A program made the position numbers and the translations under genes. A stretch of DNA of 44,230 bases, taken from positions 1-44,230 of the IMG/VR virus record IMGVR_UViG_3300029448_000093. The stretch is one strand, 5' to 3'. Positions 1 through 44,230 of this stretch are shown piece after piece; positions within the stretch are counted from its first letter, which is position 1, and each line of letters begins with the position of its first letter. Below the pieces are notes generated by a model. That model did not search any database. It was not told the origin of the DNA and saw only the letters and a list, made by a program, of their open reading frames with translations. The stretch is from a virus.

Positions 1-48
1 AGCGCCGATAACTACAATTTGAGAAAATATCGTGCCCACCGTTTGACT
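1..48. repeat. Left copy of 48-base terminal direct repeat
   Basis: Bases 1-48 match 44183-44230, with one difference (G at 23 against A at 44205). This means the contig closes on itself: it is either a circular assembly with an overlap or a genome with direct terminal repeats, as in T7. T7's own terminal repeat is longer (160 bp), so 48 bases may be only an assembly overlap. The mismatch points to strain variation or a sequencing error rather than an exact k-mer overlap. Confidence 0.85.
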
Positions 49-72
49 CGCTGAAATTGAATGCCATATTTT
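43..72 (+). promoter_or_regulatory. Possible host sigma-70-type early promoter
   Basis: TTGACT (43-48) is followed after 18 bases by TATTTT (67-72); CATATT at 65-70 gives a 16-base spacer instead. It lies at the left end of a T7-like genome, before all genes, where host RNA polymerase normally starts early transcription. The matches are moderate and such pairs occur by chance, so confidence is low. Confidence 0.35.
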
Positions 73-212
73 AAGTGGCGACTAGAATCCGCCCATGCCG
101 GAACAGAACCGGCGAACATACGAAAAGACTCAGTGCCTCGCCAACGTAAAGCGAGACAATGACGAGTCGGGTATACCGCGTAGGGGTCATAACCTTACCC
201 TGATCCGAACCA

Positions 213-238
213 GTCGCACCGTGCAAGCCGTGCCACTC
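213..238 (+). repeat. Leader direct repeat, copy 1
   Basis: GTCGCACCGTG followed by CAAGCCGTGCCACTC. It matches 342-367 at 24 of 26 bases. The two copies are 129 bases apart and both lie in the untranslated leader. Function is unknown; tandem transcription start regions or protein-binding sites are possible. Confidence 0.7.
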
Positions 239-341
239 TACTAGGACTTGAATCCCCCCCACGATAGCAAGTGGGCAAGGACGTGCGGGAATCTCTTGAG
301 GCTAGAATCCTCCCCACGTTCCACCGTGATAATATCGGCGG

Positions 342-367
342 GTCGCACCGTGAAAACCGTGCCACTC
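342..367 (+). repeat. Leader direct repeat, copy 2
   Basis: Second copy of the element at 213-238, differing at two bases (AAAACC here, CAAGCC there). The flanking sequences differ, so the repeat is confined to these 26 bases and is not a longer duplication. Confidence 0.7.
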
Positions 368-577
368 CTGACCGATATATCTGGTTCAGATGGTACTTTA
401 TTGGCTCTGGACATCATGGAATCGGCGACATCGTGGGTGAGCTCTGGCACTTGAAGACATGGCCTGACCGGTCATGTCGTCCGAATAATGCCACCACCGT
501 GGGCATCGGGGAACCGATGCTCACGCTTTTATCGGCCATGTTGGTCGATGTTTCTTGGCATCCTATTGGAGATCATT

Positions 578-928
578 ATGATGAATTTCATCGATTTTAT
601 TCGTGACATGGGCTCGCTTCTCGTCGTTAACACGGCCACTCAAGAGAAGAAAATCGCTCGTCTTGAGGTTCAGCTTCAGGATGCGCGGGATCTTCTCGCT
701 CGTGCTGAGGAGGCACAGGAGCTCATGGCGGCACAGGCTGATAATGCTCGTGCCATTCTGGACGGGTCCGCTGGTGACGATTGCCGTGCTCAAGTGGCAT
801 GCGAGGACAAGGACGGGAACCGTTGGTCGGTCTCGATCCAGAATCATGCTACGCAGATTGTGCATGCGGTGGAGAATGACAAGCGTCTCACGGGCAACGT
901 GAACGTGTTCCGATCCATCGCGGCGTAA
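578..928 (+). CDS. Early coiled-coil protein of unknown function
   Basis: First convincing gene. The start at 578 is chosen because GGAG at 568-571 lies six bases upstream; a longer in-frame reading from 488 has no ribosome site. The product is 116 residues. A hydrophobic N-terminus (MMNFIDFIRDMGSLLVV) is followed by a charged heptad-rich stretch, roughly residues 20-55 (KKIARLEVQLQDARDLLARA), typical of a coiled coil. A C-terminal half follows with a DKDGNRWSVSI strand. I recognise no family. As the first gene behind the leader it is probably expressed immediately after entry by host polymerase. A terminator follows at 945-979, so it may be made in excess of the genes behind it. Confidence 0.75.
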   Translation: MMNFIDFIRDMGSLLVVNTATQEKKIARLEVQLQDARDLLARAEEAQELMAAQADNARAILDGSAGDDCRAQVACEDKDGNRWSVSIQNHATQIVHAVENDKRLTGNVNVFRSIAA

Positions 929-944
929 GCGCCCGATTCGCAGG

Positions 945-979
945 GACGTGTGGGTGAGACTCCCGCACCGTCTCTTTTT
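945..979 (+). terminator. Rho-independent terminator after the first gene
   Basis: The stem GAC-GTGTGGG (945-954) pairs with CCCGCAC-C-GTC (962-972, one bulged C) around a 7-base loop, and is followed by TCTTTTT (973-979). This is a textbook intrinsic terminator. It sits between the first early gene and the rest, so it should attenuate early transcription rather than end it. Confidence 0.8.
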
Positions 980-996
980 ACCTTGGAGGGTATGAT

Positions 997-1122
997 ATGA
1001 CTGAAGAATTTGTGACTGGTTTCACTGGTGATGGTACGCTTGAGCTACTCCAATTCGGTGGATTCTGTACTGTCATGCTGTGCATGGTGGTACTGTGGGT
1101 CTGGTGGGGGAGTCGGGATTGA
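997..1122 (+). CDS. Small single-pass membrane protein
   Basis: A 41-residue reading frame with GAGG at 986-989, seven bases before the ATG. The N-terminus is acidic and soluble (MTEEFVTGFTGDG). Residues about 18-38 are strongly hydrophobic and Trp/Cys/Met-rich (GFCTVMLCMVVLWVWWG), ending in a short SRD tail. It is therefore probably an inner-membrane peptide. Early phage membrane peptides often inhibit host functions or superinfection, but nothing here shows which. It lies directly behind the terminator at 945-979. Confidence 0.6.
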   Translation: MTEEFVTGFTGDGTLELLQFGGFCTVMLCMVVLWVWWGSRD

Positions 1123-1181
1123 GTGGTCGTCTGGTGTTCTGGTGTTTCATTGTGCTATTGTGAAGGGAAGAGGTGAGTGAT

Positions 1182-1442
1182 ATGGCTGGTCTGACAGTTC
1201 AAACGGTGTACATTCTGAGGTCTCATGGTCAAGAATGGGATCCTTGCGCTGGTCTTTGGGGAGAGGGTGCGTATGAGGATACCAGCTATACGGTCGGCAT
1301 CTTCGATACCCTCTTTGAGGCTGTGGCGCAGGGATGTCTGATCTCTGAGTTCAGGGAAGAGCGGCAGGAAGAGGGAACGTATGAGCTCTCTGGCTTTGAG
1401 TTCCTCGACTATGAAATCGACGAGGAAGAGGTGAGATCATGA
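1182..1442 (+). CDS. Acidic early protein of unknown function
   Basis: The product is 86 residues from ATG 1182 (GAGG at 1170-1173); a GTG at 1173 in the same frame would add three residues. The N-terminus (TVQTVYILRSHG) looks like a beta strand. The C-terminus is very acidic (EFREERQEEGTYE ... DYEIDEEEV), with about 21 acidic and 4 basic residues. No family recognised. The stop overlaps the next start (ATGA at 1439), so the two are translationally coupled. Confidence 0.7.
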   Translation: MAGLTVQTVYILRSHGQEWDPCAGLWGEGAYEDTSYTVGIFDTLFEAVAQGCLISEFREERQEEGTYELSGFEFLDYEIDEEEVRS

Positions 1443-1648
1443 GCGAGTCACTGAGGAAACTGATTGACAGCTGTCAAACCCTCCAGCATTGGGTGAGGGT
1501 GCTACTCCATGAGGTGGAGTCCCTCAAGCGAGAGCGTAACGAGCTAGCTGAAGAGCTAGCACGTCATGGTGCTAGGCGGATAGAGTTCCGCACCAACGGG
1601 GTGACTGTGGTCTATGCTGACGATGAGATGCAAGAGAATTGGGGCTAA
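1439..1648 (+). CDS. Small coiled-coil early protein
   Basis: 69 residues, starting inside the stop of the preceding gene (ATGA). Residues about 20-45 (LLHEVESLKRERNELAEEL) form a clear heptad repeat, followed by RRIEFRTNGVTVVYADDE, a probable beta hairpin. The last codons run into the phage promoter candidate at 1631-1653, so the gene's end and the regulatory site overlap. Function unknown. Confidence 0.7.
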   Translation: MSESLRKLIDSCQTLQHWVRVLLHEVESLKRERNELAEELARHGARRIEFRTNGVTVVYADDEMQENWG

Positions 1649-1653
1649 TAGAG
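1631..1653 (+). promoter_or_regulatory. Candidate phage RNA polymerase promoter, copy 1
   Basis: The core is AATTGGGGCTAATAGAG. Together with its upstream flank this 23-base element matches 16258-16280 at 22 of 23 positions and is close to 6868-6890. It ends just inside a 102-base intergenic gap (1649-1750), the largest gap among the early genes. T7-family polymerases use promoters of about 23 bp. The ATTGGG start also recalls the Syn5 cyanophage promoter (ATTGGGCACCCGTAA). It would drive the remaining early genes and the polymerase itself. Confidence 0.65.
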
Positions 1654-1750
1654 GGGAGTATACACCCCCGATGGATCGATCCGGGCTGGAAGATTAGGGT
1701 GAGACGTATGGTACGGCCCCCTAGCAGCCCATACATGAGAGGAACAACGC

Positions 1751-1987
1751 ATGAGCTATGGCAGAAAGAACGGGCTGATCGCTCAGTACAGACTGAATGG
1801 TCACGCCTTCAGGATATGGCGGAACGCTGATGGTGACATCAAGCTGACCATCATGCTGCACTGGGATCGTGGTGCGAACCACATCATTGAATGGACATCC
1901 AAACTGAAGTTCCCTCACTCCATGCAGGCCATGGACAGGGGAGAGAGAATCTTAATGGGAGCAAGCGATGCGCGAACCAACGGCTGA
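1751..1987 (+). CDS. Small hypothetical early protein
   Basis: 78 residues from ATG 1751, with GAGAGGAA upstream. It is the first gene behind the promoter candidate at 1631-1653. The sequence (GLIAQYRLNGHAFRIWRNADGDIKLTI then MLHWDRGANHIIEW) suggests several beta strands in a compact domain. A frame starting at 1639 overlaps its first part, but that frame lacks a ribosome site and is basic and low-complexity. The end overlaps the next gene by 20 bases. No family recognised. Confidence 0.65.
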   Translation: MSYGRKNGLIAQYRLNGHAFRIWRNADGDIKLTIMLHWDRGANHIIEWTSKLKFPHSMQAMDRGERILMGASDARTNG

Positions 1988-2303
1988 CAATGACTGGATG
2001 AAGCAACGTGAGGCGGTGGCATCGGTGCTCACTGCTGTGATGAGTCAGGGGTTTGAGCCCCACCAATTGCAGTACGTGCCGGGTGAGAATGAGAAGTTCT
2101 CAGCCTACGTCGATGGTCTGGTCGATCAGATCTTCGCTGCTGAGGTGACGTGGGTGTCATTCGAGAAAGACTGCAAGCACGTGGGTAGGATCATGTTCAC
2201 ACCCTACGAGTACCCCGGTGAGGTGCTGTGTGACTACGGTGCTCCGAGTCAGAACTTTTTCATGGACACGCTTGACAAGTGGGGTGATTACAATGGATAT
2301 TGA
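1968..2303 (+). CDS. Hypothetical early protein
   Basis: 111 residues; ATG 1968 is preceded by GGGAGC and lies inside the end of the upstream gene. An N-terminal helix (KQREAVASVLTAVMSQGFEPHQ) is followed by an aromatic-rich C-terminal part (FTPYEYPGEVLCDYG). Slightly acidic. No recognised domain. It overlaps the next gene's likely start at 2293 by 11 bases. Confidence 0.7.
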   Translation: MREPTADNDWMKQREAVASVLTAVMSQGFEPHQLQYVPGENEKFSAYVDGLVDQIFAAEVTWVSFEKDCKHVGRIMFTPYEYPGEVLCDYGAPSQNFFMDTLDKWGDYNGY

Positions 2304-2769
2304 AGATGACGAACCAATCGACCCCCTGTTTCATGAGGTAGAGCAGTCAGCGGGACTGTTCGAGGGGGCATGCAGGAATCGCAAGAAGGAGAATGAGATG
2401 CAAGATTTTACCAGCTTCCTCAAGGAAGACAAGGCTCAGATCGACGGTGACAAGTATGACTGGGATATCACCTGTCTCCAGTCTATGTGCTCACCCAGCA
2501 GCGTGGATGCAATCAACGTCACTACCTTCAGGTCATACGTGGAGGAGGGGCGTGAGATGATTGAGCTGCACTGGAAGGTGCTGAGCACCGACGATTATCA
2601 CTGGGTCACCATCCCCCTCGATGTGGTGGAGCGGAGTCTCGTGTCCGATGAGCGGCTGCTGTTGTACTTCCACATCACAGGGTATTACAAAGCGGCAGAG
2701 TGCGCGGCCAACGTGGCTCGTCGTTACTTCAACCGATTCAAGACTCTTGTTAAGGGAGGTGACGAGTGA
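2293..2769 (+). CDS. Hypothetical early protein with two possible starts
   Basis: From ATG 2293 the product is 158 residues. An in-frame ATG at 2398 has a much stronger ribosome site (AAGGAGA at 2386-2392) and would give 123 residues. The weak GGGGTG before 2293 makes the shorter form plausible, and both may be made. The core (DWDITCLQSM ... YHWVTIPLDVVERSLVSDERLLLYFHITGYY) looks like a folded alpha/beta domain of unknown family. The stop overlaps the next GTG start. Confidence 0.7.
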   Translation: MDIEDDEPIDPLFHEVEQSAGLFEGACRNRKKENEMQDFTSFLKEDKAQIDGDKYDWDITCLQSMCSPSSVDAINVTTFRSYVEEGREMIELHWKVLSTDDYHWVTIPLDVVERSLVSDERLLLYFHITGYYKAAECAANVARRYFNRFKTLVKGGDE

Positions 2770-3110
2770 TAGCTAAGAAGCACACGATCAGGATTGGGTG
2801 GAATCTATCCGCCGCCAAGAGAGATGAGTACGCCCGTCATCAGTTTGGTATGGCTGCGGCACTCATCGAGGACACGCTGGCTGATCTGAGTGGAGGGTGG
2901 ACACTCATCGAGGGTACTGGTGGCTGGACCGGCAGGAACCACTACTTCAGAGAGCCGATGCGCCAGTATGACTGGGTCGAAGCACCACTGAGTGCGCCCG
3001 ACAACCACGACCAACAGATCAAGGATCTCATCGAGCGTGTCAAGGAGTTGACGGGTGAGGAAGCCGTGTACTGGGAGATGACCAGCGGCGTTCGCATTGA
3101 GTTTGTCTAA
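2766..3110 (+). CDS. Hypothetical early protein, GTG start
   Basis: 114 residues. The GTG start at 2766 overlaps the upstream TGA (GTGA) and follows AGGGAGGTGA, a strong ribosome site. The sequence is Trp-rich (GGWTLIEGTGGWTGRNHYF), with a C-terminal helix and strand (IKDLIERVKELTGEEAVYWEMTSGVRIEFV). The GGWT ... GxW pattern suggests a beta-rich fold. No family recognised. Confidence 0.7.
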   Translation: MIAKKHTIRIGWNLSAAKRDEYARHQFGMAAALIEDTLADLSGGWTLIEGTGGWTGRNHYFREPMRQYDWVEAPLSAPDNHDQQIKDLIERVKELTGEEAVYWEMTSGVRIEFV

Positions 3111-3119
3111 GGAGAACAG

Positions 3120-3482
3120 ATGGCACACTACACATACAATGACGGCTACATCGTAGCCATACTCGACATGGACCTGACGCTTGACGTTTCGATTGATGTT
3201 GAAGAAACCTATGGTCACTATGAGAGGACCGACACACGCATCGACGGTATAGATGCCGCCAACATCAGACCCTGTGAGGTAGCTATCAAGAGAGATTGTG
3301 ATGACAAGCACCCACCCACCGTGTGGTGTATGGAGGATGATCTTAGCCAGCCCCGGCTTGGGTCTCGGCTTGGGTGGAAGCACTGGTTCAACTACTTCAA
3401 TGACATGGACATGTTCAAACTTTGGGAAGGTATCGAGAATGAAAACGAATTCACACAAGAGATCGAAGACGCGACGAGTTAA
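3120..3482 (+). CDS. Hypothetical early protein
   Basis: 120 residues from ATG 3120 with AAGGAGA upstream. Acidic, with many Asp, Tyr and aromatic residues (HYTYNDGYIVAILDMDLTLD; WKHWFNYFNDMDMF). Possibly a small alpha/beta protein. Its last 44 bases overlap the next gene in another frame. No recognised domain. Confidence 0.7.
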   Translation: MAHYTYNDGYIVAILDMDLTLDVSIDVEETYGHYERTDTRIDGIDAANIRPCEVAIKRDCDDKHPPTVWCMEDDLSQPRLGSRLGWKHWFNYFNDMDMFKLWEGIENENEFTQEIEDATS

Positions 3483-3690
3483 GAAGGCTGTGCATACCGT
3501 GGTGATTCAGCAAGGGCTGTGCCATGTGACTGCCGACACTCGACGCAATGCAGAGGAGCAGGCTAGGACACTGGAGCATCACCTCAAGATGCGTGTGCCC
3601 GGTGTCAACAATCAGACAGAGGTAGAGCCGGGAGTGTATGCTCTCGGTGTGGCTGCCAAGAAACAACTGGGAGTACGAGTACATGAGTGA
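3439..3690 (+). CDS. Small basic early protein
   Basis: 83 residues from ATG 3439, chosen because GGGAAGG lies at 3424-3430; the longer frame from 3298 reads through the gene above. The N-terminus is strongly basic (MKTNSHKRSKTRRVKKAV). It is followed by an amphipathic domain (HVTADTRRNAEEQARTLEHHLKMRVPG) compatible with nucleic-acid binding. Function unknown. The stop overlaps the next start by eight bases. Confidence 0.6.
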   Translation: MKTNSHKRSKTRRVKKAVHTVVIQQGLCHVTADTRRNAEEQARTLEHHLKMRVPGVNNQTEVEPGVYALGVAAKKQLGVRVHE

Positions 3691-3976
3691 TGGAGTTGAC
3701 CCTGTCCGTAAGGCGGACTCACTATCTACCAGACGCAGCAAGATTGGGAAGACCAGACGCAAGGAGTTCGACTCCTTCTATGGTAAGCCCAAGGCTACAC
3801 GTGGTAGCAACGGGGCAGGTAAGGGTGACGCAACCCGGCCCACACATGCTCGTCGATACGAGCTAGGATACAAGATGCTTGACCCTAACCTCACTGATGA
3901 GGAGAGAGAGGAGATGCGCCGTGAGTGGAGAGAACTTGGAAGACCAACGACAGACGATTCAGGATCTGATCAATGA
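3683..3976 (+). CDS. Small conserved phage protein with GKGD-R motif
   Basis: 97 residues from ATG 3683. It contains SNGAGKGDATRPTHARRYELG at about residues 38-58. This resembles a short motif (GKGDxxRP...Y) recurrent in small hypothetical proteins of many tailed phages. The rest is basic and charged, with a C-terminal helix (NLTDEEREEMRREWREL). Function unknown even in relatives. It overlaps the acidic protein behind it by 56 bases. Confidence 0.7.
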   Translation: MSDGVDPVRKADSLSTRRSKIGKTRRKEFDSFYGKPKATRGSNGAGKGDATRPTHARRYELGYKMLDPNLTDEEREEMRREWRELGRPTTDDSGSDQ

Positions 3977-4223
3977 GATTCAGACAACCCGGATGGTAGA
4001 GGAGACAGCACGTGAGTGCGGTGAGACCAGCGAGCAGCTGGCTGATCGGTTCATGAACTGGCTCGATGACAATGACCACGAGTGTGATACACTTGCTGGT
4101 ATGCTGCACGCTTGGCGTGAGTTTATGTCCTTCCTCGATGACGAGGACAGCGATGACTGGGATGAGGATGATGGTCATCCTTCAGAGACTACTGAGTGGG
4201 GTGACTTCGACCCCCTTTGCTAG
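3921..4223 (+). CDS. Highly acidic early protein (possible DNA mimic)
   Basis: 100 residues from GTG 3921, which has GAGGAGA at 3908-3914; alternative starts are ATG 3897 and TTG 3879. About 31 Asp/Glu face 5 Arg and no Lys. The C-terminal third is nearly all acidic (FLDDEDSDDWDEDDGHPSE). Size, charge and early position recall DNA-mimic proteins such as T7 Ocr, which block restriction enzymes. There is no sequence match I can claim, so the role is inference. The predicted fold is helical. Confidence 0.7.
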   Translation: MSGENLEDQRQTIQDLINEIQTTRMVEETARECGETSEQLADRFMNWLDDNDHECDTLAGMLHAWREFMSFLDDEDSDDWDEDDGHPSETTEWGDFDPLC

Positions 4224-4232
4224 GAGATTGTG

Positions 4233-4790
4233 ATGAGAAACGTAAGCTACTTGATTCGTCTTGCCCGTCAAGGGTGGGATCATCGTGACTGGTACACACG
4301 AGCCGAGGGTTCGCTGATGGATCTGTCTGACTTCCTTGACATTGACTTCGACGAGCTGGTTGATGTGCTGTCTATCACATCGCCTCGTGTTTCTGTTGCC
4401 CGTAATGTACGTGTGACCATCGACTACTTCAAGACAGGCACGCTGTCCTCTGGTCTGATCAAGTCTACACATGCAGCCCTCAAGCATTACCGTAGAACCG
4501 GTGAGATTCGTGGGCCCAAGACATCTAAGTTTGCTGCCGCCCTCAAGGGTGACACGACAGCCATCGTGCTAGACACGTGGATGGCTAAGGCTTTGGGTAT
4601 CCCACAGTCTAGCTTCAGCAACAAGCGTGTCCGCTCTAGTGTGGAGCGCCGTATCAGGTACGGTGCTTACATCCTAGGCATCACACCAGCAGAGTTCCAA
4701 GCTGCTGTCTGGTCTGGTATTGTTATGAACGAGGGGCGATTGTCCGTCCCTTGTATTACTCAAGTTCTCAATGAGGAGATGACTCGATGA
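4233..4790 (+). CDS. Conserved phage hypothetical protein (GPKT...LD.WM type)
   Basis: 185 residues from ATG 4233, with TAGGAG at 4221-4226; a GTG at 4230 is too close to that site. Mostly helical. The middle has GEIRGPKTSKFAAALKGD then AIVLDTWMAKALG. I associate this pattern with a conserved but uncharacterised family in marine podoviruses and myoviruses (GPKTxxF...GD...LDxWM). The N-terminal half contains a helix-turn-helix-like stretch (SDFLDIDFDELVDVLSITSPRVSV). The protein may act in host takeover; the sequence does not say how. ATGA overlap with the next gene. Confidence 0.75.
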   Translation: MRNVSYLIRLARQGWDHRDWYTRAEGSLMDLSDFLDIDFDELVDVLSITSPRVSVARNVRVTIDYFKTGTLSSGLIKSTHAALKHYRRTGEIRGPKTSKFAAALKGDTTAIVLDTWMAKALGIPQSSFSNKRVRSSVERRIRYGAYILGITPAEFQAAVWSGIVMNEGRLSVPCITQVLNEEMTR

Positions 4791-5185
4791 TGATTGATAC
4801 TGATAACCGTGAACTGTTGAACACCATGATCTGTCCCGAAGACAACACCAACAACCTTACCCATATCAATGGTGTCAAGATCTACCCCCGACTCACTGTC
4901 GGAACGATCAACAACCTGTCATACTGGGATGCTGACCGTGGTCAGATGATGGTGAACGTGGCCGTTGGCATCCTGCCTAACTGGTCGAGCGGTGGTAACG
5001 TGTTCCAGAGACGCACTGTTGCGATCCCTACTCAGCGTGTGCTGAATGGTCGCAAGCCTGAGTGCATCAGGACGTGCCGGTATGGTCACTTCATGAACAT
5101 CCTCACCTCACATGTTGAGGCAGCGGGTGTTGACCTTGACAACCACCAAGTTGTGTTCGTTGGATTCACTCACGTCAGAGCCTAA
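4787..5185 (+). CDS. Hypothetical protein upstream of RNA polymerase
   Basis: 132 residues, starting in an ATGA overlap with GAGGAGA upstream. The sequence (GTINNLSYWDADRGQMMVNVAVGILPNWSSGGNVFQRRTVAIPTQRV) is rich in alternating hydrophobics, suggesting a beta-rich fold. No family recognised. It ends 13 bases before the polymerase start, so the two are co-transcribed. Confidence 0.7.
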   Translation: MMIDTDNRELLNTMICPEDNTNNLTHINGVKIYPRLTVGTINNLSYWDADRGQMMVNVAVGILPNWSSGGNVFQRRTVAIPTQRVLNGRKPECIRTCRYGHFMNILTSHVEAAGVDLDNHQVVFVGFTHVRA

Positions 5186-5198
5186 GTCTGGAGACTCA

Positions 5199-7670
5199 AT
5201 GGGATATTGGAACTCGCTGACCCCGCAGCAGCAAGCTGCGCTGTTTGTTGAAGAAGAAGATCTAGAGATGAAGTCTCTAGACGCAGGGATCTTAAGATAC
5301 AAGGAGAATACTAAAGCACAACCGATGTCCAAGCGGGCATCATGTCGTTCGCTTATTGGATTGGCAGCAGAGAATCTTACGTCCGCTATTGAGGTAGAGA
5401 CTTCCAAGGTCGTGGCTGGTAGAGGTATGCGGGGAGGGAATCAGTGGGGACACGTGTTCATCTACATGGATGCACGTGTCCTTGCTGCTGCCTCCATCAT
5501 GTCGATGATAGACTTGATGGCAGATGGTGGTGTCACCTCCCCTCAGCAGGCAGTCACTAAGATAGGCAGAGACATTGAGCAGGAGACACACTTCACCATT
5601 CTCAAACGTGAAGCGCCGAAGCTCAAGGCTGTGATGGAGAGACGCATCAAGCGGTGGGATAGTAGATCCCTGCGTGCTGCCCTCAAGAAGATCGATCAGG
5701 ATTGTACTGATCGGTGGGGTATCAAGCGCAAGCGTTTGATCGGTGCTAAGCTGTTGGATCTAGCTGTCACTGACAGTGGTATCTTCGGCACACGTGTTGT
5801 CACAGGGCGTGGCCCGCATGGCAAGCCCTTCTCCCGCAAGGAGATCTACCTGACTGATGATGCAATGGAAAGCATCAGCCGTATGGATGATCACCTTGAA
5901 CTCTTGTCACCACGGTACGAGCCTATGATTGTACCGCCTAACCGGTGGTCGAATGATGTCAACGGCGGGTACACTGTGCTCTCACGCTACCATAACATGG
6001 TCAAGTCAGGGCTCGGTGACACCTCTTCAGGTGACCCACGTGATCACGGCGACATACCATACCGTGCTATCAATGCGCTACAGGAGACACCATACACCAT
6101 CAACCCGGTGGTGTTGTCTACCATGCAGCATGTCTGGTTGCATGGTGGTGGTATGGGTGTGCCGCCTGCTGAGAATCTACCTATCCCACCCCGACCTGAT
6201 GTCGAGGATGACAGGGAGTGGCGGGTCAAGGCAGAGCAGGTGTACCGTGAGAACGCACGGCTTGTCGGCAGGAGGATACAGTTCCTCAAGACTATGGCGA
6301 CAGCTGTTAAGTATCGTCGCCGTGTCTTCTTCTTCCCTTGGCAGTACGACTTCAGGTCTAGGCTGTATCCTATCCCGGCATTCTTGCAGCCACAGGGACC
6401 GGACATGGCACGCGGCTTGCTTAACTTCGGTGACGGTAAGAAGCTAGGCAAGCGTGGTATGCGTTGGCTTATGATCAGGCTGTCTAACTGCTGGGGTGTT
6501 GACAAGGTATCATTCCAGAAGCGTGTCGAGTTCAGTACCAAGCTGATGCTCGACGCACCTGCTGACTTCGACCCCCTGTCTGAGGCAGGCAAGCGGCTCT
6601 GGTCTGATGCCGACGAACCATGGCAGGCACTAGCTACGGTAGCTGACATCATCGCAGCCCGTAACTATGAGGGTGGTGTAGAGAACTACATCAGCTACCT
6701 GCCTGTCAACGTAGACGGTAGCAACTCAGGTCTTCAGCACTTCTCTGCTATGCTTAGAGATGCAGAAGGCGCAGCTCTTGTAAACCTTACAGACCTACCC
6801 GAGCCCAGTGATCCGTATCAGAATGTGTCTGATGCTGTGGAATGTAAGGTTAATGAGGATTGTAGGACAATAGAATCGGGGGTAATAGAAGGCCCACAAA
6901 TCTTTGGAAGCATGTGGTCAGACAAGCCGGACGTAGGCACAACCCTGTTGTCTCTACCTCAGCAGTGGCTTGACTACCAGATCACACGCAAGGTTACCAA
7001 GCGAGGTACGATGACGTACCCGTATGGTGTGACAGAGCAGGGGCTCAGAGATAACCTCATCGAGGATGGTCATGTTGACTGGGCATCTAACCAGTTCGCT
7101 GCCTCTAGATATCTGGGCAAGAAGATATGGGAAGCTATCCGAGAGAACATCACAGGTGCTGCCGAGGCTATGGATTGGCTGCGCCACTGTGCCACTGTGG
7201 CTAACAAGCACGATGTTCTACTGCAATGGCGCACGCCTAGTGGTTTCTTAGTGCGTCACCCATACAGCCAGCTCAAGGATACGAGGGTCAGGTGTCTCAA
7301 TGGAGAGACCATCTTCAAGTCACCTCACCGTGAGGGTGGGGTGCGTGCATCCAAGCAGAGGACAGGGCTACCCCCTAACTTTGTACACTCTCTCGACGCT
7401 ACTCATCTGATGATGACTGTCGTTGCTGGTGTTGACGAGGGTGTTGACTCGTGGCTCATGATTCACGATTCATTCGGTACTCATGCGTGTGATGTCGATA
7501 CCCTCAGGGATGTGCTGCGCCAACAGTTTGTAAACCTGTACAGCGGCAACGTGTTAGAAGACTTTAGACAACAGGTGGAGACACAGACGGGAGAAGATCC
7601 CGGTGACCCACCAGCACAAGGGAACTTCGATCTCAATGAGGTTCTCCAATCGGAGTACATCTTTGCCTGA
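5199..7670 (+). CDS. Single-subunit DNA-directed RNA polymerase (T7 gp1-like)
   Basis: Transcribes the middle and late phage genes from phage promoters. 823 residues (T7: 883). ATG 5199 is chosen because TCTGGAG lies five bases upstream and MGYWNSLTPQQQAALFVEEE looks like a true N-terminus; the frame is open back to 5112. Motif A is VDGSNSGLQHFSAM with catalytic D506. Motif B is RKVTKRGTMTYPYG with K601 and Y609, the same 8-residue spacing as T7 K631/Y639. Motif C is IHDSFGT with D757. The C-terminus ends ...SEYIFA, matching the T7 FA foot. A candidate phage promoter is embedded at 6868-6890 and is read as rare-looking codons (GGG GTA ATA) in a region that is variable between polymerases. Very confident. 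Confidence 0.97.
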   Translation: MGYWNSLTPQQQAALFVEEEDLEMKSLDAGILRYKENTKAQPMSKRASCRSLIGLAAENLTSAIEVETSKVVAGRGMRGGNQWGHVFIYMDARVLAAASIMSMIDLMADGGVTSPQQAVTKIGRDIEQETHFTILKREAPKLKAVMERRIKRWDSRSLRAALKKIDQDCTDRWGIKRKRLIGAKLLDLAVTDSGIFGTRVVTGRGPHGKPFSRKEIYLTDDAMESISRMDDHLELLSPRYEPMIVPPNRWSNDVNGGYTVLSRYHNMVKSGLGDTSSGDPRDHGDIPYRAINALQETPYTINPVVLSTMQHVWLHGGGMGVPPAENLPIPPRPDVEDDREWRVKAEQVYRENARLVGRRIQFLKTMATAVKYRRRVFFFPWQYDFRSRLYPIPAFLQPQGPDMARGLLNFGDGKKLGKRGMRWLMIRLSNCWGVDKVSFQKRVEFSTKLMLDAPADFDPLSEAGKRLWSDADEPWQALATVADIIAARNYEGGVENYISYLPVNVDGSNSGLQHFSAMLRDAEGAALVNLTDLPEPSDPYQNVSDAVECKVNEDCRTIESGVIEGPQIFGSMWSDKPDVGTTLLSLPQQWLDYQITRKVTKRGTMTYPYGVTEQGLRDNLIEDGHVDWASNQFAASRYLGKKIWEAIRENITGAAEAMDWLRHCATVANKHDVLLQWRTPSGFLVRHPYSQLKDTRVRCLNGETIFKSPHREGGVRASKQRTGLPPNFVHSLDATHLMMTVVAGVDEGVDSWLMIHDSFGTHACDVDTLRDVLRQQFVNLYSGNVLEDFRQQVETQTGEDPGDPPAQGNFDLNEVLQSEYIFA
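6868..6890 (+). promoter_or_regulatory. Candidate phage RNA polymerase promoter, copy 2
   Basis: Core AATCGGGGGTAATAGAA, 20 of 23 positions identical to the site at 16258-16280. It lies inside the polymerase gene in the variable stretch between motifs A and B. It would transcribe the replication genes starting at 7663, much as T7 has promoters around the end of gene 1. The polymerase codons here (ATA GAA TCG GGG GTA ATA) look chosen for the DNA signal rather than the protein. Confidence 0.6.
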
Positions 7671-7947
7671 ACTACAACAAGTTTACGTGCGGTGGATAGA
7701 CAGCACAACCGAGTGCAACTCTGCATGGAACAACCGTGAAGAGGTGCTCAAAGAATGTAAGGCTTTAACGGAAAAGGATCTTCTCTGTAAGACGGCAGGC
7801 TTCCTGCTAATAGAGTCAGATGATCACATCGTAGTTACTATGAACTACCATGAGACAGAGGTAGGCCCTTACTTAATTATACCTAGATGCTGCATCCTTG
7901 AGATGCGTATCACCGAACCCGAAGAGGAAGAGGAGGAATGGGGATGA
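7663..7947 (+). CDS. Conserved small phage protein behind RNA polymerase
   Basis: About 94 residues from TTG 7663, which has GGAG seven bases upstream and overlaps the polymerase stop; ATG 7636 is the other option. Beta-rich: VYVRWIDSTTECNSAW ... LLCKTAGFLLIESDDHIVVTMNY ... YLIIPRCCILEMRI. This layout, VxWxDS then vGxLl.e.dd.i.v then IPrxcI, recurs in short hypothetical proteins of many phages with unknown role. An acidic tail follows (EPEEEEEEWG). The tail's coding sequence supplies the ribosome site for the next gene. Confidence 0.7.
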   Translation: MPELQQVYVRWIDSTTECNSAWNNREEVLKECKALTEKDLLCKTAGFLLIESDDHIVVTMNYHETEVGPYLIIPRCCILEMRITEPEEEEEEWG

Positions 7948-8423
7948 GAATTTATATCGCCGGTCCAATGGGTGCGTTTCCTGACGACGACTTCAACCGC
8001 AAGTCATTCGAGTTAGCTTGGAAGAAGATCACTGAGATGGGGCACATCGCAATCTCACCTCACTTCCTTGAGAGCACCATCGACATTGAGTCACGCACCA
8101 GAATGGGTATGGGTCAGGTGTATAAGTACGCCTTACCGATTGATATCTTTGCGCTGAGTAGTTGCGAGGCTGCCATTGCTCTACCCGGATGGCGCAAGTC
8201 AAGCGGCTCGTGCTTTGAAGAGCACGCTGCTAGGTTGATGGAGATCCATTGGGCTGAGATGGGGCAGTATGATTACCCCGCTCAGTTCGCAGCCGCTGGC
8301 CCGCCAAGGAACCACGTAGAAACCGAGGCGCTTAATCACTATGTTCATGAGATGGTTAAGTATCTAGAAACCACGATGAGACACCAAGGAGAAGAAGATG
8401 CCAAGAATTCTAGTGATACCTGA
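7944..8423 (+). CDS. DUF4406 / nucleoside 2-deoxyribosyltransferase-like protein
   Basis: 159 residues from ATG 7944 (AGGAGG at 7931-7936; ATG 7938 is too close). The N-terminus MRIYIAGPMGAFPDDDFNRKSF is the hallmark of the DUF4406 family. That family is related to nucleoside 2-deoxyribosyltransferases and binds nucleotides with a Rossmann-like fold. A middle segment (CEAAIALPGWRKSSGSCFEEHAA) matches the family's D-x-x-x-x-L.gW..S.Ga..E region. In phages such genes may remodel nucleotide pools or NAD-type signals, but no activity can be assigned from sequence. It overlaps the phosphoesterase by 26 bases, suggesting joint action. Confidence 0.8.
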   Translation: MRIYIAGPMGAFPDDDFNRKSFELAWKKITEMGHIAISPHFLESTIDIESRTRMGMGQVYKYALPIDIFALSSCEAAIALPGWRKSSGSCFEEHAARLMEIHWAEMGQYDYPAQFAAAGPPRNHVETEALNHYVHEMVKYLETTMRHQGEEDAKNSSDT

Positions 8424-9144
8424 CCTTCATGAGCCTGTTGCTCACCCCGGTAGTATGGACTTTATTGATTGGGTTGCCCAAGAGAATCAGCCTGATAGCG
8501 TTGTGTTCATCGGAGATATCGTGGATCACCACGGCATCTCGACATGGACTAAGCACGCCTCCGCACCCGGCCCTAAGGATGAGTACGAGCTTGCTCTCGA
8601 AGGGGTGCAGCGCTGGTACAATGCTTACCCTGATGCGGTGGTCACCATCGGCAACCATGATGCACGGCCTATGCGTATGGCTGAGTCAGCTGGTGTGCCG
8701 GGGTCATACCTTAAGGACTATGCCAGTGTGTGGCAGACACCCCGATGGTCATGGGTTGACGAGGTCATCATCGGTACAGGCATCAACGCCGTGTACTTTA
8801 CTCACGGCACAGGTAGGTCGGGGCTACAGCCCGCTGCTAACCTAGCCCGAGAGATGAGTATGTCCTCAGTCATGGGGCACATCCACTCAGCTGGCGGTGT
8901 CCGCTGGTTTGCTAACCCAACCAAGCGTTGGTTTGGTATGGACACTGGCTGCCTAGTAGATGACAGGCTGTATGCTTTCTCATACGGTAAGGCAAACAAG
9001 AAGAAGAGTGTACTGGGCTGCGGGTTCATCGACACCGAGAACCCTGCCGACACCCGCTTCATTGCTATGCCTAGTGGTAAGGGCGAGAGGTTCGGGAGAG
9101 ACAAGTATCCTATCCACCCACTACTGAAGGGACGCGCACTATGA
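8398..9144 (+). CDS. Calcineurin-type metallophosphoesterase
   Basis: 248 residues, GAAGGAGAAG-like site upstream (AAGGAGAAGAAG). All metal-binding motifs are present: D9-x-H11 (PDLHEP), G39-D40 with DHH at 43-45, G85-N86-H87-D88, H136 (FTHG) and G160-H161-I-H163. This is a complete two-metal phosphoesterase. Substrate is unknown; phage members include phosphatases and phosphodiesterases acting on nucleotides or RNA/DNA ends. Its pairing with the DUF4406 gene suggests nucleotide or signal metabolism. The next gene starts in the overlapping stop region (9141). Confidence 0.85.
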   Translation: MPRILVIPDLHEPVAHPGSMDFIDWVAQENQPDSVVFIGDIVDHHGISTWTKHASAPGPKDEYELALEGVQRWYNAYPDAVVTIGNHDARPMRMAESAGVPGSYLKDYASVWQTPRWSWVDEVIIGTGINAVYFTHGTGRSGLQPAANLAREMSMSSVMGHIHSAGGVRWFANPTKRWFGMDTGCLVDDRLYAFSYGKANKKKSVLGCGFIDTENPADTRFIAMPSGKGERFGRDKYPIHPLLKGRAL

Positions 9145-9611
9145 TATCGTCTTTCCTCCTATCCCTTGCACTTGGGTCATGCCCAGCCTGCGATGGTGAT
9201 CTAGATACCAACGAAGTAATTGATGGCTTAGATGTCGCTGTTATGTTGAGCAGGTTTGGTACTACTAACAACGCTGCCGACATCAACGATGACGGTATTG
9301 TTGACGGCGCTGACTTTGCAATACAGCTATCGAACTGGGGCAACTGCTCTTGCATGTGTGTTGATTGGATTGACTGCACTATCCTAGAGGATGACCCGAG
9401 CTGCGGGACATTCACTGACGCAGTAATGCGGCGGTGTCCTGATATCAATGACAACCGAGAGGTTGACGGCACTGATCTAGTTATACTCATGCAGTGGTGG
9501 GGCTACGGCCCGATCACAGATCAATCTGAGTCTTGTGATCTGAATGATGACGGCACTGTTGATGGCCGTGACTTGGTCCTTTTACTTTGGAACTACGGGA
9601 GAACATATTGA
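9141..9611 (+). CDS. Secreted Cys-rich protein with two dockerin type I-like modules
   Basis: 156 residues. Residues 1-14 are hydrophobic (MISSFLLSLALGSC), a probable short signal sequence; C14 gives a weak lipobox (LGSC). Four F-hand calcium loops of the form DxNxDGxxDxxD lie at D20-D31 (degenerate), D47-D58, D101-D112 and D133-D144, each followed by a hydrophobic helix ending in RFG, NWG, WWG or NYG. They form two pairs, the usual unit of a type I dockerin, joined by a Cys-rich linker (C69, 71, 73, 79, 88, 99). Dockerins bind cohesins in cellulosomes. The DGxVDGxDL...NWG style is abundant in Planctomycetota extracellular proteins. Finding it in a phage replication operon is unusual; it may target the host cell surface. 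Overlaps neighbours at both ends. Confidence 0.85.
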   Translation: MISSFLLSLALGSCPACDGDLDTNEVIDGLDVAVMLSRFGTTNNAADINDDGIVDGADFAIQLSNWGNCSCMCVDWIDCTILEDDPSCGTFTDAVMRRCPDINDNREVDGTDLVILMQWWGYGPITDQSESCDLNDDGTVDGRDLVLLLWNYGRTY

Positions 9612-9814
9612 CCTCTAACATTGAACGTGAAGCGCGTATCAGGGCTGCTGGTATTGTCCAGTCAGTCATTAGTTCAGGCGCAGATATTACCGAGTGGCAT
9701 GATCGTTCTGTATACGGTCTTGCCCTCACATCACACTTGGCTAATCGTCTAATGAAATCTGACAATACACCAAAGCCAAGTATTCCACAGAGTTTGCAGA
9801 AGGAGAATGTCTAA
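9608..9814 (+). CDS. Small hypothetical protein
   Basis: 68 residues from TTG 9608, which overlaps the previous stop (TTGA) and has GGGAG at 9597-9601. One amphipathic helical stretch (NIEREARIRAAGIVQSVISSGADITEWHDR) is followed by a second (VYGLALTSHLANRLMKS) and a polar tail. The stop overlaps the SSB start (TAATG). No family recognised; the position suggests a replication accessory role. Confidence 0.6.
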   Translation: MTSNIEREARIRAAGIVQSVISSGADITEWHDRSVYGLALTSHLANRLMKSDNTPKPSIPQSLQKENV

Positions 9815-10473
9815 TGGCTAAACGAACCGGCGGCGCAAACATGACGCGCCTTGAAGGCGGCCTTGTCCGCACCCCTGTCGGCACTGCCCGATACTGTTAC
9901 ATCGGCTCACCCGATGACTCGACCTATGGTCGCAACCGTTTCCGTATCACGCTTGTCTTCGACAAGGATGACGCTGAGTTCAAGGACTTCAGCACTAAGA
10001 TCAAGGCTCTTCGTAAGCTGCACACAGCTGAGCTGGGTGTGCCTGAGAAGGACGGCAAGATTCCTATGAAGGTTGTCGATGCTAAGATGAACGAGCGTAC
10101 TGGTGACCCGGTCGGCGCACCCTACATGGAGTTCACTGCGAACGCTATGCAGGTACGCAACGGTGAGTCAGTGCCTAACACCGTCAAGACTTTCAATGCC
10201 AAGGGGCAGGAAGAAGACACCCAGATCTACGGCGGCGACACCTGCCGTGTCGAGGCTCGCTTTGTGGGCTGGGAGATCAACGGTGACTACGGTATCAAGG
10301 CATACCTCAACGCTGTCCAGCAGCTCAAGTGTAACTTCGCCGCAAGCGCAGGCTCTACCTTTGGTAGCGAGTCATCGTTCGTGGAGGAGTCATCCACTAC
10401 TGATGAGCTGCCCGAGGCAGAGGGAGCTACGTTCTCTGATGACACCGATGACCTGTTGGATGGGCTTGTCTAA
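9814..10473 (+). CDS. Single-stranded DNA-binding protein (T7 gp2.5-like)
   Basis: 219 residues (T7 gp2.5: 232). The N-terminal half has the OB-fold pattern of gp2.5 (GTARYCYIGSPDDSTYGRNRFRITLVFDKDD). The middle (GGDTCRVEARFVGWEINGDYGIKAYLNAVQ) matches the conserved core that ends in the YGIKxYLNAVQ strand. The C-terminus is an acidic tail (TDELPEAEGATFSDDTDDLLDGLV), used in T7 to contact polymerase and primase-helicase. Unlike T7 it ends in Val, not Phe. Operon order (SSB, resolvase, primase-helicase) is as in T7 apart from the nuclease type. Confidence 0.9.
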   Translation: MAKRTGGANMTRLEGGLVRTPVGTARYCYIGSPDDSTYGRNRFRITLVFDKDDAEFKDFSTKIKALRKLHTAELGVPEKDGKIPMKVVDAKMNERTGDPVGAPYMEFTANAMQVRNGESVPNTVKTFNAKGQEEDTQIYGGDTCRVEARFVGWEINGDYGIKAYLNAVQQLKCNFAASAGSTFGSESSFVEESSTTDELPEAEGATFSDDTDDLLDGLV

Positions 10474-10883
10474 TGCAGTACCGGAAGGAAGGCAACACGC
10501 ACTACTTCCAGTTTGACACTGCGCCCGTACCTGCTTCACGCCCAAGGGTATCGAAGTATGGAACCTACTACGGGAAGACATACTCTTCATATCGCAAAGC
10601 CTTTCAGGAGGAGGTAGCGGAGTTCCGAATGGGATTCCGCCCTCTCCTCTCTGATCGGCTACGTGTCAGCGCCTCCTTTCTGGTAAAGAAACCTAAGACA
10701 TCGAAGCTCTCCCACCCACGTGGGGATATCGATAACTACCTTAAGGCGTTGTTTGACTCATGCAATGAGTTGGTATGGAGAGATGACGTGCAAGTGACAG
10801 AGCTTGGAGAAGTTGTTAAAAAATTCGCAGACATTGGTAGTGTCGAACTCATCGTGGAGGATATCGATGAAGAACATATTTGA
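10473..10883 (+). CDS. rusA: RusA-family Holliday junction resolvase
   Basis: 136 residues; start overlaps the SSB stop (TAATG). Motifs fit RusA: VPASRPRVSKYGTYY near the N-terminus, then HPRGDIDNYLKALFDSCN with D85, D87 and K91, and WRDDVQV with D104/D105. Their spacing matches E. coli RusA D70, D72, K76, D91. RusA cuts four-way junctions made during concatemer formation and recombination. It sits where T7 has endonuclease I (gp3), so it is probably a non-homologous replacement that resolves branched DNA before packaging. Confidence 0.88.
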   Translation: MQYRKEGNTHYFQFDTAPVPASRPRVSKYGTYYGKTYSSYRKAFQEEVAEFRMGFRPLLSDRLRVSASFLVKKPKTSKLSHPRGDIDNYLKALFDSCNELVWRDDVQVTELGEVVKKFADIGSVELIVEDIDEEHI

Positions 10884-11106
10884 AGAGGCTTACCTAAAGC
10901 AGCACATGAAGCGAGCATACAATGCTCACCTCAATAAGACTGAGGACGTAGCTGCTGCATTCATGTCACGGCACGGGGTTGACCCGACCGAGGCTATAGT
11001 TGTTACCACGTTTGATGAAGAGACGCTGACTTGGACTACTCGTATTGAGAGGAGTAAGAATGTCCGAAGAAAGAATTCGCAAGGAGGCTTGTCCCGAATG
11101 CCGTAA
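10867..11106 (+). CDS. Small hypothetical protein
   Basis: 79 residues from ATG 10867 with GTGGAGG at 10854-10860. N-terminal helix (FEEAYLKQHMKRAYNAHLNKTEDVAAAFMSRHGVDP), then a strand pair (EAIVVTTFDEETLTWTTRIERSK) and a basic tail that overlaps the primase-helicase in another frame by 47 bases. No family recognised. Confidence 0.65.
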   Translation: MKNIFEEAYLKQHMKRAYNAHLNKTEDVAAAFMSRHGVDPTEAIVVTTFDEETLTWTTRIERSKNVRRKNSQGGLSRMP

Positions 11107-12844
11107 GGCAGGCAAGGATAAGAGTGGTGACAACTTGGTTGTCTACCCAGAAGGTAAGGGCTCGCACTGCTTTGCCTGTGGTTACCATGTGCATGGTGAC
11201 ACACAGACAGGGCCGAGCAAGCGTATCAGCGAGAAGCTGACACGCCCTATCGAGGGCGAGTACCGGGCGCTCAGTGCCCGCAAGATTGATGAGAAGACTT
11301 GCCGCCTGTTTGGTTACAGGCTGTGCAAGTTTGATTCTCCTGACGGGTCGGCAATGGCCCGTTACAAAGGGTCTACCATCCATGTCTCCGACTATTGGAA
11401 GGATGGCGAGATGGTGGCCCAGCACCTTCGGTTCCAGAAGCCGAAGGATTTCCGTTGGAGAGGCGAGGCTAATGTTGACAGCCTACCTCTCTATGGTCAG
11501 TGGCTCTGGTCAGGAACAGGCAAGCGCATCGTCATCACCGAGGGTGAGATTGACTGCCTGACCATCTCCTCTCTACAAAAGAACCGCTGGCCTGTTGTCT
11601 CCTTGCCCTCCGGTGTCCAGTCTAGCGAGGCAAGCATCCGCGCTAACCTTGAGTTCCTCTCAGGTTACGAGGAGATTGTTCTCTGCTTTGATAGTGACGA
11701 ACCCGGTCGCCTCTTTGCACAGAAGTGTGCCGAGATCCTGCCGCCCGGTAAAGCCCGCATCGCTCACCTTCCAATGAAGGATGCCAATGACATGCTCAGG
11801 GCTAACCAAGGCGGCCAGCTTCTTCAGGCCCTCTACGAGGCGAGATCATACCAGCCTGATGGTATCCTCCATGTGAATGACATCACCGGAGCTGACACTA
11901 ACAGTCAGTCTCAGTGGACATTCCCATGGCGATCCATCACGGCTGGTCTGATGGGCCAACGCAGCGGTGAGATGACTCTCATCGCATCCGGCACAGGTTC
12001 TGGTAAGTCTACTATCATTCGTGAGCTGGTGTATGATCACCTCTGCCACGGTCGTAAGGTAGGCGTGCTGATGCTGGAAGAGACACCACAGGAGACACTT
12101 GATGACCTGATCTCTCTCAGAGTCAACAAGCCTGTGCGTCAGATCAGGGCTGGGCGTGAGCTTAACCAGCTGCTAGAGTCAGAGGGTAACAACCCTGTAT
12201 CCTTCGGCTTCGTTGACAACCTCACCGATGAGGAGTATCAAGAAGCCAAGCAGTGGTTCGGTCACACCGGGCTGTATGTCTATGATCATCACGGCACTAA
12301 CGAGTTCGGTAGTATCCTCCAACGTGTGGAGTATATGGCCGCCGGTCTCGGCTGCGATGTTATCATGGTTGACCACATCACGGCTGCTGTCCAAGGCATG
12401 TCCAAGGGTGGTAGTGAGCGGGAGAGTATCGATGAGACGATGAGAACGCTGCGCTCTATTGTGCAACGGACTGGCGTACACATCGACGTTGTCTCTCAGC
12501 TCAACAGGTTGGATGGTAAGGCTGCTGAAGAAGGCGGTCAGATTACCATGAACAACCTTCGTGGGTCAGGGTCACTCGGCTCTGTACCTAACAGTGTTAT
12601 TGCTATCGAACGCAACCAGCAAGCTGATGACCCAGAAGAACGTCACATCATCAAGGTCCGATCCCTCAAGGGTAGGTTCCATGGTGCGACAGGTGTTGTC
12701 GGCACACTTAAACTAGATCAGACTACCCGCCGCGTGGTGGAAGCAGAATGGTCAGAACCGCAAGGAGAATCAGATGTCACAGGATCAACCTTCGACGAAG
12801 AACTCGAAGCCCGCGCCCAAGGAATCAGCGAAGTCACAGCCTAA
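11060..12844 (+). CDS. Primase-helicase (T7 gp4-like)
   Basis: 594 residues (T7: 566). ATG 11060 is preceded by AGGAG. A zinc-binding domain has C11, C14, C37 and C40 (CPEC ... CFAC). A TOPRIM primase core follows: VITEGEIDCLTIS at about 157-170 and LCFDSDEPGR at about 207-216. The RecA-like helicase has Walker A GTGSGKST at 311-318, LEETPQE just after it, and Walker B VIMVDHITA. This makes RNA primers and unwinds DNA at the fork with the polymerase at 13076. The last 71 bases are shared with the next small gene in another frame. Full-length and apparently intact. Confidence 0.95.
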   Translation: MSEERIRKEACPECRKAGKDKSGDNLVVYPEGKGSHCFACGYHVHGDTQTGPSKRISEKLTRPIEGEYRALSARKIDEKTCRLFGYRLCKFDSPDGSAMARYKGSTIHVSDYWKDGEMVAQHLRFQKPKDFRWRGEANVDSLPLYGQWLWSGTGKRIVITEGEIDCLTISSLQKNRWPVVSLPSGVQSSEASIRANLEFLSGYEEIVLCFDSDEPGRLFAQKCAEILPPGKARIAHLPMKDANDMLRANQGGQLLQALYEARSYQPDGILHVNDITGADTNSQSQWTFPWRSITAGLMGQRSGEMTLIASGTGSGKSTIIRELVYDHLCHGRKVGVLMLEETPQETLDDLISLRVNKPVRQIRAGRELNQLLESEGNNPVSFGFVDNLTDEEYQEAKQWFGHTGLYVYDHHGTNEFGSILQRVEYMAAGLGCDVIMVDHITAAVQGMSKGGSERESIDETMRTLRSIVQRTGVHIDVVSQLNRLDGKAAEEGGQITMNNLRGSGSLGSVPNSVIAIERNQQADDPEERHIIKVRSLKGRFHGATGVVGTLKLDQTTRRVVEAEWSEPQGESDVTGSTFDEELEARAQGISEVTA

Positions 12845-13061
12845 GGCTGAGCACACGCCGTTGCCATATCTTAGAAACGTAACAGATCAGGAAGAACCCC
12901 GCTGGCAGATGAGCCAGTTCTCCCCCTTCGATGTCTACCAAGATATGCAGGCACTGATCACCAAGGTCAATGAGCTTCAGACGGCAGTGAACTTCTTTAT
13001 TCACAACGCCAACACTAACTGTAACTACGATTGCACCGGCAACAAAGATTGCCCTAAGTAA
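12774..13061 (+). CDS. Small protein overlapping the primase-helicase end
   Basis: 95 residues from ATG 12774 with a strong AAGGAGAA site inside the helicase gene. The first 30 residues are polar, Lys/Ser/Pro-rich and probably disordered (they share DNA with the helicase C-terminus). The rest (FDVYQDMQALITKVNELQTAVNFFIHN) is a helix. The end is Cys-rich (NCNYDCTGNKDCPK), possibly metal-binding. No family recognised. It sits between helicase and polymerase. Confidence 0.7.
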   Translation: MSQDQPSTKNSKPAPKESAKSQPKAEHTPLPYLRNVTDQEEPRWQMSQFSPFDVYQDMQALITKVNELQTAVNFFIHNANTNCNYDCTGNKDCPK

Positions 13062-13075
13062 GAAATGGAGAGACC

Positions 13076-14905
13076 ATGCCGCGTTACGTATTCGATATTG
13101 AGGCGGATGGCCTCAACCATCTTACTATCAACCGTAAGGGTCAAACCGTTCCGGGGGCCAGCAAGGTACACTTGCTGGTCCTTCGGGACATTGACAACCC
13201 CGAGGTTGCTTTTGTCTACCGCAACAACCCTAACGAGGATACCATCCAGCAAGGGTGGGACAGGCTCAAGGCTGCTGATGCAGTCATCGGCCACAACATC
13301 ATAGGCTATGACCTCCCTGTCCTCCGCCGCCTGTACGGTGGTGAGGTGCAGGGCCGTGTTGTTGACACGCTTGTTATGGCTCGTCTCCTCTGGCCTGACA
13401 GAAAGAACCACCCCTATGGTGGCAACTCTTTGGCAGCCCTAGGTAACCACCTCGGCTGTTACAAGGGTGACTACGATGGTGGCTGGGATCAGTGGTCACA
13501 AGAGATGGAAGAGTATTGTGTTCAGGATACGCTTGTGTCTTACAAGCTGTTCCTCTGGATCGCACCGCTTGCAAAGCAGTTCACTCCATCGTCCAAGCTA
13601 GAGCATCGTGTCGCTACTATTGTGTCAGACATGGAAGACACCGGCGTACACATCGACGTATCCTCAGCCGAGGATCTTATCCAGAGACTAGAGATAGAGA
13701 AAGCTACAGCCTATGACGAACTACACGAGGCGTTCCCGCCACGTATCGAGACGCTCAAGACCGTGTCGTACTACACTGACGATCAAGGTAATCAGTACCG
13801 GACCAAATCATCAGCGCCTTCGGCTATCCGAAAGACGCTGGTCGCTGGCCCGCTCAAGACCAAGACGCACCCGTTCAATGCTGGTTCGTCCTTGCAGATT
13901 GCCGATAGACTACGTGATTCGTATGGCTGGTCAGCCCCTGTCACCGAGGCAGGCAACCCGAGCATAGGAGAAGATGTACTCAAGACGCTTAAGTTCCCCG
14001 AGGCTAAGCTACTCCTCAAGATACAGATGTGCGACAAACGTCTACAACATCTGACTGACTGGAGTACCCGTGCCCGAGAGGGTGGCGGCATCATCCACCC
14101 TCAGATCAACCCCTGCGGCTGCGCTACGTCACGCGCTACCCACAGCCAGCCTAACCAGACAGCCGTGCCTAAGGTGCTCGGCTCTGCTCGTGGCTATGAT
14201 GGCCGCTATGGCTGGGAGTGCCGCTCACTCTGGCAGCCTAGAGAAGGCTGGCACATGGTCGGCGGCGATGCCTCTGGCCTTGAGCTGCGTATGTTGGGTC
14301 ATCACCTAGCTAGGTGGGACAAGGGTTCGTATGCTAGAGAGGTTGTTGATGGCGACATCCACACCCTCAACCAGAAGGCTGCGGATCTTCCTACCCGTGA
14401 CGATGCCAAGACGTTCATCTACGCTACGTTGTATGGCGCAGGCAATGGTAAGATCGGAACAATCGTAGGCAAGGGCTCACGTGAGGGCGGTAAGATTCGT
14501 GATCGTTTCATGTCTAAGATCCCTGCGCTAGAAAAGCTCACGGCTTGGACTAAGCAGTGCGCTTCCGAGCGTAGCTTTATTCCCCTACTGGATGGCAGGC
14601 ACGCGCCTGTTAGGTCAGAGCACTCAGCACTCAACGTCTTGTTGCAGGGCGATGGCGCTATCGTTATGAAGGTAGCTATGTGCGCTCTAGCCAACAAGCT
14701 ACAAGAGCGTGGCTGGTACAGAACCAAATGTTTCTTTATGCTCTGGGCTCACGATGAGTTCCAGCTGCAAGCACACCCAGATATTTCAACCGAGGTCGGA
14801 GAGATGGTTGTTGAATCCATTCGAGAAGCGGGCAAGAGACTTCGTCTTGCTTGCCCCCTTGACGGAGAATACAAGATCGGAACCTCTTGGGCAGAGACCC
14901 ACTAA
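13076..14905 (+). CDS. Family A DNA polymerase with 3'-5' exonuclease (T7 gp5-like)
   Basis: 609 residues (T7: 704). The exonuclease domain has FDIEADGL (D7, E9), VIGHNIIGYDLPVL and YCVQDTLVSYKLF. The polymerase has motif A GGDASGLELRML (D398), motif B RDDAKTFIYATLYGAG and motif C WAHDEF (D560, E561). All catalytic residues are intact. The stretch between AFPP and FNAGSS, where T7 carries its thioredoxin-binding loop, is about 44 residues here and clearly shorter, so host thioredoxin use is doubtful. Sits in the replication operon after the primase-helicase. Confidence 0.96.
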   Translation: MPRYVFDIEADGLNHLTINRKGQTVPGASKVHLLVLRDIDNPEVAFVYRNNPNEDTIQQGWDRLKAADAVIGHNIIGYDLPVLRRLYGGEVQGRVVDTLVMARLLWPDRKNHPYGGNSLAALGNHLGCYKGDYDGGWDQWSQEMEEYCVQDTLVSYKLFLWIAPLAKQFTPSSKLEHRVATIVSDMEDTGVHIDVSSAEDLIQRLEIEKATAYDELHEAFPPRIETLKTVSYYTDDQGNQYRTKSSAPSAIRKTLVAGPLKTKTHPFNAGSSLQIADRLRDSYGWSAPVTEAGNPSIGEDVLKTLKFPEAKLLLKIQMCDKRLQHLTDWSTRAREGGGIIHPQINPCGCATSRATHSQPNQTAVPKVLGSARGYDGRYGWECRSLWQPREGWHMVGGDASGLELRMLGHHLARWDKGSYAREVVDGDIHTLNQKAADLPTRDDAKTFIYATLYGAGNGKIGTIVGKGSREGGKIRDRFMSKIPALEKLTAWTKQCASERSFIPLLDGRHAPVRSEHSALNVLLQGDGAIVMKVAMCALANKLQERGWYRTKCFFMLWAHDEFQLQAHPDISTEVGEMVVESIREAGKRLRLACPLDGEYKIGTSWAETH

Positions 14906-14916
14906 GGAGATTAGTA

Positions 14917-15519
14917 ATGAAGATCATTGCATTGGCTGGTATGGGTAAGTCAGGTAAGACCACGGCGGCTATCGCTATGGCAAAAGCCCTGTTCGATGAG
15001 GGTTACACACCGATCCTTGAGCACTTTGCAGGCCCGCTCAAGGACGCATCCCACTCCCTTGGCTTCGTCAAGGACGGCGAGTACGACCACCTGTATCGTA
15101 AGTTCTGCCAGTTCGTAGGCGAGACAGCTAGAGAAGAAAGCCCTGAGTGGTGGGTCAACCTGATGGCCGATAGGCTGGATGACATTGCCGACCAAGAGGC
15201 ATCTACCATTGGCTCAGACAACTGGCACGAGCGTGTTGTCTTGATCGACGACATCCGCTACGAGAATGAGCTGGCCCTTGTCAAGAAGTACAGCGGTAAG
15301 ATTGTGTTTGTCTCTGCTCAGAGCAGGCTTAAGGATCTTGACGCAGAGTGGAGGCAGCACCACAGTGAGAGGCTGGCTCGGCTGTATGAGAATGGCGAGT
15401 TCGAGGACGAGCTGTTCGACACCACCGTATCCAACAACTCAGACAACGATGTCGAGAGCTTCAAGGCTGTTGTGTCTAGCTTGGCTATTCAAATGGTCAA
15501 CACAGTAGGAGAGTGTTAA
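14917..15519 (+). CDS. Deoxynucleoside monophosphate kinase-like P-loop protein
   Basis: 200 residues from ATG 14917 with TAAGGAGA at 14903-14910. P-loop GMGKSGKTT at residues 8-16. The following segments (YTPILEHFAGPLKD ... WWVNLMADRLDD ... VVLIDDIRYENELALVKK) match the layout of phage dNMP kinases, including the DDxRxxNE region. It would phosphorylate dNMPs, probably those released by host DNA breakdown, to feed phage replication together with the exonuclease behind it. Confidence 0.82.
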   Translation: MKIIALAGMGKSGKTTAAIAMAKALFDEGYTPILEHFAGPLKDASHSLGFVKDGEYDHLYRKFCQFVGETAREESPEWWVNLMADRLDDIADQEASTIGSDNWHERVVLIDDIRYENELALVKKYSGKIVFVSAQSRLKDLDAEWRQHHSERLARLYENGEFEDELFDTTVSNNSDNDVESFKAVVSSLAIQMVNTVGEC

Positions 15520-15520
15520 G

Positions 15521-16255
15521 ATGATTGCAGTAGTAGACGCTGACTACTTGGTGTACAGTATGGCCGCATGGGCACAAGACAACCAAGCCAACCAGTTCGA
15601 GATGATCGAGAGAATTGAGGAGAACCTTGAGGAGTGGCTAGAGAAGGCAGGCTGCGAGCACGCTGTCTTTGCCTTCAGCTGCTCCAGAGAGGACAACTTC
15701 AGGAGAGATGCCTACCCACCCTACAAGACGAACCGGACAGCTGAGGCCCCAGCCATGCTGAGGGCAGCCCGTAAGTCTATTGAGTCGGTAGGTAAGACCA
15801 TCACCCTGCCCAAGCTGGAGGCGGATGATATCATGGGCATCCTTGGGACCGGGCCTAGAGCCCAGCACCTTGTCCTGATCTCGTCTGACAAGGATCTGAG
15901 AACCATCCCCGGATGGCATCTCAACCCTCGGAAAGATGAGGCCCCTGTTAGGGTCGGCAAGGACGAAGCCTTCCGCCTGTTCCTGCTTCAGTGGCTCACA
16001 GGGGACACAGTCGATGGGTATCGTGGTATCAAGGGGGTCGGGCCTGCTAAGGCTGAGAAGATCCTTAACCAAGAGGGTGGGCCTAGTGCCCAGCTGGTGG
16101 TCGAAGCCTACCTTGAGGCGGGCTACACCTATGAAGAAGCACAGGAACAGGCCGTGTGTGCCCGTATCCTCCAGTCTGAGGACTGGGATAGCGACACCAA
16201 ACAGGTGATCCCTATGGATCTCAGAGCTAAAGGATGGTACACAGATGAGTCGTAA
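15521..16255 (+). CDS. 5'-3' exonuclease (T7 gp6-like)
   Basis: 244 residues with GGAGAGTGTTAAG upstream. N-terminal VVDADYLVY (D6, D8) and KLEADDIMGI plus SSDKDLRTI supply the metal-binding acidic residues of the FEN/5'-exonuclease family. The helix-hairpin-helix YRGIKGVGPAKAEKIL follows. It removes RNA primers and degrades host DNA in T7. The segment FRRDAYPPYKTNR fits the family's conserved arginine/tyrosine region. The end overlaps the next start by 11 bases and contacts the promoter candidate at 16258. Confidence 0.92.
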   Translation: MIAVVDADYLVYSMAAWAQDNQANQFEMIERIEENLEEWLEKAGCEHAVFAFSCSREDNFRRDAYPPYKTNRTAEAPAMLRAARKSIESVGKTITLPKLEADDIMGILGTGPRAQHLVLISSDKDLRTIPGWHLNPRKDEAPVRVGKDEAFRLFLLQWLTGDTVDGYRGIKGVGPAKAEKILNQEGGPSAQLVVEAYLEAGYTYEEAQEQAVCARILQSEDWDSDTKQVIPMDLRAKGWYTDES

Positions 16256-16721
16256 TGCAAGAGAATTGGGGGTAATAGAGAATGATGATGATACCCCAGT
16301 GTCTTTGGGGGTAATAGCTCTGGTCCCTGCGGCTGGAAAAACCCCCTTCTGGGCTCGTAAGCTGGAGTTTTCCCACATTGTCCTGATTCTTAACGGGGTG
16401 ATATGGGATCAACCTATCAAGGGGACAGGCGCAGCGTACATTGCCGACGAGTGGATGGACGCAGCTGGTAGGGAGCGAGACTTCTTCAGCGTGAGCCTGT
16501 CCATGCCCGACCACAGCCCCGAAAAATTCAGGGCCGCGTGTAAAGAGATTGAGAACAAGAAAGGCCAGCCCATCCGAACCGTGTTGAGAGCACTGAGGAT
16601 GTGGCCCAAGCCAGCGTGGAACTGCGTGTCACCTGTCAAGGTGGTGCTTGGATCGCTTGGCATTGAATTGGAATCGGAGACACCAGATGGCATCATCAGA
16701 GAACTTGCTTCCACTAATTGA
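16245..16721 (+). CDS. Permuted papain-fold (NlpC/P60-like) protein, candidate endolysin
   Basis: 158 residues from ATG 16245 (AGGA at 16231-16234). H44 lies in EFSHIVLILNG and C127 in WNCVSPVKVVLG. His before Cys is the order of circularly permuted papain-like peptidases and amidases. The region KKGQPIRTVLRALRMW ... TPDGIIREL supports this fold. No T7-type amidase is found elsewhere, so this is the best candidate for wall cleavage, though a regulatory or acyl-transfer role is possible. The first 25 codons overlap the phage promoter candidate and a second core copy, so a downstream start (GTG 16299) cannot be excluded. Confidence 0.6.
   Translation: MSRNARELGVIENDDDTPVSLGVIALVPAAGKTPFWARKLEFSHIVLILNGVIWDQPIKGTGAAYIADEWMDAAGRERDFFSVSLSMPDHSPEKFRAACKEIENKKGQPIRTVLRALRMWPKPAWNCVSPVKVVLGSLGIELESETPDGIIRELASTN
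16258..16280 (+). promoter_or_regulatory. Candidate phage RNA polymerase promoter, copy 3 (late)
   Basis: Core AATTGGGGGTAATAGAG. It is 22 of 23 positions identical to 1631-1653, and the identity extends three bases further upstream. It lies just after the exonuclease gene and before the virion block, where T7 has class III promoters. Together with the sites at 1631 and 6868 it splits the genome into early, replication and virion blocks. Confidence 0.68.
16297..16319 (+). promoter_or_regulatory. Second core copy of the phage promoter motif
   Basis: TTTGGGGGTAATAGCT at 16304-16319, 39 bases after the copy above. Only the core GGGGGTAATAG is conserved; the upstream half does not match. It could be a weaker tandem start or a relic of a local duplication. 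Confidence 0.35.
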
Positions 16722-17019
16722 AGCGACTGTTTCAAAATCGCTGGTCGAACAGCTAGAGAAATGGGCCGACTTCATGATTAAATCGTATGAGTTCAGTCCC
16801 ACCTTTACTGGCGAGGACGCGCTCAAGACAGCTGCAACGGCTCATGGTATAAGAAAGACCGTGGCGCACCTTCGAGCGGTTCACAACTCACAACAGAACA
16901 CAAAGGAAAGCTCACATGGCGGAGATCAAGAACGAGGCGGGGGAGATCGTTGGGGGTCTGCCGGAACCCGACCAACAGGAAGGTATTATCCGAGCCCAAA
17001 ACGCTCGCCGTCTAGCTAA
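16687..17019 (+). CDS. Small protein upstream of the portal module
   Basis: 110 residues from ATG 16687 with CGGAG at 16675-16679, overlapping the previous gene by 35 bases. Residues 1-70 are helical (LLPLIEATVSKSLVEQLEKWADFMIKSYE ... TAATAHGIRKTVAHLRAV). The last 35 are a Gly/Ser/Arg-rich reading of the next gene's DNA and are probably not conserved. Position matches the T7 gp6.7/gp7 region, whose products are minor virion or ejection proteins. No family recognised. Confidence 0.65.
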   Translation: MASSENLLPLIEATVSKSLVEQLEKWADFMIKSYEFSPTFTGEDALKTAATAHGIRKTVAHLRAVHNSQQNTKESSHGGDQERGGGDRWGSAGTRPTGRYYPSPKRSPSS

Positions 17020-17461
17020 CCGCAGACGAGCGGCAGCTATGGCTATGGATATCAACCGAGTGTCAGGCTCAGACCTAGACAGATACGGTGACCCAAGGAT
17101 GCCCGCCCTCAGCGGTGACATGAACAGCGATGGTGTGGTTGACCAGACCGACGTGGACTATGTCACCGGCTCATGGGGTGGTAGCGGGGCGGCTGACCTT
17201 AACGGCGATGGTGTCGTTGACGGTCAGGATCTTGCTGCTATTCTCGGCAACGTAGGGCAAACCCAGCAGGGTCTTGGCGGTGTCTTCGAGACGCTACAGG
17301 ACGTGCCTGACAGGGTTGTCCCCGGCAGTAGCGGCATCTCAATGGACGATGCCATGGCTTTCCTACAAGCATTTAACTTTGACCCTCAGTCACACGTCCT
17401 CGGGACGAACAGCTTCCTCTCTTCATGGGGAAGTTTCAACATGGGACTGAACAACCCTTAA
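16916..17461 (+). CDS. Dockerin-like protein next to the portal gene
   Basis: 181 residues from ATG 16916 with AAGGAAAG upstream. Residues 1-60 are charged and helical (IIRAQNARRLANRRRAAAMAMDINR). A complete dockerin type I-like pair follows: loops D68-D79 (DMNSDGVVDQTD) and D94-D105 (DLNGDGVVDGQD), each with a hydrophobic helix (GSWGG; LGNVG). The C-terminal 65 residues (FETLQDVPDRVV ... FLSSWGSFNMGLNNP) are unknown. There is no signal peptide, so it acts in the cytoplasm or in the particle. It sits ten bases before the portal gene, where T7 encodes gp7.3-type virion proteins. It is probably a structural or ejected protein; a calcium-dependent partner is inferred, not shown. Confidence 0.8.
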   Translation: MAEIKNEAGEIVGGLPEPDQQEGIIRAQNARRLANRRRAAAMAMDINRVSGSDLDRYGDPRMPALSGDMNSDGVVDQTDVDYVTGSWGGSGAADLNGDGVVDGQDLAAILGNVGQTQQGLGGVFETLQDVPDRVVPGSSGISMDDAMAFLQAFNFDPQSHVLGTNSFLSSWGSFNMGLNNP

Positions 17462-17470
17462 GGAGCGACT

Positions 17471-19009
17471 ATGAGTTCGCAGAATGAACGCTCCCTGAGG
17501 GAGTGGTACGAAGACCTTGACCGTGACCGTGTCACCCTGCTGGATAGAAAGCGCGAGCACTCAATGCTGACGCTCCCATCTATCCTGCCTTGGGAAGGGC
17601 GCGTAACTAACACACCTCTTGATGTCCCTTACTCTAGCTCCTCTGCCGATGGTATCAACTCCCTTGCGAGTCGTATCATGGGCGTTGTGCTGCCTCTTAA
17701 CGGGCAGCCTATCTTTGAGATCGGCAACGTCACGCCCTTCAACCCTGAAGGAAATGATGACACAGAGCTTATGGATGTCATGGCTCGTTTCGGGCGCTAC
17801 ACCATGCGCCGCCTCGGGCCTACCAACCTACGATCCCAGCTTAATCTCCTGTATGCTCACCTGATTACTGTCGGTGACTGCTTGCTTGAGATGGACGAAG
17901 ACTTGAACGCACGTCTATACCGTGCTGATCAGTACGTTGTCCGACGTAAGCACGAGGGTGACTGGGTTGACATCATCATTAAAGAGATGGTGCTGCCTGA
18001 GTTCCACGAAGAGCTTAAGCCGTACATGTCTCGGGCAAAGTCTGGGACAGAGACACCCTCGTTTTCTAAAGAAGAAGACTGGGAAGCCCTGTACACCCAT
18101 GTCCACAAAGACCCCGCAACCGGTGAAGTCACCAAGCAGCAGTCTTTCCGAGATGGTCCTGTTGGCAAGCCTGAAAGCACCCCGGTTAGCCGGTGGATGC
18201 CCTGTCGTTGGAAGTCTATGATTGGTGAGGCTTATGGCACATCACTCGTCGAAGACAACTTCGGTGATATCCGATCTGTTGACGCGCTTTCAAAGGCGCT
18301 GCTCGACGGGACACTGCTCAACGCGGAGTATCGATGGGGCGTAAACCCTGCCGGTATCACCGAGCTACAGGATCTCCTTGACTCAGTCAACGGTGACTTT
18401 GTACCTACCTCACCCGGCGACGTTTTCCCACTACAGTTCCAGAACGCAGCGCAAGTCGCCGCAACACAGGATGCTGTTGTCTACAGGGAGAGCGTCCTTA
18501 GCCGTAAGTTCCTCAAGCGTGCTACGCGAGACGCTGAACGAGTCACCGCCCGCGAGGTAGTGATGGATGCTCAGGATCTCGAAGGCCAGCTCGGAGGTAT
18601 CCTGTCGATGGCAGGCCGTGAGGTACAAGATCCTCTTGTTCGTTGGACACTCTACATTATGGGTAAGCAGAATCTTATCCCACCAGAGATCAGCGAAGAA
18701 ATTGAAAACCAACAAGGGCTTGTCAAGCTGTCAATCAAGGCAGGTCTTGAAGTCCTCCAGCGCGAAGCTGAGCGAGAGAAGCTCGACGGCGCAATGGAAC
18801 GAATGCGTAACTTACCGCCTGATGCAATGCAGGCATTCAACTGGCCTGCAATCGCCCGTGACTGGTGGCAGTCAATGGGTCTGGAAACCTCTGGTCGTAT
18901 TAGAACCGACGAAGAGATCCAACAGATGCAGGCTCAACAAGCACAACAGCAAGCAGCTATGGCTGCTGCACAGAACGCTGCCTCTGGCGGCATGAACATG
19001 GAGACCTGA
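17471..19009 (+). CDS. Portal (head-tail connector) protein, T7 gp8-like
   Basis: 512 residues (T7 gp8: 536), AAGGAG upstream. N-terminal REWYEDLDRDRVTLLDRKREHSMLTLPSILP and DVPYSSSSADGINSLASRIMGVVLPLNGQPIFEI are characteristic of podovirus portals. Later conserved parts include WMPCRWKSMIGEAYGTSLVEDNFGDIRSVDALSKALLDG. It forms the 12-subunit ring through which DNA enters and leaves the head and on which the tail assembles. The C-terminus is Gln/Ala-rich (QMQAQQAQQQAAMAAAQNAA). Confidence 0.95.
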   Translation: MSSQNERSLREWYEDLDRDRVTLLDRKREHSMLTLPSILPWEGRVTNTPLDVPYSSSSADGINSLASRIMGVVLPLNGQPIFEIGNVTPFNPEGNDDTELMDVMARFGRYTMRRLGPTNLRSQLNLLYAHLITVGDCLLEMDEDLNARLYRADQYVVRRKHEGDWVDIIIKEMVLPEFHEELKPYMSRAKSGTETPSFSKEEDWEALYTHVHKDPATGEVTKQQSFRDGPVGKPESTPVSRWMPCRWKSMIGEAYGTSLVEDNFGDIRSVDALSKALLDGTLLNAEYRWGVNPAGITELQDLLDSVNGDFVPTSPGDVFPLQFQNAAQVAATQDAVVYRESVLSRKFLKRATRDAERVTAREVVMDAQDLEGQLGGILSMAGREVQDPLVRWTLYIMGKQNLIPPEISEEIENQQGLVKLSIKAGLEVLQREAEREKLDGAMERMRNLPPDAMQAFNWPAIARDWWQSMGLETSGRIRTDEEIQQMQAQQAQQQAAMAAAQNAASGGMNMET

Positions 19010-19010
19010 T

Positions 19011-19193
19011 ATGCCCGGATTTGCAGGACGCGGTGGTGGTGGTGATACAGCTAAAAGAAGCGCGGCATCACGCCAAGCATCGAAGAGTTATGGTAAGTCA
19101 AAGGGAAAATCTAAGTCTAAGTCTAAGGCCAAGACTAAGAAAGCGCCCTTGAAGAAGGAACTTAAGAAAAAGAAGATCAGCTATGGCAAGTAA
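19011..19193 (+). CDS. Very basic Lys/Gly/Ser-rich small protein
   Basis: 60 residues from ATG 19011 (GGAG at 19000-19003). FAGRGGGGDTAKRSAASRQ is followed by alternating Lys/Ser/Gly (SKGKSKSKSKAKTKKAP). More than a third of residues are Lys. It is probably disordered and nucleic-acid binding. It is the first of three unusual genes between portal and scaffold that share this GKSxSKx style; see also 19183 and 19739. Confidence 0.65.
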   Translation: MPGFAGRGGGGDTAKRSAASRQASKSYGKSKGKSKSKSKAKTKKAPLKKELKKKKISYGK

Positions 19194-19761
19194 AAAAGGA
19201 ACAGGACGCACCCGAGGAAAAGGGTCCGCTTCCAAAGGCCGCGCGGGAGCGTCTCGAAGCGGCGGCTCGTCGAATAAGGCTGCGGGGAACAAGGGCCCTC
19301 GACAAACGAACCCCTTGAATGTCGTACCACCAGCTGGTACGGGCATTAAAGATAACTTCTCTCAAAACACGCCGCCAAAACGGCCTACCGTAGCGCCTCC
19401 CGGCCCAGATATTGTGCCAACTCTTCACGAGCTTGCTGAATATCAAAGGGAATTGGACAGGACACGCCCTATTAGGGACTTGATCAAAGACATTATGGAT
19501 CAGTGGACAAAACCAATTAACCCTCAAGGCCCCGGTAGTGGCGATGGTACTGGCAAGCCCGGAAGCCAACCAGATCCCGCGCCCATTCCTCCCGGCATTG
19601 GTCCGGGGTACACCGGATGGTGGCACGGCCCTAACAATGATGGGTTTATTCCTAGAAAGCCCGGACAGTCTGTTGAAAGCATTAGAGACGAGCGCGACAG
19701 AGCCCGTGAGCTGAGGGACAAAGAAAGGCGGGATCTACGTGGCAAACCAAGCAGGCCGTAA
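19183..19761 (+). CDS. Basic, proline-rich protein A between portal and scaffold
   Basis: 192 residues from ATG 19183, overlapping the gene before by 11 bases. The basic N-terminus (GTGRTRGKGSASKGRAGASR) closely resembles that of the next gene. The middle is Pro/Gly-rich with one helix (LHELAEYQRELDRTRPIRDLIKDIMDQW). Then GPGYTGWWHGPNNDGFIPRKPG and a charged C-terminal helix (RDERDRARELRDKERRDLRG). No family recognised. The place between portal and scaffold suggests an assembly or virion role. Confidence 0.7.
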   Translation: MASKKGTGRTRGKGSASKGRAGASRSGGSSNKAAGNKGPRQTNPLNVVPPAGTGIKDNFSQNTPPKRPTVAPPGPDIVPTLHELAEYQRELDRTRPIRDLIKDIMDQWTKPINPQGPGSGDGTGKPGSQPDPAPIPPGIGPGYTGWWHGPNNDGFIPRKPGQSVESIRDERDRARELRDKERRDLRGKPSRP

Positions 19762-20179
19762 AGGCGGCGGAAGAACCGCCAAAGGTAAGACCTCTGCATC
19801 AAAAGGCAGAGGCGGCATGAGTGCCAAGGGTAAAACGGCATCACGCCGACCAGACAACAGAAGCGCTCAGGAGTTTTCTCCTGACTTTTACTTTGTTACA
19901 CCGCATGGGGATAATCAATTTATTCCTACCGCGCTTCCTCCCAACTGGAATAACCCTCCTAAGACACCGTTCCCTATTAAGATGCCCGCAATACCCGGAT
20001 CACCGATTCCAAGTATTCCAACGGTAGTGCCTATTCCTAATCCTAACTATGATCCAAAGAAACCTACGTCTATTCCTGCGGGGCCAAGACCACCATACAG
20101 ACCTAAACCGAACGCAATACCCCCCGGTTATTACGGTCCGGGTGGGGTATGGAACCCCCTTAGAAGACGTGGTAGATAA
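19739..20179 (+). CDS. Basic, proline-rich protein B between portal and scaffold
   Basis: 146 residues from GTG 19739, overlapping protein A by 23 bases; ATG 19818 is an alternative. The N-terminus (GRTAKGKTSASKGRGGMS) is paralogous to protein A. Then FYFVTPHGDNQFIPTALPP, and about 70 residues that are one third proline (PIPSIPTVVPIPNPNYDP ... PPYRPKPNAIPPGYYGPGG), ending RRRGR. Probably extended and disordered. May be packaged with DNA or bind a partner during assembly. Confidence 0.68.
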   Translation: MANQAGRKGGGRTAKGKTSASKGRGGMSAKGKTASRRPDNRSAQEFSPDFYFVTPHGDNQFIPTALPPNWNNPPKTPFPIKMPAIPGSPIPSIPTVVPIPNPNYDPKKPTSIPAGPRPPYRPKPNAIPPGYYGPGGVWNPLRRRGR

Positions 20180-20196
20180 CACATGAAGGAGAGACA

Positions 20197-21045
20197 ATGA
20201 TTGAAGAAAACACTCCGCCAACACCTGCGGATACGCCCGAAGCAAAGGCTGTTGCTAATGTGGAAGTGGCGATGAACAACCCTGCTATGGTTCCTGATAA
20301 GTTTAAGAACGAAGATGGTAGCGTCAATGGCGATGCCTTGCTTCAAAGCTATCTACACATGGAACAACGTATGAGTGGTGTCCCTGTATCAGAAACTCCC
20401 CCGGCAAACGAGCAGCCTCAGGCTGTCACCGACCCGAGTCAGGCTCTGAAGACAGAAGACACTGCTGATGCGGGCAGTATTGCAGAAGCCTTTGATGGGC
20501 CTGCTGCACCGGAAGGCTCAGACCTGTGGAAACAGGTAGAAACAGAGCTTTCAACGGGTGGTGAAATTACGCCCGAAACCTTTAACGCCCTCAAGCAGGC
20601 CGGTGTGCCTGAAAGCCTCATTGCGTCAGCGGCCTATGGCCGACAGGCAAAGATGAAGTCCGACATGGACAGCGCTTACGAGATTACGGGCGGCAAGGAA
20701 AGTTTTGATGCTACTATGGAGTGGGCAAAGACGAACCTGAGCGAGGCTGATAAGGCCACAATGTCTCAGGGTCTCAAAGGCCCTAACTCCCTGATGATTC
20801 TTCAGGGTCTTCATGCTAAGTACCAAGCCAGCGCTGAATCAAGCGGTCAGGTTGACACCGGATCAGCAGGACAGCCAGCCTTGGGACCAGCAGCAGACAG
20901 GATTGTAGCGTTTACTTCGCCCCGCGAACAACACGCCGCAATGTCCGACCCGAAATACATCAGTGATCCAGAGTACAGAGCCAAGGTAGACATGAGGCTA
21001 CAGCTTAGCGCTGGTATTCCTCCCGAACACCTCGGACCTAGATAA
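20197..21045 (+). CDS. Capsid assembly scaffolding protein (T7 gp9-like)
   Basis: 282 residues (T7 gp9: 307), GGAGAG upstream. N-terminal region acidic and Pro/Ala-rich (NTPPTPADTPEAKAV), then MVPDKFKNEDGSVNGDALLQSYLHMEQ, a pattern shared by podovirus scaffolds. The middle is helical (KQVETELSTGGEITPETFNALKQAGVPESL), and the C-terminus, SPREQHAAMSDPKYISDPEYRAKVDMRLQLS, is the typical coat-binding end. It guides procapsid formation and is lost on maturation. Followed by a terminator at 21050. Confidence 0.9.
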   Translation: MIEENTPPTPADTPEAKAVANVEVAMNNPAMVPDKFKNEDGSVNGDALLQSYLHMEQRMSGVPVSETPPANEQPQAVTDPSQALKTEDTADAGSIAEAFDGPAAPEGSDLWKQVETELSTGGEITPETFNALKQAGVPESLIASAAYGRQAKMKSDMDSAYEITGGKESFDATMEWAKTNLSEADKATMSQGLKGPNSLMILQGLHAKYQASAESSGQVDTGSAGQPALGPAADRIVAFTSPREQHAAMSDPKYISDPEYRAKVDMRLQLSAGIPPEHLGPR

Positions 21046-21049
21046 TATG

Positions 21050-21081
21050 AAGCCTATCCCTGAAAAGGGGTAGGTTTTTTT
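21050..21081 (+). terminator. Terminator between scaffold and capsid genes
   Basis: CCTATCCC (21053-21060) pairs with GGGGTAGG (21067-21074) around TGAAAA, followed by seven T. The stem sequence is nearly the same as that of the terminator at 22929-22953, so the two bracket the capsid gene and its partner. Confidence 0.88.
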
Positions 21082-21233
21082 ATGACACTACAACCCTCAT
21101 CCAAGCCTTTCGAGCTTCTTGGCTGAGCTGCGTAGTTTGCAACGGCCCGTTTAGGCCCACATGTTGTGGACAACCTAGTGAGAGCGGACAACCAAGCTAG
21201 TCAGTTACATTAAACAAACATTAGGAATTAACA
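21082..21233 (+). promoter_or_regulatory. Intergenic region before the capsid gene
   Basis: 152 bases between a terminator and the major capsid gene, so a transcription start is expected here. No good copy of the phage promoter motif is visible. Present are a near-palindrome GTTGTGGACAAC (21163-21174) and a repeat GGACAACC (21168-21175, 21186-21193), each followed by TAGT(G/C)AG. These may be part of a divergent promoter or an mRNA processing site. A ribosome site (AGGAATT) precedes the ATG. Confidence 0.4.
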
Positions 21234-22313
21234 ATGGCTAATACATCCGCTATTAGATATTCACAGAACGCCGCTCTCGCCAGCCCTTCAGTTGGTGACC
21301 TTTACCTCCCCGTATTTGGCGGTCAAGTTCTCACCCGATACTCAGAGTACCTCGGGATTTCGTCAATGGTCCGCCGTCAGCAGATCATGTCCGGCAACAC
21401 GGCTAGGTTCCCCCGCCTCGGCGGTATCGGGGCTGAGCGCCACGCCGCTAACACCCAGCTTCTCGGCCTTTCGGCTGAAAGCACCGAGCTTTCGATCGCT
21501 CTTGATGATCGTCCAATGGTCTCGCACTTCGTTATTGACGATGTTGACCAGATGCTGACTCACTTCGAGTCACGCTCGCACTGGGCATACGAATGTGGTC
21601 AGGCTCTTGCCGAAGCACAGGACCAGAACACCCTCCGTCTTCTGATCAATGCCTCACGCGAAACCCCAACCACCATGTACGGTGGCTCAAGCTCCGCCTT
21701 CCCCGGCGGCGGTATTGACGGCGCTGGTACTGCATCAACGGGAGCTTACTCGCAGGCAACTGCTGTTACCGCTCCTACTGAAGCTGATGTGGGCAAGTTC
21801 CTGAACTCGCTTGATGCGATTCAGATCCGTTTCGATGAAATGCGCGTCCCCTTTAACGACCGTACTGTCTGTACTACCGTTAAGATGTGGCACGCTATTC
21901 GTCAGTTCGGTTCGCCGCGAAGCACAGGCGACCTCGACAACGGACGAGTCCCCCTGTTCATGGCTGACAACGGAACCTATGGAGCTAGTGCCAACCAGCA
22001 GCAGTTCCCCGTTATGTCACCCGACTTCCAGCAGGGCATCGACTTCAACGGCATGCAGATCTATCGAACGAACATTCCGGTGTTCGGTCAGAACTACAGC
22101 TCTGACGGCGATGAGGCTAAGTATCAGGGCGACTTCACGAAGTCCGTTGGTATCTGCTTCCAAGCTGACGCTTGCGCTGTTGTTGAGAAGATGGCAATCA
22201 CTGCTGAAATGGACCGTCAGGTTTCATACCAGAACGATCTCTTCGTTGCTAAGATGCTTACCGGTGGCGGAACCCTTCGTCCCGAGTGTGCAATCGAAAT
22301 CTCAAACGACTGA
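21234..22313 (+). CDS. Major capsid protein (T7 gp10-like)
   Basis: 359 residues (T7 gp10A: 345). The HK97-fold capsid shell protein. Diagnostic segments: GDLYLPVFGGQVLTRYSEYLG, GNTARFPRLGGIGAERHAAN, LDDRPMVSHFVIDDVDQMLTHFESRSHWAYECGQALAEAQDQNTLRLLI and, near the end, FQADACAVVEKMAITAEMDRQVSYQNDLFVAKMLTGGGTLRPECAIEI. Every one fits the T7-like coat family. It lies between two terminators with only one partner gene, consistent with very high separate expression. Confidence 0.97.
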   Translation: MANTSAIRYSQNAALASPSVGDLYLPVFGGQVLTRYSEYLGISSMVRRQQIMSGNTARFPRLGGIGAERHAANTQLLGLSAESTELSIALDDRPMVSHFVIDDVDQMLTHFESRSHWAYECGQALAEAQDQNTLRLLINASRETPTTMYGGSSSAFPGGGIDGAGTASTGAYSQATAVTAPTEADVGKFLNSLDAIQIRFDEMRVPFNDRTVCTTVKMWHAIRQFGSPRSTGDLDNGRVPLFMADNGTYGASANQQQFPVMSPDFQQGIDFNGMQIYRTNIPVFGQNYSSDGDEAKYQGDFTKSVGICFQADACAVVEKMAITAEMDRQVSYQNDLFVAKMLTGGGTLRPECAIEISND

Positions 22314-22333
22314 TCCTTAAGGAGGATTAAACT

Positions 22334-22900
22334 ATGGATACTTACAACTACACGAATGGTGCTCCTCTCCTTGGGGACGAGCGACCAGCGAATCGCCGTA
22401 ACCTCCTCGCAAGTGGTACGTCTGTCGAAAAGATTAACCTCACAAGCGCTACTACCGATGTTACTGCTGGTACGGCTGGTCTCGGAGACCTTGGCGCGGT
22501 TTCTAAGGACGCACGCGGTGTCTACCGTGTGTCTTATCAGGCCACCACGTCTGGTGACGGCCTTGGTGCTTGGAACTACTCTGACTTCGTGATCTACGAA
22601 AACACGGCAGGTGTCTACCTGACCGCAGCTCAGGCTATCGACTCCTCCGAAGGTGGTAGTGCTACTAGTGATGCCGATGACACCGATCTTCGGGCATCAG
22701 TTGACACCACCGTCTTTGGTGCTGCAACCCTCAACGGCAGTGGTCCGGACAGTAAGGCAACGGTCTTTGTTGCTACTTCCACCAACGTGACTCACGCTGC
22801 TGCGTGGACCGCTGGGGTGACACTGAAGGCAGGCAACGTCTACATTCTTGACGCGCTCAGTGCTGCAAGCCGTACTTGGAAGATCGAACGTATCGGTTAA
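22334..22900 (+). CDS. Probable capsid-associated (decoration) protein
   Basis: 188 residues with a strong AAGGAGG site; 20 bases behind the capsid gene and before the terminators, so made from the same abundant mRNA. Rich in Thr, Ser, Ala and Gly with alternating strands (VEKINLTSATTDVTAGTAGL ... GVYRVSYQATTSG ... SDFVIYENTAGVYLTAAQ ... VTLKAGNVYILDALS). This suggests a beta-sandwich. Head decoration or fibre proteins often occupy this position. No family name can be given. Confidence 0.65.
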   Translation: MDTYNYTNGAPLLGDERPANRRNLLASGTSVEKINLTSATTDVTAGTAGLGDLGAVSKDARGVYRVSYQATTSGDGLGAWNYSDFVIYENTAGVYLTAAQAIDSSEGGSATSDADDTDLRASVDTTVFGAATLNGSGPDSKATVFVATSTNVTHAAAWTAGVTLKAGNVYILDALSAASRTWKIERIG

Positions 22901-22928
22901 TCCGGTACTACAACTAAATATATGCGGG

Positions 22929-22959
22929 CCTATCCCCCTCCACGGGGGGTAGGTCTTTT
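22929..22959 (+). terminator. Terminator behind the capsid block, first of two
   Basis: CCTATCCCCC (22929-22938) pairs with GGGGGGTAGG (22944-22953), 10 base pairs with loop TCCAC, followed by TCTTTT. It is a longer sibling of the terminator at 21053. Equivalent in place to T7 T-phi behind gene 10. Confidence 0.88.
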
Positions 22960-22974
22960 CTCTCCTCTCATCTC

Positions 22975-23010
22975 GCCCTCTAGGTGCTTCGGTATCTAGG
23001 GGGCTTTTTT
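22975..23010 (+). terminator. Terminator with UUCG tetraloop, second of two
   Basis: A 13-pair stem (22975-22987 with 22992-23004; several G-T pairs) closed by a C(TTCG)G tetraloop and followed by CTTTTTT. The C(UUCG)G loop is an exceptionally stable RNA fold. Two terminators in a row imply strict insulation of the capsid mRNA from the tail genes. Confidence 0.9.
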
Positions 23011-23033
23011 ATTTAACTCTTACGGAGGCGCTC

Positions 23034-23369
23034 ATGGCTACCATTCAAGAAAAGCAGCTTGCTCAGGCAGCCGGTCAGGCATCCTCAGCCACTATGTACT
23101 CTCCCGGCTCAGGCGAAACAGCCGTGATTAAAAACTTGACAGTTGCCAATGTCACAGCAGGGGTGTCTACCTATAGCATCTATCTAGATGATAACGGTAC
23201 GACCTATGCCGACGCAACCGCGCTGTTTAAGAACATCCCAATCGCCGCAGGAGAAACTCACATCCTGTCTGTATACTGGCCGATGAACGACGCGGCAGGC
23301 AACCTCGCGGTACAATGTGCCGTGAATAACGACTGTACCTTTACCGCCTTTGGTCTGCTAATTACGTAA
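23034..23369 (+). CDS. Small beta-sandwich virion-type protein
   Basis: 111 residues, ACGGAGG upstream. Sequence layout: LAQAAGQASSATMYSPGSGETAVIKNLTVANVT ... YSIYLDDNGTTYADATALFKNIPIAAGETHILSVYWPMNDAAGNLAVQCAVNNDCTFTAFGLLIT. This recurs in small marine-phage proteins encoded among head and tail genes (aVIk.i.v.N.t....f.if.Dd.Gt.y....lf...i.ag.t.......m). Probably a beta-sandwich adaptor or decoration subunit. Exact role unknown. Confidence 0.7.
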   Translation: MATIQEKQLAQAAGQASSATMYSPGSGETAVIKNLTVANVTAGVSTYSIYLDDNGTTYADATALFKNIPIAAGETHILSVYWPMNDAAGNLAVQCAVNNDCTFTAFGLLIT

Positions 23370-23378
23370 GGAAACACC

Positions 23379-23675
23379 ATGCCAGTTCGCGCTCGTGAAA
23401 CGAATGATCGTCCGTCCGAGTCTAGAATTCGGCAGATCATACGTAAAATCTTGAACCAAGAAGTCCGCCGCCTATTGAACGCTAACTCAAGCGTCCAGTC
23501 TCAGGTCACAACGAACACATCCAACATCTCAGCCGTAGTCGCTGTCAACAATTCACAGGCTACGGAGATCGACAACCTTGAACGCCGGTCTGCGGCCCGT
23601 AACACCTCTGGTATTACCAAGACAGGCCAGCTGTCGTTTGACGATCTTGAAAATATAAGAAGGTTTTCACTCTAA
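23379..23675 (+). CDS. Small coiled-coil virion-type protein
   Basis: 98 residues, AAGGAAAC upstream. Basic N-terminus (ARETNDRPSESRIRQIIRKILNQEVRRLLN), then a long heptad stretch (SVQSQVTTNTSNISAVVAVNNSQATEIDNLERR) as in trimeric fibres. The stop overlaps the next start (TAATG). Possibly a short head or tail fibre; no family recognised. Confidence 0.6.
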   Translation: MPVRARETNDRPSESRIRQIIRKILNQEVRRLLNANSSVQSQVTTNTSNISAVVAVNNSQATEIDNLERRSAARNTSGITKTGQLSFDDLENIRRFSL

Positions 23676-24328
23676 TGCCTGATCACAATCTCACTAAACT
23701 TGAAGCGGTCAACCGGATCCTCCGGGCCGCTAGAGAGCACCCCGTTTCGTCTCTTGGTTCTACTACCCAGAACGACTCGCTCCTTGCCGAGCAGATTCTC
23801 GACGATGTTCTCACCCGAGAGCAGATGACCGGCCTTCATGTGAACCAGACCGAAGCCTCGTTTACCCGAGGAGCTGATAAGAAGGTTCTTTTGCCTAGCA
23901 ACACGCTCGGTGTGAAGGGTTGGAACCAGCATGTTCAGAAGAACTACTACCACAAGGAGGTCAACGGCAACGTCTACCTCTTTGATGCCGACCACCAGCC
24001 AGCTACCTCAGACTTTTCTAGTGCTGGGGCCGATGAAGCAACGGCGTATGTCCGCATCACGTGGAGGGCTACGTTCGAGGAGCTTCCTGCTGCCTATCAG
24101 TTCTCTATTGTAGACCAATCTGCTGTTGAATATCAAGAGGCCGTGCTAGGGGACAACACCCTCGGCGCAAAACTTGAGCAACGGGCAGGAAGAAGCCGCG
24201 CAATCGCTCGCTCATACGACATGCGCTACCGACCTAAGAATCAAATCGAGGATGGGCGTAGTAATGTCCAGCGTAGCGGCATGGCTGTTCAACGCTCGTG
24301 GCCCTATAACGACCTTCGGAGACAATAA
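23675..24328 (+). CDS. Tail tubular protein A (T7 gp11-like)
   Basis: 217 residues (T7 gp11: 196). LTKLEAVNRILRAAREHPVSSL at the N-terminus is the family signature. Later FLLPSNTLGV-like (KKVLLPSNTLGVKGWN) and VYLFDADHQ, then RAGRSRAIARSYDMRYRPKNQ near the end. It forms the ring between portal and nozzle. Stop overlaps the next gene's start by one base, as in other T7-like phages. Confidence 0.92.
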   Translation: MPDHNLTKLEAVNRILRAAREHPVSSLGSTTQNDSLLAEQILDDVLTREQMTGLHVNQTEASFTRGADKKVLLPSNTLGVKGWNQHVQKNYYHKEVNGNVYLFDADHQPATSDFSSAGADEATAYVRITWRATFEELPAAYQFSIVDQSAVEYQEAVLGDNTLGAKLEQRAGRSRAIARSYDMRYRPKNQIEDGRSNVQRSGMAVQRSWPYNDLRRQ

Positions 24329-26748
24329 TGCCTATCACCACTGTACGTGTTCCTTCCTTCATGGGGGGAGTTAGCAAAGTATCCATGGCCCAGCGCTCAG
24401 CTATTGAGATGGACGCTATGGAAAACGTAGACGTTGACCTTTCTCGTGGAGTCACGAAGAGAGCGGGCACTGAACACGTTACGCCTAGTACAGATGGTGA
24501 CACTAACGGCTGCCTTCCTGTGGTGGACCCGACCGAGGACGCTCATATCTTCTGGATCAACCGATCCGAGACGGAGCGCTTCATGGGTATCATCAACCCT
24601 ACGGCAGCAGGCACGGGCACAGAAGGTGACCCCAACAACATCATTCAGATCTTCAACATCGTCACCGGTGCTGAGGTTCCTGTACACGCAATTAAAGCAA
24701 ACGGTACTGAAACCGATATTGGTGGCGTGGACGGCCAAGGGCTTGGAGACAATGACACACTCGTCGTGGCTCTTGCTGCGTACCTGACTAACGGAACCCA
24801 GACCCCACAGCAGCGATACAGAACGCTGACGGTTGAGGACGGGACGTTTATCCTGAACCGATCTGTTACTACAGCGGTTGAGGGTGTTGCTATTAACTAC
24901 AAGAATGCAGCTGACGATGCGTTTGTGCGTAATCAGAACTATGCTCAGAACGTAACTGCATGGTCTGACTTTACTCACCCACCGCCCGCTGCTGCCACGT
25001 ACCCCACCCGAGCTGACCTGATTAGTAACAACAGCGGTAACAATTTTACCGACGATAGAATCTGGTACGCAACTGATGATGATGTCGGGCTGCCGCAGGG
25101 TTTTTACTACGCTACATCAACTACTCAGCCCCCATGGTTTGAACGCCTCCCAACGGAGCTGCCTAACTCTTTCCTTAAGCGAGAGACTATGCCCTTGCTG
25201 ATGAAGTACGTTACGACCGGGACCACCCGATTTGTAATTCAGGCCATAGATTGGGAACCTCGTAAGTCAGGTGACAGTGGTACAAACCCTGGGCCTACCT
25301 TCATTGGTAATGCTATCGACGATATCGCCTTCCATCAGGGACGACTGTGGTTCGCTTCAGGCGAGCGCATCGTTAGCAGCCGTGCAGGGGACATCTTTAA
25401 CCTCTGGATCGACAGTGTGTCTCTGGTCTCAGATGCAGACCCTATCGATGACGCGATCCAAGGCACACGTATCTCAAACATCCGGCTATTGGAGTCCTTC
25501 CGAGAGTCCTTGATCTTGATAACGGACGGTGCAAGGCAGGTTGAGCTACGAGCCAACGGCCCTATCACCCCGCAATCATATCAGATGTACAACTCTACTG
25601 ATATCTTCTCGGCTAACTACGTAGAACCTACCCGACTCGGGTCTTCTATGTTCTTTGCCGGTGAGCGTGACGCATCGAACCTGCTCTGGGAGTATTCTTA
25701 CTCACCCAATCAGGTGTCTAACGTCGCGGCAGACCTGACTGAACGGGTGCATGGGTATATCCCTGCTGAGGTTCACTGGATGACCGCATCAGCGTCCCAC
25801 AACCAGCTCTATCTTCTGAGCCTTGCGGACCCAGACGCTATCTATGTCAACACTACAAGCTACAGTGGACAAGATCGAGTGCTTAACTCGTGGTTCCGGT
25901 GGACATACCCCGGCGCTACCAAGATCAGGTCCGTTGAAGTCTTTGATGATTACCTGTACATTCTTGTGGAGCGTAATCTTGGTAACGACGCAGAGGACGG
26001 AACCTTCCTGTTCCTTGAGCGGCAGCCCCTAGGCACGCCCGCACAGGAGACCGAGGGCACTCAGACTCTAAACTTCTCTGTCCGCGCTGACCGTAAGGTA
26101 GCCGTCAATGGCGACTACATTCCCGGCAGTAACGAGACAGTGTTCATCCTCCCCTACAACGGCTTTGCCGACAACTACCAAGTTGTGGCTGGCCCTCTGT
26201 TTGACACCGCAACCATTAAGGCCGCTGGGTCAGAGGTTGCGGTGGTAAACTCCGGTACGTTTATTGACGATATCGGCGTGGGTGCAGGCGATGAGTCTGA
26301 TGTTACAGACCACTACCAACAGGTCACCGTAACAGGGGACTGGTCAAGGAACGCTGACGGCACAGCCGCCAAGTGTTTGGTAGGAGTTAAGTACGACTCA
26401 AGCGTCAAGATGTCAGAGCAGTTTGCTCGTGACGGTCAGGGCGCTCCTGTACACGGTAACAACCACCTGTCTCGGATGCGTCTTCGCCACCGGGACTCTG
26501 GAGGTTACTCGGTCAGGGTCACCCCTGAGGGCCGTACTCCTTTGATCCACAATTACTATGTACCTTTCATTGGCTCAACCGCTTTGGACAGCACCACGCT
26601 GTCATCGTTCGGTGAGTTTCAGTTCCGCGTGATGGCTCACGCTAGAAACACCACCATTGAGCTAATCAATGACACCCCCTTTCCAACTACATGGATCGAC
26701 GGCGATTTCGATACGACCTTCGTTCCTACTTACTCACCTGTGAGGTAA
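24328..26748 (+). CDS. Tail tubular protein B (T7 gp12-like nozzle)
   Basis: 806 residues (T7 gp12: 794). N-terminal VPSFMGGVSKVSMAQRSAIEMDAMENVDVDLSRGVTKRAGTEH is diagnostic for this family. Other conserved parts: IAFHQGRLWFASGERIVSSRAGDIFNLW, DPIDDAIQGTRISNIRLLESFRESLILITDGARQVEL and QDRVLNSWFRWTYPGATKIRSVEVFDDYLYILVER. The protein is the hexameric tail nozzle to which fibres attach and through which internal proteins and DNA leave. Confidence 0.95.
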   Translation: MPITTVRVPSFMGGVSKVSMAQRSAIEMDAMENVDVDLSRGVTKRAGTEHVTPSTDGDTNGCLPVVDPTEDAHIFWINRSETERFMGIINPTAAGTGTEGDPNNIIQIFNIVTGAEVPVHAIKANGTETDIGGVDGQGLGDNDTLVVALAAYLTNGTQTPQQRYRTLTVEDGTFILNRSVTTAVEGVAINYKNAADDAFVRNQNYAQNVTAWSDFTHPPPAAATYPTRADLISNNSGNNFTDDRIWYATDDDVGLPQGFYYATSTTQPPWFERLPTELPNSFLKRETMPLLMKYVTTGTTRFVIQAIDWEPRKSGDSGTNPGPTFIGNAIDDIAFHQGRLWFASGERIVSSRAGDIFNLWIDSVSLVSDADPIDDAIQGTRISNIRLLESFRESLILITDGARQVELRANGPITPQSYQMYNSTDIFSANYVEPTRLGSSMFFAGERDASNLLWEYSYSPNQVSNVAADLTERVHGYIPAEVHWMTASASHNQLYLLSLADPDAIYVNTTSYSGQDRVLNSWFRWTYPGATKIRSVEVFDDYLYILVERNLGNDAEDGTFLFLERQPLGTPAQETEGTQTLNFSVRADRKVAVNGDYIPGSNETVFILPYNGFADNYQVVAGPLFDTATIKAAGSEVAVVNSGTFIDDIGVGAGDESDVTDHYQQVTVTGDWSRNADGTAAKCLVGVKYDSSVKMSEQFARDGQGAPVHGNNHLSRMRLRHRDSGGYSVRVTPEGRTPLIHNYYVPFIGSTALDSTTLSSFGEFQFRVMAHARNTTIELINDTPFPTTWIDGDFDTTFVPTYSPVR

Positions 26749-26749
26749 T

Positions 26750-27337
26750 ATGGCAGAATTTCAAAATGAGATTGGCGGACTGGCTACCGGCTTTGCTGAA
26801 CTAAGCAGCCGCGCCACCGCTTCAAGCAACCTTCGCAGGCTAGAGATTGCGGAGGGAAACGTAAGCGCAGCCACTGACCAGATCCAGCTGGAAGAAACCA
26901 CTCAACGGCAAAACATTGCCAGAGAGTTGGCTATGTTCTCTGGATCTCAGGCCGCCGCCCGAGCTTATCGTGGCGGTGGCTCAGTTGGCTCAGGGTTTGC
27001 AATCGATAGCGCAGCCGCTGCTCATGCGGCTGACCAAGCTGCTATCGTAGAGGCTAACGCCGCCAACAAGGAGATTGCTGTCATCGCCGCTAATCAGGTG
27101 ATGATGGATGACCCTGTTCTCGCCGCTATTCAAGGCGGAGTCGAGGGCATGAACATGGGCATGGGCATCGCAAACGCTCTACTGTCTGAGGCTTCGGTGC
27201 GACAGCATCAGTGGTCACAGCAGATTAGCAGCGGCGGAGTCAACGCCCCATCATCGTATCAGAACTACATTTCATCTATTCTAGATATCCCCGGATTCGA
27301 CATTAACGATTTCTTGGGGGATATTGACTTCGGTTAG
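26750..27337 (+). CDS. Internal virion protein (T7 gp14-like)
   Basis: 195 residues (T7 gp14: 196). Ala-rich helical protein: FAELSSRATASSNLRRLEIAEGNVSAATDQIQLEETTQRQNIARELAMFSGSQAAARAYRGGGSVGSGFAIDS. Central hydrophobic helix (MGMGIANALLSEA). gp14-type proteins are ejected first and form a pore in the outer membrane. Assignment rests on size, position and composition. Confidence 0.82.
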   Translation: MAEFQNEIGGLATGFAELSSRATASSNLRRLEIAEGNVSAATDQIQLEETTQRQNIARELAMFSGSQAAARAYRGGGSVGSGFAIDSAAAAHAADQAAIVEANAANKEIAVIAANQVMMDDPVLAAIQGGVEGMNMGMGIANALLSEASVRQHQWSQQISSGGVNAPSSYQNYISSILDIPGFDINDFLGDIDFG

Positions 27338-27345
27338 GAGCCATA

Positions 27346-30171
27346 ATGGCACGTAAGGAAGATAGCACTCCCCTCAACAAGGGCGTTGGATCAGTCTCCG
27401 CAGACTTCACAGCTCCGCAGGTGCGAGTTGCAACTCCCGGTCGTAACCAAACAGCTCAGCCAACCGAGGCAGAGAGATTTAGAGATGCGATGTTCACCTT
27501 TGGGAGAGGGGTTGTTGGCGCAGCGCAAGGCCGCGCACAGATTAACAATGAACTGAAGGTGTTGAAAGAGCGCAGCTACAACAAGGTCGAGCGAGAGCTT
27601 AACCGACACTCAGCAGCGTTCCAGAACCAACGCCTTCGGAAAGCAGACGAGGTTCGTCGGCAGATTATTGAAGACAGTGAGTGGCGTGGTCCTGAGTGGG
27701 GTGAGCGAGAGCTTCGCACCCGGATGAACAACGCCCCGAGCCAAGAAGAGTCAAGCGTTTACGAAGGCAGCTGGAAAAGAGCTTATGCTTCTATCGACCG
27801 TACTAACAAAGAAGAGTACAGGCAGAAGTTTAACTCAGCAAAGATGTCTGTGTCTAAGGGCGGTCTTGCTCTTGTTGCACAGATGAACGAAGACCCGGCT
27901 CTTAAGGCCACCCTTATTGGGGACGGTACAAACATTGGTCGTCGTGTCCAAGACTGGGCTCTTTCGGAAATGGCTGCTGCTGCTGACCTTGATTCTCTTG
28001 AAGAAGCCGACGCAGAAGTTCTGACTCACAACATTATTACGTGGTCAGCAAACCTTACCGAAAAACTACGCAAAGGCCACGTGCTAGAGATCGAAAAATC
28101 TAACACCTTCAATGGCGGTCGGCAGCTAGAGGCAGACACCTTGTCTACAGTTCTAGGTGACCAGACAGTCGGAGACCTTGAGGCCCAGATCAGTGTCACG
28201 CTGACCGAAAAGCTGAGCCATCTTTCTCCTGAGCAACAGGTCGAAACAGTTCGCAAACATATCCGCAGCACCATCTCCAACATGGCAGGTGGTCGTTATG
28301 GTATTGATGCGGGCGGTGACATTGACCGAATCAAAGACCTTGCGAGCATGGAGATCGACGGCGGTCTTGTGTTTGCTCCTGCCGAGCAGGAGGCAATGCT
28401 TAATGCTGCGCTACAGTCAGGACAGAAGACGGTCGATAACACAGCTCAGGCTGCTATCGTCCGACTGCAAGAAGCAACCCGTATCCCTGTCGCTACAGGT
28501 GATGGTGTTATTCACCAGCGGGGTAATCTTGGAGCGCTCCTTGACCGAGATCAGCAGGGCTTTGATTCCTATGACCGTGAAGAGGCTAGAGTTATTAGGG
28601 AGCTTAACCTGACAAGTGAGAACCCCTCTACCGAAGAGATTCTTCTTAGGCAGACAGTTCGTGATAGGTTTGAAGCGGCCCGACAGAGCCAAGCCCGTCT
28701 CCATCTCAAAGACAACGGCGACCAGCAGGTTTATGGCGGCTACTTTACAGGCCAACGAACCGGTCCCGGTGGAGCAAACAAGGCTTACAAGCATGACCCT
28801 TTCTCTCGATTCCGAATGAGCGGTACAGAGCTTGCTAATCTTGAGCTGCTTCCTGTCGGCGTTGATGAAATTGCTGGTATGCGCCAGCATGTGGGGCAGT
28901 TTATTCCTGAAGGCAGCGAGGCTCTGGCTAAGCTGGACTCATGGGATGGTCAGCCTCTTGAATTCAACGAAGACAACGCTGAGCTTAACATGTATTTTGC
29001 GAGAGCAGAAGCAGCGCAGTACAATCTGCCGGGTGTTGTGGCAGCGAACGGTTTTCCGTCCGAACGATCAACCCTGTTCATGTCTCGTCTCCAATCAAAC
29101 AACGAGCACGAGGTTGCTGCTGCTGTTGAGTTCCTTACAATGCTCGCCCCCGGAGCTGGGGGAAGCCTTGACAGCCTTATAGACCAAGCGTCTTCTGCTG
29201 CTCCTAATGCTGAAGCCGCTATTATGTGGGCGCGAACTAACTCGCGTCTAGGACAGATGGGTTCAGACGACCCTGTTGCTAGAGCCTCTATAGGCAACGG
29301 CGTTCAGACTATTCTTAATTCACCTGATATTAGTACATGGCTTACAGCAGACAGGGTAACCGATGAAGACACAGTAAGCCAAGGGCTTGCTATTGCTACG
29401 TCTCTTGCAGCAGTGTTTCAGGAGAACGGTGAGATAACTCTCAGCGACGAAGCTGGAACAGCTGATCAGATTAACCAGATGATTATGTCGAATACTAATG
29501 GTCTTGGCAGAAACTGGCGAGTCTTGGCAGCAGCGGGTATGGCCTTAGACCAAGGCATGACCCCTGCAACTATTGCGGCGCAGCTTTATGCGGCAGTCCG
29601 TAAGGATGGCTATCGACCTCGATCTATCGGAGGGAAGATGCACTTGGTGCAAGACCCTAACGGCTACATCGGTGGTGAAGATTACGCCAATGTCGAAGAA
29701 CTCGTTGCTGGTAACATGACCGCACCCTTCAATACAGCATATCGCTCGTTCTTGCAGGAGGCTATGGGCCTCAGCGGGCAGCAGACTCCTACCAACCTTA
29801 TGGAAATGGGTATGCTTGGTAACGACGTGCTTGCTGATCTTGTTGATCCTACTAACAGGCCGGAAGCTGGTCAGCTTCAGGCTAGGTGGGACAGTCAGTA
29901 TAAGTCTAAGATGAGGATGCTTGAAACTCCTCAGGGTTATGGCGGGGCAATCGTTGAGTTCACTATGAACAACGGCGTGATCCTTGAGCCTACTGTCAGC
30001 ACTAAAGACGCAGTCCTTACTCTACCTACCGGCGATCAAGTGTTTGTTCCTGCCGGTACAGTTCTTAACGTAATAAATCCCCTCCTGTTTGAAGCCTCCA
30101 ATGTTTCTAATACCCCAAGCGCTCAGGAATCAATCGATGATTTTGATGCTTGGTCTTATGTTGACGGGTGA
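27346..30171 (+). CDS. Internal virion protein (T7 gp15-like)
   Basis: 941 residues (T7 gp15: 747), TAGGAG upstream. Mostly helical, charged N-terminal half (RSYNKVERELNRHSAAFQNQRLRKADEVRRQIIEDSEW). GP15-type proteins assemble inside the head and form the periplasmic part of the ejection tube. The extra length lies partly in the C-terminal 200 residues (LGRNWRVLAAAGMALDQGMTPATIAAQLYAAVRKDGY and a beta-rich end). Assigned from position and size between gp14-like and gp16-like genes. Confidence 0.78.
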   Translation: MARKEDSTPLNKGVGSVSADFTAPQVRVATPGRNQTAQPTEAERFRDAMFTFGRGVVGAAQGRAQINNELKVLKERSYNKVERELNRHSAAFQNQRLRKADEVRRQIIEDSEWRGPEWGERELRTRMNNAPSQEESSVYEGSWKRAYASIDRTNKEEYRQKFNSAKMSVSKGGLALVAQMNEDPALKATLIGDGTNIGRRVQDWALSEMAAAADLDSLEEADAEVLTHNIITWSANLTEKLRKGHVLEIEKSNTFNGGRQLEADTLSTVLGDQTVGDLEAQISVTLTEKLSHLSPEQQVETVRKHIRSTISNMAGGRYGIDAGGDIDRIKDLASMEIDGGLVFAPAEQEAMLNAALQSGQKTVDNTAQAAIVRLQEATRIPVATGDGVIHQRGNLGALLDRDQQGFDSYDREEARVIRELNLTSENPSTEEILLRQTVRDRFEAARQSQARLHLKDNGDQQVYGGYFTGQRTGPGGANKAYKHDPFSRFRMSGTELANLELLPVGVDEIAGMRQHVGQFIPEGSEALAKLDSWDGQPLEFNEDNAELNMYFARAEAAQYNLPGVVAANGFPSERSTLFMSRLQSNNEHEVAAAVEFLTMLAPGAGGSLDSLIDQASSAAPNAEAAIMWARTNSRLGQMGSDDPVARASIGNGVQTILNSPDISTWLTADRVTDEDTVSQGLAIATSLAAVFQENGEITLSDEAGTADQINQMIMSNTNGLGRNWRVLAAAGMALDQGMTPATIAAQLYAAVRKDGYRPRSIGGKMHLVQDPNGYIGGEDYANVEELVAGNMTAPFNTAYRSFLQEAMGLSGQQTPTNLMEMGMLGNDVLADLVDPTNRPEAGQLQARWDSQYKSKMRMLETPQGYGGAIVEFTMNNGVILEPTVSTKDAVLTLPTGDQVFVPAGTVLNVINPLLFEASNVSNTPSAQESIDDFDAWSYVDG

Positions 30172-30192
30172 TGCAGGTAGCAAAGGAAGATT

Positions 30193-33100
30193 ATGTCTCG
30201 ATTCACAGTTGGCTCTCCTATCTCAGAGCTTCGTTATGGTACAACAGACCCATCAGGATCAACCCCCGACCTTTACTTGGAAGGGGACGCAGCCCAAGGG
30301 TTTGACGTAACCGCTGCCCCGCCGGAGCTAGGCTTCTGGGGTGTAACCTTTCACGAGTCTCAGATCAACGCGGCTATGCTTGAGCCGGGTAACATTGCCA
30401 CATGGCTAATGAACAACCCCGCCTCTCTTGTAGACGCAGACGATCCTGAGTTCGGAGAGAACCGTTTTGTATCCCTTGGCGCTGCAAACATTATGCGCGA
30501 GGCAATGCCTGAGGGTTCTCTTCGGGAGGTTGATGGATACCGCGCTTTGTCTAACCGACTGAGCCCGGTCCAGAATGTCAATGAGTTGGACACCATCCTT
30601 ATGTTTAAGGATGAGGACTTCAACGCAGACGAAGCCGTGGCTGAGTGGACAGCGAATCCGAGTAATAAAATAAAGTCCGCAGCCGTCCAGAGAATCAATG
30701 GCCGAGACATGGCCGATGTTCTTAAGGGCGCACGAAACCGTAACCACTTTCACTTCCTCCAGATGCGTGAGCTTCAGGCTGCTAAGGCCAGACAGAACAT
30801 GGATAACTGGTCGGAAGAATCCAACATCTTTTCTAACACCGCCAGCTACGTTGGTTCGGGTGTGTTTAACTACATCCTGACGGACCCTACTTTCGCACCG
30901 AGCGTAGTCTTGCCGGTGGGTGGGGCAGGTAAGCTGGGGCAGGCTGCTGGCATGATCGGCAAGTCTGTCTCCCGTGTCGGTGGTGCAACCGCTGGTAAGG
31001 TGGCTACAGCTTTGGCTAAGTCACCCGCCGCAGTTCACACCAGCATTGCCAACCGCATCGGCCATCGCGCCGCTGTCGCTGTTGAGCTTGCTTCTCAGGG
31101 CGCAGCGTTTGATGTTGCTGTTCAGCAGCAGAGAATCCAGAACAGTGAGGTTCTTTGGGATGACCCGGAGTACCAGACTGAATTCAGTTGGGCCGAGCTT
31201 GGCTTGGTTACCGGCATGGGCGCTGCTCTAGGCTTTGCTACGGCAGGGTTTAGTAAGGGCTCATACCAGAACCTCAAGGAGGTCCGAAGGGCTTCTGCTG
31301 ATGTTGCTGGTGGCGGTAACTCATCACCTATTGCTCACAGTCTTGATAACCTTAACGCTCAGTTCCGGGTAGACCAAGCCGGTGTTCGGGTGCAGCGTGC
31401 ATCCGAGCGGCTGCTTGGTGATGACTTCAACCAGATGGCTATTTATCTGGATGATGAAGAACTGATTAAGGCGGGGCTTCACCGCTTTCAGATTGCTGAT
31501 GTTATGGAGCGCCTTGCTGACAATGTGGGCGAGGAAGGTCTTGATGCTGTCGCGGTTCACCGTGTTATGTCCGATCTAATTGCAGACGCACGTAAGGTGT
31601 CTAAGGCTAAGTCTGACGCTGTTGAAACCTTTGCTGGAAACCAGCTTGAGTCGATTGCGTTTGCTGAGTCATTGGGCCGCGCTGCACGAGAGCTTCCTAA
31701 CTCTGCTAATAACTCTGCCGTTCTTAAGAGAGCGCAGGAGATTATGCCCGAAGAGCTTGCTAAACAAGAGAGGCGTATTGCTTCTCAGGCTAAGCGTGCT
31801 CGACCAGCAGCAGGGCCTGAAGAGCTTCCGTTCTGGAAGGCACAGCTTCAGGAGCTACAGGATGCGGCAGCCCGCCGCCGACTGACTGAGGCCGAGCTTG
31901 ACCACATGGGCACGGTGTCTGGAAAGCTCCAGTCTTTGGGTGAGCCTGACCCCCTTGCTGGGTTTGCTCAGTCAAGAGGGCGGCGCTTCCGAGACGGCTC
32001 AACTTTCTCTACTGACCGAGTGGTCTCTGGGTCTTCTCTTACTAAGGCGGTCAACCGTCTGGTCGGGGCACAGGACACTATCAAGATCCTAAAGGCTAAC
32101 CCCTCTACTTCCGACTCATGGAAGAAGCAGCTAAAGAACGCGCAGGCTACTGTACGCAGAGCTAAGAAAACCATCAAGGACCAGACCGCAAAGGAAACTG
32201 ACCGTATTGATACGGTGTCTACGTCTAAGGTCCGAGATGTTGCTCAGCGTCTTGTGGCTGACCCTCCTAAAACCAAGGCAGCAAGAGCAGCGGCTCTTGA
32301 CGAAATCGCTGACGCTGTTGACTTTGGAGCAAACGCTCTAATCGAAGACGGTACAATGATAGGTAAGGTTTTGCAGTCGTGGGGTCTTAAGCAGCTGGGC
32401 GACGTTGCCCAGTCTGGCACAGGTCTCAACCAAACTGCTAGATCAACGCTGGGTGTTCTTCGTGAGCTTGTTCATGAGTTTGATAACTCAAAGCTCAGAG
32501 TAGGCTCGCTTGACCCTAGGTCTCAGAAAGTATACAGGTCTCTTGAAGACATTCGTAATGACATGCAGGTCCGAACCTCTGAGATTCTTGGTGCATATCA
32601 AAGAATACACGATTCAGGTAGATTTGGAACGGCTCTTAAGTTCAGAACGTATAAGAACAAACAGAAAGAGTTTGACAAACAAGTAATTCGACACATCACG
32701 AAGACTGAGATTTCAACAGACGAAGATGTTATTAAGCTGGCTAACCTTTGGAAGAAGCACGCAGACGACCTTGGAAAGCAAGGAGAGGCTGCTGGTCTTT
32801 ATAAGGCCCAGTCTAATTTCTTTCCTAGACGATGGAGCCCTTCCAGCATCTACAAAAATGAAGAAGGTTTTCTCGCTGGTCTGAGCAAGCACTTTACAAA
32901 GCAATGGTCAGAAACTGACGATGTTCACCTTGACACTATAGTATCTATGGGCCGCGCTAAGCGGACTGACGCTGACGGTGTTGCTTCTTGGACAGACCTT
33001 GAAGGCAACGCTCTTTCTGAGCGGATGTCTAGGGCTGATCTAGATAAGCTGGGCGTTACTGAAGAAGACTACCTCAAAGCTCTTGTTACTAGAGGTGAAG

Positions 33101-35196
33101 ACGGTTTCACCCCTATGGAACGAGCTGCTAACCGCGTTAAGGCTAATCTGTCAGGAGAAGACTCTTATGAAAAAGCGTCTAATGGCAGGCTTGTAACTGT
33201 ACGCCACAATGGTCCGAAGTCTGAAAGAACCCGCGAGCTTGAAGAGCTGGTGTGGGCAAACAAAGACCTAGAAGAGTTTCTTGACTGGGACTTTAACGGC
33301 GGTATGTCTCGTTACTTTATGTCTTCTGGTTTTCGCGCAGCAAACACTGCTAGACACCAAGAGCGTTGGGGTATTTCCGGCTTGACCATGCAAGAGACCC
33401 TTGACTGGGTTGAAACCCGCATGACACGAGAGCTTAATGCTGGCCGTGTTCCTTTGGAACGCGCAACCGGCAACAAAGCGGTCAGTGCAGCAGAAAAGAA
33501 GTCTTGGCTAGATGGTCTTAATAACCTTCGAGAAAAACTTGCCCTTGCTGAAGGGCGACACCCAACATTGCGAAGCGACGTTGACAGCGTTCAAGAGTTT
33601 GTATCCGACACAGCCGTCTCTGCCGCAGGCGCGGTTTATGGTGGTGGTATTGGTCAAACTATTCTGGCTACCGAAGTTGTTGGTGCTACTGTTGCTAGGA
33701 TTTACAGCCCTTCCGATGTCATTAGTACAGTGGGTCACATCCTAAAGGGTGTTAGAGGCGCTGAAAAAAGACAGCTCATGGAAATCATGGGTTTGACTGT
33801 TCGCCAGTTTCGTATGCACAACCTTAAACGGTTCGTTCAAGACGAAAGTTTTGCAGGCAGCTTTGAGTTTGGGCTTGTTCCACGAGTCCTTGCTCCGTTT
33901 GCTGATGTCCGTTGGAACGCTAACATCGTTCCTGACTTACTTAAGGCAGGCGCAAATGTCGGCATGACTCTCGGCGGTCTTGACTACTTCTCTAACTTTG
34001 CTCGAATCATGCACGTCATGTCACAGCAGAATGAGTTCGGGAGGTTCTTTGTTGCGGCTGAGAAGCTGACAGCAAGGTTGTCGAAAGCAGCTGACGAGCT
34101 GGACGCTGTTGCTGAAAAGGCTTCGGCTAAGGCTTTGGCTAAGGGCGCATCAGACGAAGCAGCTGTTAAAGCTGGGAGTCGCGCTCGAATGAAGGCTTGG
34201 ACAGGAATGGCTAGGGAGGAAGGCTTTGGAGGAAACTGGCAGGTTGCTGAGAAGATGCAACGGGCTGGGCTTCTGGATGCTGACCGTCTTGCTGTTCTTA
34301 GAAAGGCTGGCGCTGCAACTAACAGCTTGAAGACTACAGGCTCGTTTCGTAATATGGATATGATTGAAATGTACCGGTACACTGGCTCAAACAGAGCGGA
34401 GCAAGAATTGTTCCACGACAGCTTTAACAGAGTCAGGGATATGATGGCCGGTGTTATGAACAAGCGTGTCTCAGAACAAAGCCTTATGCAAACCCCAACC
34501 GGCGCTACCAACCAAGGTGCTCTGGGTAGGGTTGCATACGCTATGACTTCATGGCAAAGGTCTTGGTATGACAACAACATCCTTGACGCAGCTCAGATGC
34601 CGCTCAAGGCTTCAGTTGGAATGTATGCTGCCTATATGTTTGGCGAAACCATGAACCAGTTTATTAGGGAGTCTTACAAAGGCAGAAGCCTTGAAGAGTC
34701 CTTAGAGGACGCTCGTGCTAACCCCGGTAACTTTGTAGCCAGAGCAGTTACTCGTTTGCCCTTGCTTGGGCACTGGAGTTCTGTTCTCACCCCAACCGCT
34801 GACATTTTATTTGAGCCCGAGAATCAAAGGTACACACCTAAGATTGAGGTCGGGCGAAGCGCCGCAACGGGTGCGCTGAACTCAGTAAACAACTTGATTG
34901 TTGATACTGTTCAGAGCGCCAAGAACGGCGAGCCTCTAGAGTCTAGCTCTTGGAGGACCGCGTCTCGTTTCATCCCTTTCTACAGAAGCGCTGCTTCTAC
35001 GCTGGCGCTGCATGGCCTCAGCGCGGCTGGGGTAATAGACGAGTCAATGGTTCCCGGCGCTACCAGTGGCGGGTATAGGCGACGAAAGTACAAGCCTAAT
35101 CTCAGTAACCTCGACATTCCAGATAGCTTTGAAAGCAATCTCGAAGTCCCCAGTAATCCTATCCCAGATAACATTCAATTTCTATTTCCGGAGTAA
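30193..35196 (+). CDS. Giant internal virion protein (T7 gp16-like) without an evident transglycosylase
   Basis: 1667 residues (T7 gp16: 1318), AAAGGAAG upstream. Long helical stretches, with hydrophobic segments near residues 335-356 (LVTGMGAALGFATAGF) and 1147-1172 (AVYGGGIGQTILATEVVGATV) suited to membrane contact. The C-terminal region (RVAYAMTSWQRSWYDNNILDAAQMPLKASVGMYAAYMFGETMNQF) resembles ends of gp16 homologues. T7 gp16 begins with a lytic transglycosylase domain; no E-S...G-A-x-G-xxQ pattern is seen here. It would form the inner-membrane part of the DNA ejection channel. Confidence 0.82.
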   Translation: MSRFTVGSPISELRYGTTDPSGSTPDLYLEGDAAQGFDVTAAPPELGFWGVTFHESQINAAMLEPGNIATWLMNNPASLVDADDPEFGENRFVSLGAANIMREAMPEGSLREVDGYRALSNRLSPVQNVNELDTILMFKDEDFNADEAVAEWTANPSNKIKSAAVQRINGRDMADVLKGARNRNHFHFLQMRELQAAKARQNMDNWSEESNIFSNTASYVGSGVFNYILTDPTFAPSVVLPVGGAGKLGQAAGMIGKSVSRVGGATAGKVATALAKSPAAVHTSIANRIGHRAAVAVELASQGAAFDVAVQQQRIQNSEVLWDDPEYQTEFSWAELGLVTGMGAALGFATAGFSKGSYQNLKEVRRASADVAGGGNSSPIAHSLDNLNAQFRVDQAGVRVQRASERLLGDDFNQMAIYLDDEELIKAGLHRFQIADVMERLADNVGEEGLDAVAVHRVMSDLIADARKVSKAKSDAVETFAGNQLESIAFAESLGRAARELPNSANNSAVLKRAQEIMPEELAKQERRIASQAKRARPAAGPEELPFWKAQLQELQDAAARRRLTEAELDHMGTVSGKLQSLGEPDPLAGFAQSRGRRFRDGSTFSTDRVVSGSSLTKAVNRLVGAQDTIKILKANPSTSDSWKKQLKNAQATVRRAKKTIKDQTAKETDRIDTVSTSKVRDVAQRLVADPPKTKAARAAALDEIADAVDFGANALIEDGTMIGKVLQSWGLKQLGDVAQSGTGLNQTARSTLGVLRELVHEFDNSKLRVGSLDPRSQKVYRSLEDIRNDMQVRTSEILGAYQRIHDSGRFGTALKFRTYKNKQKEFDKQVIRHITKTEISTDEDVIKLANLWKKHADDLGKQGEAAGLYKAQSNFFPRRWSPSSIYKNEEGFLAGLSKHFTKQWSETDDVHLDTIVSMGRAKRTDADGVASWTDLEGNALSERMSRADLDKLGVTEEDYLKALVTRGEDGFTPMERAANRVKANLSGEDSYEKASNGRLVTVRHNGPKSERTRELEELVWANKDLEEFLDWDFNGGMSRYFMSSGFRAANTARHQERWGISGLTMQETLDWVETRMTRELNAGRVPLERATGNKAVSAAEKKSWLDGLNNLREKLALAEGRHPTLRSDVDSVQEFVSDTAVSAAGAVYGGGIGQTILATEVVGATVARIYSPSDVISTVGHILKGVRGAEKRQLMEIMGLTVRQFRMHNLKRFVQDESFAGSFEFGLVPRVLAPFADVRWNANIVPDLLKAGANVGMTLGGLDYFSNFARIMHVMSQQNEFGRFFVAAEKLTARLSKAADELDAVAEKASAKALAKGASDEAAVKAGSRARMKAWTGMAREEGFGGNWQVAEKMQRAGLLDADRLAVLRKAGAATNSLKTTGSFRNMDMIEMYRYTGSNRAEQELFHDSFNRVRDMMAGVMNKRVSEQSLMQTPTGATNQGALGRVAYAMTSWQRSWYDNNILDAAQMPLKASVGMYAAYMFGETMNQFIRESYKGRSLEESLEDARANPGNFVARAVTRLPLLGHWSSVLTPTADILFEPENQRYTPKIEVGRSAATGALNSVNNLIVDTVQSAKNGEPLESSSWRTASRFIPFYRSAASTLALHGLSAAGVIDESMVPGATSGGYRRRKYKPNLSNLDIPDSFESNLEVPSNPIPDNIQFLFPE

Positions 35197-35202
35197 ACCC
35201 CT

Positions 35203-37926
35203 ATGACCGTGACATACGGTGACAGTTTCATGTCGTTCATTGGCGCTGATATGGGCACGAACACAGCAGCAGGTATCTACGGTACGTCCAATGTTGGACG
35301 CTTTGCCTCAGATAAGAAGAGCGTGGGCCTTCATTTCGAGCTGCTTAATACGCGGGTTGCTCCTGTAGAGAAACAAATACGAGTCTTTGTAGACGGTACG
35401 GAAGTTCCGTTTAACGATACGACTGCGCTCTCCCGCCCCACCGGGAGGACGTGGTCGTATACTGAGGGCAAAGAATGCCCTAACTCGATTGTTTGTTCTG
35501 AGTTTTATCTTTATGAGAAAGGGTATTCTGGTTTCTCCGGGCAAGATCAACCGGTTCAGTTGATGTTCTTTGATGAGGACAACAACTGGATTAACATCGA
35601 CCCTACTAGAACCCTTCATGGAGCCTTAAGCTCCGCAGCAATAGCGCGTCTTTTCGATGGCGATCTTGCAGACAACGGTAACGAGACAAGCGCTTACGGT
35701 TTTCCTATGACCTTTGACGGTCGCCAAGACATCAGTAAAATCTGGCTAGTTAATGGCAACGGTCCCAGCAACCCTTTCCTTCAGTACCAGTTTAATATCG
35801 GTCTCCCTGAAAACTACTCTGCTGACCGAGAGGAAAGGCAGTGGACTACTAACACAGGAAATAGGTGGGTCTATAGTAACAATGGTCAGTACCATCGATA
35901 CAATGAGGGGGTTTATCAATACACTCCCTCAGTCGAAGGGACACCAATAAACACCCGTCAGCAGTCTATGGATCTTGTTCATAGAAAGATTAGTCCGCAA
36001 GACCTAGACGGCGGCGGTTCTCTCAACGACATTAACCCTGAGGTTCAGGCTTATTTTGCTTCAGCCGCAAACGGTATGACAACAGCAACCGACGTGTATG
36101 AGTGGACTCCTCCAGACATGCAAAAAGGTATGGGCGGTCCCACAAACCCTAGAATCCAGTTTAGCACTGATATCACAGCCAGTGAAAAGGTTGTGATTAT
36201 TCGGGAGACTAGGCAGGACCGGGCGTGGGTGAAGCCAACTGGCGGAGCGTATGCTAACCCTGATCACTACATGGATTACTTTGATCAAGGCAAATACATC
36301 TGTCAGGAGCTTGCAGAGCTTAAGAAAGTTGCTACTGAAATCGGTTCTCCTGTTGCAGATGTAAACGAAAACCCTCACACAAGCACCCGTATTTTGTATG
36401 CCAACGGGACAAGCGGTACTGGTATTTCTGCCAACACGTTTTCTTACGCCTCGCTTGACATGCTAGATATTAGTAATAACGGTGTACAGCTTGATGCGGT
36501 TAGGACTAAACTAGGGCTCAGCGGCTCGGTTTCTTCTAATGGCCACCCGATAAAGGTTTATTACGGCGACCAAACAGACGGTTCTTCTACGGTCTGGTCT
36601 CCGTTACTCCCTGTTATTTCTGCTTCAAACAACACAAACACTGAGTTTACACATGACTCTGATAACAAAACTGTTATCCTAGGCGCGGCTAATACAAAAG
36701 ATATCCGCATTGAACGGAAGACAGACCGTTGGCTTTGGTGCTATGAGTCCGCCAACCGGCGGTATCATAACGGCGCTACTCCGGCGTTCAACTCCTATGC
36801 GGTAGGCCAGCTTCAGAAGCAGCTTCAGTTTATGTTTGAAGAGGCTGACTACCTTCCACTGTTCTTTGATGGGTCTCCCCTCAACAACCCGATCTTCCCT
36901 CGCGGGTGGAACTGGTTCAACTTCAGCGGGACTCAGAACACGTGGCCTATCCCCGGCTCACCATGGGGCGGTGACGGTAGCATTGTTATCTACGAGAACG
37001 ATGTGCTACAGAACGAAGGCACTGACTACTGGATTGACTTCCCCAACATTAACTGGGGAGACGGCGGGCCTTCAGGCAACACCAACATCGGTGTTGGTGG
37101 TGGCGGCTTTGGTAGCGGCAGTATGGATAACGACAGCACGGGTAGTGATATCTTTCCTGTCGGAAGCTCCGGCGCAAGTCAGACAGCTTCTCCTTCTTGG
37201 CCCTCGGCAACAACCCGAACAGACCCAGGGTTTACAGTAGAGACTTTCAGTATTAATAGCCACGCTATGCGCGGCGGTTCTACTAACTCTATATTTGGCG
37301 GGTGGCTTCCACCTAACACTACCTTTGGAGACAAGTCGGTTCACCTTGGGCTTAAGATGACAATTACTGATCGAACTAAGGCTCTAGGCTACATTTCTGG
37401 AGGCTCTTTAGACAGTAAATGGATAACCGGAGCTTACTCGACTATCTATTTTGCGGGGTCTGAGGCCCAAAGATGCGAGACAGACCGTTTTGTTTTAGGT
37501 CGGCACGATTATCTTTGGGACGCTAACAGTAGCGGGTCTGTAACAGACGATTCAGTTGTTACTGGTTATGGCCCAAACAGTGGAGCTGGAGCAGGTAATT
37601 GCTCAAACCATTCTTGGGGCTCTATGGGTAACACTACACCAGCCCTTGTTCTTAGTATAGACATTGCTAAAATGAAAAACGAAGGTCTATATAAGTTCTC
37701 ACCCGGAGTACAGTTGTTGGGCTCTTTGAGTAACGCTAATCAATACTCTGACCTCATTAACGTCCCTTATCTAGGAGACGCTGAAGCTCTTGCTCTTGCG
37801 GCAGTTAATTATGCAGCCTCGGACCAAGGGACTGCTGCTGGCGCTAACGGTCAGTTTACTAATGACCAGTTTGAATCCTATCTTATTCCCGGTGGCACGT
37901 TCACCGACTTTGACTACACTTCTTAA
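35203..37926 (+). CDS. Tail fibre protein with two gp17-type adaptor modules
   Basis: 907 residues, CGGAG upstream; same place as T7 gp17 (553 residues). Two stretches resemble the tail-binding N-terminus of gp17: about residues 325-370 (SEKVVIIRETRQDRAWV ... QGKYICQELAELKKVA) and about 495-548 (KDIRIERKTDRWLWC ... NSYAVGQLQKQLQFMFEE). Later comes a Gly/Ser-rich linker (GVGGGGFGSGSMDNDSTGSD). The final 250 residues are probably receptor binding. The first 320 residues are an extra N-terminal part with VFVDGTEVPFNDTTALSRP. Host specificity should lie in the C-terminus. Confidence 0.85.
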   Translation: MTVTYGDSFMSFIGADMGTNTAAGIYGTSNVGRFASDKKSVGLHFELLNTRVAPVEKQIRVFVDGTEVPFNDTTALSRPTGRTWSYTEGKECPNSIVCSEFYLYEKGYSGFSGQDQPVQLMFFDEDNNWINIDPTRTLHGALSSAAIARLFDGDLADNGNETSAYGFPMTFDGRQDISKIWLVNGNGPSNPFLQYQFNIGLPENYSADREERQWTTNTGNRWVYSNNGQYHRYNEGVYQYTPSVEGTPINTRQQSMDLVHRKISPQDLDGGGSLNDINPEVQAYFASAANGMTTATDVYEWTPPDMQKGMGGPTNPRIQFSTDITASEKVVIIRETRQDRAWVKPTGGAYANPDHYMDYFDQGKYICQELAELKKVATEIGSPVADVNENPHTSTRILYANGTSGTGISANTFSYASLDMLDISNNGVQLDAVRTKLGLSGSVSSNGHPIKVYYGDQTDGSSTVWSPLLPVISASNNTNTEFTHDSDNKTVILGAANTKDIRIERKTDRWLWCYESANRRYHNGATPAFNSYAVGQLQKQLQFMFEEADYLPLFFDGSPLNNPIFPRGWNWFNFSGTQNTWPIPGSPWGGDGSIVIYENDVLQNEGTDYWIDFPNINWGDGGPSGNTNIGVGGGGFGSGSMDNDSTGSDIFPVGSSGASQTASPSWPSATTRTDPGFTVETFSINSHAMRGGSTNSIFGGWLPPNTTFGDKSVHLGLKMTITDRTKALGYISGGSLDSKWITGAYSTIYFAGSEAQRCETDRFVLGRHDYLWDANSSGSVTDDSVVTGYGPNSGAGAGNCSNHSWGSMGNTTPALVLSIDIAKMKNEGLYKFSPGVQLLGSLSNANQYSDLINVPYLGDAEALALAAVNYAASDQGTAAGANGQFTNDQFESYLIPGGTFTDFDYTS

Positions 37927-37937
37927 GGAGCGGATAT

Positions 37938-38477
37938 ATGTCTGCTGTTATTGATTTCTTTCGCTCGAATAAGGGCGCTGTTGTTTCACTCGCTGGTGCG
38001 GTTGGCGTTCTAGTCTTGGCCTTTGCAATGCAGGGCTGTAACCTAGGCGACATGATGACCCACCGAGTCCCTAAGGAGATGCGGTCATACACTGATGGTG
38101 AAGACTATGTAAGCCTGAACGAATCACCGTTCGTTCTGGAAGAGTACATGGCTGACGCTCAGCGTAACATTGACCAGTACGTCGATGCCAATGAGAAGTC
38201 TGCCCTGCTCTTTGACTTTATTAACTCAGCAGTTACTGTCGGCATCGAGGAGGTAGGTAACGCACCTATCCCCGGAGCCACAGTAATCTCTGGTCTGCTC
38301 CTCGGCTTTGCTGGTCTTATGATCAAGAAGCCGGGTACAGCTGGAGCCATTGCTAAGGAAAAGATGGAGTCCTTCAACAAGGGTCAAGACGTTGCTCTCG
38401 AACAGTTCCGAGACATGGTGTCGCCTGACAAGCTCAGGGAGATCGTGTCTACGCTGAAGGAGGGTATGAAAGAATGA
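37938..38477 (+). CDS. Membrane protein or lipoprotein of the lysis region
   Basis: 179 residues, AAGGAG upstream. Residues 12-33 form a hydrophobic segment ending AFAMQGC34, which could be a lipobox cysteine or a plain membrane anchor. VPKEMRSYTDGEDYVSLNESPFVLEEY follows. A second hydrophobic stretch lies near 115-133 (GATVISGLLLGFAGLMI), then a charged C-terminal helix. This arrangement recurs in marine phage genomes beside holin genes. Probable role in lysis or membrane modification. Confidence 0.6.
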   Translation: MSAVIDFFRSNKGAVVSLAGAVGVLVLAFAMQGCNLGDMMTHRVPKEMRSYTDGEDYVSLNESPFVLEEYMADAQRNIDQYVDANEKSALLFDFINSAVTVGIEEVGNAPIPGATVISGLLLGFAGLMIKKPGTAGAIAKEKMESFNKGQDVALEQFRDMVSPDKLREIVSTLKEGMKE

Positions 38478-38659
38478 CCTCAGACTTTGAAGTTATATTC
38501 CAGATTATCGTTGGGCTAGGAATGATCTCGGCAATGTGGAGGCTCACCCGTGAGGTGTCCTCCCTTGCCACATCCCTGTCCCATTACACAGCAAGGACCG
38601 AGGATCACGAGCGTAGGATTCGTGCTTTGGAAATGAAGGAAATGAAGAATGCAGATTGA
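38474..38659 (+). CDS. Holin-like single-pass membrane protein
   Basis: 61 residues, ATGA overlap. Residues 6-23 are hydrophobic (EVIFQIIVGLGMISAMW); the rest is a charged coiled coil (REVSSLATSLSHYTARTEDHERRIRALEMKEMKN). Size, topology and position between tail fibre and TerS match T7 gp17.5 holin. Overlaps TerS by 11 bases. Confidence 0.65.
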   Translation: MTSDFEVIFQIIVGLGMISAMWRLTREVSSLATSLSHYTARTEDHERRIRALEMKEMKNAD

Positions 38660-38951
38660 CGAACCAGAGATTCAAAAACTCTGGGATGACGCAATGGAAA
38701 CCTGCACGGCACAGGGGCTGACTGGAGAAGAGCTTGACCATATGGTTCACACTTTGACGGCACGCCGTCTGGTCGAGCAACTCCAGCAGCCCGGATGCTC
38801 GCCGGGTGTTCTACAGTGTGCCCTGAGATTCCTCAAGGACAACGATGTGACATCCCTTCCCGTTCCGGGCAGCGCCGCCGATACTCTTAAAGAACAGATG
38901 GCGGAGAGACTGCCATTCAACCCTAAACTTACAGGAACTGACGATGGCTAA
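38649..38951 (+). CDS. terS: Terminase small subunit (T7 gp18-like)
   Basis: 100 residues (T7 gp18: 89). EELDHMVHTLTARRLVEQLQQPGCSPGVLQCALRFLKDNDVTSLPVPGSAADTLKEQM shows the family's helical pattern, with LRFLKDN(D/N) conserved in podovirus TerS. It binds phage DNA to start packaging, perhaps at the terminal repeats. The large subunit gene is 2.7 kb away, separated by four inserted genes. Confidence 0.8.
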   Translation: MQIDEPEIQKLWDDAMETCTAQGLTGEELDHMVHTLTARRLVEQLQQPGCSPGVLQCALRFLKDNDVTSLPVPGSAADTLKEQMAERLPFNPKLTGTDDG

Positions 38952-39087
38952 AGGACTGTGGGCAAACATCCACGCTAAAAGAAAAAGAATTAAGGCCGGG
39001 TCTGGAGAGACCATGAGGAAGAAGGGCGCTAAAGGCGCTCCTACTAATCGTGCTTTGAAGAACTCAAAGAAAAAGAAGAGGAAGTAA
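38944..39087 (+). CDS. Very basic 47-residue conserved phage protein
   Basis: ATG 38944 overlaps the TerS stop (ATGGCTAA). MAKGLWANIHAKRKRIKAG continues with SGETMRKKGAKGAPT and ends KKKKRK. The start MAKGLWxNIxAKRKRIxAGSGExMRKxGxKGAPT recurs in many marine phages as an uncharacterised small protein. It is strongly positively charged, so DNA or RNA binding is likely. Confidence 0.75.
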   Translation: MAKGLWANIHAKRKRIKAGSGETMRKKGAKGAPTNRALKNSKKKKRK

Positions 39088-39088
39088 C

Positions 39089-39370
39089 ATGGCTAAGAAA
39101 GACCCAAGGCTTGAAAGAGCTGGGGTATCTGGTTACAACAAACCTAAAAGAACCCCTAATCACCCAACCAAATCTCACGTCGTTGTGGCTAAAGAAGGCG
39201 ACAAGGTTAAGACTATTCGGTACGGTCAGCAAGGCGTAAGCGGCGCGGGCAGTAACCCAAAGAGCGCTAAGGAAAAAGCCCGTCGAAAAAGTTTTAAGGC
39301 TCGTCATGCTAAGAACATTTCTAAGGGTAAAATGTCCGCCGCTTACTGGGCAAACAAGTCTAAGTGGTAA
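39089..39370 (+). CDS. Basic conserved marine-phage protein (RRKSFKARHAKNI type)
   Basis: 93 residues, GAGGAAG upstream. The end, KAREKARRKSFKARHAKNI-like followed by SKGKMSAAYWANKSKW, matches a short conserved protein common in marine phage genomes. It has a central VKTIRYGQQGVSGAG motif. Its function is unknown. It is coupled to the basic protein before it, and both may work on DNA or in the particle. Confidence 0.75.
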   Translation: MAKKDPRLERAGVSGYNKPKRTPNHPTKSHVVVAKEGDKVKTIRYGQQGVSGAGSNPKSAKEKARRKSFKARHAKNISKGKMSAAYWANKSKW

Positions 39371-39391
39371 ACAATATATGAGAGGAAAATA

Positions 39392-40492
39392 ATGGCGCTT
39401 ACAGAAAAATACCTTGACGTTGAAAACAGTCTTGGATCTAACTCAGGAACAGAGGCTAACCCTTGGCAGTCTTGGCAGGATGCCTTGAGTAATCTTGCTA
39501 CAGGGCAGCGTCTCAATGTCAAAGCCCCGTCTACTCGGGCTACTATCTCTACCAACAACACTGTAACTGTTGCTAACGTAGGATCGTCATTAAACCCTAT
39601 TCACGTTCGTGGTTATAGTTCTTCTATTGGCGACGGCGGCATTGCAGAGTTTGCTACTCTCACCTTAAAGTTCACAGATAACTACTTGGTTGAAGGCATT
39701 GACATTGCTAACTCGGCAGCAACAACCCCCGCTTCTGGGGCTCAGTTTACTTGCACCGGTATGAACACTACGTTCTACAGGTGCAAGGCTAGTAAGACAG
39801 GGGCTAACGCTCAAGACATTCGTATGTTTGATTGTCAGAAAGGCGGGAACGTCGTGAACTGTCACTGCCTTTTGTCGGCAGGGGACAACGCTAACTCCGG
39901 CCTTGAGGGTTGTATTGATATCACCAACGGCGTTGCCTACGCTAACATTGTTCGCATTACGGACTTTGTTGGGTCGGGCAGCCGCACCGGGGGTATTAAA
40001 CTCAGCTCGTCTACCGACCACTCGGCAGCTGCTGTCCGCAACCTTATCTTTACCGACCGCAGCACCCAGCCCTCTTTTGGGGTAGCTGGTATTGTTTGCG
40101 AAGGGATGACAAGAGCGGACCAAGGCGGATACCACATTACAAACAACACCATCGATAACTTCATCCATGGTATCCAGATGTTTGGTGTGGGTCTAACCTC
40201 GTCACCCGGAACACCTGTAGTAACAAACAACCTGATTACAAGCTGTCCTACGGCTTGCTACGGGATGACTACCTCGGTGTCACCTCCTCAAGTAATCTTT
40301 GTGAACAACGCTGTTGACGGTGTTATTGCTGGTGTGGTTCCTATTGACCTCCAGAGAATTACCAAAGACCCTTACAACGACGCGGCCAATAAAGACTTCA
40401 CCCTTAACGCTGTTAGGGGCGGTGGAGCGGTCTGTCGATCAAGGGCTGCTTGTATTAACGGAACTTTAGATATTGGAGCGCTGGCTATATGA
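39392..40492 (+). CDS. Right-handed beta-helix protein A (tailspike-like)
   Basis: 366 residues, GAGAGGAAA upstream. Opens with YLDVENSLGSNSGTEANPWQSWQDALSNLATGQRLNVKA, the usual start of phage pectate-lyase-type beta-helix proteins (..G..GT...pw.t...al......v.vk.). The middle repeats short strands (NYLVEGIDIANSA, TTFYRCKAS, MFDCQKGGNVVNCHC, GYHITNNTIDNF, PVVTNNLITSC), each one turn of a beta-helix. The end, KDFTLNAVRGGGAVCR, is shared with many relatives. Likely a surface glycan-binding or depolymerising protein. Unusual place between TerS and TerL. Confidence 0.8.
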   Translation: MALTEKYLDVENSLGSNSGTEANPWQSWQDALSNLATGQRLNVKAPSTRATISTNNTVTVANVGSSLNPIHVRGYSSSIGDGGIAEFATLTLKFTDNYLVEGIDIANSAATTPASGAQFTCTGMNTTFYRCKASKTGANAQDIRMFDCQKGGNVVNCHCLLSAGDNANSGLEGCIDITNGVAYANIVRITDFVGSGSRTGGIKLSSSTDHSAAAVRNLIFTDRSTQPSFGVAGIVCEGMTRADQGGYHITNNTIDNFIHGIQMFGVGLTSSPGTPVVTNNLITSCPTACYGMTTSVSPPQVIFVNNAVDGVIAGVVPIDLQRITKDPYNDAANKDFTLNAVRGGGAVCRSRAACINGTLDIGALAI

Positions 40493-41706
40493 GCGGTATT
40501 GGAATTATTGATGAGTACCCGTGGACTGATGTTTACTTTGATGATGACCTTAGCAGCGGTAACAACGACGGGACTACGGAAGGCAACGCATGGCAGACTG
40601 TAGACGCGATGATTGCTGGCGCAAGGAATGGGCACAGAGTCAACATTAAAAAGACTTCTAGCTCTATCACCATCTCAGGCACAAAGGTTTTTCCTGCCGG
40701 TACAAACGGCGGACCAATCTGGTATCGTGGATACGAGACTACAACTGGCGACGGAGTTGATGCGGTCTTTTCTATCAACGACGGTGGTTTTGTTGACACG
40801 GCTCAGGGACCACAAATCTTTAGTGACCTGACCTTTAATGGTAACTCTAACTCAAACAAGTGTGTGTTTGTAGAAGGACATGTCGATACGCAGACAACCT
40901 TTTACGATTGCACCTTCACTAACAATGGTGCAGGGCCTTGTGTAGATGCTAGGGAGTGCGCGTTCATTGCGTGCTCGTTTACAAACACTGGCTCGTTCTC
41001 GTCTGCTAACTACAGCGCCTTTGTCGGCAGCGCGGTCTGTGTCGGGTGCTACTTCAAAGCATCTGGTATTGTCTGCGACCTGTCACTGTCAGATGACTCC
41101 GAGCACATCCTTTGGTTTAAGAACGTGATTGTGTCTGACTCCTCAGAGGCCCGTGCTGGTGTAGACCTTGCTCTGACATTAGCTGACGGATCGTATGCGG
41201 CAGTTCTTGAAAGCTCCGTCTTCGGCGCGGGGAACGCTATCTATATTTCCGATCAGAACTCTGCGGCTGAGGCTGCCTACTTGTTCAGTCGGAACGTAAT
41301 TGCAGACTGCGACACCGGCTTCAATCACGCAGGAACAGTCGGCACTGTCGAGCAGCAGGCTATTCTAAACAACGCCTTCGGAAGCATGAGCACCGGTAAC
41401 TACGGGTCTAACTTTGGTGACTGCGTCGATGTGTTTACAACAATCGCCTTGACTGGTACACCTTTCTCATCCAACACAACCCTAGCTCTTGATAACGAAA
41501 CTAACCAAGGCGCTCTCTGCCGTGACGCGGTAAAGATCGGCTGCCTTGGTGCAGGGGGAGAGTTTGAAGTTACAGCCGGAGACATGGGCGGCGTTCGTCA
41601 CGGCTCTTCCAATGGGATCAAACCTATCAGCCTCGAAGCCTATGCCAACCTCCCGCCTACGGAGATTGGCCGCCCTACCATTACACGTACCTCGGAGCTT
41701 ACCTGA
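40489..41706 (+). CDS. Right-handed beta-helix protein B, relative of A
   Basis: 405 residues; start overlaps the stop of A (ATGA). VYFDDDLSSGNNDGTTEGNAWQTVDAMIAGARNGHRVNIKKT mirrors the start of A, followed by PIWYRGYETTTGDG (A has PIHVRGYSSSIGDG). Turn-like repeats follow (TTFYDCTFTNNG, ECAFIACSFTNTG, CVGCYFKASG). Near the end TNQGALCRDAVKIGCLG. A diverged tandem duplicate of A. The pair may form a hetero-oligomeric or branched receptor-binding device. Confidence 0.78.
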   Translation: MSGIGIIDEYPWTDVYFDDDLSSGNNDGTTEGNAWQTVDAMIAGARNGHRVNIKKTSSSITISGTKVFPAGTNGGPIWYRGYETTTGDGVDAVFSINDGGFVDTAQGPQIFSDLTFNGNSNSNKCVFVEGHVDTQTTFYDCTFTNNGAGPCVDARECAFIACSFTNTGSFSSANYSAFVGSAVCVGCYFKASGIVCDLSLSDDSEHILWFKNVIVSDSSEARAGVDLALTLADGSYAAVLESSVFGAGNAIYISDQNSAAEAAYLFSRNVIADCDTGFNHAGTVGTVEQQAILNNAFGSMSTGNYGSNFGDCVDVFTTIALTGTPFSSNTTLALDNETNQGALCRDAVKIGCLGAGGEFEVTAGDMGGVRHGSSNGIKPISLEAYANLPPTEIGRPTITRTSELT

Positions 41707-43484
41707 TGCTATGCACTAAGCTAGAACACATTGACCCAGAGGAAGACCCCTTCCACGATTTCCGTAACTTCATGTACTATGTCTTTACGGATGTGCTGGA
41801 CTTCGGGGAACCCGACCCTATCCAGTACGACATCGCTGAGTACATGCAAGACCTCGCTACGTCCCCGGACGGTAAGGTCCGTAAGCAGATCCAAGCTATG
41901 CGCGGCTGCGGCAAGAGCGTCATCGCGGCGGTCTTCTGCGTCTGGTGCTGGTACTGCAATCCCAAGATCCGCATCCTGTACATCGGGTCTAACCAAGACC
42001 TTGTGGATGCGAGCGCCAAGCTGATCAAGGATGTCCTTGACCGGTCACCTCTGGTAGAGCACCTCCGTCCTCAGGACGAGGATCAGTTCACCCTGAGGCA
42101 TGGCAAGAAGATCCGGTCCCTCGGGTCCGCTACCAACCAGACCAACCAGTTCGATGTCCGAGGCGCAGGCCCCGGTCGTGATGCGTCCTTCGTGGCTCGT
42201 CCTGTCTTCGGTGGCTGGACGGGGCGACACCCTGACCTGATCATCCCTGATGACTGCGAGATCCCTGAGAACTCCCTGACGGAGCTGAAGAGGAAACGAT
42301 TGATGGCTAAGCTGCTGGAGTGCGAATCTCTGGTGCTGGACAATGGAATGATCATGTACATGGGTACGCCTCAGACTGAGGACTCCATCTACATGAAGCT
42401 CCATGATCAGGGCTACAACATCCGTAGGTGGCCCGCTGAGCTGCCCGACCCCTTGGATGCCCGACAGTCTCACAACGTCTCACCGGTCCTCCTAGAGCGT
42501 GCTGAGGTCGAAGGGCCGGGACAGCCGTCCTACCCCGAACGCTTCGGCGCTGACGTGCTGCTGGAGAAGCAGGCCAAGAGCCGCGCCTACTACAATCTCC
42601 AGATGCTCCTGAACCCGAACCTGATGGATGACGAGCGATACCCGCTCCGACTCCGCAATGCAATCGTCTTCTCTACACCATCGGACATGGCCCCGGCACA
42701 GGTGGTCTGGGGTACGACGGATGTACGGGATGACATCGAGCACGCAGGGCGGCGTAAGGACCACTGGGTTGGACCCGGCTACGTCAGCAGCGAGTGGCTG
42801 CCATACCACGGCAAGTGCATGTACATCGACCCCAAGGGCGGTGGCGCTGACTCCGTTGGTTACTGTGTGGCCGCCAGCCTCAACGGCATGATCTTTGTTC
42901 TGGATGCTGGCGAGCTGGCAGCAGGACAGTCTGGCACGAGCGAGGCAACCATGATCAAGCTGGCTAAGGTTGCTGCTGAGTTTGAGGTCCAGAGGGTTGT
43001 AGTCGAATCTAACTGGGGTGGCTCGAAGGACGAGTCAACCTACGCCAAGCTGCTACAGCCTGTCATGGCTAAGCACAATGGCCCCACCCAGATCGATCTC
43101 AACTATGTGACCGGGCAGAAGGAGCGTCGTATCCTCGACGTTCTCGAACCTCTGTTCAATGTCCACCGCATTGTTTTCTCCGAGAGGGCTGCCAAGTGCG
43201 TAGAGATGTCACGGCAGCTGGCCCGCATCACCCGCGATAGAGGCTCGCTCGACCATGACGATATCATCGATGCCCTGTACGGGGCGGTAGCTCAGTTCTC
43301 CGATCTCGTGGTGCTAGACCCCGAGGTCAGGGAAAAGGAGTATAAGCACCAGCAGGCTGTGGAGGTGGCTAAAGAATTCGATGACTATACCAAGGCCAAC
43401 ACCAGCTGGCTGAACCCGAACCGAGGTGGAAAGCTCAGGCGACCTAACCGCACCCTAGGACAGGGACGCTGGGGTAAGTCCTGA
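41706..43484 (+). CDS. terL: Terminase large subunit (T7 gp19-like)
   Basis: 592 residues (T7 gp19: 586). Walker A RGCGKS at 66-71, LYIGSNQDLVDASAKLIKDVL after it, Walker B region DLIIPDDCEIPENS and motif MYMGTPQTEDSIY. The nuclease domain has YIDPKGGGADSVGY (D375), VVVESNWGGS and DHDDIIDALYGA, giving the metal-binding acidic residues. It pumps DNA into the head and cuts concatemers. Last gene of the genome, ending 180 bases before the repeat array at 43666. Confidence 0.96.
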   Translation: MLCTKLEHIDPEEDPFHDFRNFMYYVFTDVLDFGEPDPIQYDIAEYMQDLATSPDGKVRKQIQAMRGCGKSVIAAVFCVWCWYCNPKIRILYIGSNQDLVDASAKLIKDVLDRSPLVEHLRPQDEDQFTLRHGKKIRSLGSATNQTNQFDVRGAGPGRDASFVARPVFGGWTGRHPDLIIPDDCEIPENSLTELKRKRLMAKLLECESLVLDNGMIMYMGTPQTEDSIYMKLHDQGYNIRRWPAELPDPLDARQSHNVSPVLLERAEVEGPGQPSYPERFGADVLLEKQAKSRAYYNLQMLLNPNLMDDERYPLRLRNAIVFSTPSDMAPAQVVWGTTDVRDDIEHAGRRKDHWVGPGYVSSEWLPYHGKCMYIDPKGGGADSVGYCVAASLNGMIFVLDAGELAAGQSGTSEATMIKLAKVAAEFEVQRVVVESNWGGSKDESTYAKLLQPVMAKHNGPTQIDLNYVTGQKERRILDVLEPLFNVHRIVFSERAAKCVEMSRQLARITRDRGSLDHDDIIDALYGAVAQFSDLVVLDPEVREKEYKHQQAVEVAKEFDDYTKANTSWLNPNRGGKLRRPNRTLGQGRWGKS

Positions 43485-43500
43485 GCCCCGGAGAGGCCCG

Positions 43501-43562
43501 CTCCTGCGTCCCAAGCACCCAGCTACCCTCGGGGTCATGCTGAGCGTGCGGGGGCGCAGGAG
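43501..43562 (+). other. Large hairpin behind terL
   Basis: CTCCTGCG (43501-43508) pairs exactly with CGCAGGAG (43555-43562). TCCC and GCAC inside can pair with GGGG and GTGC, and the loop holds smaller pairs (CAGC/GCTG). There is no T-run behind it, so it may be a processing or pausing structure rather than an intrinsic terminator. It ends the coding part of the genome. Confidence 0.6.
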
Positions 43563-43665
43563 AGCTTACAGGCTGTCTCAGGGAAAATCGACTAGGGGTA
43601 TGATATCTACTTGGAGAGCGCTGAACAAAAAGAACCGGCGATACCCCCCATGCCCCCCGGACGCG

Positions 43666-43930
43666 GTTATCGGACCCGGGCGTTTTCCCGCAGGCTATCG
43701 GACGCAGCGTTATCGGGCCCAGTGTTATCGGCGCTCGGGCGGCTTGTGGTTATCGGAACCAGCGCGGCAAACGGTTATCGGAACCAGCGCTCGCCCAGTT
43801 ATCGGACGTTGACGCGACCCGGTTATCGGACGTGGACGCGGCTGTCGTTATCGGACCCGGACGGGACGCTTATCGGACGTAGGGTTGACACGTGTTATCG
43901 GACGCACATCTGCCTTTTTCGTTATCGGAC
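43666..43930. repeat. Iterated array of 12 GTTATCGGAC repeats
   Basis: Copies of (G)TTATCGG(A/G/C) begin at 43666, 43694 (GCTATCGGAC), 43709, 43724, 43749, 43774, 43798, 43822, 43847, 43869, 43894 and 43921. From 43724 on the spacing is 22-27 bases, mostly 24-25; the spacers differ but are GC-rich. Such direct iterons are typical of sites bound by a protein in phase along the helix (replication origin, packaging or partition-type sites). T7 has other short repeats beside its terminal repeat. Further single copies are at 44090 (TTATCGGAAC) and 44169. Confidence 0.88.
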
Positions 43931-44168
43931 ATAGGGGTCTGTGACCGCCTAGGATCGATCCTAACGGGCTCGAATTATACCCTACCCTCGCCCCATATCA
44001 TCGGCGCGGACGCGGCACGATGGAATGCCGGTTTAGTTATCGTTCGATATTATTGGACAACAACCCGATACGAGGCTATGACCGGACGTATTATCGGAAC
44101 CTTGAAATGGCGATGTTCGATATTATGGGACGTATGGGGGTCGATCTGTAGTATATAGTAGGATCGCC
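43931..44168. other. Non-coding right-end region with a 17-base repeat
   Basis: No convincing gene. Contains GTTCGATATTATTGGAC at 44042-44058 and GTTCGATATTATGGGAC at 44115-44131 (16 of 17 identical, 73 apart), an AT-richer stretch than the array before it. Short reading frames here lack ribosome sites. It is probably part of the genome-end or origin region. Confidence 0.6.
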
Positions 44169-44194
44169 GTTATCGGACCACGAGCGCCGATAAC
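44169..44194. repeat. Inverted repeat at the genome junction
   Basis: GTTATCGG (44169-44176), ten bases, then CCGATAAC (44187-44194), the exact reverse complement. The right arm is inside the terminal direct repeat, so it is also present at 5-12. One arm is the same word as the array at 43666-43930, seen here in both orientations. Confidence 0.75.
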
Positions 44195-44230
44195 TACAAT
44201 TTGAAAAAATATCGTGCCCACCGTTTGACT
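44183..44230. repeat. Right copy of 48-base terminal direct repeat
   Basis: Matches 1-48 with a single difference. See the left copy. The TTGACT hexamer of the possible host promoter is the last part of the repeat. Confidence 0.85.

Follow-up and report, generated by a model that had tools for sequence, protein, structure and literature searches.

The window, a single virus record of 44,230 bp, has a T7-like gene order: RNA polymerase, primase-helicase, DNA polymerase, exonuclease, portal, scaffold, and major capsid protein, followed by tail tubular proteins, three internal proteins, and terminase (portal, scaffold, and capsid were assigned by Pfam, and the remaining genes were read from order and sequence). 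The virus is a marine T7-like phage. On the + strand, an ORF at 16916–17461 encodes a protein of 181 aa, with a ribosome-binding-like sequence (AAGGAAAG) upstream of its ATG; 9 bases separate its stop (17461) from the ATG of the portal (head-tail connector) gene (17471–19009, + strand; PF12236, 1.2e-44; PHROG 449, 2.6e-105). The first-pass annotation had described a longer protein without a signal peptide beside the portal, and both features hold: the next gene is the portal, and no signal peptide-like stretch is visible by eye in the N-terminus (MAEIKNEAGEIVGG). The protein comprises an N-terminal phage-specific segment (residues 1–62; 16916–17101; GGLPEP..QEG.IR.QNARR), an inserted segment (residues about 63–120; 17102–17275), and a C-terminal phage-specific segment (residues 121–181; 17276–17458; GGVFETLQ..P.R.VP ... 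AFNF ... GLNNP). The inserted segment contains two calcium-loop sequences, D68–D79 (DMNSDGVVDQTD; 17117–17152) and D94–D105 (DLNGDGVVDGQD; 17195–17230), all on the + strand. The N-terminal segment has 10 K/R and 10 D/E and is not net basic, and a long helix is predicted by modeling at residues 18–47. Going by gene position, the 181-aa protein is probably a virion protein. Elsewhere in the window, the two ends (1–48 and 44183–44230) have a 48-bp direct repeat in common, with one mismatch, and two neighboring proteins of beta-helix-like appearance (366 and 405 aa; 39392–41706), encoded beside the terminase, are possible tail spikes.

Residues about 65–117 of the 181-aa protein are a genuine dockerin module. 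Pfam Dockerin_1 (PF00404) matches residues 67–109 at 23.2 bits, above its cut-off of 22.9 (26 bits when the module is taken with its frame neighbors), and the NCBIfam GC-type dockerin NF041540 scores 28.6, slightly below its cut-off of 29; the anchoring dockerin on an exported protein that typifies NF041540 is not seen here, the module being internal (67–109 of 181) to a protein with no visible signal peptide. A profile built from 37 bacterial dockerins only gives 63.4 bits (E = 5.5e-19), against 12.4 bits for the best of 5000 shuffled versions of the protein. When every six-frame ORF of the window (757 in total) is scored with this profile, only 16916–17461 and 9141–9608 match; these two genes together hold three dockerin modules. 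The complete loop pair reported in the first-pass annotation lies exactly at the coordinates given above, and both loops have the full Ca-ligand pattern (D/N at 1, 3, and 5; D at 12), suggesting that the module binds Ca2+. In an AlphaFold2 model, each loop is followed by a helix (77–85 and 103–110), and pLDDT is about 92–95 across residues 71–110 with an input alignment of 47 rows (a three-sequence input gave pLDDT 49). When this model was compared with the PDB using Foldseek, the top 12 matches were all dockerin entries, among them 2y3n_B (rmsd 1.0 Å, TM 0.88 over the target) at an E-value of only 0.026, with low-confidence modeling for most of the chain; phmmer searches of the PDB also rank solved dockerins first (2y3n_B, 3e-4). 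The predicted fold of the module is that of a dockerin.

Contigs L004 and L041 and the record that holds L005 are 99.8% identical in their overlaps and hence represent one sister virus, which has 93–95% DNA identity to the window and encodes both dockerin genes. A chimera confined to a single contig, a possibility raised in the first-pass annotation, is thereby ruled out. Further searches of IMG/VR for relatives of the 181-aa protein or the portal found only three contigs, two of them from one sister virus. Between the window and the sister virus, the dockerin region has 13 synonymous changes and one nonsynonymous change (T78S), giving dN 0.008, dS 0.43, and dN/dS 0.02, a constraint equal to that on the portal; so few nonsynonymous changes would be expected under neutrality with P = 8e-8. 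The dockerin module is under strong purifying selection.

The virus L008, whose portal is 71% identical to that of the window, encodes in the same slot a 121-aa protein that aligns with the window protein at both ends (VGGLPEP..QEG.IR.QNARR; GG.FET.Q..P.R.VP; FL.AFNF) and has no counterpart of residues about 63–120, that is, of the dockerin. Because this homologue occupies the same slot and keeps the flanks but not the module, we interpret the dockerin as a domain insertion into an older phage protein. Proteins in this slot are 73–94 aa in HTVC200P, LUZ100, and CRP-118, and longer in S-CBP2 and MedDCM-OCT-S39-C11; given that small proteins occupy it in other T7-like phages, insertion in the lineage of the window, between two segments already present there, is likelier than loss in L008. 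The interval between portal and scaffold (19011–20179) encodes small Lys-/Pro-rich proteins with no counterpart at that place in L008, and its part at 19358–19778 gives no alignment with the sister virus.

The position directly upstream of the portal in the late block is that of T7 gp7.3 and, likewise, of LUZ100 gp33. In T7, gp7.3 is located in the tail channel, anchored to the nozzle, and ejected, and particles need it for adsorption competence (PMC11784390). Neither the window protein nor its L008 homologue matches the gp7.3 families (PF11653/PHROG 1320), while LUZ100 gp33 matches PHROG 1320 at 5.7e-10. The basic, DNA-contacting N-terminal part of gp7.3 is likewise not seen in residues 1–62. 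The C-terminus MGLNNP (QLNIGD in L008) resembles the SGLNIP end of gp7.3-like proteins. Because it has in common with gp7.3 neither the sequence family nor the basic N-terminus, the window protein is not classed as gp7.3.

The second dockerin gene (9141–9611, + strand) lies in the early/middle block, flanked by a metallophosphoesterase-like gene and an SSB-like gene, and encodes two dockerin modules, identified by profile matches, after a hydrophobic N-terminus (MISSFLLSLALGSC). This agrees with the first-pass annotation, in which a second, independent dockerin gene with an exported-looking product was proposed; the modules are in tandem, and dN/dS relative to the sister virus is about 0.12. 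An origin of the virion module by duplication of this gene was considered less likely, given that bacterial modules are closer to it (up to 64% identity among the matches listed) than are the 9141 modules (42–47%). In an unrelated phage, a 67-aa exported-looking protein that is nearly all dockerin is encoded directly before the large terminase gene (L051:769–972), in a style similar to that of the 9141 gene.

A scan of bacterial genomes with the virion module returned almost exclusively Planctomycetota, mostly Phycisphaerae, among the best loci listed (at least 79); the top identity among the matches listed was 64%, to a Phycisphaerales MAG. By sequence similarity, the nearest relatives of the module are Planctomycetota, mainly Phycisphaerae. 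In a nucleotide search of the structural block (20 kb) against 397 Phycisphaerae genomes there were 28 weak matches, about half of which, including the best three, fell in the ~135-bp dockerin, an enrichment that is partly due to the many dockerin copies in Phycisphaerae genomes. The same comparison yielded no convincing protospacer, and no tRNA was found that could serve as a host link. The host is a putative one, assigned through the relatives of the dockerin module.

In the class to which the best match belongs, dockerins are present in 80 of the 101 genomes, and many of these genomes encode more than 20 modules, while canonical cohesins above the cut-off are present in 18 of the 101 and in none of six genomes tested from among those nearest to the host. 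The likely host class is dockerin-rich and cohesin-poor, and because canonical cohesins are this rare there, the dockerin may be bound by something other than a classical cohesin. A surface dockerin/cohesin complex (the “planctosome”) has been proposed for freshwater Phycisphaerae (PMC6461901). Within the window and 19 other viral records, Cohesin (PF00963) has no match even at E ≤ 10, and profile-profile comparison of the proteins at 22334, 23034, 24328, and 35203 with a Phycisphaerae cohesin profile gave nothing, although that profile was built from only six sequences and a weak resemblance could escape it. Among the proteins compared, then, no phage-encoded cohesin was found that could form a cellulosome-type pair with the dockerin. 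These results give no support to the cohesin-type joint suggested in the first-pass annotation, insofar as it would involve a phage-encoded cohesin shared by the two dockerin proteins, or to the beta-sandwich proteins at 22334 and 23034 as its partners.

Dockerins in virion proteins are a recurrent design among unrelated phages, as judged from a scan of IMG/VR in which 36 dockerin loci were found, mostly in exported proteins. A T7-like tail nozzle of 1767 aa (L046) combines PF25675 (5e-53) and a dockerin (31 bits) in one protein; L042 and its relative L006 have a dockerin in the protein encoded directly after two baseplate-wedge genes; and L048 has one in a 2200-aa tape-measure-type protein. 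An EF-hand/dockerin pair is present in a protein encoded between portal and minor head protein (L024), and another, below the dockerin cut-off, near the C-terminus of a portal (L033); large proteins of L040, L044, and L049 also contain a dockerin. No report of virion dockerins was found in the open-access literature, in which a Vibrio phage gene with dockerin similarity is mentioned in passing (PMC3558961). GenBank phages gave no significant dockerin match, although low-complexity filtering may hide some. The L046 nozzle (3267–8570) is roughly double the normal size, and the dockerin lies in an insertion together with FG-GAP repeats. One family of exported virus proteins of about 250 aa (L019, L022, L025, L028–L031, L034–L036, L039, L047, and L050) combines a dockerin at the C-terminus with an N-terminal domain in which profile comparison shows a weak cohesin-like motif (E = 0.0065). 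An array of small proteins (L045:3094–8608) has repeated N-terminal starts of the MNFKEYL/MKTPFQNY type, which may be the capsid-targeting sequences of internal head proteins of the T4-like kind, and one member of this array ends in half a dockerin.

We tentatively favor, as a possibility somewhat short of probable, a planctomycete-type dockerin that binds a host dockerin-retention receptor from within a tail- or portal-vertex protein, with the product of 9141–9611 occupying the same receptor. On this view, a small protein encoded next to the portal of a marine T7-like phage would have received a Phycisphaerae-like dockerin by insertion; the 181-aa protein, in the slot of T7 gp7.3, would probably be a late tail- or portal-vertex component of the virion. 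The calcium-loaded dockerin would most likely grip a surface receptor that holds the many dockerin-tagged exoproteins of the host, and this would supply the particle with an accessory link to the cell envelope, either during attachment or as ejection begins. The exported tandem dockerin could plausibly act as a decoy, by analogy with known receptor blockers, and thereby limit superinfection or the trapping of progeny on debris. The planctomycete affinity of the module, the dockerin richness of the class, the “planctosome” proposal, and the dockerins in nozzle, baseplate-region, and tape-measure proteins of other phages (with the weaker one in the L033 portal), which point to a role in virions, all favor a host receptor. 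On the other hand, the gp7.3 slot corresponds to the inside of the T7 tail channel (PMC11784390), which would conceal an adhesion domain up to the moment of ejection; the protein has no gp7.3-family sequence match; a role as surface adhesins is difficult to reconcile with the dockerins in portals and tape measures of other phages; canonical cohesins are scarce in the class; and the host itself is assigned via the relatives of the module. A broader proposition, which we regard as doubtful, is that Planctomycetota phages repeatedly build dockerins into nozzle, baseplate-region, tape-measure, and portal-adjacent proteins as a calcium plug into the host exoprotein receptor, some adding a secreted, receptor-blocking dockerin.

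The EF-hand/dockerin pairs at or beside portals (L033 and L024) and the dockerin of the L048 tape measure would also suit a calcium clamp inside the particle, in which the module binds a phage protein or itself and stabilizes or times assembly of the portal-tail junction with no host partner. The adjoining portal gene and the rarity of classical cohesin in the host class are consistent with this, but L008 manages without the module, the phage proteins compared include no cohesin-like partner, and the module is related most closely to surface modules of the host, not to other phage proteins; we consider such a clamp rather unlikely. If the protein were instead a gp7.3-like channel protein that leaves the particle first, its dockerin could then fasten the conduit for ejection to a host envelope protein that binds dockerins. 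The slot, the C-terminal motif, and the location, ejection, and role in adsorption competence of T7 gp7.3 (PMC11784390) agree with this, yet it appears unlikely given that there is no match to the gp7.3 family, that the N-terminal segment is not basic as in gp7.3, and that the other small Lys-rich proteins of the window (19011–20179) could take the gp7.3 role. Membership in the virion is deduced from position, so that the gene might also encode a late non-structural factor, either a chaperone or a surface-directed protein acting on the host dockerin system, that stands before the portal by chance; this is improbable for a protein with no signal peptide whose gene is kept with the portal block in three viruses. 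A chance motif, a chimera, a pseudogene, or a degenerate passenger has in its favor a Pfam score barely above the cut-off and nothing else, and was rejected as exceedingly improbable in view of the match to the bacterial dockerin profile, the predicted dockerin fold, the low dN/dS, and the retention of the module in the sister virus.

What is new is a dockerin as a domain insertion in a portal-adjacent phage protein, as revealed by the dockerin-less L008 homologue; one odd protein thereby becomes a case of a domain insertion that recurs, under selection, in the virion genes of phages, with a function that we infer. Planctomycetota, especially Phycisphaerae, have dozens of dockerins per genome, mostly without a recognizable cohesin, and a phage module under strong purifying selection may offer a handle on the host receptor that holds dockerin proteins. 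If virion dockerins mediate attachment, they would add a new chemistry to the ways in which tailed phages attach and would hint at the hosts of planctomycete viruses, of which, to our knowledge, almost none are in culture.

With the Type I dockerins of Phycisphaerae (PF00404; NF041540), the phage module has in common the duplicated 12-residue Ca-loop plus helix, the linker style (WGGSGAADLNGDG), identity of up to 64% among the matches listed, and a predicted fold like those of the solved 2y3n and 6kg9. It differs from those of Planctomycetota in being internal to a phage protein that lacks a signal peptide, and canonical cohesin was not found in the phage or the nearest host genomes examined. 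The “planctosome” involves the same host class and the same module and is a candidate partner system, but it is a host structure, itself hypothetical, with no phage in it (PMC6461901). Like T7 gp7.3 (PHROG 1320/PF11653), the window protein is small, has a similar C-terminal GLN motif, and is encoded immediately before the portal; it differs in giving no match to that family, in its N-terminus, which is neutral instead of basic, and in the dockerin inserted in it. Llp of phage T5 is a phage-encoded receptor-blocking lipoprotein; it provides a model for the 9141–9611 product as a blocker of the virion's receptor, by analogy only, as the two have no homology. Ig-like domains are accessory adhesion domains in virion proteins, and the dockerins resemble them as mobile domains that are inserted in structural proteins of various kinds and missing from closely related ones; in place of the Ig fold, the domain here would be an EF-hand-type plug of the host's surface-retention system.
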